Positions 1 to 49,649 of a stretch of DNA of 49,649 nt are shown here, one piece after another (the first letter of the stretch is position 1; every line of letters begins with the position of its first letter). This stretch comes from a virus: positions 1-49,649 of IMG/VR virus record IMGVR_UViG_3300040856_000860. One strand, given 5' to 3'. The position numbers were made by a program, and so were the translations under genes. The notes under the pieces were generated by a model. The model was given only the letters and a program-made list of their open reading frames with translations. It ran no database searches and had not been told where the DNA came from.

Positions 1-999
1 TGCAACGTCAGATGAACAGATCAGGATGTTACCTTTCCCTCTACGAGTGTCTTTTGCGATTTGGTTCGCTTCACGCTCGATTTGGAAAATCATACCTTTG
101 AAGCGCTCTACTGACCAACGGCCATTTGAGTCAACGTCTAGGTTGAATGTACCAGCTGCTGCTGTGTTGTCTTGTGCACCTGCTGTAGCTGTGTAGTTAA
201 TTGTACGAACAACTTCACGGTTAATTTCAGCAAGAATTTCTGCTGACAAGATGTTTGCCAACTCTGTTTCTGCATCCAAGCCGTGTACAGCGCGAAGGTC
301 TTGAGCCAATTCCATTGTGTACTCAGCTTTCAACGCACGTGAAACTGCAGTTACTGAAACTTTCTCGATTGAGAATGCCATCTCTTGGAATGCATTGTTA
401 GACGCATCACCTAGAGCTTCAGCTTGTGCTGTTGACATACCAGTTGCAACTGTGTAGCCGTTTGCAGAAGCGCGGGCAGTTGGATCAGAACCTGTCTGAC
501 CTGTTGTAACTGCGTCACCAGTTGATTCGTCAATTGCGAAACCTGATAGTGTGTTACCAGCAGCTGACTTCGAGAAGTCTGTGTCTGCTTCGTTGTATAG
601 CGCTTCTGCACCAGAGCTTTGATTACTGTAACGTGCGCGCATCGCGAAGATAAGACCAGTTGGTCCAGTCATTGGCTGAACACCAGCAATATCATAAGCG
701 ATAAGGTTTGGCATTGAACGACGTACTAGTGAAATTAGTACTGGGTCGAAAATGTCTACTGCACCGTCACCAGCTACGGAAGAAGAAGCACCCATTGCGT
801 TTGTTGGTGCAGCTTCGCCTAGTAGCGATGGCATTGAGTAGCCACCAGAACCCTGAGCTGCTTCACGTGAAGCACGGGTCTGGTTTTCTAGAAGTGTAGC
901 TGTGACAGAGCGACGATGAGCATCTTTGATCTCTGGTAGATCAGAATGCTCTAGAACTGGCTGCCACTTCTGCATTAGTTCTTCAGATACATATTGCAT
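1..999 (-). CDS. 23: Major capsid protein gp23, 5' part only
   Basis: Forms the hexameric lattice of the T4-type head; in T4 it is chaperoned into the prohead and then trimmed by the gp21 protease. The 333 codons present begin MQYVSEELMQKW at an ATG preceded by AAAGGAGAA. They include the family block DPVLISLVRRSMPNLIAYD followed by GVQPMTGPTGLIFAMRARY, which is highly conserved in T4-like gp23. The gene runs off the left edge, so its C-terminal part is missing. It is the last gene of the head block in the order gp21, gp22, gp23. It has its own late promoter box 37 bases upstream. Identity is near certain. Confidence 0.96.
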   Translation of the reverse strand, partial: MQYVSEELMQKWQPVLEHSDLPEIKDAHRRSVTATLLENQTRASREAAQGSGGYSMPSLLGEAAPTNAMGASSSVAGDGAVDIFDPVLISLVRRSMPNLIAYDIAGVQPMTGPTGLIFAMRARYSNQSSGAEALYNEADTDFSKSAAGNTLSGFAIDESTGDAVTTGQTGSDPTARASANGYTVATGMSTAQAEALGDASNNAFQEMAFSIEKVSVTAVSRALKAEYTMELAQDLRAVHGLDAETELANILSAEILAEINREVVRTINYTATAGAQDNTAAAGTFNLDVDSNGRWSVERFKGMIFQIEREANQIAKDTRRGKGNILICSSDVA

Positions 1000-1035
1000 T
1001 TGATTTCTCCTTTAGGGTTTTCCAAAATCTAATAT

Positions 1036-1043
1036 TATTTATA
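1036..1043 (-). promoter_or_regulatory. Late promoter box TATAAATA before gp23
   Basis: Exact T4 late promoter -10 box on the minus strand, in the context ATTATAAATA, between the gp22 stop and the gp23 start (37 bases from the box to the ATG). T4 late promoters need only this box, read by RNA polymerase with gp55, gp33 and the sliding clamp. No -35 element is expected. Confidence 0.85.
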
Positions 1044-1047
1044 ATTT

Positions 1048-2214
1048 TTATCTTTTCAATGTTCTTGAAATGGCATTGACATACTGTGACATTTCTGGGT
1101 CAACACGAGGTGAAGTAACTTCTTCCTCTAATGGCTCAGCGTCGTCAAAATCACTCACTGAAGTAGTCTCTGCGGATTCGCTAAAATAGCTTTTCTTTAG
1201 AGTGTTAAGTTTCTCAACGTACTTGTCTTCATTAACAAATTCAATTCCTTCAGCTAGAGACTTGAACTTTTCTTTTTGAGTCTCAGTTAAAGATTCGCAT
1301 GCTTCTGCGAACAAATCGGCTTTCATGTGCTCAGCAATTTCAGCCTTAAAAGAAGCATTCTTTTTGATCTCTTCGTCTAAACGATTTTCGAGATCTTCTG
1401 CACGAGCAGCTAATTCTTCAACAACGTCAACTTTGTCGTCAGGAATTTCAATATAGTGCTCGTTAAACAGATCTTTTAGTCCATTAATAAAGTCATCAAC
1501 TAACTCGGACTTGATACCTTTTTCAACTGCTAGTGAATTCTCTTCCATCCAGTTTTCTACGACATAGTCAAGATACTGGTCTAGCTTTGTTGACATTTCT
1601 TCTTCAAGACGAGCTTTTTCTTCGTTGAGTTCTGATTCAATGTCAACTACATATTTCTCTAGTTGCTCATTTACTTTAGAAACTACAGCAGCTTCAAAGA
1701 TTGTTGTAGCTGCATCTTTAAACTCTTCAGATAGTTCTTCATCATTAGCGAATACAGCGTCGATATGCTCTTTAATATCGATATCTTCAGCTGAAATCTT
1801 ATGACCTGCTCTTACTACTTCTACTGCTTCTTCTGAAACTTCTTCTTCTGAAATTTCTTTTGCTTCAGCAGCTGCAAGCATGTCTTCAAACACACCTGCA
1901 AGGTCTGTTCTCTTCATACTGTTCATACGTTCTACCATAGCTTGAATCATTGACATTTTTGATTCACCCATTGGCAGTTTAGCTGTTTTACCTTTACCAG
2001 CTGTTGCTTCAGCTGGCTTGGTTGGCTTTACAGCAGTTGGACTATCTTGAGGATCGTCTTCTTGTTTTTTAGACTTACCCGGGGCTTTTGCTGTCTTAGC
2101 AACTGGCTCAGGTACCTCAGATGGATCACCCATGGAAGCTTTGAACTCATCTAATTGCGTATCTTCGGCAACGACGAGGTCTTCTTCTCTCATTTTTTGA
2201 TCTTGATCAGACAT
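1048..2214 (-). CDS. 22: Prohead core scaffold protein gp22
   Basis: Main internal scaffold of the prohead, digested by gp21 during maturation. The 388-residue product is very acidic and rich in Glu, Lys and Ala. It has long stretches of predicted coiled coil from about residue 90 to 330, and a low-complexity Pro/Lys linker at about 30-80. The C-terminal segment SPRVDPEMSQYVNAISRTLK is the conserved tail of gp22 in marine T4-like phages. The ATG has an AAAGGAG site and its own late promoter box. It lies between the protease and capsid genes as in T4. It is longer than T4 gp22 (about 270 residues), mainly through the N-terminal linker. Confidence 0.9.
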   Translation of the reverse strand: MSDQDQKMREEDLVVAEDTQLDEFKASMGDPSEVPEPVAKTAKAPGKSKKQEDDPQDSPTAVKPTKPAEATAGKGKTAKLPMGESKMSMIQAMVERMNSMKRTDLAGVFEDMLAAAEAKEISEEEVSEEAVEVVRAGHKISAEDIDIKEHIDAVFANDEELSEEFKDAATTIFEAAVVSKVNEQLEKYVVDIESELNEEKARLEEEMSTKLDQYLDYVVENWMEENSLAVEKGIKSELVDDFINGLKDLFNEHYIEIPDDKVDVVEELAARAEDLENRLDEEIKKNASFKAEIAEHMKADLFAEACESLTETQKEKFKSLAEGIEFVNEDKYVEKLNTLKKSYFSESAETTSVSDFDDAEPLEEEVTSPRVDPEMSQYVNAISRTLKR

Positions 2215-2244
2215 CGTTATTTCTCCTTTAGTGGATTCTCTTAT

Positions 2245-2252
2245 TATTTATA
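2245..2252 (-). promoter_or_regulatory. Late promoter box TATAAATA before gp22
   Basis: Exact TATAAATA, extended as ATTATAAATA, starting 4 bases after the gp21 stop and ending 31 bases before the gp22 ATG. Same box and spacing as at gp23. Confidence 0.85.
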
Positions 2253-2255
2253 ATA

Positions 2256-2900
2256 TTAAAGTTTTGAGATGAAGTCCTCAAAGACTCGCATTTTCATTTC
2301 AGCTAAGTCTTTAGATGAGGTCTTTTTAATTGCTTGTTCATAATCAGCAATAGTCTTCTCGCGAAGAATACCGTTTTCCCAAACCCATTCTTTACCTTCC
2401 ATAATACCTTCAACGAAAGCATTAGGTGCAGATGGATCTGCAACAATATCAGCTGCAGTAGCAAGATAGAAATCTTTTTGTACTTCTGCAATACCGTTTT
2501 TCTCTTTTAGTGAACCCATACCACGAGATGAAACACCAATAGTAGCACCTTCGTTCATTAGATTCTTAACAATGTTACCCATTGGTGTATCTAGAATTTT
2601 AGCTTCACCAATAATATTATCTCCGTCTGGGGTTAGAGATGTAATCATATGCGAAACACGATCTAAGTTAATCGTAGGACCAGCTGGGTGACCTAGTTCA
2701 CCAAAAGCGCGCTTTTTATCAATATATTCTTTTTGATAACGCTTTACTTCGTTAACTAGAACATCCATAGGGTATCTACGACCATTACGGTTCGTAATAT
2801 TACCTTGCATGAAGATACCTTTAATCTTGTGAGTTTTACCCTCACCAGCTTCTTCTGCGATGTATTCTAATTCTTCGTTAATTTCGCATATAAGTTTCAT
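2256..2900 (-). CDS. 21: Prohead maturation protease gp21
   Basis: Serine protease (T4 gp21, family S80, herpesvirus-assemblin-like fold) that cleaves scaffold and capsid proteins inside the prohead. The 214-residue product has the expected catalytic landmarks: His71 in GELGHP, Ser124/Ser125 in GVSSRGMG, and Asp151/Asp155 in the segment AADIVADPSAPNAFVEG, which is conserved in the family. The length matches T4 gp21 (212). The start follows the stop of the preceding small gene by one base, so translation is probably coupled. It is followed by gp22 and gp23. Confidence 0.95.
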   Translation of the reverse strand: MKLICEINEELEYIAEEAGEGKTHKIKGIFMQGNITNRNGRRYPMDVLVNEVKRYQKEYIDKKRAFGELGHPAGPTINLDRVSHMITSLTPDGDNIIGEAKILDTPMGNIVKNLMNEGATIGVSSRGMGSLKEKNGIAEVQKDFYLATAADIVADPSAPNAFVEGIMEGKEWVWENGILREKTIADYEQAIKKTSSKDLAEMKMRVFEDFISKL

Positions 2901-2901
2901 A

Positions 2902-3165
2902 TTAGTATCTCGCTACTTTAGTTGCTTTAACATCAGCAGTAGCAACAATTGTATCTGTTGGCTCTTTAAGAACGATTTCAGATTGACCAGCTTCTAAAAC
3001 AAAAGTGCCTGATGTACCACCGCCGTTTTCTGGACCTACAGTATTAGCTATAGTAACTGTTACTTCGGCTGCAGCAGTATTAACTAAACGTACAAATGTA
3101 GCGTTGCCTATGTTATTAGCAACACCTAAACTTCCAGAATTACCTAATACTTTAATCGTCGCCAT
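2902..3165 (-). CDS. Small beta-rich protein between prohead core and protease genes
   Basis: Family not recognised. The 87-residue product begins MATIKVLGNSGS and is rich in Thr, Val, Ala and Gly, with alternating hydrophobic residues that suggest a compact beta fold. A phrase such as FVLEAGQSEIVLKEPTDTI would suit a small virion or decoration protein. The ATG at 3165 is preferred over a TTG nine bases upstream because AAAGG lies nine bases before the ATG but abuts the TTG. The gene overlaps the 3' end of the preceding gene by 14 bases. Its place in the head block suggests a head role, but this is inference from position only. Confidence 0.7.
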   Translation of the reverse strand: MATIKVLGNSGSLGVANNIGNATFVRLVNTAAAEVTVTIANTVGPENGGGTSGTFVLEAGQSEIVLKEPTDTIVATADVKATKVARY

Positions 3166-3484
3166 GTTCGTCAACCTTTACCCAAGCTGAAAAGCTCTCT
3201 CTCATCTTAGATGTACCCTGCATTACCGGTTGTGTTTCTCCAGCTGCATGCTTCTTTCCACCACGATGTGTTTTCTCTGGATCACCACCATCGTTCATAC
3301 CTTTAAATTGAGCTTTAGTAGCTACAGGATGATCTCCAGTTTCATAATTATGAGCTGCTGCAAAATCTTCCTCACCTTTTGAACGAGGCTTATAACCTTT
3401 TACTTCTGACTCATCATCTTTTACGCGCTTATTATCTTGTGCTGGTGAGCCCGGAGCTTCCATAATTTCCTTAAAAGTCTTCAT
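3152..3484 (-). CDS. Hypothetical head-block protein in the gp68 position
   Basis: A 110-residue, highly charged, probably disordered product beginning MKTFKEIMEAPGSPAQ. It is rich in Lys, Glu, Asp and Gly, with a His/Gly/Lys segment (THRGGKKHAAGE) near residue 75. The ATG at 3484 is chosen because GGAG lies just upstream and because a longer frame would run through most of the preceding gene. It overlaps the preceding acidic gene by 14 bases and the next gene by 14 bases, so the three are translationally packed. T4 has gp68 (prohead core) at this place. I see no sequence similarity strong enough to claim homology. Confidence 0.65.
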   Translation of the reverse strand: MKTFKEIMEAPGSPAQDNKRVKDDESEVKGYKPRSKGEEDFAAAHNYETGDHPVATKAQFKGMNDGGDPEKTHRGGKKHAAGETQPVMQGTSKMRESFSAWVKVDEHGDD

Positions 3485-3695
3485 CTGATTCTCCGTCAAT
3501 TTCTGTTTCAAATTCTTCTTCTGGAGTGTCTGTGTCGAACTCTGGCTCATTAAACATTGTTTGAGCAACAGCAATTTTTTCTACACCGATACGCTCACGC
3601 AACTTATCAGCAAGGATGCTATTAATAGCATCTTGAAATACTGATGTGTTATCATTTGAAACAGCTTGTACTGCGTCTGCTACTTCATAATCCAT
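3471..3695 (-). CDS. Acidic prohead core protein, gp67-like candidate
   Basis: A 74-residue protein with a helical N-terminal half (AVSNDNTSVFQDAINSIL) and a strongly acidic tail (PEEEFETEIDGESDEDF). Size, charge and position immediately upstream of the protease/scaffold/capsid genes match the T4 gp67/gp68 prohead-core pair, which is degraded to internal peptides during maturation. It has GGAG before the ATG and two tandem late promoter boxes just upstream, so it heads the head-assembly transcript. The assignment rests mainly on position and composition. Confidence 0.6.
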   Translation of the reverse strand: MDYEVADAVQAVSNDNTSVFQDAINSILADKLRERIGVEKIAVAQTMFNEPEFDTDTPEEEFETEIDGESDEDF

Positions 3696-3713
3696 AATAT
3701 TCTCCTATTCATA

Positions 3714-3732
3714 TATTTATACATTATTTATA
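3714..3732 (-). promoter_or_regulatory. Two tandem late promoter boxes before the prohead-core genes
   Basis: TATAAATA occurs exactly at 3725-3732 and again at 3714-3721, an 11-base period. A one-mismatch TATGAATA follows at 3706-3713. The boxes overlap the last codons and stop of the upstream fibre gene, so the promoter is built into coding sequence. The nearer exact box ends 19 bases before the ATG of the 74-residue gene. Confidence 0.8.
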
Positions 3733-6700
3733 ATTTGCTTTAATTCATCAATTTGCTTTTGTTGATCTTTAACTGCTTCAATTAGCAGACCAACTAATGA
3801 GCCATAACTAATAGATTTGGTCCCATTAGTTTCTGCAACTACTTCAGGTATAATTTTTTCTACTTCTTGCGCAATTAAGCCTATAGAAGATAAACCTGAT
3901 TCTTTCCAGTCAAATGAAACACCTCTAAGTTGATTTACTTTTTCAGAAGCATTTTCTAGTGTTTGAATATTTTCTTTTAATCTTTCATCAGATGTTGAGT
4001 TAAAATCTACAGATGCAAGGATACCGGTGCTAGGATTATATGTCAATCCTGTATCACTGTTTGGTCTTTGATTACCAGTTGCACCACCGGTGAAGATAGG
4101 ATAGTGAGTAGCGTTAGTCGAGTTATCTGCAGCAACATTGAAATTTGTAGCGTTTGTTGCGTCCGTAGCGCTCGTTGCACTTGTTGCTGATGTCGCACTA
4201 GCAGCGCTGCCAGTAATACTAATGCCCCATGTACCAGAAGCATTTGTTCCTGTTGTTGAAGGAGCACCCACATCAGAATAAGACATAGTTTTTGATGCAA
4301 GCGCTGTAACGTGGCCATACGTATCTAATGTAACGTCTTGAATTACAGTTGCACCCGAATTGTTAACTGATGATTGCGAAGATGTATCCGCATGGCTAAT
4401 AGTACCAGAACCAGTAATAGTACCACCAGTTAAACCACCACCTGTAGCTACTGATGTTACTGTACCTGTAGTAGTAGAGAAACCTGCATCATTGTTAAAG
4501 ATACTTAATCCAATTTCATTAGCTGCTTTTCTACGATCAGCACCACCGTCAAGAACAATAAATTCATCAGTACCAACCATACCTGCAGTCATATCTGTTA
4601 ATTCAGATAAATCAACATTAAGTGTGACTGAACCAGATGTTGTAACTGTACCACCACCTGAAAGACCTGTGCCTGCTGTAACACCTACAGATGTAACAGT
4701 ACCTGTAGTAGTTGAGTATCCTGCATCATTATTAAAGCCAGAAATATTAATATTAGCTTTAGTTAGCTTTTTCTGAGCATTAGCAGTATCTACAACAACA
4801 AAATAATCACCATCACCGTTCGTTGTTGATGTTGAAAGTTCTGACAAATCGACGTTGACAGCATCTGCGGTTACATCAATAAGAGTACCAGCACCTACAG
4901 CAAATGTTCTAGAAGCTGCTATTGTACCACCGCCTGTCAAACCATCACCAGCAGTTAAAGTAACACCTGAGTGATCAATGTGCTCATTAGCAACAAAGCC
5001 ACTCAAGTTATTGTGAACAATCTCACTATCATTGGTAGCAATTGCATCAGCACTTACTGTAATACCAGTACCTTCACCGATATCTAAAGTACGGTTAGCA
5101 GCTAATGTCCCGCCACCTGTCAAACCATTACCAGCAATTACTTGAGTAGTTGTATCTGCTTTAGTAGCAATGTATGAATTGGTATTACCGAGCTGCGTTA
5201 GAGTAGAGAATGTTGAATTAACATATGTGTTTGAAGCTTTAGTACCGAGAGTGGTAGCTGTAGTAGCTGCAAAGTTTGAATCATCACCTAATGCTGCTGC
5301 TAATTCATTAAGAGTATTAAGAGCTTCCGGGGCTGAATCTACCACCCCAGCAACCGCGTTATCTACGTATGTTTTATTAGTAGCGTCAGTACCAGCTGAT
5401 ACAGTATCAATACCTTGAATACGACCTGTACCAGAAAGAATAATATCCCCACCAGAGACTGTTAGATCTGTACCTACATTAAACGCACCAGATGAGCTTG
5501 AATGATTATGAGAATCATCTACTACAGCAGCTGTTAGTGTACCATTTCCAAGATTGGTTAATGTTACTGACCCTGTTAAATCTCCACCTAGCGTAATAGT
5601 TGGATCTGATGTAGCTGTAGTAGTAATGGAAACACTATTTCCACTAAAGTTTGCTGACCCAGTAACTGCACCTGTTAACGCAACAGCTGCAGTAGCGCCA
5701 AGTTTTTGATCTACATTTGCATTAGTAGCCGATATTAAACTTCTGATCGCCGTATTAGTATTTGTAAGATTATTATTCAACAAGTTAATTCTTGCTGTTT
5801 GAGTATCTAAATTACTTTGAGTAGCGGCAATATAAGAGTTTGTATTACCTAATTGAGTAAGTGTAGAGAATGTAGCATTAACGGTTGATGTTAATGCATA
5901 ATCATTTAATTCAGAAATAGTAGCATCAAATGAGCCGCCATCTGCTGTAGAGATAGTAAATGTATTATTAGCAGCAGCATATGAAAAATCAGTAACACCG
6001 GCCACATTGGTGTTTGAAATATTTGTAATACGACCATCAGCGCCAACAGTAATAATAGGTACTTTTGAAGCTGAACCAAATGTACCAGTTGGGGTACCTG
6101 ATGATGCAATATCAGTAGCAATAGATACAGAGTTTGAACTAAATGAAGCTGAACCTGTTATATCACCTGTTAAAGTAACTGATGCTGTTGCACCTAATTT
6201 TTGATCAACATTAGCATTTGTTGCATTAATTCTTGCATTAATAGCGTTATTAGATGAAACTGCATTTGCTTTAGTAACAAAGGTAATATTAGCATTTGAT
6301 ACTTGAAGTCTATCAGATACTAATGTACGTATTGCTGTATTGGTATTGGTTAAATTATTATTAACTACATCTATTCTTACTGATTCATTAGCAATGTATG
6401 AGTTAGTATTGCCTAATTGGTTTAATGTAGAGAAGGTAGAATTTACATAACTGTTAGAAGCTTTGGTTGCTAAACTATTATTAATAGTGGTTGCAAAATT
6501 AGCATCATCGTTGATAGCTGCTGCTAGTTCGTTTAAAGTATCTAATGCACCTGGAGCTGCCTCTACCAGGTTATTAACTGCTGCTGTAACTGCTGCTGTG
6601 ACATTAGCTACTTGCATTCTATCGTTAACTAATATATTTACTCTATCTTCTGTTGCTAGTTTATAACCACCAGCTGTACTCCCATCATGTACACGAACGG

Positions 6701-6797
6701 TATTATTAGATGTATCAAAGGTAATTTCTGACACAGCACCTGTAAACGTTGCGTGTTGTGTGGCGGTACCTCGTCTAAGTTGAATCTGAGTTGCCAT
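3717..6797 (-). CDS. Long tail fibre with C-terminal S74 self-cleaving chaperone domain
   Basis: A 1026-residue fibre-like protein. The N-terminus (MATQIQLRRGTATQHATFTG, then an AVSEITFDTSNNTVRVHDG stretch) is the common attachment/head domain of marine phage fibres. The body is repetitive, with several copies of FSTLTQLGNTNSYIA-like units, ALNTLNELAAALGDD-like units, and Gly/Thr-rich GTGLSGGGT units. The C-terminal ~100 residues are a Peptidase_S74 intramolecular chaperone: the Ser and Lys of SDERLKEN are the autocleavage dyad, followed by GLIAQEVEKIIPEVV and a terminal coiled coil. It is expected to trimerise, cleave off the S74 domain and act in host recognition. It is the third gene of a fibre cassette after the portal gene. 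Confidence 0.85.
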   Translation of the reverse strand: MATQIQLRRGTATQHATFTGAVSEITFDTSNNTVRVHDGSTAGGYKLATEDRVNILVNDRMQVANVTAAVTAAVNNLVEAAPGALDTLNELAAAINDDANFATTINNSLATKASNSYVNSTFSTLNQLGNTNSYIANESVRIDVVNNNLTNTNTAIRTLVSDRLQVSNANITFVTKANAVSSNNAINARINATNANVDQKLGATASVTLTGDITGSASFSSNSVSIATDIASSGTPTGTFGSASKVPIITVGADGRITNISNTNVAGVTDFSYAAANNTFTISTADGGSFDATISELNDYALTSTVNATFSTLTQLGNTNSYIAATQSNLDTQTARINLLNNNLTNTNTAIRSLISATNANVDQKLGATAAVALTGAVTGSANFSGNSVSITTTATSDPTITLGGDLTGSVTLTNLGNGTLTAAVVDDSHNHSSSSGAFNVGTDLTVSGGDIILSGTGRIQGIDTVSAGTDATNKTYVDNAVAGVVDSAPEALNTLNELAAALGDDSNFAATTATTLGTKASNTYVNSTFSTLTQLGNTNSYIATKADTTTQVIAGNGLTGGGTLAANRTLDIGEGTGITVSADAIATNDSEIVHNNLSGFVANEHIDHSGVTLTAGDGLTGGGTIAASRTFAVGAGTLIDVTADAVNVDLSELSTSTTNGDGDYFVVVDTANAQKKLTKANINISGFNNDAGYSTTTGTVTSVGVTAGTGLSGGGTVTTSGSVTLNVDLSELTDMTAGMVGTDEFIVLDGGADRRKAANEIGLSIFNNDAGFSTTTGTVTSVATGGGLTGGTITGSGTISHADTSSQSSVNNSGATVIQDVTLDTYGHVTALASKTMSYSDVGAPSTTGTNASGTWGISITGSAASATSATSATSATDATNATNFNVAADNSTNATHYPIFTGGATGNQRPNSDTGLTYNPSTGILASVDFNSTSDERLKENIQTLENASEKVNQLRGVSFDWKESGLSSIGLIAQEVEKIIPEVVAETNGTKSISYGSLVGLLIEAVKDQQKQIDELKQIINNV

Positions 6798-7390
6798 CTT
6801 ATCCTATACTCCCGTAATCAATTGTATTTGCTCCTACTGCTCCAGTAATCAAGCCATAATCTATCTCTGTTGCTTGGGATATAACCCCGCTCGTAATATT
6901 AATACCTGAACCAGCTGTAAACGAACTTCTCGCTCGAGCTGTAGTAAAATATAAATTAGTTCCACCCTCAACTAGATCGTCTGTGTCAAAAGGTTCTAGT
7001 GTAATATTAGTTGTTTGACTTCCACCATCGGAGGTATTTATGGTTAATAAACTATTAGATGTATTATACGTAACTGACTGAACACCAGCTACAGCAGTGT
7101 TTGAAATATTTGTAATTCGACCATCGGCACCAACTGTAATAACAGGAACTTGAGATGCTGAACCAAAAGTTCCAGTAGGGACACCTGTTGAAGCTAAATT
7201 ATTAAAATTATTAATTACAGCATCAAAATTTGTGCCAGCTGAAGTTGATATCCTAAGTGTGCTGTTTGCTGATGTCCATGTAAAGTTAGCTACACCAGCT
7301 ACAGCAGTGTTTGAAATATTTGTAATTCGGCCATCGGCGCCTACAGTAATAATAGGAATTAACGAAGCAGAACCAAACGTTCCCGTAGCT
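5994..7390 (-). repeat. Shared fibre repeat units, three copies across two genes
   Basis: A unit of about 95 bases encoding TGTFGSASxxPxITVGADGR and then ITNISNTxVAGV occurs at about 5994-6092 in the 1026-residue fibre. It occurs again at about 7081-7180 and 7291-7390 in the neighbouring 266-residue fibre. The copies are similar in DNA as well as protein (shared core TGTTTGAAATATTTGTAAT on the plus strand), pointing to recent duplication or gene conversion between adjacent fibre genes. Confidence 0.8.
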
Positions 7391-7599
7391 ACACCGGTTG
7401 CAGCAAGAGCATCTTCGTTTGCCCACTCGATAGCGGTTCCAGCATCGTTTACTTTTAAAACTTGATTTGCTGTTCCAAGTGTAATTAATCCTGTACCACC
7501 ATGTTGGTATCCAACAGCGTCGCCTGATTGAAATTCAGACAAACCAATAGCGTTGTTTGAATTATCATAAACTGTTCTAATAGGTACTTTAATTGCCAT
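6799..7599 (-). CDS. Short fibre protein with repeated beta units
   Basis: A 266-residue protein without a recognised enzymatic domain. It starts MAIKVPIRTVYDNSNNAIGL, contains a phrase common in fibre N-terminal regions (GYQHGGTGLITLGTANQVLK), then two tandem copies of the repeat TGTFGSAS...ITVGADGRITNISNT. It ends with DDLVEGGTNLYFTTARARSSF, typical of Gly/Thr-rich fibre shafts. It is separated by one base from the 1026-residue fibre and ten bases from the collagen-like gene, so the three are probably co-translated parts of one fibre system. Lacking an S74 domain, it may form a connector segment. Confidence 0.75.
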   Translation of the reverse strand: MAIKVPIRTVYDNSNNAIGLSEFQSGDAVGYQHGGTGLITLGTANQVLKVNDAGTAIEWANEDALAATGVATGTFGSASLIPIITVGADGRITNISNTAVAGVANFTWTSANSTLRISTSAGTNFDAVINNFNNLASTGVPTGTFGSASQVPVITVGADGRITNISNTAVAGVQSVTYNTSNSLLTINTSDGGSQTTNITLEPFDTDDLVEGGTNLYFTTARARSSFTAGSGINITSGVISQATEIDYGLITGAVGANTIDYGSIG

Positions 7600-7608
7600 A
7601 TCTAAACC

Positions 7609-9174
7609 TTAAAATAAAAATTGGGCTGCTGCAGATTCTCTATCAATTTGATTACCACTATTTAGGAAGAAATTTGTAAACACTTTTACGTTTGTTTCTG
7701 TGCGGAACGCAAAGGTAATTGCTGGAACTTTTAAACCGCTAGCTTGAGTAAATAGTGGTACTAATCTTTCTGCAGATCCTGATTCACCAATGGTTGCAAT
7801 TGTTTTTTGTCGACCTACTACTTCCACTCTTGAGTTTGCGGGAAGTACGGCGCCTGTACCAGATATAGCAATTTGACCTGTACCATCTGATGAAATAGTA
7901 GCGCCGCCCAGATTAATCGTTGTACCAGAAAGATATATATCTCTCCATCTAAGATTGGCTGTACCAAGATCAAGATTATTGTTTGAAACAGGAACAATGC
8001 TTGTAGTAACTGAAGTTAAATCTGTACTTCCACCGCCTGCTGCTGTTGATGCAATAGTAATAGAAGAAGCGTTTTGAGTAAGTGTGATATTGTTGCCGGC
8101 AAGAATTGTTTTATTATTAGATACTTGCAAATATTGATCGAATCTAGGATTCGTATTTGCAATAAATGATTGAAAAGCTGTGTTGCTTACAAATGTTGCT
8201 TGGAGATATGTATTAGATACATCCCCGGTGCTACTACTCACACCAGAAATAGTGGCACCAACAAATTTACCAGTAGAAGAATTATATTGTAATACTTTAC
8301 CGTTTTGCTTAACAGAGTCTCTATCTACATCATCTAAAAACTCTAAACGTACTTCACCACCACCGGATGAGCTGCCACCTAGAGAAGCTCTTGTTATTGT
8401 TCTTCTAATATTATCTTGGAATTTTCTAGTTTCTTCTGATACCTTTTTTAGGTATGGTTCAATATCTGGCGATTCACCGTCTCTACCTGGATCACCTTTT
8501 ACACCTTGAGGGCCTTGGGGACCAATATCTCCTTTATCACCCTTTAGACCTGGTATACCCTGTAAACCGGTTTCACCGCGATCTCCTTTATCCCCTTTTA
8601 CACCTTGTTTGCCCTGCTCTCCCTGGGGACCAATAGGACCTTGTATACCTTGTATACCTTGATCACCTTTTAATCCTTGCGGTCCAGGTGCACTTTTTTC
8701 CCCTTTCGGTCCCCTGGGACCAGCGATACCTTGCTCTCCCTGAGGACCAATATCACCCTTATCACCTTTTAAACCTTGTGGCCCTATTGGTCCAATAGGC
8801 CCTTGTTCACCAATAATATTACCTACTGGAAATTGTACACCATCATCTCTATATAAAAATAAATGACCGTTATCATTCATCTGAGCTTCTACAATATTGC
8901 GCCCAGGGTCACCACGATCACCTTTTTCTCCTACAGGCCCGCGGGAACCCATAGGACCTATTTCACCTAGTAAACCACGTGGTCCAACTGGACCAGTTTC
9001 ACCTTGAGGTCCTTGAGGTCCTTGAGGCCCTTCAACAAGTATAGGATCAGGTACTTCAATTTTATTGAGTTCAGAGTGGAGCTCTTCTAGTAAAGCTGAT
9101 TTTACTTTACTACTTTCTTTTTTGAGAACTCCTAAAAGAGCTGCAAGAAGTTTAGCGTGTTCAACTTGATCCAT
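7609..9174 (-). CDS. Collagen-like fibre protein
   Basis: A 521-residue protein. Residues 1-45 are a charged helix (possible trimerisation or attachment). Two blocks of Gly-X-Y triplets follow (about 46-92 and 124-235), separated by a short globular insert containing [16 protein letters not shown]. The C-terminal ~270 residues are a beta-rich fibre region. Most prolines are in the X position (GPQ, GPR, GPI); only a few are in Y (GDP, GIP). Acid-base pairs such as GDKGD would stabilise a triple helix. There is one interruption of the triplet pattern near GEKSAPGPQ. It overlaps the end of gp20 by 14 bases. It is probably a trimeric rod anchored near the neck or baseplate; the exact site is not shown by sequence. 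Confidence 0.85.
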
Positions 9175-10804
9175 TATCTATGTCTTCCTGAGATGAGAAA
9201 GAATCATAGAATTTAGTCATACTTTCTACAAGACGTTTTTCTTCCTCAGTTAGTTCTTTTTCAGGTTTAAATTCTGGAAATACCTCTTCTTCTTGTGGCT
9301 GAGAAGGTGTTAAATCTATTTCTTCTTCATCATTTTCATCAGATTCCATATCAATTTCTCTTTGCATTTGATCTATTTCTTCTTCAGTCATACGAAGAAC
9401 ATTTTTACGAACCCATGCTAAAGAGAAATACTTGCCAACAAGAGGATCAACTTCTCCTAAAATTCTTAATCTTTCTGCCATAATTTCACCCTCTTTGAGC
9501 TCTTCAAAGTGGTTATCATTGACAAAATTATATGTAATACTATTACGAACTTGTTCCCATTCTGCTTTAGTCATAATACCACGAAGTACTAATTGTACTT
9601 CTAAAAGATTATCAAATAGAACAGCAAACTTATTTCTAATACGATTAATGAATTTCTGAAATTTTAACTCATCTCTAGAAATTTCAGTTGATCGACCAAT
9701 ATTAAAGTTTACTTCAGCTTCTAATCTACTGATAGGAACGTTTAATGCTTTATAAAGTTTTTTCTGGAAATATAAAACATCGTCTAACTCACCAAGGTTT
9801 TGGCCACCAGGTAATGTAGTAATTTCAGTACCTCTACCACCTTCACGACGCGGGAGCCAGAAATCTTCAAGCATAGTCATATGGCGTCTATCATCTCTAA
9901 CTTCACCAGTGTTAGCATCATATACTAATTTATTTTTATGCTTAACCATCATATCACGAAGATATTGCTCAGCTTTTGCTTTAGGAAGGTTACCAACGTC
10001 AATATAGAAAATACGACGCTCAGGAGCTCTTGATAAACGATAAATTACAGTTGCGTCTTCTAACATACGCAGTTGATTCATCGGTTTAATTGCTTTATGA
10101 AGATGACCTAATGTAAGTTTATTCATTGGATCAATAAGACCAGATGTTACATGACAAATGCTATCCTTAGCAATTTTAACACCTTTGTCTTGATTTACCA
10201 TACCTTTTGGGTTATAGTAATAAAACTCTTCTACGTCAGTATATAACGTAGCACCTGATTTAGGGTCTTTTTTCTTATTTTGTTTACGAATTTTTTTGAT
10301 CTTACGCGGATCAATGTAACGTAATTCTTTAATACCATCGCGAATATTTTTTTCATCAATTACGACTTGGTAGTAAAGACGTCCATCAACATACCAACGT
10401 CTAAAAATTTCATAACCTTTGTTGCCAAAATCTAGAGTATAGAGAATTCTATCAAATTCATCTCTAATTAATTTTTTTACTCTGTTAGGAAGATCAGTTT
10501 CATCTAATACTAGTTCTACAGGATATACATTATCATCCATAATAATAGCATCATTAATTATATCTTCAATTGCAAAATCACATTCTGGTTGTAATGCCAT
10601 TTCGCGATATTTGGTAACTAGGTCTGCTTCATCTTTAGCACGACCTTCAATATCCACATATGTACCATAAGTGCCACCATACACACCAGCGGCATTAGAG
10701 GAAACCTCTGTTGCACCATCTTCATGCGTCTGTGGTACTATAGCTTGAAGCTGTTCTTTTTCTTTCTGATCAGCTCGCTTGATCTCAAACCCAAATAGTT
10801 CCAT
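9161..10804 (-). CDS. 20: Portal protein gp20
   Basis: Dodecameric portal at the head vertex through which DNA is packaged and ejected, and the nucleus of prohead assembly. The 547-residue product starts [17 protein letters not shown] and contains phrases strongly conserved in T4-like portals: [47 protein letters not shown] and [19 protein letters not shown]. Its length is close to T4 gp20 (524). The C-terminus is acidic. The GAGGA ribosome site precedes the ATG, and a hairpin with an embedded late promoter lies just upstream. Confidence 0.96.
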
Positions 10805-10820
10805 TTTTATCCTCGATATA

Positions 10821-10853
10821 GAAAAGGGGGTATACTATATTTATAGTACCCCC
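10821..10853 (-). terminator. Terminator-like hairpin containing a late promoter, before gp20
   Basis: On the minus strand GGGGGTA (10853-10847) pairs with TACCCCC (10832-10826), and CTAT pairs with ATAG inside it around an AAAT loop, with a two-base bulge. TTTTC follows directly. This is the form of a factor-independent terminator for the gene before it. The late box TATAAATA (10845-10838) occupies the loop and upper stem. A transcript started from that box would begin near 10832, inside the 3' arm, and so would lack the hairpin. Confidence 0.7.
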
Positions 10854-10879
10854 TCTCCTAGGTTTTTTACCGTATTCTA

Positions 10880-11287
10880 TTAAAGAGCAAAGATTTTACT
10901 TGCGCCTGATGAGAATCTTACAGTAATGTCACCTCCGTTAGGTAGGATTGGAAGACCTGTAGCTGTATCAATATATGCAATCAGTCTAGATGCTGCATTA
11001 CCACTTTGCGTATCTGTATGATAGATAATTAACGCTTCACAATTAGCACCACTTACAGATGTGAATGTAGCGTCAGAAGCATCAAAAACTCCACTTGTGA
11101 TAGTTTTACTTGCAAGACTAGCTTCTGCTACTACTGCTGAGTTTGGAATATCAGCACGATCTTCATGAGCACTACTAAATGTATAGATATCAGTATCTAC
11201 TAAAGCAATAGTAACAACATTGCTAGAAAGATTCAAATTACCACCTAAAAAATCTTCTTTAGCTTTAGGATATAGCTGGTTAGCCAT
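10880..11287 (-). CDS. Conserved phage structural protein of unknown function between gp19 and gp20
   Basis: A 135-residue product beginning MANQLYPKAKEDFLGGNLN. It has the pattern KAKEDFL...VTIALVDTD...SGVFDASDATFTSVSG...EALIIYHTDT...RLIAYIDTATGLPILPNGGD. I recognise this as a widespread small phage protein usually found with virion genes, but I do not know an established function. It is beta-rich with no membrane or signal segment. A good AGAGGTAG ribosome site precedes the ATG. It is an insertion relative to T4, where gp19 and gp20 are adjacent. It is followed by the gp20 hairpin. Confidence 0.75.
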   Translation of the reverse strand: MANQLYPKAKEDFLGGNLNLSSNVVTIALVDTDIYTFSSAHEDRADIPNSAVVAEASLASKTITSGVFDASDATFTSVSGANCEALIIYHTDTQSGNAASRLIAYIDTATGLPILPNGGDITVRFSSGASKIFAL

Positions 11288-11304
11288 AATATACTACCTC
11301 TCTA

Positions 11305-11856
11305 TCAAACTACTGCTGAATTTGTCGTATCACCAGTAGATCCTGGAATCCAATAATCATACTGGAATGTAGCAGTAAATTCTTGAATTGCTTCAGAATC
11401 CCAGCTTAAATCCATTGCTGATAAATCAGAACACCACATACCTACAAATTGATATGATCTAATCGCACGACCGTCTTTACCGTACTGAATAACATCTGCA
11501 ACACCTGCTTTGTAATTTGCAACACCTGCAGCAGCTGTTCTTAAGTTACCTTCTAATGTGTTAATCTCTGTATTCCACTGTTCTAGAGTATTACGAATTA
11601 AGAAATCTTCATCATTGATAACAGTAACTGTCCACGGATCGAACGTTCTGTTGCCTGCGTGCTTTACTTGGCGGCCAAAGTATGGGGTCGTAACGACCCC
11701 CACTGTAGCTGCTGGAACTTGAGCGGCGCGACATAAGAATCTAAACTTACTATCCCCAGCCGTATTAATCGGGTTTGTCATTGTGACTTCAAAGAGCGAG
11801 GAACGTGCACCACCGTACTCTAGTTCGCCTCTGAAATCGTTAATATTAAATGCCAT
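11305..11856 (-). CDS. 19: Tail tube protein gp19
   Basis: Hexameric subunit of the inner tail tube, stacked on the gp48/gp54 cap. The 183-residue product starts MAFNINDFRGELEYGGARSS and has phrases typical of gp19: FEVTMTNPI near the start, a central FDPWTVTVINDEDFLIRN, and MWCSDLSAMDLSWDSEAIQEF. T4 gp19 is 163 residues. It shares its opening (MAFN-N-F) and general fold family with the gp54-like protein at 42221. It is placed directly after the sheath gene with its own late-type promoter. Confidence 0.94.
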   Translation of the reverse strand: MAFNINDFRGELEYGGARSSLFEVTMTNPINTAGDSKFRFLCRAAQVPAATVGVVTTPYFGRQVKHAGNRTFDPWTVTVINDEDFLIRNTLEQWNTEINTLEGNLRTAAAGVANYKAGVADVIQYGKDGRAIRSYQFVGMWCSDLSAMDLSWDSEAIQEFTATFQYDYWIPGSTGDTTNSAVV

Positions 11857-11882
11857 AGTTTTTCTCCTTTAGCGTTTATATG

Positions 11883-11890
11883 TATTTATT
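11883..11890 (-). promoter_or_regulatory. Late-type promoter box AATAAATA before gp19
   Basis: One mismatch from TATAAATA, overlapping the gp18 stop codon and 27 bases before the gp19 ATG. It fits the looser NATAAATA form reported for marine T4-like late promoters. Confidence 0.65.
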
Positions 11891-13811
11891 ATACTTGACC
11901 AACGATTTCTGAGAATTCTACCCCAGTTCTTACTGCAACAAAGTTAAGTTGAATAAAGTTGATTGAGCGAGCTGGTTTTACGTAAATATCACCAATAAAC
12001 TCGTTTCTATCAATTACTTCACCAGTATTGTTTGATTCATCACAAACAACTCTAAAGTCAGTAATACCTCTGCGGCCTTGGACATCTCTTAAGAACGGTT
12101 CAACTAGATTTCTAAACTGTGATCTCGTAAACGCATCATTAAACTCAAATAGAGTTGATTGTGATGCTAATGTAATTGCTTTTTCAAGAACAATAAACAA
12201 TCTACGAACATTAATTCTGTCAAATGCGCTCGGTGAAGCTAACATTGTCTTATCACCGTATAGAACTGTACCTTGACCAGGGAAAGTAACTACAGGGTTT
12301 ATACCATTTTTATAAAGGGTGTCACGCTCAGATTTACGTGGGTTATATGATAGTTTAATTACATTTTTCATATTACCACGATTAAAACCAGCTGGTGAAT
12401 ACCAAGGATCGTTTGTGTTATCTGTACGAACCATTAAACCTGCTGTGTCACCGTTTGTTGGTACATATCTGTATTTGTCGTTGTACTTATCATACTGATA
12501 CTTCCAAGCACTATCAATAACAGCATATGATGTAGATGGTAGAGAGTTACGATATGCTACAATATCTTCTGCTTCTTTGCCTTCATAACTATTATTATTT
12601 ACACAAGCACCTCGTGTTGGTGATAATACCACAAGAAGATCTTTTCTTACTGATGCAATGTTATCAATTAAGTGAGTAGCAACAGTTTGACCTGCTTTAG
12701 AACCTAAAATAAATGATAAATCAATATCTTCGGATGATTTAAATTTATCATACGCTGTGATTAGGTTAGCATCTGTAGGTGCTGAACCATCTGTACCGTT
12801 TACTAAGGAATCAGTTAAAGGTGTTGTTGCACCGGTATAAGTCGTACCACCTACAACTGACTGACCTACATTAGTACCAATAGATGTACTTGCTGCCCAC
12901 CAGATATAACGTGAACGGTTGTTGACAACATCTTTATAATAGTTGTTAGAACCATCAGTTGTTTTACCATCAGAAGCCATTGAAAGATTTTCAAATACTT
13001 CTAATACTTGACCTTTAGTACCTGTGAATAGCCCGTCTTCATCAATAACAGCGATGTGTAATTCATCTGTTGTTGCACCAGCATTTGTTGCAATTTGAGA
13101 TGTACCTGGAGCGCGTTGAGTATTAGAGTTATATTCCCATTTACGTGTTAGTGATGTATTCGCTGATAGCGCATCACCTGTATAACGATTTTCTAGTGTT
13201 ACAGATGTACCGTTAGCAGCAATAGCAGAAACTTTACGATCTTGTTTTATACCAGTCGGTGAACCGATTTCTAGGATATCCCCTACAACGAGAGCGGATG
13301 CTTGGTTAGCAGAAAAAGTTACTGTTGTGCTGTTAGCGGAAACAGTAAATGTTCCTGATAATGTTGAGCTAAATGCAGTTGATGAAGGACATACTGAGAC
13401 TTTTAAGCTATTGCCTAATGTACCAGGGTACTTTGCAGCCCAACGGCCAATACCTGTTATACCACTAGAATGGTTTGCGTCATAGTCATCATCATTATCG
13501 ATTCTTGTTGCTGAAGTATTTGCTTCATTGCAATGAGCGTTACCTAAATCGGTACCTTCGGCACGGGACACATAAAGAGCATTACCATATGCTAAGAAGT
13601 TTGCTGCAGTGAAGAAATCTTCAATATGAGAATCGTTTGGTTTTTGGTATTGTGATACTAGAGCATCTTCCGATGAAATTAATACTGCTTTATTTACTGG
13701 GCCCCAACGAAAACGGCCAGCAATACCGGCTGTAGACGTGGATACCGCAGGAACAACCGCAGTTAGATCAATTTCACTGACATTGATGCCCGGTGATACT
13801 TGAAATGGCAT
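11889..13811 (-). CDS. 18: Tail sheath protein gp18
   Basis: Contractile sheath subunit. The 640-residue product begins MPFQVSPGINVSEIDLTAVV and includes the GIAGRFRWGPVNKAVLISSEDALVSQ region typical of gp18. Its conserved C-terminal sheath domain has the phrases GDKTMLASPSAFDRINVRRLF and FNDAFTRSQFRNLVEPFL. The length is close to T4 gp18 (659). The ATG has AAAGGAG just upstream. It sits between the large terminase and tail tube genes as in T4, with a strong late promoter. Confidence 0.95.
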   Translation of the reverse strand: MPFQVSPGINVSEIDLTAVVPAVSTSTAGIAGRFRWGPVNKAVLISSEDALVSQYQKPNDSHIEDFFTAANFLAYGNALYVSRAEGTDLGNAHCNEANTSATRIDNDDDYDANHSSGITGIGRWAAKYPGTLGNSLKVSVCPSSTAFSSTLSGTFTVSANSTTVTFSANQASALVVGDILEIGSPTGIKQDRKVSAIAANGTSVTLENRYTGDALSANTSLTRKWEYNSNTQRAPGTSQIATNAGATTDELHIAVIDEDGLFTGTKGQVLEVFENLSMASDGKTTDGSNNYYKDVVNNRSRYIWWAASTSIGTNVGQSVVGGTTYTGATTPLTDSLVNGTDGSAPTDANLITAYDKFKSSEDIDLSFILGSKAGQTVATHLIDNIASVRKDLLVVLSPTRGACVNNNSYEGKEAEDIVAYRNSLPSTSYAVIDSAWKYQYDKYNDKYRYVPTNGDTAGLMVRTDNTNDPWYSPAGFNRGNMKNVIKLSYNPRKSERDTLYKNGINPVVTFPGQGTVLYGDKTMLASPSAFDRINVRRLFIVLEKAITLASQSTLFEFNDAFTRSQFRNLVEPFLRDVQGRRGITDFRVVCDESNNTGEVIDRNEFIGDIYVKPARSINFIQLNFVAVRTGVEFSEIVGQV

Positions 13812-13848
13812 GATTATTCTCCTTTGATGAGGCTTTTATTTCTCTTTT

Positions 13849-13856
13849 TATTTATA
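13849..13856 (-). promoter_or_regulatory. Late promoter box TATAAATA before gp18
   Basis: Exact box in the extended form ATTATAAATA, between the gp17 stop (13868) and the gp18 ATG, 38 bases upstream of the latter. Confidence 0.85.
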
Positions 13857-13867
13857 ATTTATCGTAT

Positions 13868-15490
13868 TTACATATCACGGTTGTCAGGGAGTGCCCAACC
13901 AATTCTTGATTCATCAATATTTATAATACCTTCTTCTTCATGACCATCATCAACAAAACCGAATGGAAGGATGTCTTCTTCTATCATTCTTTGGTTTTCT
14001 TCATATAATCTCTGTCTTAAATCGTCATTAGTTATATCTTTAAAGTATTCCTGTCTAACTAACCAGGAGAATAAAACAGAACACATAACTAAGTCATCAT
14101 GCATACCTTCTTCTGCTTCATAACTCTCTTTTCTAGAAACAAAATTAGATAATTCAAATATGTAATCGTAATCTTCAACAATTAACTTGTCCTGCTCAAT
14201 CATATCTTTTAAGGTAGAACAGCCTATACGTTTTACTGATTTAGTAGTACGTACTCCCATTTGTTGTCTACCAGCAAAACCAGCAGAAATTTGTTGTATT
14301 CCTGCTCTATATGTTGTACTTAGAATATTTTCATATTCTAAATCTTGATGAAGTATATTAGATACTTGCTCACCTATATCATTTACTTCTATCAATACAA
14401 AAGCATTATTATATTTTCTTGCAGTATCGTATATAACATTAGGATATATTAACGGTGATATATCTTTACTTCTATACTTTCCAACAGCTCTGTATGGATA
14501 TTCTGTTATATCAAATACAATAAATGCTGAATAGTCTAACCCAACACCTCTTGAAACATCACTTACAATAATATAATTACGTTTTGGTTCTGGTTCGTGA
14601 TAGCAATCAAAACCGTTTTTCTTATACAGGGGTTGTTTAAAAACTAAACGTTTTAGTACAGTAGGGTGAATAAGTGTATTAGTAGAACCTAAGAACTCAC
14701 ACTCAAACTCTTGCCTAAACTGTTCTTCTGACGTAGCTCTGATAGTCTCTTCACGCCATCTCTCATCTCTTCCCGGAACGTCCGACCAATGAATCTCTAC
14801 TCTTTCATAATCGTTTCGCTCTTCTTCACTATCTACCCACAACTTATAGAACATATTCATTCCGTTAGGTGTAGATGTAATTAATACTTTGGATGACTTA
14901 CCAGAAGAAATAGTAGGAAATACAGAAGTAAAAAATTCTTCTTGAAGATTATTAGGAACGAATGCAAACTCGTCTAAGTAAATCATATTCTGAGATGTAC
15001 CACGGATAGCACTTGATGAAGTAGCAGAAGCGAGAATCTCAGAACCATTCTCTAATCTAATATTACCTTTATTCCATTCAATAACACCTTGTTGCATCCA
15101 TTGCGGTAAATGTTCATACATTAACTGAATACGACCAAGAATCTCTCTTGCTTGAGACATTTTATTTGCAAGAATAGCAACTGAGTACTGTTCAGTAAAT
15201 AATACTTTCCAAGTAATATAAGCAGCAACTGTTGTTGTTTTACCAACTTGTCTAGGAAGTTTACAAATACTAAATCGATTATCTTCAAACGTATTAACCA
15301 TTTTTTCCTGGAAGTCCCAGAGTTCAAATGGTATAAGACCTTCATCAATGCTTACAATTTGAAGATAATTCTTAATAAAGTAAATAGGATTTCGAGCACA
15401 CTTCATATACTCCATAACGTTTTCTTGAGTAAACTCAACAGGGACGCCTGCAGCTTTTAAGTTCTGATTTCCTAAGTAAATTTCTGGCAT
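13868..15490 (-). CDS. 17: Terminase large subunit gp17 (packaging ATPase and nuclease)
   Basis: DNA packaging motor that docks on the portal and cuts the concatemer. The 540-residue product carries Walker A RQVGKTT (residues 80-86), Walker B with catalytic acid MIYLDE (Asp173, Glu174), and a coupling motif LITSTPNG (203-210). The RNase-H-fold nuclease acids are visible as Asp311 in IIVSDVSRG, Glu368 in VLIEVND and Asp465/Asp466 in GMHDDLV. T4 gp17 is 610 residues. All catalytic features are intact. An SNase-like gene separates it from the small subunit. Confidence 0.97.
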   Translation of the reverse strand: MPEIYLGNQNLKAAGVPVEFTQENVMEYMKCARNPIYFIKNYLQIVSIDEGLIPFELWDFQEKMVNTFEDNRFSICKLPRQVGKTTTVAAYITWKVLFTEQYSVAILANKMSQAREILGRIQLMYEHLPQWMQQGVIEWNKGNIRLENGSEILASATSSSAIRGTSQNMIYLDEFAFVPNNLQEEFFTSVFPTISSGKSSKVLITSTPNGMNMFYKLWVDSEEERNDYERVEIHWSDVPGRDERWREETIRATSEEQFRQEFECEFLGSTNTLIHPTVLKRLVFKQPLYKKNGFDCYHEPEPKRNYIIVSDVSRGVGLDYSAFIVFDITEYPYRAVGKYRSKDISPLIYPNVIYDTARKYNNAFVLIEVNDIGEQVSNILHQDLEYENILSTTYRAGIQQISAGFAGRQQMGVRTTKSVKRIGCSTLKDMIEQDKLIVEDYDYIFELSNFVSRKESYEAEEGMHDDLVMCSVLFSWLVRQEYFKDITNDDLRQRLYEENQRMIEEDILPFGFVDDGHEEEGIINIDESRIGWALPDNRDM

Positions 15491-15511
15491 TTTATAGTTG
15501 CACTCTTTGCA

Positions 15512-15519
15512 TATTCATA
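15512..15519 (-). promoter_or_regulatory. Possible late promoter box TATGAATA before gp17
   Basis: One mismatch from TATAAATA (G at position 4), in the 66-base gap between the SNase-like gene and gp17, 22 bases before the ATG. Spacing is right but the mismatch makes it uncertain. Confidence 0.4.
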
Positions 15520-15556
15520 CTATAATCATCGTGTAGGATGTAAAGAAACGATATAG

Positions 15557-16021
15557 TTACTTCATATCTTCTACTGCTTGGTCATAGTCTTCTTGACTTA
15601 CAATGCCTTCGCGAAGTAATTTTTTTCTATTAGCTTGGTGTTTGATCTGGATCTCCTCTTTAGATCCACCAAAGTAAGCAACGCAGTGACCTTCTTCAAT
15701 CATAATATCTGTTACGCGTTTATCACCTACTATAAAGTCTCCTAATATACGACCAAACTTACCTTTCATATCTTCACCGTCTTTATTTTCTGTGGTGACT
15801 AGAAGTGCATCTTTTTCTAATAATTCTTTGAGTCTATTTTTTGCAGCGAGACCAAATACTTTTTCTACTTTATCGGATGTACGTGATTCTGGTGTGTCAA
15901 TGCCCATAATGCGAACACGCTCATCATGAAGCCACACTCCAAAGCCAAGATCAATATCTACATCTACAGTATCACCATCAACAACATGTAATAACTTAAC
16001 GTTATATCTATTTTCTATCAT
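15557..16021 (-). CDS. Staphylococcal-nuclease-like (thermonuclease) enzyme
   Basis: A 154-residue SNase-family nuclease, predicted to hydrolyse DNA or RNA with Ca2+. The fold and active site are recognisable: VVDGDTVDVDID (Asp17 region), ERVRIMGIDTPESR (Arg37, Asp42, Thr43, Glu45) and KFGRILGD (Arg91), matching the Arg/Glu/Arg triad of SNase. No signal peptide is visible, so it acts inside the cell or is packaged. The ATG overlaps the gp16 stop in an ATGA arrangement, so its translation is coupled to the small terminase. In T4, gp16 and gp17 are neighbours, so this is an insertion. A role in DNA packaging or host DNA breakdown is only inferred. Confidence 0.85.
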   Translation of the reverse strand: MIENRYNVKLLHVVDGDTVDVDIDLGFGVWLHDERVRIMGIDTPESRTSDKVEKVFGLAAKNRLKELLEKDALLVTTENKDGEDMKGKFGRILGDFIVGDKRVTDIMIEEGHCVAYFGGSKEEIQIKHQANRKKLLREGIVSQEDYDQAVEDMK

Positions 16022-16437
16022 TTGTTATCCTTAAGCAATTTTTGAAGCTCTGCAGTATTACCTACAAATAGAGCATTAGTTACATTATTAGGGCCTTTTG
16101 ATTGTTCTTGTTTTTTAAGGTCTTTTACTTTTTTCTGTACTTCTAATAAGTCTTTATTAGCATCAGTTAATGTTTTTATCATCTGTCCAACGATTTCAAA
16201 TGCTCTTGGACTTTGACTTTGCTTTGCAAGCTCTACTAATTCTTCTAATGCATCAGAACCACGTTCAATAGCATTATATAAATTTTCTCTTGCATATTTG
16301 TAATCATTTTCAATATCAGCATCTTTAGAATTTGTATCAGGTTTTATTACCTCGATATCTTTTACTAGAGGAGGACTATCTGGAAGATTAAAAATTTGTT
16401 CGAAATTATTTTCAAAATTTGATTTTTTAGACATCAT
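16018..16437 (-). CDS. 16: Terminase small subunit gp16
   Basis: DNA-recognition subunit of the packaging terminase. The 139-residue product is charged and mostly helical. The central region from YKYARENLYNAIERGSDALE to EIVGQMIKTLTDANKDLLE is typical of marine T4-like gp16. A C-terminal element NNVTNALFVGNTAELQKLL is also usual. It is a little shorter than T4 gp16 (164). It overlaps gp15 by 11 bases upstream and the SNase gene by 4 bases downstream. Confidence 0.88.
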   Translation of the reverse strand: MMSKKSNFENNFEQIFNLPDSPPLVKDIEVIKPDTNSKDADIENDYKYARENLYNAIERGSDALEELVELAKQSQSPRAFEIVGQMIKTLTDANKDLLEVQKKVKDLKKQEQSKGPNNVTNALFVGNTAELQKLLKDNK

Positions 16438-17224
16438 TTATATCACTTGCAATACCATAAGCATCATCTGCTTCAATTTGATCTACAGGTATAGATAATG
16501 CATTATTTGAAGTAGGTGTGCCGTCAGCTTTTACCCCAGGTTGTGTGTTTATTTGCTCTATAGTTGTATTATTATCTAAATCTCCAACTCCAGCTATTAC
16601 TCTTCGAATTGTTCCAGATGTTGAAATAGGTCCAAATACAAAACCTTTCATAGTAAAGTTAAAATTCCAAATTAACGCTCTTCTTGCAGCAAAATCACCT
16701 TCATATGTATCTTCAACATTTACATCATTTAGAACACATGGAACATCATAAGTTAAATCCATTTCTGGTTGAAGTTTAATATTATTTGTCCACTCAGGTT
16801 GAAAGTATGGAAGGATTTGTTCTACAATTTGCGTACCATCATCAGCATTACGTACAAACGCGCTTAGAGTAAACTGTATATCATACGGTACAGGTATGTA
16901 CTGTGTAGTAAGTTTAGTATTATCGTTTCTACTTACTTTAGAATGTTTTAATGTAGATGGAAGTTTTCTATTAGCAGCATAGTTTATACCAGTCATCTCA
17001 AAACCTAGTCTTGGTAATGAAATAGCAACGTCTTGATCTAAATTAGGATCCTGAGCTAGTCTTACTAGAAACTTTTCTTTTGGACCGTAAGCGATTGGTA
17101 CTTTAATATTCTGTATTCTATTACCAGAAGAATCAAATCTTTGTACATATATACCATTAAACATATTACCAAATACAGTAACATATTTTCTTATTGTACC
17201 GTGATAAAAAGTTCTACCAAACAT
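16427..17224 (-). CDS. 15: Tail sheath stabiliser/completion protein gp15
   Basis: Terminates the tail tube and sheath and joins the tail to the neck. The 265-residue product starts MFGRTFYHGTIRKYVTVFGNMFNGIY and contains a typical gp15 core: VPIAYGPKEKFLVRL, ISLPRLGFEMTGI, and a long beta-rich region with PVPYDIQFTLSAFVRNADD. T4 gp15 is 272 residues. It lies two bases after gp14, in the T4 order 13-14-15. Confidence 0.94.
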   Translation of the reverse strand: MFGRTFYHGTIRKYVTVFGNMFNGIYVQRFDSSGNRIQNIKVPIAYGPKEKFLVRLAQDPNLDQDVAISLPRLGFEMTGINYAANRKLPSTLKHSKVSRNDNTKLTTQYIPVPYDIQFTLSAFVRNADDGTQIVEQILPYFQPEWTNNIKLQPEMDLTYDVPCVLNDVNVEDTYEGDFAARRALIWNFNFTMKGFVFGPISTSGTIRRVIAGVGDLDNNTTIEQINTQPGVKADGTPTSNNALSIPVDQIEADDAYGIASDINDV

Positions 17225-17226
17225 AA

Positions 17227-18078
17227 TTAGTACCTATCAATTTCTGAGAACGGATTAGTCTCACTAAAGTCTAGAATACTCTCAGATTCTACTTGGAAGA
17301 AAGTATTATTAGCAGAATTATCTGTTGTTTCAATTTGATACTCTTGAAGTAATGAACCACCGTCTTCAAGATTAACTATCCCTGCTTGATCTTCAAGTGT
17401 AAATTCATAACCAAGTGTATCTAGAGAATATGTAGTTTCAATAAGATCAATTTCAGTATTGCCAGTATCAATGCGTTCTGAGCTATAATCAAACAATTCA
17501 CAACGAACATCATAAGTTTGAAGTCTACCAGTTTGATAGAATATTTGCTCATGCTCTACAAATTTAATCTCAAACAACTTACCTACAAGCGGGAAATAAA
17601 TTAAATCACCTTCTTGTGGTCTATTAATAGTATTAAGATAATCATCACCTTCTAACATAAAAGAGTCTGTATCTTGAGAACCAGTTAGATATTGTCTTGA
17701 TGGTGTAGTTGTGCTTCCATCTTCAAATATCATATTATAACCTACTTCAGTAAGTATCTTAGGTGACGTTATCGACTGATCAAAACGTTTTCTAGCTACT
17801 GTAAATGTAACACTATCTCTAATCTCTAAACCGAAACGAGATAAAAGATCACCTTCTCCTTCAAAACCTTCTGTATTTTTAATATACATTTCGATATCTA
17901 CGCCTTCATTAAACGTAGATAAAGTATCTTCACCGAATAAATTATCCGTGTTTACTCTTGTACGAGGAAGATACTTTACATTGTGACCGTAAATTTTAAT
18001 TGCTTCGATAGTTAAATCTTCAACTAAATCTTGTTCGCGGCCGTATGAAAAGTTATTGAAATACTTATTGGTAGCCAT
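17227..18078 (-). CDS. 14: Neck protein gp14
   Basis: Forms the head-tail neck with gp13. The 283-residue product begins MATNKYFNNFSYGREQDLVE and continues DLTIEAIKIYGHNVKYLPRT, a signature of gp14. A later region, EGDLIYFPLVGKLFEIKFVE, is also conserved. T4 gp14 is 256 residues. It is separated from gp13 by two bases and from gp15 by two bases, so the three form a tight translational unit. Confidence 0.94.
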   Translation of the reverse strand: MATNKYFNNFSYGREQDLVEDLTIEAIKIYGHNVKYLPRTRVNTDNLFGEDTLSTFNEGVDIEMYIKNTEGFEGEGDLLSRFGLEIRDSVTFTVARKRFDQSITSPKILTEVGYNMIFEDGSTTTPSRQYLTGSQDTDSFMLEGDDYLNTINRPQEGDLIYFPLVGKLFEIKFVEHEQIFYQTGRLQTYDVRCELFDYSSERIDTGNTEIDLIETTYSLDTLGYEFTLEDQAGIVNLEDGGSLLQEYQIETTDNSANNTFFQVESESILDFSETNPFSEIDRY

Positions 18079-18080
18079 GA

Positions 18081-18824
18081 TTAACCTATCATATCATGAA
18101 CTGGAAGAGAGTAGCTTGAAATCATCTCATCTTCTAGTTTACGAATTTCCTCCATAGCTTCTTCCCAGATTTTTTGACCGTTAAAAGTCAAACCACCTGG
18201 CATTTGAAGACCTTCAAACTTTTTAAGATTTTCACCCCATTGACGTTTGAATAAAGCTGTTGTATATCTTAATAACCAGCGATCAGAATACATATCAGTA
18301 TTTACATCTGGATCAATTACTTGATACGAATCAAGAATAACATATGAACCTTCAGGAATTTTATCAGACCAACTAGTATCAATATAAACTTTATTGGTAT
18401 GTCTGTTGTATCTGATTGGTTGTTTTCCAACAAATGTTTCTTCTAACATATTAATATGCGTCATAGCCATTGTATATGGAACAATAGATGACTGAAGTAA
18501 GTCATACAAATCATTTAAATGTATTTGATAACGAACGTTAAAAAGATTATTTACTGAATATGTTCCACCTAAAGTAAAACAACCGGTAACACCGTAGATA
18601 GAATCTGGTACTGTAATATAACCGTTCGCTATATCAGCTGCTGTGGCCACATGTTTATAGAATACTCTTTCAGTACCATCAAAATGATAGTCTCTATAAT
18701 ATTCTATAGCTTCATCAATTCTATCTTCAAGCTGTTCAGCATCAGCATTAATATCGATGACCGGGGCACCGAGATTACGAAGACAATACGATTTTAATTC
18801 TTCACGTGAAGTTGGTAGAGCCAT
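18081..18824 (-). CDS. 13: Neck protein gp13
   Basis: Head completion/neck protein that joins portal and tail. The 247-residue product begins MALPTSREELKSYCLRNLGA and then reads PVIDINADAEQLEDRIDEAI, a typical gp13 opening. Its DRWLLRYTTALFKRQWGENL region is also conserved. T4 gp13 is 309 residues. Its start codon and ribosome site AAAGGGG sit in a 9-bp hairpin next to a late promoter box (described separately). Confidence 0.93.
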   Translation of the reverse strand: MALPTSREELKSYCLRNLGAPVIDINADAEQLEDRIDEAIEYYRDYHFDGTERVFYKHVATAADIANGYITVPDSIYGVTGCFTLGGTYSVNNLFNVRYQIHLNDLYDLLQSSIVPYTMAMTHINMLEETFVGKQPIRYNRHTNKVYIDTSWSDKIPEGSYVILDSYQVIDPDVNTDMYSDRWLLRYTTALFKRQWGENLKKFEGLQMPGGLTFNGQKIWEEAMEEIRKLEDEMISSYSLPVHDMIG

Positions 18825-18856
18825 AGGAAACCCCTTTGTTGTTTCCTATATTTATA
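18823..18856 (-). promoter_or_regulatory. Late promoter box and RBS hairpin of gp13
   Basis: TATAAATA (18856-18849) is exact and in ATTATAAATA form, 25 bases before the ATG. On the minus strand ATAGGAAAC (18849-18841) pairs perfectly with GTTTCCTAT (18831-18823), whose last two bases are the AT of the start codon. The nine-base loop holds most of the AAAGGGG ribosome site. A transcript from the late box should start near 18843, inside the 5' arm, so only read-through RNA could form the full hairpin. Confidence 0.7.
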
Positions 18857-18871
18857 ATAGTTAGATTGTAA

Positions 18872-19495
18872 CTAGCGATGATTAGGATTAATATGAAAAA
18901 ACTGAGATATAGTAAATCTACCTAATTTTTGGTTTAACTTTTCTTCTTCCATTTCTACAGGTGTTACTTCATGTCTAATAAATGAAGGAAAAATTAGAGA
19001 TCTATTATTTTTACATTCTATTCTATCTTTGTAATTTAATATTAAATCCCCACCTTTAAAAGCTTTAGGTTCTTGATAGATCCAAGTTAACATTGTAAAA
19101 GTTGCGTGGTCACTATGAGGTCTATAAAAATCTTCTTTCTCATAATAACTTAATAAAGTACTTATTTCGTTAATATTAATATAAGTTTTATACAAATAAT
19201 CTCGCTCGCTAAAAGATTCAAAAAGTTCTTTACTTGCTAATTTTTTAGAAATATTTACAATATCAGAAATTTCTGGATCTCTATATGCTTCAGTTAAAAA
19301 TAAAGCTCTATTAGATTTGAGAGGTGTACCATCTGAATCCACTGCTGACGATGTTTTTAATGGTGGTAATAATTTACCTGGATTACATAAAAATATACAC
19401 TCATGTAAAATCTTATCATAATCTATGCTATTAAATGTATTATCAATTACAAATGCTTTTAAATTATTAACATCAATAACGTCTGTCACTTCCAT
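18872..19495 (-). CDS. 2-oxoglutarate/Fe(II) oxygenase, prolyl-hydroxylase-like
   Basis: A 207-residue cytosolic enzyme of the 2OG-Fe(II) oxygenase superfamily. The iron triad is visible: His127 and Asp129 in YRPHSDHATFT, and His175 in SFIRHEVTPV. Arg193 in GRFTISQFF is the expected 2-oxoglutarate anchor. The GGDLIL motif before the distal His is typical of prolyl-4-hydroxylase-like members. The ATG at 19495 is preferred over an upstream TTG. It lies four bases after the preceding unknown gene, so the two probably work together. The substrate is unknown; such genes are frequent in marine T4-like phages. Confidence 0.85.
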   Translation of the reverse strand: MEVTDVIDVNNLKAFVIDNTFNSIDYDKILHECIFLCNPGKLLPPLKTSSAVDSDGTPLKSNRALFLTEAYRDPEISDIVNISKKLASKELFESFSERDYLYKTYININEISTLLSYYEKEDFYRPHSDHATFTMLTWIYQEPKAFKGGDLILNYKDRIECKNNRSLIFPSFIRHEVTPVEMEEEKLNQKLGRFTISQFFHINPNHR

Positions 19496-19499
19496 TTTA

Positions 19500-20201
19500 T
19501 TAATCAATGCCTTTCATGGATTTATTAATATCCTTAGATAAATCTTCTTTAGATATACTTTTAATTATCTTAGAAGATTGAATCATACACAAAACAGTAT
19601 TTTTTTTAAAAATATATTTTTCATCTTTTTTAGGTAGAAGACAAATAATATTTAATTGAACACCTTTTCGTTTACCGCCTAGCTCGACAATTCCGGGTAA
19701 AACTTTGTAAGGCTGATCATTATATAATATAGGGTCTAAAAAACTTAAATTAATTTCTTCATCTGGTTTAATAAAAACATTATAACAAAATTTTATAATT
19801 ATATAATTATCAGCAAAACCAACTGCCTGTCTACTATTATGATTTTGAACAGTTAATAATGGATTACCTAACCGATTAGTCTCAGGTATTCTCCATCTAT
19901 AATTACCGTCTGCGGTAGTTTCTAAAAAAATATTTTCTGGAAATTTAAGTAATAAGGTATGCCTGAACAAGGAGTGCATCCCTGGGCATACCTTTATAGT
20001 TTTACCAATTTTATCTTCAAAAATACTGTTCCAATCTTTTTCTGCTACAGCAAAAATATTTTCATAGTATTGATCTTCGTATTTAGAAATATATGGTTTT
20101 ATATCTTTAAACCATTGAGGTTTATCACGCGATGATACTACTGCTATATCTTCAAAATCTGTGTATGTATTATCATTATAATCATCAAAAAATAATTTCA
20201 T
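19500..20201 (-). CDS. Unknown protein co-transcribed with the 2OG oxygenase
   Basis: Not recognised. The 233-residue product begins MKLFFDDYNDNTYTDFEDIA and has an aromatic- and acid-rich N-terminal region with PQWFKDIKPYISKYED. A beta-rich core follows with GNYRWRIPETNRLG and the His/Asn segment LLTVQNHNSRQAVGFADNY. The C-terminus is a Lys-rich helix. There is no signal peptide, membrane segment or clear catalytic triad. The core could be a double-stranded beta-helix, but no metal-binding HxD...H pattern is evident. It ends four bases before the oxygenase start. A substrate-presenting or partner role is a guess from context. Confidence 0.6.
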   Translation of the reverse strand: MKLFFDDYNDNTYTDFEDIAVVSSRDKPQWFKDIKPYISKYEDQYYENIFAVAEKDWNSIFEDKIGKTIKVCPGMHSLFRHTLLLKFPENIFLETTADGNYRWRIPETNRLGNPLLTVQNHNSRQAVGFADNYIIIKFCYNVFIKPDEEINLSFLDPILYNDQPYKVLPGIVELGGKRKGVQLNIICLLPKKDEKYIFKKNTVLCMIQSSKIIKSISKEDLSKDINKSMKGID

Positions 20202-20228
20202 TGTTCACCATTATAAAATTATATAAAA

Positions 20229-20765
20229 TTAATCAACCGAACCTGAAAGCGGGTCACCTGGTGCTTGAGGCCAGTCATCTACAGTAAGATTAGGCCAATT
20301 CGCATGTGTAGAAAGATCTCTTAAAGACTGACGATAAGTTTTCCAAGCATCTGGTACTGTATAATCAGCTATTTCTTGCTCTTTAACAAACATCCAGTCT
20401 GTTTCTGTCAACAGTCTATTTCTATTAATTTTTGTATCACGGATGAGATTTTCTTCTTCAGTAGCTGCTTTTTCAGCTAGAAACGCTGCTTTAGCTTCTT
20501 CAGTATCAAATTTTTCTTGTACTTCCCACCATTGTAGCCAAATTTCACCGCCTGGATCTAACTGTGGTGTAACCTCTACCACTTCTTGAGTGTCTTCTTC
20601 ATAATTAGGCATTTCGGTATGCACATATTTTGCATAACCAAATTCTGCTAAAAGCTCAGCAGTTAGTTTTTTAGGAAAAGATGTATTCGGATTAGAAATT
20701 CTAATATGATCATCTTTTAATCCCCACTCTACTGGTTGACCGTTTTTATCTAATTTTACTAACAT
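20229..20765 (-). CDS. Tail fibre assembly chaperone
   Basis: A 178-residue product. The C-terminal region has INRNRLLTETDWMFVKEQE and then AWKTYRQSLRDLSTHANWP. This is the pattern of the Phage_tail_APC family (Pfam PF16778): Arg-x-x-Leu-Leu-x-x-x-Asp-Trp followed by Trp-x-x-Tyr-Arg-x-x-Leu-Arg-Asp. The middle is a charged helix rich in Glu and Ala. Genes of this type lie directly downstream of the fibre or adhesin they help fold, and here it follows the glycine-rich adhesin gene by 18 bases. It is probably not a virion component. Confidence 0.85.
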   Translation of the reverse strand: MLVKLDKNGQPVEWGLKDDHIRISNPNTSFPKKLTAELLAEFGYAKYVHTEMPNYEEDTQEVVEVTPQLDPGGEIWLQWWEVQEKFDTEEAKAAFLAEKAATEEENLIRDTKINRNRLLTETDWMFVKEQEIADYTVPDAWKTYRQSLRDLSTHANWPNLTVDDWPQAPGDPLSGSVD

Positions 20766-20783
20766 TTTTACCTCTATAAGTTA

Positions 20784-22061
20784 TTAGCTGTCACCAACAT
20801 CGGTTGATGGGAATTGTCTTGTATCACCTGGCCATACAATACGAACAGCACCTGAAGCACCGCTTCCAGATGCATATGAACTATATTGAATCTGGCCAGC
20901 AATGCCACCACCACCACCAAAAAGACCACCACGACCGCCATTTCCAGAAAAAGTTTGCCAACCTTCACCATTTTGTCCACCTGAACCTTTAAATCCACCT
21001 TGCTGGTAGCCGCCGTTTGCACCACTTGGTCCCTCACCGAAGAGGCCTACGCCTCCACCGCCACCACGCCAATAGTTTGGAGCGCCACCACCAGCGCCGC
21101 CACCTCCACCGGTTGCGGATGCAGCTGGTTCTTCAAAACCACTATACCCACTATAACAGTTAGCATTACCACCATTACCATCATAACCACCAGCACCACC
21201 ACCGCCGCCATAAGTAGCATTATTACCTGCATTACCTGCACGCCCGCCTTGTCCACCACCATCACCTGCGTATGTTGTAGCTGTGGTATGGAAGCTTCCA
21301 TTAAATTGATTGTGGTTACCTCCATCACCACCTCCTCCTCTACAAACAGCTGGTGATTGGAAATAGCTTTGCCCGCCTGATACCGCCGCTACTCTAGTAA
21401 TAGGCGGAGCATAGTATTGGAAACCTCTGTAACCACCAACACCTACAACTACAGAATAATTCGAGCCAGGAGTAACAGATATATTGTTTTTCCAACCAAG
21501 AGCACCACCACCGCCACCGGTAACGTATGAATAGTTCTGTGGACCGCCACCACCGCCGCCGCCAATAGCAACGGCAGAAACAGAAGTGACACCTTCTGGG
21601 CAGTTCCATGAATAAGAGCCTGGGACAGCCCAAGTAACTTCACCACGGGCCGCCCCACCACCGCCAGCGCTTAATGCTTGACCATACCAGTTTGTACCTC
21701 CATCTGAAGTAACAAACTTGTAATAACCAACATCACCTGAATCAGGATGAGTAGGAGCATCTGCACCTTCCGTCCATGTTACTGATGCCGGCCAAGTTAT
21801 AGAATGAGCGCCACCAGAGGTTAAAATAAGAGTTAAAGTAAAAGCTGTACCAGAACTCGGGGGGTTAGAAAAAGCATAGGTAGTTGTACCTGCAGAAGTA
21901 TGTGTAAATACACTACCAGCTGAACAGTCCAAAGTTACTGTACCCGTTGCAGAGCCTTTATCACTTACTGTTTCTGTATATCTTGTTGGTTTAGCGCTAA
22001 CAATATTAGTAATATTTCTACTATCATCTATTACTGTTGTGCCTGAAATTTTAATTGCCAT
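20784..22061 (-). CDS. Glycine-rich tip adhesin with fibre-base domain
   Basis: A 425-residue protein in two parts. Residues 1 to about 130 form a base domain starting MAIKISGTTVIDDSRNITNI, closely related to the whole of the next gene. Residues about 165-410 are extremely glycine-rich, with runs of four to seven Gly separated by short variable aromatic/Asn segments (for example APNYWRGGGG). This resembles the polyglycine-II sandwiches of T4-family gp38 receptor-binding adhesins, where loops between Gly runs contact the receptor. The C-terminus ASGAVRIVW is typical of such domains. The chaperone gene follows. Receptor binding is inferred. Confidence 0.8.
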   Translation of the reverse strand: MAIKISGTTVIDDSRNITNIVSAKPTRYTETVSDKGSATGTVTLDCSAGSVFTHTSAGTTTYAFSNPPSSGTAFTLTLILTSGGAHSITWPASVTWTEGADAPTHPDSGDVGYYKFVTSDGGTNWYGQALSAGGGGAARGEVTWAVPGSYSWNCPEGVTSVSAVAIGGGGGGGPQNYSYVTGGGGGALGWKNNISVTPGSNYSVVVGVGGYRGFQYYAPPITRVAAVSGGQSYFQSPAVCRGGGGDGGNHNQFNGSFHTTATTYAGDGGGQGGRAGNAGNNATYGGGGGAGGYDGNGGNANCYSGYSGFEEPAASATGGGGGAGGGAPNYWRGGGGGVGLFGEGPSGANGGYQQGGFKGSGGQNGEGWQTFSGNGGRGGLFGGGGGIAGQIQYSSYASGSGASGAVRIVWPGDTRQFPSTDVGDS

Positions 22062-22070
22062 GTTACACCT

Positions 22071-22472
22071 TTAATTAACTGCTCCAGTTGTAGCTAAAGA
22101 ACCATAATATGTAGTTCCTCCATCTACAGTAATAAATTCGAAATTGCTAGTATCACCGCTATCTGGTGGAGAAGGTGCATCCGCGCCTTCAATCCAAGTC
22201 ACAGCTGCAGGCCAGGTATGCGTATGTGCACCACCTGCTGTAACTGTTATTACAAACTTTTGTGCTGTACCAGAACTTGGCGGGTTAGAAAAAGCAAATG
22301 TAGTATTGCCCGATGTAGTAATTTTGAAATGATTGCCTGTTGACAGATCTGCAGTTGGAGTAGTACCTGATAATGAAACAGATGTTTCATCATATCTAAC
22401 TGCTTTCATAGAAACACCGGTTAAGTTTCTACTATCATCGATTACATTTGTACCAGATATTTTAATTGCCAT
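22071..22472 (-). CDS. Small fibre-base protein, paralogue of the adhesin N-terminus
   Basis: A 133-residue protein beginning MAIKISGTNVIDDSRNLTG. It matches the first ~135 residues of the neighbouring adhesin through its whole length, including identical AFSNPPSSGTA and nearly identical TWIEGADAPSPPDSGD. It therefore looks like the base domain alone, either a duplicate that lost the glycine-rich tip or a separate layer of the fibre. It has its own exact late promoter box and ends nine bases before the adhesin start. Confidence 0.75.
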   Translation of the reverse strand: MAIKISGTNVIDDSRNLTGVSMKAVRYDETSVSLSGTTPTADLSTGNHFKITTSGNTTFAFSNPPSSGTAQKFVITVTAGGAHTHTWPAAVTWIEGADAPSPPDSGDTSNFEFITVDGGTTYYGSLATTGAVN

Positions 22473-22503
22473 CTTCGTCTCCTGACTATTAGCATATTAA
22501 CTT

Positions 22504-22511
22504 TATTTATA
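22504..22511 (-). promoter_or_regulatory. Late promoter box TATAAATA before the fibre-base gene
   Basis: Exact box in the form ATTATAAATA, overlapping the stop codon (22507-22509) of the upstream S74 fibre gene and 32 bases before the ATG at 22472. It would drive the fibre-base, adhesin and chaperone genes. Confidence 0.85.
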
Positions 22512-23571
22512 ATTTTTCTTCTAAGCGTTTAACTTTATCAGCTAACTGTTTATTACTTTCAATCAAAATAGCTATCAACGTATTATAATTTACTGCTTTA
22601 CCGTTTTCGTTTTCTGTAACAACATCTGGAAGAATTTTTTCTACTTCTTGGGCAATAACACCGTAAGATTTTTTACCGGTATGTTTCCAATTAAACATTT
22701 TACCAGATAAGTTGCTTAAAATATCTAAAGGATTACTTATATCTTCTACATTGTCTTTATATGCTAAATCTGATGTAGCATTAAAATCGGTAGCAGCTAA
22801 TGTTCCTGAGTTAGGATTATATGTAAATCCTGTATCAGTTCTTGGATTTTCATTTCCTGTTGCGGCGTCTACAAATACTGGATAGTGTGTAGCGTCGGTA
22901 GTATTAGTAGCTACGAGTGTTACTGTTGTTGCTACTGCTGCTGTACCGGTAATATCAGATGTAATACTTGCTGGTAAACGAGCATCATTGATTGTGCCAG
23001 AGCTAATATTAGATGCATTTAAAGTGGTTAAACCAGAACCGTTACCAGTAAATGTGCTTGAACCAATATTAATATTACCAAACCCGGATGTAATACTGCC
23101 TGCGTTTAACGCTCCTGTACCAGTGATGCTAGTATATGAGCCTGATACTCTAGCAACTGGAATTGTACCTGATGTTAATTGAGTAGCACTCATACCAGTA
23201 ATAGAACCACCTGGTCCAGAAAAACCAGTAGCTGCAGTAATAGTTCCGCCATCAATGTTATTTACACCAATATTAATACTGCCGAATCCTGATGCAATAC
23301 TACCAGATGCTAATGCACCTACACCAGTGATGTTAGTTTGAGATGCTGTTGATATTGTACCAGCTAAAGTATTAGCTGTTACTATTGGTGCAGTAACAGC
23401 GCCTTTGAATGCGGCAGAATTATTAAACGTATTTAATGTGCCAGTAAATGTGTTGTTAGAAGCTAGACCAGCAGCTTGCGTGTTAATTTTGTTTGTAGTA
23501 ACACGCCACGTATTAAACGTGTCAGAAAGCGCTACATTAGCTACTAAAGCTCCTGAATCAAAAAGTGCCAT
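22507..23571 (-). CDS. Tail fibre with C-terminal S74 chaperone domain
   Basis: A 354-residue fibre protein. The N-terminus MALFDSGALVANVALSDTFN, followed by TWRVTTNKINTQA, is a common marine phage fibre head. The shaft has repeated GSIxSGFGxINIG units (three copies). The C-terminal ~90 residues are a Peptidase_S74 chaperone: Ser and Lys of SDLAYKDN form the expected dyad, followed by YGVIAQEVEKILPDVV and a coiled coil. The region before it (TDATHYPVFVDAATGNENPR) is shared with the 1026-residue fibre at 3717. It is the first gene of the distal fibre cassette. Confidence 0.85.
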   Translation of the reverse strand: MALFDSGALVANVALSDTFNTWRVTTNKINTQAAGLASNNTFTGTLNTFNNSAAFKGAVTAPIVTANTLAGTISTASQTNITGVGALASGSIASGFGSINIGVNNIDGGTITAATGFSGPGGSITGMSATQLTSGTIPVARVSGSYTSITGTGALNAGSITSGFGNINIGSSTFTGNGSGLTTLNASNISSGTINDARLPASITSDITGTAAVATTVTLVATNTTDATHYPVFVDAATGNENPRTDTGFTYNPNSGTLAATDFNATSDLAYKDNVEDISNPLDILSNLSGKMFNWKHTGKKSYGVIAQEVEKILPDVVTENENGKAVNYNTLIAILIESNKQLADKVKRLEEKL

Positions 23572-23595
23572 TTATAACCTCTAATGTGTTTCTTT

Positions 23596-23799
23596 TTATT
23601 TATTTATCAATTTGACTAACAGTGCTTTTATCTCTGTCATTTCACTTTTAAGATCTTCAACATCATCATACAACTTTTTATTTGCTTTTCTTTTTAGCTT
23701 ATATGCATGTAACGCTTGATTATCAATATTGATTATAGCGTTAGTATTCATATCTCTAACAAATGATGTATCGGTTTCTACTTTTTTATATTTCATCAT
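23596..23799 (-). CDS. Small coiled-coil protein after the DUF4815 gene
   Basis: A 67-residue product beginning MMKYKKVETDTSFVRDMNTN. The N-terminal half has the phrase FVRDMNTNAIINID, and the C-terminal half is a probable coiled coil ending LKSEMTEIKALLVKLINK. I recall proteins of this shape at the same place in marine T4-like phages, without a known function. It overlaps the stop of the giant baseplate gene by four bases (ATGA), so its synthesis is coupled to it. It may trimerise or help assemble fibres. Confidence 0.7.
   Translation of the reverse strand: MMKYKKVETDTSFVRDMNTNAIINIDNQALHAYKLKRKANKKLYDDVEDLKSEMTEIKALLVKLINK
23597..23608 (-). promoter_or_regulatory. Late-type promoter boxes before the S74 fibre gene
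   Basis: AATAAATA (23604-23597) and the overlapping GATAAATA (23608-23601), each one mismatch from TATAAATA, lie 26-30 bases before the ATG at 23571. They overlap the end of the 67-residue gene. Confidence 0.55.
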
Positions 23800-26700
23800 A
23801 CTTGTAACGCTATTGCCATTAAATCTTTTACTCTTGGTACAATACTATCAGAAGATGATGTCATTACTACTTTAACCGCAATATACTTGTAACCTGTATA
23901 TGTAATTCCTTGTGAATTTACATACTGTACTTCGTTACTACCACCAGTAAGTTGAGCTGCAGGTATTCCATAATCATATACAATAAAATCATTATAATTT
24001 TCAGAAGAAGAAACAACAGTTGAAAGTGTTGTTTGAGTCATTTCAACCCACGAGCGGTCTTCAAAAGCATCATCATCATCTTTATTTAATATTTTATAAT
24101 ATACACTAATACCCGTACCAGATGGTTTATATGCGTTTAATCTTACTTTAAGATCTTCAGCATCTTGACCGTCTGCTAAAGTGAGAGTTCTTGTTATATA
24201 TCTTGCTTCAGCGTTACCACCGTTAACACTATCTTCACCAGTTGTATCGTTATTTACATTATTATCAACAACAATCAAATTAACTCTTTCAGTATCAATC
24301 ATAGGCGCAACACGATTGTTATTTGTTACAAAGGTAACTTCAATCTCACCAGATTTTTCACTACTAATACCACTAGTTTCAAGAGATTTGCTCAAAATAT
24401 ATCTTGGTGCGCTAAATGGTGTATTTTCATTTTGCTCAAGAACTCTAAATGATGTCTCTCTAGCAGCTGCTGAAGAAGCAAATTTGCCTCTTGAAACAAC
24501 ATATGTTCCTTCAAAACCAAGATAGTTATTATTCAATTGTAGTGTATCAATTTCAAGCTTATCAATACTATCAATTGTTGTTGTGTTACCATCTTTTTGA
24601 CCTTTTAGTTGATCACCAACAGTAAATGTACCTGAAGCATTATCGATGTGTAAGAAGGTATTTCCTACACTATTAACATTATCAAAATATGATACTTTAC
24701 CTGTTGGTGTAGCTACACTATGGACAATCGCGTGCGGTTCTTGTTTAATACCATTAATAACTACATTAACTCTTTCACCGGCTGTAAACTTGTCATTTAG
24801 TGAAACATTATTAACAATAATAGTATTTGAAGATTGAGATGTTACTAGTCCGTTCGCACCAGAAGTATTACCAACTAGTACCATATTAGCATTAACTGAT
24901 AATACCGAATTGTTAATAATAGTTGTCGGACCGTTAATAGTCTCACCAATTGTATTGAACGTATTAGAGCCATTTATCTTAAAGAATTCTCTATCTTCAT
25001 TTTTAAAGATAGCTGTACCAACCTGGCCAGTTGTAAAGCTAGCAATGTAAAGATTGAATTTTAAGTCTTCATCATAAATTGGGCTCCAAGATCTATCATT
25101 TGACGAAGCAAATAAATCACCAACATAAGGCTGTTGATTAACTCTTTGACCAGTTACTAAATCTGTACCGCCTAGTTTAGAAATAAACAAGCTAGTATTA
25201 GGATTGTTTGCACCTGGTTTTACAACAATTGCATACGTTGCACCATTTACTAGATGAACCGGTGTTGGGAAGTGTATTAGGGTTGGTTTAGACCCGTTAG
25301 CACTTGTATTAATATCACTTGCCTCTAATGTAATATTAGAGAATGGTAAAATTTTAGGTGTAATAGAGTTTGTTGTTGCATCAACTTCTCTAATTTCTAT
25401 AAACACCGGTCTACTAGAATCTTTAGTAGCAAAATACAAATCTAATTTAGTTAAGAATACACCTGAGGTTAATCCTGTATTATTAAAGTTTGTAACAGTA
25501 AATGTTTGTGCAATAGGATCAACAGGTTGCTGTCTTAAAGGTGGTAATGTTCTCTGACCTGAAGCGTCAACAACGTTAATAGCACCAGAACCCATATTAA
25601 AAATATCTGGCGATACGTTAGGTATGCCAACAATTTGACCACTTCTAGTACCTGTATCTACAGTAGACGATGATGTAATTGTTCTTGAGTCTGAAACTTC
25701 ATTTGCTACAATTCTAGGTACTCGTGTAGAAATTACAGTGTCTTGAACTGTTTGAACTAGTCCTTGAGCTGCGTAATTTGCTTCACCTGATGTTGTGGTT
25801 AAACCAATACCAGTAGCATTAGTAGAGTTATCAGTTAATCTGAAAATCTTCTCACCAACTCTAAATCTTAAACCATCATTATTTGGAATTCTAAATTCCG
25901 CATATACATCACCATTAGTATCAGTTACAAGATTACTTCCTTCTACTGCTGTATTAGCAAAAGAAGAATTGGTTGGTGTGATATAATCACTAACTGCAGT
26001 ACCATCAAAGAAAGCATACAGTCTTGTGTTTGGTTTAAAACCTCTACCGGTAACTTGGATTACACGAGATCTCATAAATGGAATCACGTTAGTATCAATT
26101 ACTCTATTACCAATACGTTGTTCAACAGTCTCAGGTACGATTTCTCTTTCAATACCTGTTCTTGTCTGAGTAGAAGTAGTTGTAGTTGTAACTGTATTAC
26201 GGAAAATATTAATACCAGCACCATTGCCGCCATCAGCAAAATCTTCTAACCATCTACTACCACTTGAACTAGAACCAGATGATACGGTTTGCCAGTTATT
26301 CCATTCAGTTTCCCATGTTGATGCTAAGAATTCCCAGTTATCGTAATTCATATCAAAATTAACTTGAACTTCTGGAGCAACAGTAGTGTCTACCCAATAA
26401 TCTTGATCAGGTGATAAAGTAATATTGCCTAAGAAATTCCAGAATAAACCAGCAGCTACTCTACTTGTAGTAGCAAACGATTGCTGAATTACTTTCTCAT
26501 GTGTATAAGGTACTGATAGATATTTACCATTACCTGGTGTAGAAACTGCAGAAATAGTTCCAGACGAAGTGCTAGAACCTCCAGTAGCAGTTGCACTAAC
26601 AGTAAAGGTGCCACTCACGTTTTCTAAATAAAGTTTTCTATCTACTTGATAGACTAACTTACCTGAGGCTGCACCTGCAGTAACAGTTTCACCTACAGTA

Positions 26701-29700
26701 AACGTATCTGTACCACCTACTGTAATTGTAGCATCTTTTGGTCCAAGCAGTAAGTTACTACTATTAGCAGATTTATAATCTAAATCAACATTATTAAGTT
26801 TAAACGATGGACGTAGCTCACCTTTTTTTCTATCAATAGATGCTTTATAATCAGCATTAAATACATTACCTATTTTATGACCAGTAAATGTATCAACAAT
26901 GATACCGTTTTTAAATCTATCAACGCCGCTACCATCAGCAAAATTTAAATTTTTTGCTTCTTGTTCTAGTAGAGACAGTCTTGTAAAATATTCTAATTTA
27001 TCAATTCTATTCTTAAGAGAGCCAATATCTCTCATTGTAAACACTTCAGTTCTTGTTGGAAATACTCTAGAAGAAAGATCTGTTCTAGAATATTGTTTAC
27101 CGACTTCTGGAGAAACTGATGGATACGGAGAAACATCTACTTTAGCAATAGGTAAATGACCTTCAGGTTCATTAGGATAAACCGGGTTTAGAGAAGGCAT
27201 ACCTGGTGTTACAACAAAATCACCAGAAGGTGATAGCGTTACTACATCTCTTCTTTTTAAATAATAATCTAAGTCTGCTGTTAAGTTTTCATTAGGTGCC
27301 ATATATCTTAAACCACCAGCTGGGCTTACAATTGTTGTATTGCCAGATGGAGGATTAACAGTAGCACTACCAACGGTTGTTGAATCAGCAGCTGTATCTG
27401 TGATACGAGGTCTAATGTCGATACTATCTCTTAGATTATAAGTAGTACCGGTAACCTGAGAAGTAAACAGCGGAATTTCTTGAGTAGTAATAGCAGTTGT
27501 GTTCGCAGCGTTAGTATCATCAATTGGATACGAGTCGACAGAGAAATATCCAACGCCTTGTGAGGTATCGTGATTAAAGTAATTTAATTTAACTAGATAT
27601 ACATCACCTGACGAAGCTGTAGATGATCCTTTTAATCTTAATTTACCGTGTTTATAAAGATTATCTGTTTGACCATTGTCTAGTTCAAAGTTGTTAGTTA
27701 CATCGGTGCCTTCAGTAGCTGTTGTAAACACAGTATTACCTGTATTTCTACGCACTTCAATTATCTTATGAACATCTGATAAACCTAAATCCCATGGACC
27801 AGTTGTATTAGCAGAACCGTCAGGTTTATTTACTGTAACTTGAACATAACGGTTAGATCTATAACCTTTAGCAATTTCTTGTCCGTCAACTTTTGTTAAT
27901 TCAGTTATTACAGTAGCGCTAACAGTATTGTTTAACGCTTCCTGAAGATCAAATGAAGCAGATGTTGAGGAAGCAACAGTAACTGTTCTTGCAGCCCCAT
28001 CACCACCAACACCGGACATATCAATAACTTGTCCTTTGTTAAATACTTTAAATATATTTTCTGTTGTTGCAGCGATCGGTGCACCTGTTAAAGTAGAAAG
28101 GGTAGATGATCCGACACTAGTAACAATCAATGTGTTACTCATGTTCTCCAATCTAATTTCATCACCAACGTTGAATTTAGTGCTTGCTCCTGTAATTCCA
28201 GTAATTGAGTTTGCACCAGCAGTAACAGAACCAGCAGCGACAGCACTAGAGCTAACAGTGTTAGCATTTAACACAACATAAAAACCTGACTGTTTTTGCG
28301 TTGTGTTTAAAGCACCAGTAGAGAACGGGAATGTTTCATCTACCGCACCTGTGGCTAACGAGAATGTACCATCAGTTGCAATAGTAACATCAAACTTCTT
28401 AACAAACTGGAAGTTTGTATCAATGTTACCGTTAACATCTCTTAGTCTTCTAATATTATCAGCAGGAACTTTAAAGATTGTTCTATTAAAATCTATCTCA
28501 TTAATAGTGCTAGAAACAATGTCTGCAATACCGTTTGCTTGAGATTCGGTAGAGTTATCAATAAAGATAGATTTAGCAGATGAAAATGCACCGCCTGTCA
28601 TGTTTATATCATAAAGATATAAATTGTATCTCGCTTCTGACGAGCCTTTTGTACCGGAGACATATTCTATAGCTCTGACTCTAGCTGTACCGATTGCAGT
28701 ACCAGCCGGTGTAGCTGTTGAAAATGTATTATTTGAAGCAGCTCTTGTATAACCGTTATAAATGGTTACCTTTTTATGGGCATTTACATCCCAAGCCCCG
28801 GCTACTTCTTTTACTACTACATAATTACCATAATTAGCACTTACATTTAAAGCTTCAACAGATTCATAGTTAGTAGACTTTTGAATAGGAACATGCTTTG
28901 TAACTATATTTTCTACTTCTGCACCATTTACATACGCTTTACCTGGCTCTACATCAACTGAAAGTAATGTAGAATTACCACCATCACCAGCAGTAAATAC
29001 ACCTTTATTATTTGCTTGGTTTAGATGTTCTCTTAAACGAACACTTAATCCTCTTACAATAAAGTCACCATTAATTTCTTTTGTTCTTCTATTAACAAAA
29101 TCTTTAATTTCTGCATACTGAGGTTTATCTACTTTACGTTGAATTATACCATTTTCAATTCTTAACAATTCAACAAAGTCGGTACCGGTATTTGCAGTTA
29201 ATGTGTATTTGCTAAGCGTGCCGGTTAATTTTAATCGATTTGCACCTGGAGCTGTATAGTTATATGAACCGCTAGCAGGGTCTTTTAATGTAGGGTCGTT
29301 GTCTGCAGTAACAATAGTTTCTGTTAAATTAAAACCTACTTTATAATCTGCATTCGTAGAGTATTTACCAACAACTATTTCTTGAGCAGGGATACGGATA
29401 AAATGATCTTTAGCAAAAATAATACCTTCACCAACAGTAAGTTTTGAACCAACACCTACTGAATCTACAGTTGAAGCTACATTTGCTGAAACACTAGTAT
29501 TAGAAGTAATCGTTTCACCTAATGTGAAATAGTTATTTCCACTATTTGATGTACCGGTACTTGTATATTTAATAAAAAGTGTTTTAAGATTTGGTGTCTC
29601 AGCTTCTGATCCTGTATCTGTACCAATAACAATAGCTGTGGTATTAGATGTAGAACCAGTAATGGTTGTATTTAAAAACGAATTCGCTACAACATTATTT

Positions 29701-29975
29701 CCTGAAGCATTATTATCTCTAATTTTGATATATGTTGCTTTTGTATCGTAATTAAGTTCTATACCTGTTACAATACTACCTTCTCTAAAAACATGTTCGC
29801 CAAATCTATCAATTTGATTTTGTAGAATGGATTGCATTTGTGTAAGCTCGCGAGCTTGCACTGCATAACCAGGTCTAAATAACATTCTATGAAAGTTTTT
29901 AGACTCATCAAAATCATCGTAGTACGGTGCTACGTTGAAATTTGTAACTAAAGAGTCTGTGTTAGCTACTGCCAT
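23796..29975 (-). CDS. Giant baseplate/tail fibre protein with N-terminal DUF4815
   Basis: A 2059-residue virion protein. The N-terminus (NVAPYYDDFDESKNFHRMLF, then RPGYAVQARELTQMQSILQ) is a clear DUF4815 domain. A long conserved middle contains DIRPRI, LDYYLKRRDVVTLSPSGDF, and later FMRSRVIQVTGRGFKPNTRL followed by YAFFDGTAVSDYI. The rest is Thr/Ser/Asn-rich beta structure with no recognised enzyme. It lies right after gp8, where T4 has gp9 and gp10, so it probably joins the baseplate wedge to the fibres. That placement is inference from order. It is the largest gene in the window. Confidence 0.85.
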   Translation of the reverse strand: MAVANTDSLVTNFNVAPYYDDFDESKNFHRMLFRPGYAVQARELTQMQSILQNQIDRFGEHVFREGSIVTGIELNYDTKATYIKIRDNNASGNNVVANSFLNTTITGSTSNTTAIVIGTDTGSEAETPNLKTLFIKYTSTGTSNSGNNYFTLGETITSNTSVSANVASTVDSVGVGSKLTVGEGIIFAKDHFIRIPAQEIVVGKYSTNADYKVGFNLTETIVTADNDPTLKDPASGSYNYTAPGANRLKLTGTLSKYTLTANTGTDFVELLRIENGIIQRKVDKPQYAEIKDFVNRRTKEINGDFIVRGLSVRLREHLNQANNKGVFTAGDGGNSTLLSVDVEPGKAYVNGAEVENIVTKHVPIQKSTNYESVEALNVSANYGNYVVVKEVAGAWDVNAHKKVTIYNGYTRAASNNTFSTATPAGTAIGTARVRAIEYVSGTKGSSEARYNLYLYDINMTGGAFSSAKSIFIDNSTESQANGIADIVSSTINEIDFNRTIFKVPADNIRRLRDVNGNIDTNFQFVKKFDVTIATDGTFSLATGAVDETFPFSTGALNTTQKQSGFYVVLNANTVSSSAVAAGSVTAGANSITGITGASTKFNVGDEIRLENMSNTLIVTSVGSSTLSTLTGAPIAATTENIFKVFNKGQVIDMSGVGGDGAARTVTVASSTSASFDLQEALNNTVSATVITELTKVDGQEIAKGYRSNRYVQVTVNKPDGSANTTGPWDLGLSDVHKIIEVRRNTGNTVFTTATEGTDVTNNFELDNGQTDNLYKHGKLRLKGSSTASSGDVYLVKLNYFNHDTSQGVGYFSVDSYPIDDTNAANTTAITTQEIPLFTSQVTGTTYNLRDSIDIRPRITDTAADSTTVGSATVNPPSGNTTIVSPAGGLRYMAPNENLTADLDYYLKRRDVVTLSPSGDFVVTPGMPSLNPVYPNEPEGHLPIAKVDVSPYPSVSPEVGKQYSRTDLSSRVFPTRTEVFTMRDIGSLKNRIDKLEYFTRLSLLEQEAKNLNFADGSGVDRFKNGIIVDTFTGHKIGNVFNADYKASIDRKKGELRPSFKLNNVDLDYKSANSSNLLLGPKDATITVGGTDTFTVGETVTAGAASGKLVYQVDRKLYLENVSGTFTVSATATGGSSTSSGTISAVSTPGNGKYLSVPYTHEKVIQQSFATTSRVAAGLFWNFLGNITLSPDQDYWVDTTVAPEVQVNFDMNYDNWEFLASTWETEWNNWQTVSSGSSSSGSRWLEDFADGGNGAGINIFRNTVTTTTTSTQTRTGIEREIVPETVEQRIGNRVIDTNVIPFMRSRVIQVTGRGFKPNTRLYAFFDGTAVSDYITPTNSSFANTAVEGSNLVTDTNGDVYAEFRIPNNDGLRFRVGEKIFRLTDNSTNATGIGLTTTSGEANYAAQGLVQTVQDTVISTRVPRIVANEVSDSRTITSSSTVDTGTRSGQIVGIPNVSPDIFNMGSGAINVVDASGQRTLPPLRQQPVDPIAQTFTVTNFNNTGLTSGVFLTKLDLYFATKDSSRPVFIEIREVDATTNSITPKILPFSNITLEASDINTSANGSKPTLIHFPTPVHLVNGATYAIVVKPGANNPNTSLFISKLGGTDLVTGQRVNQQPYVGDLFASSNDRSWSPIYDEDLKFNLYIASFTTGQVGTAIFKNEDREFFKINGSNTFNTIGETINGPTTIINNSVLSVNANMVLVGNTSGANGLVTSQSSNTIIVNNVSLNDKFTAGERVNVVINGIKQEPHAIVHSVATPTGKVSYFDNVNSVGNTFLHIDNASGTFTVGDQLKGQKDGNTTTIDSIDKLEIDTLQLNNNYLGFEGTYVVSRGKFASSAAARETSFRVLEQNENTPFSAPRYILSKSLETSGISSEKSGEIEVTFVTNNNRVAPMIDTERVNLIVVDNNVNNDTTGEDSVNGGNAEARYITRTLTLADGQDAEDLKVRLNAYKPSGTGISVYYKILNKDDDDAFEDRSWVEMTQTTLSTVVSSSENYNDFIVYDYGIPAAQLTGGSNEVQYVNSQGITYTGYKYIAVKVVMTSSSDSIVPRVKDLMAIALQV

Positions 29976-29991
29976 TTTCTATCCTATTAAT

Positions 29992-31899
29992 TTAAAAACG
30001 AACAACTATTTTGATGTCTTCTATGCCATCTACAGTTCGAGAGGTGACTGCTCTATTTTCTCTATATAAAACTTCACCAGAATAAGCTCTTAACTGCGGA
30101 GTAGTAATAGATGTTACTGTTCCTAAAGCGCTTGACGTATTGCCTGATAAAGATTCTGTTGTAAATGTGCCTTCTACATTTGTTAATTCCACTATACCGT
30201 TAGTACTATCAGCGTTTGTGTTTGCAAAAGTAACTACTCTTCCAATCGCTCCACTAGTTAGACCGTTTACCATTTCATCTTGGTTATAAGGTCCACTGTT
30301 AATACCAACAACAGTTAGTTTTGTAGTCTGATGATATGAATCGCCTGTTGCAACACTACCATTTGCTAGTAACGGATCTTTTATTAAACCAATAATTCTA
30401 AAATCATTATTAGTTGGAAACGTATTTCCCTCCGTGCCTGATATTCTTACATTTATACCAACATTAAAACCGCCAAGCTCTGAGATAGGATCTGCACCAT
30501 GACCACCTGGTGGTGATAATCTTGGTACTGCAGTAGCTCCTGTTCCTCCCGGTCCTGATATTTCTACATTTGCATATGCATACTGACTACCAACGTTAAT
30601 CATATTTATATAAGTTATTTGACCGCTAGCTACATTAGCATAAGCTTTAGCACCAGAACCATCACCACTTATAATAATTTTTGGTCCGATATGATAGCTA
30701 CTAGATGTATTAGGTGTAATAACAAGTCCTGCACTTAGTGTAGCTGTTCTCGTTGTACCGTTATATGAAATAACATTCGCTATTTGACCGGAACCTAAAC
30801 CAGCTGATACAAACAAAGAAGAGCCATTATAAAAACTATCTACTTGACTAGCATTATTAGCTAAACTAACAACTGATGTATTTGATACAGATGTAAACGT
30901 ATTAGATGTTATTCTATAATTAGATCCGTTCGCAGTTACTTCAATAATATCAATAGAATTATTAGAAGCGGCTTGCTGAACATCCCATTGTACGGATCCA
31001 TCATCTGACGTTAAAGTTTTAACCGGAACGTATGCTGATGTTACAAATTTTAATGCATCTGCAGCGCTAATAGTATACATAAATTTCCATTTATATCCAT
31101 CAGCAGTAGAAATTATAGAAGTGCTTGTACCTGTAGGTTCAACTGTCGATGCTGCCCCTCTGTTATTAAATAGACACTTATATACTCTATATGTAAGTGC
31201 TTGTCGAGTAACCACATAAAACTGTTTACTAAATAAACCTGAATCACGATCATCATATTCAGTGTAAACTCGTCCTGAAACCCAATCATATCTGTCAAGT
31301 TCATGAGAGACATCAACTTCAGTGATTTTTTTAGCTGCAATCATTTCTCTCCACGGTGAAAATAAATTTTCTCGTATTGAGTCAGTTGGTGTAGGTGCAA
31401 CATCTTCACCCGGTCTATCAATTACAGAAATAGTACCATACATTGCAGCATGTAGAGAACATTGATAGTAAAATGTGCCTGTGTTGACTGGTGTCCAAGA
31501 CACTGTACTACCACTTATGGCACCCTGCCCTGTAGCAGTTGGATCTGAAACTAAGTTGTTAGTATCTGCAACACCACCGACAGTTTTAATATACAAAGGG
31601 TGTGAACCTAAATTGTTTGTAATTTGAATAGTATCACCAGCATAGATAGTAATTGTAGGATCGTTACCTACAACATCTGTGCTTGTTCTATCATCTACAC
31701 CAGAACTAAAAATATAATTGATAGTACCATCAGCAGAATCTATAGTGAAAGAAAAAGAAGCGGGCGGATATATTTGACTTGGCCAAGTGTTAACCCGACC
31801 AATAAAAATATAATGAGTATTGCCACCATAACCCTTAACTGAGTCACGTAATACACATGCATTAAGCAATCTAAATCGACTTGAAACTAAACTTGGCAT
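29992..31899 (-). CDS. 8: Baseplate wedge protein gp8 with an inserted cupredoxin-like domain
   Basis: Wedge subunit of the baseplate. The ends match T4 gp8: an IFIGRVNTWP segment near residue 31 and a C-terminus SGEVLYRENRAVTSR...IEDIKIVVRF, comparable to the T4 ending SGEMIYMENRP...EEINILFTF (from memory). Between YPP (about 46) and PTDS (about 171) lies a cupredoxin-like domain of ~115 residues: AGDTIQITNNLGSHPLYI and then GTFYYQCSLHAAMYGTISV. It carries His100, Cys147, His150 and Met153, the full ligand set of a type-1 copper site. A second insertion rich in Asn/Gly/Ser (about 315-560) enlarges the protein to 635 residues versus 334 in T4. Confidence 0.88.
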   Translation of the reverse strand: MPSLVSSRFRLLNACVLRDSVKGYGGNTHYIFIGRVNTWPSQIYPPASFSFTIDSADGTINYIFSSGVDDRTSTDVVGNDPTITIYAGDTIQITNNLGSHPLYIKTVGGVADTNNLVSDPTATGQGAISGSTVSWTPVNTGTFYYQCSLHAAMYGTISVIDRPGEDVAPTPTDSIRENLFSPWREMIAAKKITEVDVSHELDRYDWVSGRVYTEYDDRDSGLFSKQFYVVTRQALTYRVYKCLFNNRGAASTVEPTGTSTSIISTADGYKWKFMYTISAADALKFVTSAYVPVKTLTSDDGSVQWDVQQAASNNSIDIIEVTANGSNYRITSNTFTSVSNTSVVSLANNASQVDSFYNGSSLFVSAGLGSGQIANVISYNGTTRTATLSAGLVITPNTSSSYHIGPKIIISGDGSGAKAYANVASGQITYINMINVGSQYAYANVEISGPGGTGATAVPRLSPPGGHGADPISELGGFNVGINVRISGTEGNTFPTNNDFRIIGLIKDPLLANGSVATGDSYHQTTKLTVVGINSGPYNQDEMVNGLTSGAIGRVVTFANTNADSTNGIVELTNVEGTFTTESLSGNTSSALGTVTSITTPQLRAYSGEVLYRENRAVTSRTVDGIEDIKIVVRF

Positions 31900-31925
31900 A
31901 TTTTTCTCTGCTTATATATTTACAT

Positions 31926-31933
31926 TATTTATA
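31926..31933 (-). promoter_or_regulatory. Late promoter box TATAAATA before gp8
   Basis: Exact box in the 40-base gap between gp7 and gp8, 27 bases before the gp8 ATG. A second, one-mismatch copy (TGTAAATA, 31924-31917) follows at once, giving a tandem arrangement like that at 3714-3732. Confidence 0.8.
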
Positions 31934-31939
31934 TTGGTT

Positions 31940-34276
31940 TTAACTACTAGTGTAAACATATGTTGCACCAGTTACAATCGCAAGATCACCGTTAGCGAAT
32001 GTTACATTCGCTGTAGTTACAAATGTATTTGCATCACTAATAGAATCAACAGTTGAAGTGAGTTCTACACCTGTATCGTTTACGTCTAGTATTTTAACAA
32101 TGGTACCAGCACTAAAGTTAGTATCAAACGATGTACCAATACCATCAAATACTCTATTGCTTGGGAATGTATCGATAGTAACATTTTCATAATCACTAAT
32201 AAATTTATTCTGTAAATCAGTAACATCATTAACTAACTGGTTAGACATAGTACCAGCACCAATTAAGTAAAGTTCATTAGTATCTGAAACAACTGCTGTA
32301 GATTCAATACTTTGAAGTTGATTCTCTAATGCAAAAATAGCATCTGTAGGTACTACAGTTGTAGAATCAATTGATGGAACTGGGAAGCTATAACCTGTAG
32401 AATCTAAAGTTCCTATACTTATTGTAGATGTAATAGAAGCAGGATCAATTAATGGTGCAACACTAAAGTCGCCAATGCTTAAAGTAGAATCTATACCAAT
32501 TAATGCTCCACCACCCAAGTTAAACTCATAATCTAAATCTGTGCTAATTGATGTTGTTACAGCTAAAGACGGCGGATCAATATTAAAGATAAGCTCATGC
32601 ACACCTAGAGAAGATGTACTTGTAATAGATGCAGGATCAATTAGTTGTACAATAGAAGGTACACCAAATGTTAGTGTTGATGTAATACTCTGTAAATTTT
32701 CAATTGTAAGATTGACATAAGGATCAGCTGAAAACGATACATTTATATTAGCCGATATATCGGCTTCACCAAATAATTTTTGACCTGCAGGGTGAATAGT
32801 ATCTGTCACTAATTGTTTATAAACACCTAGCGCTTTTGTAGATTTTAATACATAAGAAAATTCTTGATAAAAGTAGTTATCTTGAAGTTTATTATTCCAA
32901 GATAAAAATCCTCTTGTATCTTGATAACCACCCGGATAAGCAATAACACCAGTAACTAATGGTGCACCGAAAGCTGGTCTTGTATTAGCTCTAGAAATAT
33001 TTGTAAGAGTTACTCTGTTTGCTCTATTATATCCTGAACCTGGATTATTAATAGAAATCTCTGCTAAACTACCTGCTACTCTTTGCGGATCAAATACAGC
33101 GTTAAAACCTTTTATACCACCAGAACCATCTGGTAAGTTTTGATCAGCAACAGGAGCATAGCGAACTGAAACATCAGGAAGTGAAGTATAGTTAGATCCT
33201 CTAGAAGAAAAACCTAGAGATGAAATAGCACCGACAGTAATATTTGATGTACCTAGTGCAGCAGATAATACAGAAGATGCATTAGAGCTTGCAAGATTAG
33301 CAGAAAGAGAACCAGTGTTAGAAGTTATAAATGTATTAGCGTTAATTAATGTGTTTTGAAGATCAGATATAGTATCATCATAAACTAAAACTTGCTCGGT
33401 ATTAGAAATGCCAGTAATTGTAAAAATAGCACCTGATCCACCACCGCCAGAAATATCTAAATCTAATCCAGTAATATAGCCACTGCCGCCATCGGTTATA
33501 CCTACGTTTAAACTGTTATCTGTAGTTCTAATAACTGTACCGTTTGCGGATGTACCTATAGAACTAGTAATATTAACACCATCACCAAGTTGATGACCAT
33601 CACCGCCAAAAGATATAACAACACCTTTTAATGGACCGACTGATGCAATAATAACACCATTAATTGTATTATCATTGTTTTTTACTGTTTCTGAATCTTC
33701 AAAAGTTCCATTTATATCGCTTAAAAATAATTCATATACTGGTACACCTTGTTCTGTTGTTGATGTAACTCTATCAACAGTAGCAAATGCTCCAGTAAGA
33801 ACACCTGTTATTTTTTCACCAGCTAAAGTACTCGGATCACCCGTAAACGGTGAAGATATACGAATGGAATTTTCTTGAACCCAAACACCATCAGATGCTC
33901 TTAAAATATCATTACCCGGGTAGTAAAATTCTATTTCTTCATCATAAAGTATCCTAAAAAGTAATCTAAAGGCTTGCTCTGAACCTTTTGAACGGTACAA
34001 GTCTTTGATTTTTTGATAAACAAGACTCTTATTAGCTCTAATAGAATCAGGAAAAGAAGATAGCACTTCTCTTTTAAAATAATCTAAAAACTCATCCGCA
34101 GTTCTATCAACATCCTGGTATGTTAAAAGATTTTTTGATCTATCAGTAACTTGGTTGGTTGTTTCTAACCACTCATAATACGCTTTAATAAAAGCTTGAA
34201 ATCTAGGGCCCTCATCTTCAATAAAAGATGGTAGTAGATTGTCTATTAATACTGAAGTTTTTTTATCAGTAGCCAT
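31940..34276 (-). CDS. 7: Baseplate wedge protein, gp7-like
   Basis: A 778-residue protein. The N-terminal ~130 residues (SFIEDEGPRFQAFIKAYYEW, later IKDLYRSKGSEQAFRLLFRI and LYDEEIEFYYPG) correspond to a conserved segment in the C-terminal third of T4 gp7 (FEAFCEAYIQYL...YSTKGIEASYKFLFKVLYNEEVEIE, from memory). The following ~650 residues are beta-rich and repetitive, with repeats of the type ITSTSSLGVHELIFNIDPPS. The T4 N-terminal beta-propeller part is absent. The gene lies between gp6 and gp8, as in T4, and overlaps the gp6 stop by one base. The assignment is good for the domain and moderate for full equivalence. Confidence 0.8.
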   Translation of the reverse strand: MATDKKTSVLIDNLLPSFIEDEGPRFQAFIKAYYEWLETTNQVTDRSKNLLTYQDVDRTADEFLDYFKREVLSSFPDSIRANKSLVYQKIKDLYRSKGSEQAFRLLFRILYDEEIEFYYPGNDILRASDGVWVQENSIRISSPFTGDPSTLAGEKITGVLTGAFATVDRVTSTTEQGVPVYELFLSDINGTFEDSETVKNNDNTINGVIIASVGPLKGVVISFGGDGHQLGDGVNITSSIGTSANGTVIRTTDNSLNVGITDGGSGYITGLDLDISGGGGSGAIFTITGISNTEQVLVYDDTISDLQNTLINANTFITSNTGSLSANLASSNASSVLSAALGTSNITVGAISSLGFSSRGSNYTSLPDVSVRYAPVADQNLPDGSGGIKGFNAVFDPQRVAGSLAEISINNPGSGYNRANRVTLTNISRANTRPAFGAPLVTGVIAYPGGYQDTRGFLSWNNKLQDNYFYQEFSYVLKSTKALGVYKQLVTDTIHPAGQKLFGEADISANINVSFSADPYVNLTIENLQSITSTLTFGVPSIVQLIDPASITSTSSLGVHELIFNIDPPSLAVTTSISTDLDYEFNLGGGALIGIDSTLSIGDFSVAPLIDPASITSTISIGTLDSTGYSFPVPSIDSTTVVPTDAIFALENQLQSIESTAVVSDTNELYLIGAGTMSNQLVNDVTDLQNKFISDYENVTIDTFPSNRVFDGIGTSFDTNFSAGTIVKILDVNDTGVELTSTVDSISDANTFVTTANVTFANGDLAIVTGATYVYTSS

Positions 34277-36168
34277 TAGTACACCGTAGATATTATTGCG
34301 TCTTCTGTAATACTTGTTGTTTCACCTTGCGTACTAATATTGCTGGTTGTAGCAACTATTTTTTTCAAGTTATTATCGTAAATATTTACTTTAGCATCTT
34401 TAATTAAAATAATTTGATTACGTATTAAATCAACATCATTTGCATCTGGATCAACAGTAATTTCTATACCGCTTCCTGTATAAGCAGTAATTAATAAATT
34501 ATTTAACTGTATCAATCCAGTATTATAATTAATAGTGCCTGCAATTCTATTAGTATATACTCTTACACCAGAGGTGTCTACATAATAAGTTCTTAAATTT
34601 CCAAAACCGTCATCATCTAGTCTAGTACCGCTAATACCCTTATATGTAAATGTAGAAGAAGTAGCTGTCAGGCCTCTTCCAGGGTGTGCAGCAGGATTGA
34701 TTCTTAAAATTACACCACCTGTTATATTTAACAAAGACCTATTAAAGTTTAATGTATAAGTTTTTACAGTAGTAGTATCAGGAACAAATCTTTTTGTTAT
34801 TCTTAACTCAGAGTTAATACTAGTAAATGCTGAATTTACTTTATCAAGTTCTTTTATAAATTCCGAGTTAATAAAACCTTTATTGAATAAACCTAACTGA
34901 GTATTTTCGAATGAAATAATTTTATTCGCGACAGCTGTTAGTAAAGTACCAGCTGTTGCAGTTGTTAAGTTAGGATTATATTTTACTGTAACTTCTGGCT
35001 TAACATATAGATAGGTTGGATTTACTATTACTGGTTCTATAGTCACAATATTTTTTGATTGAAGGAAATCTGTAATATCATTTTTTTGAGCTATAGATAG
35101 AGTTTCTGATTGAGTAGGCTTAATAGAGAGATATACTTTACCGTAAATAGGTGGGTTGTTATCTTCTCCACCCCATGCAGATACTGATTGTATATAACTA
35201 AATTGAGATTTTACAATATTTTCATAATCTTTGGTAGTTACAGCTCTATTTTGATTTTCATAATTTTTAGGAGCATTAAACTTAATAGATTGAATATTTT
35301 CTCTATCTCCGCCACCTTGAGCTCGAGCTACATGATTAACAGTAATATTACTATAACCATCAATATTATCTACTGCAGTAAAGGTGTTTGCACCAGCAGT
35401 TGCAGAACCATTACATACTCTATAGTCTATGTTAACTACATTGCCATCATTTAAAGCCTTGCCAAGAATATTATCACCAAACTTAAGCTCATATCTTCCA
35501 TCTTCATTTTCTTGTAAAAAGTAAGCTGTTGTATTACCAGTTACTGAAGTTAGATTAGTAGCATTAGTATATGTTGTAATATTGCTGTTTGCTGCGGTTT
35601 CTTGAATACTTACGGTTAAACTTCTCGTATCTACACTCTCTGCAGGAATAACATATCTTTCAGGGTTGTTTGTACTTACTGTATACTTAAAAGTAAAAGG
35701 TCTTCCTTCTACAATATCTAAATTTGTAGAAAATATTCCGCTAGGATTAGCATTTATAGTCACAGCGTTTGGATTTACAAAAATATATTGTTTACCGTCT
35801 ATAGTAGTTCTAAATTTAGTATTTTTATCTACTGTTATATTTGTAGGAGAGTCATTCGGTGTAACAACTAATTGAACTGTTGCTGTTGGTCCTTGTGCGG
35901 AGCGTGGAGTGTACCCTAGCATTTTTGCACGTGAAACTACATTGCTGCGAATTTGAGCTGAATCTAAAAACATTTCATTTCCTACCATATTAAGATAGTA
36001 GGAATTCATATAAGTATTGTATGCTAACAAATTAAGAAGAATTTGCATTGTAGAGGAATCATAATCGTAATCCCCTAGTTCTGTTTGATTAGATAGAAAG
36101 TTTCTTAAATTTGACTTAATAGTATCAAAATTGATATCTGTAAGCTCGAGCGCGTTATTCGCTGGCAT
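34276..36168 (-). CDS. 6: Baseplate wedge protein gp6
   Basis: Core wedge subunit; gp6 dimers form the ring that triggers baseplate change on infection. The 630-residue product starts MPANNALELTDINFDTIKSN and contains the family signature LLNLLAYNTYMNSYYLNMVGN followed by EMFLDSA...SRAKMLGYTPRS. A baseplate-J-like middle region (GDRENIQSIKFNAPKNYENQ and TTKDYENIVK) is also present. T4 gp6 is 660 residues. It overlaps gp25 and gp7 by one base each, indicating a tightly coupled wedge operon. Confidence 0.95.
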   Translation of the reverse strand: MPANNALELTDINFDTIKSNLRNFLSNQTELGDYDYDSSTMQILLNLLAYNTYMNSYYLNMVGNEMFLDSAQIRSNVVSRAKMLGYTPRSAQGPTATVQLVVTPNDSPTNITVDKNTKFRTTIDGKQYIFVNPNAVTINANPSGIFSTNLDIVEGRPFTFKYTVSTNNPERYVIPAESVDTRSLTVSIQETAANSNITTYTNATNLTSVTGNTTAYFLQENEDGRYELKFGDNILGKALNDGNVVNIDYRVCNGSATAGANTFTAVDNIDGYSNITVNHVARAQGGGDRENIQSIKFNAPKNYENQNRAVTTKDYENIVKSQFSYIQSVSAWGGEDNNPPIYGKVYLSIKPTQSETLSIAQKNDITDFLQSKNIVTIEPVIVNPTYLYVKPEVTVKYNPNLTTATAGTLLTAVANKIISFENTQLGLFNKGFINSEFIKELDKVNSAFTSINSELRITKRFVPDTTTVKTYTLNFNRSLLNITGGVILRINPAAHPGRGLTATSSTFTYKGISGTRLDDDGFGNLRTYYVDTSGVRVYTNRIAGTINYNTGLIQLNNLLITAYTGSGIEITVDPDANDVDLIRNQIILIKDAKVNIYDNNLKKIVATTSNISTQGETTSITEDAIISTVY

Positions 36169-36584
36169 TATCTTGTTCTCTCTATTTGTATTTTTAACTC
36201 TTGTGGTTCGGCTTCATTAACTATGAAATAAACTAAATTAACCGAAACCGTATTGTTGTCTAGCCCACCAATAACAGTAACGTCTTGAACTTCAACTCTT
36301 GGCTCATGATTCTCTATTGCAAGACGAATATCTTCTTCAAGGTTAATAGCTTCTACAGCATCAAAATTTTCAAATAAACGATTTTGTATATCTGATCCAA
36401 ATGTCGGCTCATATGGACGTTCATAACGATTAGTAAGAATCAAATTCTTAAGCGCGCCATTAATAGCAGCTGCATTTTTTTTAACCACAGGTTTACCTGT
36501 CACAGGGTGTGGTGTAAACGATACACTCAAATCACTAAACTGTACTTCTTTTCTTAATGGATTAGTAGCTGCAGAACCGACCAT
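36168..36584 (-). CDS. 25: Baseplate wedge protein gp25
   Basis: Links gp6 and gp53 at the inner wedge and starts the sheath; member of the gpW/gp25 (TssE-like) family. The 138-residue product contains KNLILTNRYERPYEPTFGSD, then IQNRLFEN, and AIENHEPRVEVQDVTVIGG, the classic gp25 core with its Glu-Pro-Arg motif. T4 gp25 is 132 residues. A GATAAATA box lies 22 bases upstream. Confidence 0.95.
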   Translation of the reverse strand: MVGSAATNPLRKEVQFSDLSVSFTPHPVTGKPVVKKNAAAINGALKNLILTNRYERPYEPTFGSDIQNRLFENFDAVEAINLEEDIRLAIENHEPRVEVQDVTVIGGLDNNTVSVNLVYFIVNEAEPQELKIQIERTR

Positions 36585-36604
36585 ATTAACCTCTATCTTT
36601 TCAT

Positions 36605-36778
36605 TTATTTATCATTGTTTTTTACGTCCTGAATCTCTTGACGTCGTGTTTTTGCTAGTTTAGTTATTTCTGATAGAGCTTTTCTTGCTCTAGTACCAGC
36701 TGCTTTATTTCCAATTTCAAATTTTTCGTTTTCTGTTACATAAGTCTCAAATAAAGAGACGATCATATCATGAGTCAT
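36605..36778 (-). CDS. Tiny Hc1-type histone-like protein
   Basis: A 57-residue basic helical protein. It begins MTHDMIVSLFETYVTENEKF, and residues 19-53 contain IGNKAAGTRARKALSEITKL and then AKTRRQEIQ. The GNKAAGTRARKA core is the hallmark of the Hc1 histone-H1-like family (Pfam PF07432), known from chlamydiae and other bacteria as nucleoid DNA-binding proteins. The long Lys/Ala tail of chlamydial Hc1 is absent. It starts four bases after the PAAR gene, with a weak AGGATAG ribosome site. Its stop region holds the promoter box for gp25. A DNA or RNA binding role is inferred from the family. Confidence 0.75.
   Translation of the reverse strand: MTHDMIVSLFETYVTENEKFEIGNKAAGTRARKALSEITKLAKTRRQEIQDVKNNDK
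36606..36613 (-). promoter_or_regulatory. Late-type promoter box GATAAATA before gp25
   Basis: One mismatch from TATAAATA, made from the last two codons and stop of the Hc1-like gene (GAT AAA TAA), 22 bases before the gp25 ATG. Confidence 0.55.
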
Positions 36779-36782
36779 AATA

Positions 36783-37085
36783 CTATCCTGCGTTTACATT
36801 ACCTGATCCTGACGTCATTGCACCTGCGTCAGCTGAATCTCCCACTCGTCCTACTGCTATTCCATTTATTCTTACAGTACCAGAACCTGCATTTAAAAAA
36901 GCTACGTGAGGAGCACAAGGCGGGGCTGGTGGAAATGGATGTGCTACTGTTGGTGCTCCTACAACAATAGCAGGGATGCCGTTTACTTTTACAGAGCTAT
37001 CTGTATTAGGGCTTGCGATAGTTGTAGAGCCTGAACATCCATGACCGGTTGACAAAGTATCTCCTACTGTACATACTGCTGGCAT
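36783..37085 (-). CDS. PAAR-repeat spike tip protein
   Basis: Sharpens the tip of the central spike, like T4 gp5.4. The 100-residue product is full of the PAAR pattern: MPAVCTVGDTLSTGHGCSGS, VNGIPAIVVGAPTVAHP, and VRINGIAVGRVGDSADAGA. Cys5, His15, Cys17, His49, Cys57 and His60 are candidates for the buried metal site found in PAAR proteins. It follows gp5 by ten bases, as expected for the protein that caps the gp5 beta-helix. Confidence 0.92.
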   Translation of the reverse strand: MPAVCTVGDTLSTGHGCSGSTTIASPNTDSSVKVNGIPAIVVGAPTVAHPFPPAPPCAPHVAFLNAGSGTVRINGIAVGRVGDSADAGAMTSGSGNVNAG

Positions 37086-37095
37086 TTTACTCTCC

Positions 37096-37977
37096 TTAGT
37101 TTAGATCAATAGTAGAACCAGTAATTTTAACAGCTCCGCCTGCAGCAGTAGTTTGTGAACCACCAAATGTTTCACTTACTGTACCACCTACATCCTCAGT
37201 AACATTACCACCTACTGTTTCTTCTACATCACCGCCAATTTTAGTTGTAACATTACCGCCAACATTAACTAACCAGTTACCAGCGATATTCCAATTAACA
37301 TCTCCAGCGACAGTCATATTAACTGTACCACCTACATTAATATATTCATCACCACCAACGATCTGATAATTATCTGTAATCACTTTCCACTTACCATTAC
37401 CACCAGCGTCAATTTCGATATAACTACCATTATTAGTCTGAATAGTATATCTACCTGAGCCTGTAATCTGTGTATATGTACCAGACTCGTGTGCTTGAAT
37501 TAGAGTAGATGGATATGAAGAGTCTGCAGGCTCAGCCGGCTCTGACCACTTAGTGTCATTTTCAGGATCGGTTACTACATCTTCTGTAACAGTGCTGCCT
37601 CTTAGTGTTTGGTTAGGAGCAGGATAATCTGCTTCTTGTCGTGCTACAGAAGGTAATTCTGATTCACCTGGTGAGCCAAATCTGTATCCAGGAATATGAC
37701 CTAGTATCATTGGACGCTGAGCTTTTGTGCCATCTAAAAAGAAACCAAATACCCAAACACCTTTAGTTAAACCAGATGAAGACGTTGCAGGACCAGTAAC
37801 TGGCTGTACTGTATTTGCCCACGGTAAAGCTGTTGTAGGTTGCAGCTCTTTATCCGATGAATGCCAGCCGAAACATCTTACTTTAACACGACCTAACCGA
37901 AGAGGATCATTTCTGTCTTCAACCTCTCCTATAAACCATGTAAAGTTATAACCTAAAAAATCTTTAGAAAAATCCAT
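37096..37977 (-). CDS. 5: Baseplate spike protein gp5, without lysozyme domain
   Basis: Trimeric cell-puncturing spike. The 293-residue product has an N-terminal OB-fold domain (FTWFIGEVEDRNDPLRLGRV, FGWHSSD and LPWANTVQPV) and an extended linker. From about residue 200 it has a triple-stranded beta-helix built of V-GG-V octads (for example NVGGTVNMTVAGDVNWNIAG). T4 gp5 is 575 residues with a lysozyme domain between these parts; here that domain is entirely absent. Peptidoglycan cleavage must come from elsewhere, and the M15 domain at 46.3-46.6 kb is the obvious candidate. Confidence 0.92.
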   Translation of the reverse strand: MDFSKDFLGYNFTWFIGEVEDRNDPLRLGRVKVRCFGWHSSDKELQPTTALPWANTVQPVTGPATSSSGLTKGVWVFGFFLDGTKAQRPMILGHIPGYRFGSPGESELPSVARQEADYPAPNQTLRGSTVTEDVVTDPENDTKWSEPAEPADSSYPSTLIQAHESGTYTQITGSGRYTIQTNNGSYIEIDAGGNGKWKVITDNYQIVGGDEYINVGGTVNMTVAGDVNWNIAGNWLVNVGGNVTTKIGGDVEETVGGNVTEDVGGTVSETFGGSQTTAAGGAVKITGSTIDLN

Positions 37978-37984
37978 AATTCAC

Positions 37985-39571
37985 CTATGCAAATGTCTCG
38001 TCCGGATATGTATCAGCGTCAAGATAACCTTGCTCAATAGCATATTGTTTCTCTTGCGGTGTTAATTTAGCATACGCTACACCACCACCGAGTTCTTCGT
38101 TAAACTGTTTTAGTGCTTCAACAGCAGCTGCAGCTTCTTCTGGTGTTTGTTCTTGATTCTCACCTCTTGCTTCACCTGATGTAGAAGGTAGTCCTTCACG
38201 CTGCTGTGGTGTAGGTGGAGTAGGCTCTTCAACTGGATCTGCAGCTGGACCTCCTAGAGATTCACTTAACGATTCCTTAGCACACTGCAATGTTAAAAAT
38301 ACACCGCCGTCAACACCATCATATGTAATTGTAGAACCAGTAACTAAGAATGTTGGGTTTCTTTGACCGAAAATACTAATATATCTCTCAGTAACACTTT
38401 GATTACCTGCGTTGCTTGGAATATGAATATTAACAGTATCGCCTGCTTTAACACCGTCAACATAATTACTTGTTATATCTATTTTATATTGTCTTAAGAC
38501 AGCCATTAATGATGTTGAGTGTCCTAAAAAGTTATGCTTGTTTTTAGAAAAGAAAATGTGTGGATCATTAGTTTCACTTATTCTATTATCAATAGTTTGA
38601 TTTTCAATATCTGTATTAAAATCAGTAGGTATAAATCTAACATGAGAGCTACCTTCTAGCTGGTCACCTAAAACAGTTCCACCCCAGCTTTTTGCTCTTG
38701 CAACCGGTTTACCCCCATTTCTAATATGAGTAAGTTCTCCAAACTGTTTAGCGTAATTAAATACAGTCTCTTTAAATGTTTTAGTATTAATATCAATAGC
38801 CATTACTGTATTATCATAAAGACCATTTCTTAAACCATTTATAGCATCAATAGCATCATGCCAAGTAATACCTAAAATATAATTACGAGATCTTGGCCCT
38901 CTTTCAGTGCCTGGGTCTGCATAATAAAACTCAGCCACAGGCCTGGTTTCAAGCATTTTATTTACAGATTTAAATTTAAAGCCTTCTCTGTCTTGATAGA
39001 ACATCATTAGAGAAGAATCAGGATATTCAGCTGATTGACTATCTGCAGCAACCATTTGAATAAACTCTATAGGGTTATGACCTGCTGCAGTGTATGTTAA
39101 AGGTCTATCTGTAGTTTCTACTTCTAAAGATTTACTTTGGCCACTAACAGTTAAATGCTCACTATGAATTGCCGATACAATATCTGATCCTAATTCGCCA
39201 GCAAAATGATTAAATATTGCTTTATTAAGACTTATTTCAAACTCAGGTTGTATACAATGAATATTATAACTAAAAGCTCTTTCAGCTGCTGGAGTTACAT
39301 TTTCAATTTTATAAGCTCTAAAACTATAAGTCGCTTCGCCTATGCCAATAACAATCCATTCTTGTCCTGAAAATGGAAGATCATTTAGAATAGAACCATT
39401 AGCATCATAAACCGAAACAACAGCAGTCATTGTCGGTTTAAAGATACTTTCGTAAATATGAAACTCGTGTATAATAGGTGTAATATCGGTACGAATTATT
39501 CTACCATTGCCCGGGTCACTTAAAATAGCAACCTTGTGTTGTACACCACCTGATTGAGGATTACCTGACAT
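37985..39571 (-). CDS. Baseplate hub protein, gp27-like
   Basis: A 528-residue protein directly before gp5, the position of the hub ring that binds the gp5 trimer. The N-terminal half (GNGRIIRTDITPIIHEFHIY, ESIFKPTMTAVVSVYDANGS) has the look of the T4 gp27/VgrG tube-like domain: a beta barrel followed by AYKIENVTPAAERAFSYNIH. The C-terminal ~90 residues are a Pro/Glu-rich linker and a charged helix. T4 gp27 is 391 residues. I rely on fold-like pattern and position; direct similarity is weak. Confidence 0.7.
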   Translation of the reverse strand: MSGNPQSGGVQHKVAILSDPGNGRIIRTDITPIIHEFHIYESIFKPTMTAVVSVYDANGSILNDLPFSGQEWIVIGIGEATYSFRAYKIENVTPAAERAFSYNIHCIQPEFEISLNKAIFNHFAGELGSDIVSAIHSEHLTVSGQSKSLEVETTDRPLTYTAAGHNPIEFIQMVAADSQSAEYPDSSLMMFYQDREGFKFKSVNKMLETRPVAEFYYADPGTERGPRSRNYILGITWHDAIDAINGLRNGLYDNTVMAIDINTKTFKETVFNYAKQFGELTHIRNGGKPVARAKSWGGTVLGDQLEGSSHVRFIPTDFNTDIENQTIDNRISETNDPHIFFSKNKHNFLGHSTSLMAVLRQYKIDITSNYVDGVKAGDTVNIHIPSNAGNQSVTERYISIFGQRNPTFLVTGSTITYDGVDGGVFLTLQCAKESLSESLGGPAADPVEEPTPPTPQQREGLPSTSGEARGENQEQTPEEAAAAVEALKQFNEELGGGVAYAKLTPQEKQYAIEQGYLDADTYPDETFA

Positions 39572-40134
39572 TATTTAAATACATCTTTTACTTGGTTGAC
39601 AAGATCGAATACATACTCTTCACTTAAAAGTTTTATATCTCTTTTAGCTTCATTTAGTCTTTCTTCATACTCATAGGAAGTTACTATTCTTTTGTCGCTT
39701 GAAGAAAGTGTATTATATGTAGTTAAATCTATCTCATAATACTCTTCTGGTACAATAGTACCATCAAACAAAACCTGTTGCTGCTGTGTAATTTGCTCAT
39801 AATGATGCGTTTGTTCTCTTGCAGCTAATACACTATCATATTTTTTTGTGATATAACTATCAAAAGATTTTAAATCTAAAGGCCAATCAAATTGCGGATC
39901 TACTATATTATTAACTAATAAAATAATCCAGTCTAAACTTTCATCGTTATAATATTTCGCTGCGATAACATCAGGTCTTTCACCATCTTTAATACTGTAA
40001 TTATAATATACAGCTGATTGATTTTTAAATACATCTAAAACTTTATATCTAAGAAATAAATTAGTAACTTCAGTCTTGTTACCATTTTTCTTGATATCGT
40101 AATCTATAGTAGGGAATGGTTCGAAATAAAACAT
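39571..40134 (-). CDS. 53: Baseplate wedge protein gp53
   Basis: Clamps gp6, gp7 and gp25 in the inner wedge. The 187-residue product starts MFYFEPFPTIDYDIKKNGNK and carries the family motif IKDGERPDVIAAKYYNDESL followed by DWIILLVNNIVDPQFDWPL, analogous to the T4 segment that ends in YWVLLMCNDNYDPYYGW (from memory). T4 gp53 is 196 residues. It overlaps the hub gene by one base and follows gp48 by one base. Confidence 0.94.
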   Translation of the reverse strand: MFYFEPFPTIDYDIKKNGNKTEVTNLFLRYKVLDVFKNQSAVYYNYSIKDGERPDVIAAKYYNDESLDWIILLVNNIVDPQFDWPLDLKSFDSYITKKYDSVLAAREQTHHYEQITQQQQVLFDGTIVPEEYYEIDLTTYNTLSSSDKRIVTSYEYEERLNEAKRDIKLLSEEYVFDLVNQVKDVFK

Positions 40135-40135
40135 A

Positions 40136-41140
40136 TTATCTTCCGTTTGATACTTCTCGTTTTGTTACAATAGAAGTTTCTTTAAATGTCATATTTAAAA
40201 CTACTGAATAAGGTGCGCCCGAGTCTTCAAAGAATGCAGGAGTACCTTCCCCTGTATAATCCACGGTAAAGTCTTCTAGTACTGATCTACCTATTTTAAA
40301 TAGATAATCACCTGCATTTAAGCTAATATCAAATTCATTAGGGTAATCAAAAATATGATCACCAGCTCTATAACTAGGAGCCATACCATATTTAAATGAT
40401 TTAATCATAGCACGAAGAGTGTCACTCTCGGTTTTATTCTTTGCAATAAGTTTGTATTGAAACTGGTGGCGTCTAAATCCTACACCTTGAAAGATAGAAG
40501 CAAGATGAGGGTTACGAGCAATACCTGCACCAGCAAGTACACCTTGACCGACTTGAGCAGCTCCAGCAACACCTGCACCAGGAAGAGCTCCTAAGCCTGC
40601 AGCAGCTAATAATCCAGCTAAACCACCTTCTTGAACTGCGCCAATAAGCATATTAGCTGCACCACCTTTAAGATCAGCCATACCTATATTAGCATTTTGA
40701 ATAGCATTTGCTATTCCTTTATAATATGAACCGCCTTCAGGTCCAGTATAGCTCTCACCCATTCTTTTGCCAATCGCTCCTAATGCACCAATAGGTGTAT
40801 CATTATACTGAGCATTATAACCTGTAACTAGATTAGAAGGCATTGGTAAAGCATAGCCACGAGCAGGTATAGAGAAATTATTTAATGAGCGTGAAACAAT
40901 TTTACCAGCAATTCTAGCACCAGCAGATCCCGTACCGAATATATTACCTCCGATGCTTCTACCTAAACTTCTAGCAATAGGTTTGTTAACCATCCTAAAT
41001 ACTACAAAGTAAGGTGAATCAGCAATATCATCTGGAAACTTATGTACTCTATAAGTAGGTGACGGTTCTAAGCTTATTAAAGGACCAGAAAATAATCCTT
41101 CTGCTGCGTCAGCTAAGTTTCCTAAGTTAAATGAAGGCAT
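40136..41140 (-). CDS. 48: Baseplate tail tube cap gp48
   Basis: Caps the hub and, with gp54, provides the platform on which the tail tube polymerises. The 334-residue product has a Gly/Ala-rich centre (about 150-215). Its C-terminal half is typical of gp48: FQYKLIAKNKTESDTLRAMI, then KSFKYGMAPS, IFDYPNEFDI, and VLNMTFKETSIVTKREV. T4 gp48 is 364 residues. An AGGA site lies eight bases before the ATG. Its start codon is only 11 bases from that of the divergent gp4 gene. Confidence 0.88.
   Translation of the reverse strand: MPSFNLGNLADAAEGLFSGPLISLEPSPTYRVHKFPDDIADSPYFVVFRMVNKPIARSLGRSIGGNIFGTGSAGARIAGKIVSRSLNNFSIPARGYALPMPSNLVTGYNAQYNDTPIGALGAIGKRMGESYTGPEGGSYYKGIANAIQNANIGMADLKGGAANMLIGAVQEGGLAGLLAAAGLGALPGAGVAGAAQVGQGVLAGAGIARNPHLASIFQGVGFRRHQFQYKLIAKNKTESDTLRAMIKSFKYGMAPSYRAGDHIFDYPNEFDISLNAGDYLFKIGRSVLEDFTVDYTGEGTPAFFEDSGAPYSVVLNMTFKETSIVTKREVSNGR
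41050..41057 (+). promoter_or_regulatory. Possible late promoter box TATAAGTA for gp4
   Basis: One mismatch from TATAAATA, on the plus strand inside the gp48 coding region, about 95 bases before the gp4 ATG. It is listed because there is no intergenic room for a gp4 promoter. Weak. Confidence 0.3.
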
Positions 41141-41151
41141 TTGTTATTCCT

Positions 41152-41595
41152 ATGAGTAAGACTTATAAAGGTAAATATAAACCTAAGTTTCCTAGTAAAT
41201 ATTTAGGCGATCCAACTAACATTGTTTATCGTAGTTCTTGGGAAAGACAATGTATGGTTTATTTTGATAATAATCCCAATATTGTTGAATGGGGATCAGA
41301 AGAAATAGTTATTCCTTATCGTTCACCTTTAGATAGACGTATACATAGATATTTCGTTGACTTTGTTATAAAAGCAAAAACTGCTGATGGTAAAATACAA
41401 ACTACTTTAATAGAAGTTAAACCATACAAACAAACACAAGAACCAAAAATTCCAAAAAGAAAAACTAAACGATTTCTTAATGAAGTTACCACTTATTTAG
41501 TTAATGAGGCTAAGTGGAAGGCAGCTCAAGAGTTTTGTAAAGACCGTAAATGGAAATTTCAGATCATTACTGAGAATGAACTTGGTCGAAAGTAA
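41152..41595 (+). CDS. 4: Head completion protein gp4
   Basis: Completes the packaged head before tail joining; related to nucleases of the restriction-endonuclease-like fold. The 147-residue product begins MSKTYKGKYKPKFPSKYLGD, then PTNIVYRSSWERQCMVYFD, the hallmark of gp4. HRYFVDFVIKAK...TLIEVKPYKQ gives the Asp and Glu-x-Lys of a nuclease-like core. T4 gp4 is 150 residues. The ATG at 41152 is chosen over one at 41131 because it fits the family N-terminus; the ribosome site is weak. It opens the plus-strand block. Confidence 0.92.
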   Translation: MSKTYKGKYKPKFPSKYLGDPTNIVYRSSWERQCMVYFDNNPNIVEWGSEEIVIPYRSPLDRRIHRYFVDFVIKAKTADGKIQTTLIEVKPYKQTQEPKIPKRKTKRFLNEVTTYLVNEAKWKAAQEFCKDRKWKFQIITENELGRK

Positions 41596-41603
41596 GATAA
41601 ATA
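41596..41603 (+). promoter_or_regulatory. Late-type promoter box GATAAATA for the second plus-strand gene
   Basis: One mismatch from TATAAATA, starting at the base after the gp4 stop codon and ending 27 bases before the next ATG at 41631. Same form as the box before gp25. Confidence 0.55.
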
Positions 41604-41630
41604 AGTATATCTAACTATTAAGGTTCAACT

Positions 41631-42221
41631 ATGGTCGCTTACGTTTTCGACAATATATTAACAAAAGGTGTTCGTGCAGGTCAAATACCAGCTCGTACTC
41701 AAGCAGCTCGTAGATGGTATCGTAATGAGGCTGAGAAGGTAGATGTAACCCCTTCGAAACTTATGCGTGAAAATGGATCCAAAGTAGTACGTGGTTATGA
41801 AATAGGTTCAATGATGCTATTTCAATATGACCCTAAGTTTAAACGTAAACTTCCTTACTATGATACCTTTCCTCTTGTTTTCCCAATTGAACCAAGAGAC
41901 AATGGCTTCTTAGGGCTCAACATGCATTATCTACCGTTACGTCAAAGAGCTATGTTAATGGACGCTCTTTATACACTACGTACAGATAGTAGATATGATG
42001 AAAACACAGCGTTGAAATTAAGCTATCAGATTTTAAAAAGATCAGCTAGGTATAAACTATTTAAACCGTGTGTAAAACATTATCTTAGTTCTAATATTAA
42101 ATCAAGAAGAATAAAAATAGATCCAGTAGAATGGGATATGGCTTTGTTTATGCCACTACAAAGATTCCAAAAAGCAAGTAGCTCTCAAGTCTACAGCAAA
42201 AGTATGGAGATGGTTAGCTAA
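41631..42221 (+). CDS. Conserved T4-like protein of unknown function
   Basis: A 196-residue basic protein beginning MVAYVFDNILTKGVRAGQIP. It has the conserved blocks KFKRKLPYYDTFPLVFPIEP, GFLGLNMHYLPLRQRAMLMD, ALYTLR, and YKLFKPCVKHYLSSNIKSR, and ends with DMALFMPLQRFQKASSSQVY. I recognise this pattern as common in marine and other T4-like phages next to gp4. It has sometimes been labelled a DNA end protector (gp2), but I see no basis to confirm that. It shares one base with the gp54 start. It is probably a packaging or head/tail completion factor by context. Confidence 0.75.
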   Translation: MVAYVFDNILTKGVRAGQIPARTQAARRWYRNEAEKVDVTPSKLMRENGSKVVRGYEIGSMMLFQYDPKFKRKLPYYDTFPLVFPIEPRDNGFLGLNMHYLPLRQRAMLMDALYTLRTDSRYDENTALKLSYQILKRSARYKLFKPCVKHYLSSNIKSRRIKIDPVEWDMALFMPLQRFQKASSSQVYSKSMEMVS

Positions 42222-42979
42222 TGGCTTTCAACGTAAATACATTTAAAAGTAATCTTACTGGCGATACTTCAAACGGTGTCGCTAAACAAAGTCATTATGA
42301 AATGTTTCTCTTTACACCACCAGGCATTCTTTTATCGGATAATAGTAGAAAAGCTAGTGGTGATATATTAAGATTTAAAATCGAACAGACTGAATTACCT
42401 GGTCGATCAATAGTAACATCAGATTATAAAGAACACGGATTTGGTTTAACATCTAAGATTGGTTACGGCGTTGTTTACCCTGACGTTACTGTTACTATGA
42501 TATGCGATAAACAATTAAATGAAAAAAGACTCTTTACAGCCTGGCAAAGTATGATAGTAGGTAATCATTCTAGACAGCAAGATGTCAAGTATTACAGTAG
42601 TATCGGTTATTATCAAAATTATGTTTCCGGTGCTGTCATTGTTCAATACGACCCTGAAGGTAATCCTACATATACTATGGGCTTGCAAGAAGCATATCCT
42701 ATTATCGTAAACTCTATGCCACTTAACTGGGGCAGCGAAGAACTACATAAGTTAACAGTACAATTTACATATAAACATTTCCAGGAGTTAGACGAGCCTG
42801 CTCTTGGACCTAGAGCTAAAACATCAAGAGGTCGAGGTGGTCTATCAATAAGTGGATTACCATCACTAAATGATATTATAGGAAATGTAGCTCAAGCAGC
42901 AGGTTTTCCAGGCCTTCCACGGTTCGGTGATATCACTGGTAACCCTATCTTTAATACTAACTCTTTTACTATTAAATAA
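42221..42979 (+). CDS. 54: Baseplate-tail tube initiator gp54
   Basis: Sits on gp48 and templates the gp19 tube. The 252-residue product begins MAFNVNTFKSNLTGDTSNGV and has tail-tube-like features: HYEMFLFTPPGI, RFKIEQTELPGRSIVTSDY, and a central YPDVTVTMICD with a PLNWGSEELHKLTVQFTYKH strand. Together these resemble gp19 and gp54. T4 gp54 is 320 residues. The C-terminal ~50 residues are a Gly/Pro-rich tail. In T4, gp54 lies next to gp48; here it is on the opposite strand from gp48 but only about 1 kb away. Confidence 0.85.
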   Translation: MAFNVNTFKSNLTGDTSNGVAKQSHYEMFLFTPPGILLSDNSRKASGDILRFKIEQTELPGRSIVTSDYKEHGFGLTSKIGYGVVYPDVTVTMICDKQLNEKRLFTAWQSMIVGNHSRQQDVKYYSSIGYYQNYVSGAVIVQYDPEGNPTYTMGLQEAYPIIVNSMPLNWGSEELHKLTVQFTYKHFQELDEPALGPRAKTSRGRGGLSISGLPSLNDIIGNVAQAAGFPGLPRFGDITGNPIFNTNSFTIK

Positions 42980-42996
42980 ACAAATGTGAGGACATT

Positions 42997-43710
42997 ATGA
43001 CTTTACCACAAATTGCAGTGCCTAAATTTAAATTAAAACTTCCTTCAAATGGAAAGGATATTTATTATAGACCTTTTCTAGTCAAAGAAGAAAAGACTCT
43101 TCTAATGGCTGTTGAAGGTGGAGAAGATACTGATATTACCGAATCAGTAATTAACATTATCGAAGCTTGTGTTGATTATGACGGTAATGTCAGAGAACTA
43201 CCATTCTTTGATATTGAATATATCTTTGTAAATCTAAGATCAAGATCTATTAATAATATTCTTAACTTAAAATTAAGACATGCATCTGGTAATAGCTGTC
43301 AACATATTACTGATTATGAACTTAATTTGGAAGATGTTAAAGTTGATATACCAAAAGACCATACTAAAAATATTCAATTAACAGATGATGTTGGTTTGGT
43401 GTTAAAATACCCATCACTTGAATCAGTAAATGTTGTTAGTGAGAGTATGAAATCGTCTAAAATCGATAATATTTTTAATACATTAGCTTCTCAAGTTGAA
43501 AGCGTGTATGATGCTGAAAATGTCTATGAAGATTTTACTCATGAAGAGATGGTTGATTATATCGGTAACTTAAATAAAGAACAATTCTTTAAGGTTGTAA
43601 ACTTTTTCGAGAAACTTCCAACTGTGTCTTATGATATTAAATACACTTGTAGTGAGTGTGGAGAAAATGAACATATACCGATGAAAGGACTTCAAAGTTT
43701 TTTTATGTAG
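42997..43710 (+). CDS. 26: Baseplate hub/tail assembly chaperone gp26, zero-frame product
   Basis: A 237-residue T4_baseplate family (gp26, Pfam PF12322) protein. The N-terminal half (KFKLKLPSNGKDIYYRPFLV, EAVINI-like helix, DIEYIFVNLRSRSINNILNL) is characteristic. Near the end is a probable small zinc site with Cys218, Cys221 and His226 (CSECGENEH), though only three ligands are evident. Ribosome site GAGGAC precedes the ATG. The frame ends at TAG just after a run of seven T that is a good -1 slippery site, so this may be the shorter of two products. Confidence 0.88.
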   Translation: MTLPQIAVPKFKLKLPSNGKDIYYRPFLVKEEKTLLMAVEGGEDTDITESVINIIEACVDYDGNVRELPFFDIEYIFVNLRSRSINNILNLKLRHASGNSCQHITDYELNLEDVKVDIPKDHTKNIQLTDDVGLVLKYPSLESVNVVSESMKSSKIDNIFNTLASQVESVYDAENVYEDFTHEEMVDYIGNLNKEQFFKVVNFFEKLPTVSYDIKYTCSECGENEHIPMKGLQSFFM

Positions 43711-43883
43711 CGCTAAGTCATAACAGCTTAGCAAATATGTACTATACAAATTTTGCATTAATGCAACATCATAAATATTCATTAACTGAACTTGAAGAAA
43801 TGATGCCTTTTGAACGTGATATCTATTTACAAATGCTTCAAAATCATATCAAAAAACTAGAAGAACAGAGATCAAATGGCTAA
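42997..43883 (+). CDS. Predicted -1 frameshift fusion of gp26 with downstream frame
   Basis: If ribosomes slip back one base at T_TTT_TTT (43698-43704), translation leaves the gp26 frame before its TAG and continues 59 codons to TAA at 43881-43883, giving about 295 residues. The added part reads YVALSHNSLANMYYTNFALM, then QHHKYSLTELEEMMPFERDI, and ends in a helix. The -1 frame is fully open from the slip site, and the new segment looks like a real, Tyr/Met-rich helical domain. Many long-tailed phages make tail assembly chaperones this way (lambda G/GT, P2 E/E+E'). An independent 48-residue product from an ATG at 43737 is the alternative. Confidence 0.7.
43698..43732 (+). promoter_or_regulatory. 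Programmed -1 frameshift site with downstream hairpin
   Basis: The slippery heptamer T_TTT_TTT in phase with gp26 is at 43698-43704. After a seven-base spacer, GCTAAG (43712-43717) pairs with CTTAGC (43727-43732) around a nine-base loop. The gp26 TAG stop is at 43708-43710, inside the spacer. Site, spacing and stem-loop match known bacterial and phage -1 signals. Confidence 0.72.
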
Positions 43884-46800
43884 CGTATTACCAGCAATAT
43901 CAACACAGGGCGAACCAATCGCTGACGTTTTTGTAGAACAAAGAGATATCCTTGTCCGTGTTGAAGGGGTGGTTGAGCGTTCTTTTTCTAAGTTAGATAT
44001 TATTGAAGATGTAATGAAGTCTACTCTTGATGTGCAAGAAGCGCAATCTAATGCGTTGAGACTTCAAGCAGAAAATGCAGAGTTTGCAGCAGATGAAGCA
44101 GCTAGAGAGGCAGCAAGACGAGCACAAATAGATCGCCAAGATAGTGCTCAAGCTACAGCTAAGCCAGCAGGTGACGCCAACGGTGGTTTAGGCAGCTTTG
44201 CTTCTGGTCTCGCTGGTGGATTAGCTGCTGGTGGTGTTGCTAGTACATTACGCTTATTAGCTGGTCGGTTAATAACCGGTGGTGGCTTAGCGGCTGTAGG
44301 GATATACTTTGGTGAAGAGATTGGTAAGTTTCTTTCCACAGAAGCAGATTCATTCTTAAATGATGTAGGTATTTCAGATCAAATAAAAGATAATATTACT
44401 ACCGCTTTAAGAGATAATACTGATGAAGCTCTTATTTTTGGTGGTATTTCAAAACTAATTTTTGGTAGAACACTACCTGGTATTATAGCAGGTTTTGTAC
44501 TTGGTAGTCTTGATATAGAGAAATTATTCTCGGATGATCCTGAAGTACGTAAAGAGTTTTATGATAATTTAGGCAATGAACTATCTTCTGGTTGGGATGA
44601 GTTGGTTAAGGATAGACCAGTATCTACTATATTAACAGGTGCTGGGGTAGGGGCTTTAGCGTTATTTACTAAAGGTCCTTTAGTTAAAAGAATTGCTGTA
44701 TCTCTGATTGGCGCATATGGTCTAAGTAATCTTCTTCCAGGTGATGAAGATATTGACAACCTTAATACAAAAATAACAAATCAAGTTGTTGATGAATTAA
44801 CCTTAATGGGGTTCGGTGAAGAAGGCGCTCAGACAGCTGTTGATATTGGTGGTGCTGCTATATCTGGTTTATCCGCAGGTTGGTTAGCCGGTTTAATTAA
44901 CAAACGATTAAAAATACCTGCTATGATAGCAGGCTTTATATGGGATTTTTATGATTTAAATAGAATCTTTACACCAGAAGGCAGAGAAAGCTTATTAGAT
45001 TCTGCCGAACAAACAGTAAGACGTATCCTTCAAGGCGAGGGAATGACTGATGATTATATCGATGCTGCTGTAGCTGGTTTAGGAATTGGCGGGACTTTAT
45101 TTGCGGCAGATAGAGCTAGAAGAAGATTTGGGAATCGACCTTCTGCAACAGGTGGAGCAGCTGCCCCTGAAGCTGTTGTTGAAGATAGAGCTCAACTTAG
45201 AAATAGAGTCACTGGCTACAGTGAATCTCAATTAGAACGCGCTGGTGTTAGACAAACATCACCAGGCTCCTTCCAAAGAATAGTAGATGGAAGACCGACT
45301 GGTTCATTTATGTCTTATGCAGATGTTGATGATCAAGTTAGACAGTCTAGAATTAGAAGTAAATTTCCTAGAATGTCAGGTAGAATGTTTGGTGCACTAC
45401 TAGGTGCTGGTCTTTCGGCTGCTGAGATATATTTAATTCTAGAAGATCCTAATACTACACCTCAAGAAAAAGCACAGCAAATGGGTGGAGTCGCAGTTGG
45501 TTTCTTAGGAGGCGCTGCTGTTGGGGCGTTAATAGGATTTGTCGCAAGCTGGTATACAGGTCCAGGTGCTATTGTTATTACCGGGCTAGCGTCACTAGCT
45601 GGTTATGCTTTCGGGGATTGGATGGCGACTGCTTTCTTCGAATGGATGCTAGAAGCGCGATCTGATTCAGAATTAGAAAACATGAATGGTCAAGCTACTG
45701 CTGGTATTGCCGGTATAAGCTCACAAGCTGATGTTGATGCTTATCTAAGAGAATTCGGTATTACTCCTACTACACCTTCTACACCAGTACAGGGTGGTAG
45801 GGGTCGAACAGTAGAAGCGCCAGGTGCAAGAGCGCTCGCAGGACAAATCGCTGGTGTACAAACTCAACTAGAGGCTGCTCAATCAGAGAGAGCAGAAGCA
45901 AGTAATAGAGCTGCAAGAAGAGATGCTAATCAAAATGTTATAAGATTAGAGAGAGCTTTAGAAGATCTCGAAGAGCAATTAGAAGAGTTAAATCAATCAT
46001 TTAAAAATAGTACAGCTACTCTATCAGATGCAAGTTTTAATAATGCCACGGGTGGTGCAAGGGTATACAACGCTGCTCTTGGTACAGGAATGAATACTGG
46101 TGCAAGAACAATGCAAGCAGCACTTACACCAAGCTTTGGTCAACCTAGATTGATGCGCGCATCGCTAAGCACCCAAGGATCTTCTACACCTTCTGAACAA
46201 TCGTTTCCTATTCCATTAACAGGTGGTGCATCGTCTAGAGGCGCTGAATCTTCTCTCGTATTTCAACCTGCATTCGGCAATGCATTAATGAGTATGTATA
46301 ATGACGCTCCAGATTATGTTCAGGACGGATTAAGGATTCTATCTGGTTATAGATCGCCAGAGATTCAAGAACAGTTATATGAGGACAAACTTCGCGAAGT
46401 AAGAGCAGCGCACCCTGATTGGAATGATACTCAGATAGAAAGAGAAGCTCGTAGGTGGGTTGCACCTCCAGGGCATTCAAGACATAATACTGGACAAGCG
46501 GTAGATTTATCATATGCTAATAATAGAGTGAAGCAATGGGTGCATGATAATGCTGGAAGATATGGTCTGCACTTCCCACTTGCTAATGAAGACTGGCATA
46601 TAGAGATGGCAGGTTTAGGGGGTAGTAGAGTGGCTATGATTGATACTCCTCCAGTATCCTTTGCTAATGGCGTACCTTCACAAACACCTGACAGACAAAT
46701 TGCAGAAGCACCTACAGCTAGAACACCGTTACCAAATATGCCCGGTGGAGATATAGAAGCTGGTCGATCTATGCTAGGTACTTTTAGTCAATCTATTCAA

Positions 46801-47142
46801 TCACTAGGCGGTTTTGGTTTCGATGCGTTGTTTGGTGAAGGAGCTTTCAGTCAAATTATTGGGTCTACAAACCCAGAACAAATGATTGCTAACAAGTTAG
46901 ATAGAGTATTTAAAAATGTAGGTGTGTCGCCTGAGGCTATTGAATTAAATAGAGGTTCTGAAACCGCTACTCAAGCAGCACCTATAGTTGTTAATGCTCC
47001 ACAGATTAATAATGATAACTCTGTACAAGCTAGTGGCGGGGGTGGTAGAGAAAGAGCATCACAACAAGTTGCTATAGCACCAGTTGGTGAACAATCTGCA
47101 ACATCTACTATGCGTGACTGGTCAGACGCGGTCTACTCATAG
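43876..47142 (+). CDS. Tape-measure/hub protein with M15 peptidase domain
   Basis: A 1088-residue tail protein. Residues 1-95 are a charged Ala-rich coiled coil; 105-165 and several later segments (about 225-290, 325-355, 505-555) are Gly/Ala-rich and hydrophobic, as in tape measures that cross the membrane. A second coiled coil lies at about 665-715. Residues ~795-912 are a peptidase M15 (D-Ala-D-Ala carboxypeptidase/VanY-like) domain: LSGYRSPEIQ, then GHSRHNTGQAVDLSY (His870, Asp877), and NEDWHIEM (Glu905, His908), the complete Zn and catalytic set. It probably cleaves peptidoglycan peptides during entry. It overlaps the frameshift product by eight bases. Confidence 0.85.
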   Translation: MANVLPAISTQGEPIADVFVEQRDILVRVEGVVERSFSKLDIIEDVMKSTLDVQEAQSNALRLQAENAEFAADEAAREAARRAQIDRQDSAQATAKPAGDANGGLGSFASGLAGGLAAGGVASTLRLLAGRLITGGGLAAVGIYFGEEIGKFLSTEADSFLNDVGISDQIKDNITTALRDNTDEALIFGGISKLIFGRTLPGIIAGFVLGSLDIEKLFSDDPEVRKEFYDNLGNELSSGWDELVKDRPVSTILTGAGVGALALFTKGPLVKRIAVSLIGAYGLSNLLPGDEDIDNLNTKITNQVVDELTLMGFGEEGAQTAVDIGGAAISGLSAGWLAGLINKRLKIPAMIAGFIWDFYDLNRIFTPEGRESLLDSAEQTVRRILQGEGMTDDYIDAAVAGLGIGGTLFAADRARRRFGNRPSATGGAAAPEAVVEDRAQLRNRVTGYSESQLERAGVRQTSPGSFQRIVDGRPTGSFMSYADVDDQVRQSRIRSKFPRMSGRMFGALLGAGLSAAEIYLILEDPNTTPQEKAQQMGGVAVGFLGGAAVGALIGFVASWYTGPGAIVITGLASLAGYAFGDWMATAFFEWMLEARSDSELENMNGQATAGIAGISSQADVDAYLREFGITPTTPSTPVQGGRGRTVEAPGARALAGQIAGVQTQLEAAQSERAEASNRAARRDANQNVIRLERALEDLEEQLEELNQSFKNSTATLSDASFNNATGGARVYNAALGTGMNTGARTMQAALTPSFGQPRLMRASLSTQGSSTPSEQSFPIPLTGGASSRGAESSLVFQPAFGNALMSMYNDAPDYVQDGLRILSGYRSPEIQEQLYEDKLREVRAAHPDWNDTQIEREARRWVAPPGHSRHNTGQAVDLSYANNRVKQWVHDNAGRYGLHFPLANEDWHIEMAGLGGSRVAMIDTPPVSFANGVPSQTPDRQIAEAPTARTPLPNMPGGDIEAGRSMLGTFSQSIQSLGGFGFDALFGEGAFSQIIGSTNPEQMIANKLDRVFKNVGVSPEAIELNRGSETATQAAPIVVNAPQINNDNSVQASGGGGRERASQQVAIAPVGEQSATSTMRDWSDAVYS

Positions 47143-47144
47143 TA

Positions 47145-47170
47145 AAAAGGGGGCTCTAGGCCCCCTTCTC
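47145..47170. terminator. Bidirectional terminator between convergent genes
   Basis: GGGGGC (47149-47154) pairs with GCCCCC (47160-47165) around a TCTAG loop. On the minus strand the stem is followed by TTTTTA, a good terminator for gp32. On the plus strand it is followed by TTCTCTTT, a weaker one for the tape-measure gene. The stem lies exactly between the two stop codons (47142 and 47172). Confidence 0.88.
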
Positions 47171-47171
47171 T

Positions 47172-48080
47172 TTAGTCGTCAGCTGCAAGCTTTTCAAAGA
47201 ATGACATACTATCGTCATCATCGTCATCATCTGTACTAGATGCAAACGATGGTGCAGGAGCACTTCTTTGTTGAGGTTGAGGTGTATCTTCAATTTCAAT
47301 TTCATCTGCACGAGTGTTACTACCTGCAGTTCCATCAAGACCAAGTACACGGTTCAACTTAGCTTTAAGCTCATCATAAGACTTAAAGTTTTTCGGATCA
47401 AGAAACTCTTGTAGAGAGTATTCTGACTTCCAGATTTTCTCAAGCTGCTCATCATCATCGAGCAGAGCCGATGGTGAATCAAACTCAGACTTATCATAAT
47501 TACGATAGCCTTCTACATTACGAATCTTTAGCTTGAAGTTAGCACCTTCCCATAGATCAAATGGGTTCATTGGCTTCTCATCTTCGAACTCAGGGTTCAT
47601 AGCTTCGTTAAGCTTATCAAAGATCTTTTTACCGAACTTATAAAGGAACACCTTACCTTCATTAGCAGGGTTAGATGGATCTTTTACAACGTAAATATTA
47701 GCATAGTAGTTTAGACGACGCTTCTGTTTACGTACAAGATCTTTATTAGATTCGATACCTGAATTCCAAAGCATAGAGTTATGCTCAGATACAGGGTCTT
47801 TCTTATTAAGAGTAGTTAGAGACTCCTCAATATACCAACCACCAGGGCCTTGGAAGCCATGATTGAAGATACGTACCCAAGGAAGATCTTCACCGTTAGG
47901 AGCAGGTAGAAAACGAATAACAGCATAACCGTTACCAGCTTTATCTACTTCAGGTTTCCACCAACGATCATCTGAAGGACGTGCACTGCCTTCGTTTGTG
48001 TTGAGTTTATTTGTTTCGGAAATAAGTGCTTCGAGTGAAGTCTTACGAGCAGACTTAAGCGCTGCAAAGGAACTAGTCAT
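47172..48080 (-). CDS. 32: Single-stranded DNA binding protein gp32
   Basis: Coats ssDNA in phage replication, recombination and repair. The 302-residue product has a basic N-terminus (FAALKSARKTSLEALISETN) for cooperative binding. Its OB-fold core has YAVIRFLPAPNGEDLPWVRI, an SMLWNSGIESNKDLVRKQKR segment and LNYYANIYVVKDP, and a C-terminal acidic tail with a run of Asp followed by SMSFFEKL, the usual protein-recruiting end. T4 gp32 is 301 residues. The zinc-binding Cys/His set of T4 is not visible in the core. The ATG at 48080 with GGAG upstream is preferred over an upstream start that would add 14 residues. Confidence 0.94.
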   Translation of the reverse strand: MTSSFAALKSARKTSLEALISETNKLNTNEGSARPSDDRWWKPEVDKAGNGYAVIRFLPAPNGEDLPWVRIFNHGFQGPGGWYIEESLTTLNKKDPVSEHNSMLWNSGIESNKDLVRKQKRRLNYYANIYVVKDPSNPANEGKVFLYKFGKKIFDKLNEAMNPEFEDEKPMNPFDLWEGANFKLKIRNVEGYRNYDKSEFDSPSALLDDDEQLEKIWKSEYSLQEFLDPKNFKSYDELKAKLNRVLGLDGTAGSNTRADEIEIEDTPQPQQRSAPAPSFASSTDDDDDDDSMSFFEKLAADD

Positions 48081-48143
48081 ATATATTCTCCGTATATGCG
48101 ATGTATATTTTCTTATCCACAATATTCATAATAACATGTATAT

Positions 48144-48758
48144 TTAGCTAGTAAATACACTTTTCATAATCTTCTTATAAGCTTGTAGGTCAACTTGTAA
48201 GAAAGGCTTATACTTGTTAGATTTATTTCTAACTGTACAATACATTATATCATCTTTTAGATGAGAGTTCCACTGTTTTGTGAAATTTAATATCCCATCC
48301 ATGATAGTAAATGTTTCAAGGCTAATATGGCCACCAAGTTGCCAACCAAGTAAGCGAGGATGATTGGAGTCCAGAACTCTAAAAAACTCGTCGAAGTTAA
48401 TGTCTTTATAATCGATTTCATTCTGTATTTTTTCACACTCCGTCTTAAAGTTATATTTTAAACTTTCAATACGCTTACGCCATTCTAAATATTTTTTCTC
48501 GCTTTCAGATCCCACAAGAGAACCAGACCAGCTACTATCATTGTCGAGAAAATTTGCGACAAAGAAATAGACGAGTTCATTATTGCGATAATTTCGCTCC
48601 AATTTAGCGAAGAAAAACTTGTCACGTCTTTTAAGGAAACTGTCATTTGATACTTTCAACTTTCCATTATATTTAAAATAATCATAATCAGTATTGAAGT
48701 GATTTCTGATCGCTAGATAAGTTTTATAAGCTTTCAGTCCTTCATATACATTATTCAT
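48144..48758 (-). CDS. 59: Helicase loader gp59
   Basis: Loads the gp41 replicative helicase onto gp32-coated forks. The 204-residue, basic, helical product has the family opening YKTYLAIRNHFNTDYDYFKY followed by NGKLKVSNDSFLKRRDKFFF, and later FFVANFLDNDSSWSGSL and HPRLLGWQLGGHISLETFTI. T4 gp59 is 217 residues. It lies between gp33 and gp32 in the same order as T4, and overlaps gp33 by four bases. Confidence 0.93.
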   Translation of the reverse strand: MNNVYEGLKAYKTYLAIRNHFNTDYDYFKYNGKLKVSNDSFLKRRDKFFFAKLERNYRNNELVYFFVANFLDNDSSWSGSLVGSESEKKYLEWRKRIESLKYNFKTECEKIQNEIDYKDINFDEFFRVLDSNHPRLLGWQLGGHISLETFTIMDGILNFTKQWNSHLKDDIMYCTVRNKSNKYKPFLQVDLQAYKKIMKSVFTS

Positions 48759-48979
48759 ACAGGCAACTTAGCAGATTTCTCTTTTAAACAATTCATTTCA
48801 GAAGCTTCTGCTTCTATCTTCTTTTTAATAATAGTGTTAATTAACTTAGCACCGGTTTCAATTTCTATTTCGTTCTGCTCGCAGTACCATAGGACAGCAT
48901 CAAAATAGCCAATTCTTTTATCTTTAACAACCTCTTCTATCTTCATAGAGAAAGTTTGTGTGTTCATTATTTCAACCAT
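48755..48979 (-). CDS. 33: Late transcription co-activator gp33
   Basis: Connects RNA polymerase to the sliding clamp to activate late promoters. The 74-residue product has the core KIEEVVKDKRIGYFDAVLWY, then CEQNEIEIETGAKLINTIIK and KKIEAEASEMNCL. It follows the T4 gp33 pattern IEKMVEEFGMSYLEATTAFL...IIEKIQSEAIDENLL (from memory). T4 gp33 is 112 residues, so the N-terminus is shortened, and the terminal hydrophobic clamp-binding peptide is not obvious. Position before gp59 agrees with T4. ATG 48979 overlaps the upstream stop; ATG 48967 is an alternative. Confidence 0.8.
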   Translation of the reverse strand: MVEIMNTQTFSMKIEEVVKDKRIGYFDAVLWYCEQNEIEIETGAKLINTIIKKKIEAEASEMNCLKEKSAKLPV

Positions 48980-49649
48980 TTCTACGCTCTATATCCTCCT
49001 CAACACATTCTTTACCATACTGTACTTCTAGAATGTGTGCTTTTGTCGTTCCAATATTTGTTGTCTTATGCCATACACCTTGTGGTATAACATATGTTGT
49101 ATGTGGGATCATTACTTCAAGATGCTCTTCACCATCAGGCCATTCTAGTTCAATTTGAATTTCACCTTCGAGGACATACCAGTGTTCTGATCTATGTTTA
49201 TGTTTTTGATCACTTAGACTGCATCTAGGCTCAATAACAAGTTCTTTAACTTTAATACCAGCCCGAGGTTGCTTGTCATCTAATACTCTCCAGTAACCCC
49301 AATCACGTTCTGTCTTTTGAGTTTTCCATTCATCTAAAATCCAACTAGATGAGTTCTTTTTATTATCACCACCAACACCAAAAACAAACTCAACGTCTGA
49401 TAAAGCCATTTCTGGAGTGTTTCGTTTTGATCTATCACCACCGTTAGCAAATACTACCTTTCCTTTACTGGTAGACATTACTTGCATAATAGCATGATTA
49501 GCTGTATCGTCTGAATCATTAAAACCAATAACTTGATCAACCATCTTTAACTCTTTAATTATAGCTGCTCTTTCATGAAAAGGCAAGAAAGGTCTTCCCT
49601 TCTTTCTAGTAAGCCATTCATCAGAGTTTACACCAACAACTAGTCTATC
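48972..49649 (-). CDS. Nucleotidyltransferase-cupin fusion, N-terminus beyond the window
   Basis: The reading frame is open to the right edge, so the 5' end is missing; 225 codons are present. The first ~75 residues resemble the C-terminal half of a cytidylyltransferase-like enzyme (HldE/TagD type): LVVGVNSDEWLTRKKGRPF, then PFHERAAIIKEL...VDQVIGF, with ANGGDR and a KNSSSWIL element. The last ~110 residues are a cupin of the type-II mannose-6-phosphate isomerase family: KELVIEPRCSLSDQKHKHRS, EHWYVLEGE, GVWHKTTN, ILEVQYGKECVEEDIER. The metal His residues are present. It probably supplies an activated sugar or sugar-modified group. It overlaps gp33 by eight bases. Confidence 0.8.
   Translation of the reverse strand, partial: DRLVVGVNSDEWLTRKKGRPFLPFHERAAIIKELKMVDQVIGFNDSDDTANHAIMQVMSTSKGKVVFANGGDRSKRNTPEMALSDVEFVFGVGGDNKKNSSSWILDEWKTQKTERDWGYWRVLDDKQPRAGIKVKELVIEPRCSLSDQKHKHRSEHWYVLEGEIQIELEWPDGEEHLEVMIPHTTYVIPQGVWHKTTNIGTTKAHILEVQYGKECVEEDIERRNG

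Follow-up and report, generated by a model that had tools for sequence, protein, structure and literature searches.

In phage lambda, gpG and gpGT are the tail assembly chaperones, their coding region lies directly before the tape measure gene, and the slippery site is G_GGA_AAG. The tail assembly chaperones of T4-like phages were reportedly identified by Vladimirov, Gautam and Davidson (Virology, 2022), whose abstract is said to describe frameshifting as conserved in several T4-like groups and the T4 group as using genes 26 and 51. Where the PRFect paper cites this study, it is for T4-like phages in which separate genes for a short and a long chaperone take the place of frameshifting (PMC10885494); where the Adele paper cites it, it is for poly-T frameshift signals in the TAC-N genes of T4-like phages (PMC12846349). 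Going by these citing passages, the described chaperones belong to the same gp26/gp51 family as the locus studied here, with short and long forms that come from two genes in some T4-like phages, and with poly-T signals in others. Both gp26 and gp51 of T4 have been listed as hub assembly chaperones; assembly needs gp51, which is absent from the virion (PMC3004832). A comparable arrangement exists in Vandenendeviridae and Andersonviridae, whose TAC locus precedes the tape measure gene and has a conserved -1 frameshift at a T-rich motif towards the end of TAC-N; the differences are that the motif is GTTTTT and that the phage families are others (PMC12846349).

We analysed the corresponding locus in an uncultured, marine T4-like phage. 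The window is the whole 49,649-nucleotide stretch of IMG/VR record IMGVR_UViG_3300040856_000860. The first-pass annotation of this DNA suggested that gp26-type proteins of T4-like phages may use the lambda-like strategy and knew of no description of it for them. Frameshifting was supported by our analysis; the strategy itself is not new for T4-like phages, because the passages of PMC10885494 and PMC12846349 already cite Vladimirov et al. 2022 for it. What is added here is an uncultured member phage, two putative stimulators, a loss of the heptamer that goes with the two-gene layout, and a non-slippery junction in Ackermannviridae and some vibriophages. The features of the locus are as follows.

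42997..43710, plus strand: gp26-like zero-frame ORF, likely short tail assembly chaperone (TAC-N), 237 aa (PF12322, PHROG_150, AlphaFold2 model)
43684..43689, plus strand: Shine-Dalgarno-like element AAAGGA, 8 nt 5' of the heptamer, weak in the window phage (family-wide anti-Shine-Dalgarno peak)
43698..43704, plus strand: slippery heptamer T_TTT_TTT, in phase (T_TTT_TTN in 198/199 loci with a -1 extension)
43704..43883, plus strand: -1 frame extension, TAC-C domain, 59 aa plus stop (PHROG_634, 2.5e-24; alignment with T4 gp51)
43708..43710, plus strand: zero-frame stop TAG, one sense codon past the heptamer (same spacing in 130 of 164 distinct junctions)
43712..43732, plus strand: candidate stimulatory stem-loop, arms 43712-43718 and 43726-43732 (predicted stem and family-wide downstream folding)
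43876..47142, plus strand: 1088-aa ORF containing a VanY-type peptidase domain, probable tape measure (PHROG_16823, 1.5e-29; PF02557, 4e-14)

The gp26 ORF starts with ATG at 42997 and its 3' end reads CTT CAA AGT TTT TTT ATG TAG. Since the first T of the T7 run is the third base of AGT, the run is an X_XXY_YYZ heptamer in phase. After a -1 slip, the reading would continue as TAT GTA GCG and so on, giving the product FF-YVALSHNSLANMYYTNFALMQHHKYSLTELEEMMPFERDIYLQMLQNHIKKLEEQRSNG over 59 codons to the stop at 43881-43883, and the end of this frame overlaps the next ORF by eight bases. The heptamer, the 59-codon open frame and the eight-base overlap had all been claimed from the letters alone and are confirmed, as is the six-base-pair stem-loop behind a 7-nt spacer, which has 7 bp if the closing U-G is counted. 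Among the long ORFs of the window, this was the only in-phase T6N run with a -1 frame open for more than 21 codons; at the other runs the -1 frame was open for 21 codons at most.

The zero-frame product is a homologue of T4 gp26, with a match to PF12322 over the full domain (8.7e-57) and to positions 5-232 of the 282 in PHROG_150 (3.6e-61). The extension alone matched PHROG_634, which is named for a 'baseplate hub assembly catalyst' and corresponds to gp51 (2.5e-24), and also the C-terminal end of PHROG_150; it aligned with the C-terminus of T4 gp51. In T4, gp26 spans only the short part of PHROG_150 (positions 14-235 of 282), and gp51 spans positions 13-280 and matches PHROG_634 as well. By this coverage, T4 gp26 is the counterpart of the zero-frame product, and the frameshift product corresponds to a long form like gp51; by sequence, the two products share an N domain. 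The AlphaFold2 model of the window gp26 was confident (pLDDT 91.6). The PDB entry with the highest Foldseek probability was the HK97 tail assembly chaperone 2ob9 (0.80, with a non-significant E of 0.56), and none of the PDB structures matched the model significantly by E-value. Searching PDB sequences with profiles of gp26 and of the extension gave no meaningful match, and a Pfam search with both gave no match to a lambda-type chaperone family. Given the likeness to lambda, the role of T4 gp26 and gp51, the 2ob9 match and the nature of the next ORF, a chaperone role of the short and long forms is likely.

To describe the family, the joined protein was compared with annotated phages by tblastn. 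Matches were found in 929 records; in 790 of these, a single place accounted for 80% of the query or more. The full-length matches among those listed were split in two pieces. The matched phages included those of Synechococcus, Prochlorococcus, Sinorhizobium, Aeromonas and Methylophilales, and Ackermannviridae. At the DNA level, the top matches listed were only short ones, of about 67% identity, to cyanophages. We then compared 203 loci, some of which overlap, taken from isolates, IMG/VR contigs and the window; they were chosen by protein similarity and not by the heptamer. The extension lay in the -1 frame in 199 of them. The remaining four were T4 with its two genes, two contigs that end before the extension, and Vibrio phage K364, which is too diverged for the profile. 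An in-phase T_TTT_TTN preceded the stop in 198 of the 199 loci, the exception being Salmonella phage Det7. Among 164 distinct junctions, the stop followed one sense codon after the heptamer in 130. The -1 frame was open through and past the slip site with conserved protein sequence. A search of homologues for a slippery site and a -1 extension ending in a PFERDIYLQML-like segment, which had been put forward as a check, gave T_TTT_TTN in phase and an MxPFER-like segment. The slippery signal is kept in nearly all relatives examined outside the T4 and Ackermannviridae branches.

The deposited annotations offer another reading, in which a small gene ('gp51') that is started separately encodes the extension. 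A separate extension CDS is annotated in many records, for example P-RSM6 and phiM9, and most deposited genomes follow this scheme; the -1 frame of the window also contains an ATG at 43737. However, this ATG has no ribosome site (+1.0 kcal/mol), and the same is seen across the family: the first ATGs of the extensions had a mean Shine-Dalgarno energy of -0.11 kcal/mol, with 2% at or below -5, compared with a mean of -6.05 and 78% for gp26 starts. An independently started downstream gene with its own ribosome site had been named as an observation that would speak against frameshifting, and the extension starts turned out to have no such site. In addition, conservation of the -1 frame product extends to the residues that precede the ATG. 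Ahead of the conserved MxPFE motif, 19 of 133 representatives have no ATG, and six have no ATG, GTG or TTG. A separate gene would also leave the conserved heptamer unexplained. We therefore consider a separately started gene very improbable.

Even less probable, in our judgement, is that T_TTT_TTN is merely a conserved Phe-Phe in AT-rich genomes and that the long form is made in some other way, such as termination and re-initiation. In its favour, the proteins do conserve the Phe-Phe, and the -1 overlap persists in Ackermannviridae, which lack the heptamer. Against this stands the choice of codons, which we counted in 133 representatives no more than 80% identical over the junction. All 133 had a T at the end of the codon preceding the two heptamer codons (80.1 would be expected from the codon usage of each gene) and TTT as the first Phe codon (91.6 expected). 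The second codon was TTC in 76, TTT in 48, TTA in eight and TTG in one; because this codon varies while the preceding positions are invariant, the last base of the heptamer is free and the others are constrained. This synonymous constraint was confined to the heptamer positions. Elsewhere in the same genes, the heptamer occurred at 35 of 31574 codon positions, and only 18 of 148 other Phe-Phe pairs (12%) were slippery. Moreover, T4 gp26 retains the Phe-Phe in a non-slippery form. An error in sequencing or assembling the T run, with gp26 and the extension really in one frame, could be suspected since homopolymers are error-prone and the window is a metagenome contig, but its probability is negligible, and it is ruled out by independent isolates, as 198 other loci show the same -1 relation, among them genomes of isolates from numerous laboratories, and many loci carry T6C rather than T7.

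The phages that encode the two forms separately serve as a natural control. T4 and seven more Straboviridae, each of another genus, have separate genes 26 (short) and 51 (long), and T6N was absent from the last 20 codons of gp26 in all eight (T4 reads GAG TTC TTT). The gp51s of the seven relatives carry the C domain (6e-11 to 1e-18). In T4, gp26 aligns to the zero-frame product of the window, and gp51 aligns to the frameshift product over its whole length, C domain included; the difference is that the forms are in separate, divergently oriented genes and that gp26 has no slippery heptamer. The strategy that the first-pass annotation suggested for gp26-type proteins does not apply to T4 itself, which uses genes 26 and 51 and not a frameshift. 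T_TTT_TTC and a -1 extension after gp26 were found in the Straboviridae Aeromonas phages 65, AS-szw, AsFcp_4 and ZPAH1 and Vibrio phage VH7D, and also in Vibrio phage D479, whose record has no family label. In T4 (6803-8229), genes 26 and 51 resemble duplicated, divergently placed short and long forms of one ancestral gene.

A third arrangement was found in the Ackermannviridae Det7, SFP10, 0507-KN2-1 and phiD3 and in Vibrio phages K364 and D493, in which a -1 extension lies over the gp26 stop and no heptamer is present. These non-slippery junctions read GAR ATT TTC ATT TAA T.. or, in some, have a TAATG stop-start overlap. The next annotated structural gene in these loci is gp5-like and not a tape measure.

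We examined the sequences on both sides of the heptamer for stimulators. Across the family, anti-Shine-Dalgarno pairing peaked in a 9-nt stretch ending 6-7 nt before the heptamer (mean -6.3 vs. -2.6 kcal/mol elsewhere in the gene). Part of this peak is a conserved Glu-Gly. The Glu codon at -4 was GAG in 52 of 73 cases (71%), compared with 26% in the same genes (p 6e-16, a value that, like the folding value below, treats the representatives as independent although ancestry is common to them). The AAAGGA of the window is weak, at -5.3 kcal/mol, which is equalled by 15% of the other 21-mers of the gene. On the downstream side, the 72 nt 3' of the heptamer folded at -11.57 family-wide and at -7.89 in shuffles that were synonymous in the -1 frame (p 2e-15, with the same assumption of independence). 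The difference was smaller in a control region inside gp26 (-11.35 vs. -10.13). Taken by itself, the window showed no unusual stability in this 72-nt stretch (z = -0.67). All four close relatives compared retain the window stem; the three changes seen in it are one-sided, and none is compensatory. For downstream folding, the family-wide signal is the only persuasive one, and the window's own stem is unremarkable. Ribosomal protein S21 has been speculated to be a frameshifting helper in some pelagiphages (PMC8163748); an S21 gene was not present in the 49.6-kb record, which is possibly a fragment.

Given the conservation of the heptamer and of the -1 frame, the family-wide upstream and downstream signals, the extension without a start of its own and the loss of the heptamer in the two-gene phages, we are highly confident that this is a programmed -1 frameshift by which one gene would give a short and a long tail assembly chaperone, slippage being deduced from conservation. 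For most ribosomes, translation would end at the gp26 stop codon and yield the 237-aa short form (TAC-N). A smaller share would pause at T_TTT_TTT, aided upstream by the Shine-Dalgarno-like sequence, about 8 nt away, and downstream by folded RNA. The two Phe tRNAs would then slip back by one base, and reading of a further 59 codons in the -1 frame would lead to the long form (TAC-NC), of about 295 aa. The common N domain and the added C domain may help assemble the tape measure protein and the surrounding tail tube, as lambda gpG and gpGT do. From these data we infer that slippage occurs, at some rate, and that the products act as chaperones. Compared with lambda G/GT and related siphophage tail assembly chaperones (Xu, Hendrix and Duda 2004), the short form of the window is larger (237 aa). 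The slip site differs from the G_GGA_AAG of lambda.

The gene after the extension had been taken to be the tape measure gene. Its position and size fit; the PHROG_16823 tape measure match (1.5e-29) is limited to residues 796-963 of the 1088-aa ORF, which is the peptidase region, and the VanY domain PF02557 (4e-14) lies near residues 818-910. With its position, its length and a match confined to the peptidase region, the ORF is a probable tape measure. Its start codon lies inside the end of the -1 frame and has a weak ribosome site. Where the available sequence was long enough (119 representatives), the start of the next long ORF can lie before the end of the extension in 62 and within 30 nt after it in another 51. 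Such overlap or nearness would allow translational coupling to the tape measure gene. We regard it as a tentative and rather unlikely extension of the model that the frameshift is a full dnaX-like cassette, composed of an internal Shine-Dalgarno, a T6N heptamer and an RNA fold specific to the lineage, and that its long product also links translation to the tape measure gene. If such coupling were true, a single slip event would determine how much long chaperone is made relative to tape measure.

In annotated cyanophage-like records (L037, L209 and others), the extension is given as a free 'gp51' that starts 3' of the slip site, or it is omitted. The general idea of frameshifting in T4-like phages is already published, and the gain of the present analysis is in detail and breadth. 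The reading proposed here corrects the annotation in hundreds of T4-like genomes, in which the C-terminal domain of the long chaperone is shown as a free 'gp51' or is missing. The loci also provide a clean natural data set for how upstream Shine-Dalgarno-like sequences and downstream RNA folds tune -1 frameshifting. Finally, the comparison supports the view of T4 genes 26 and 51 as a split frameshifting gene, with the slippery site gone wherever the split was found.
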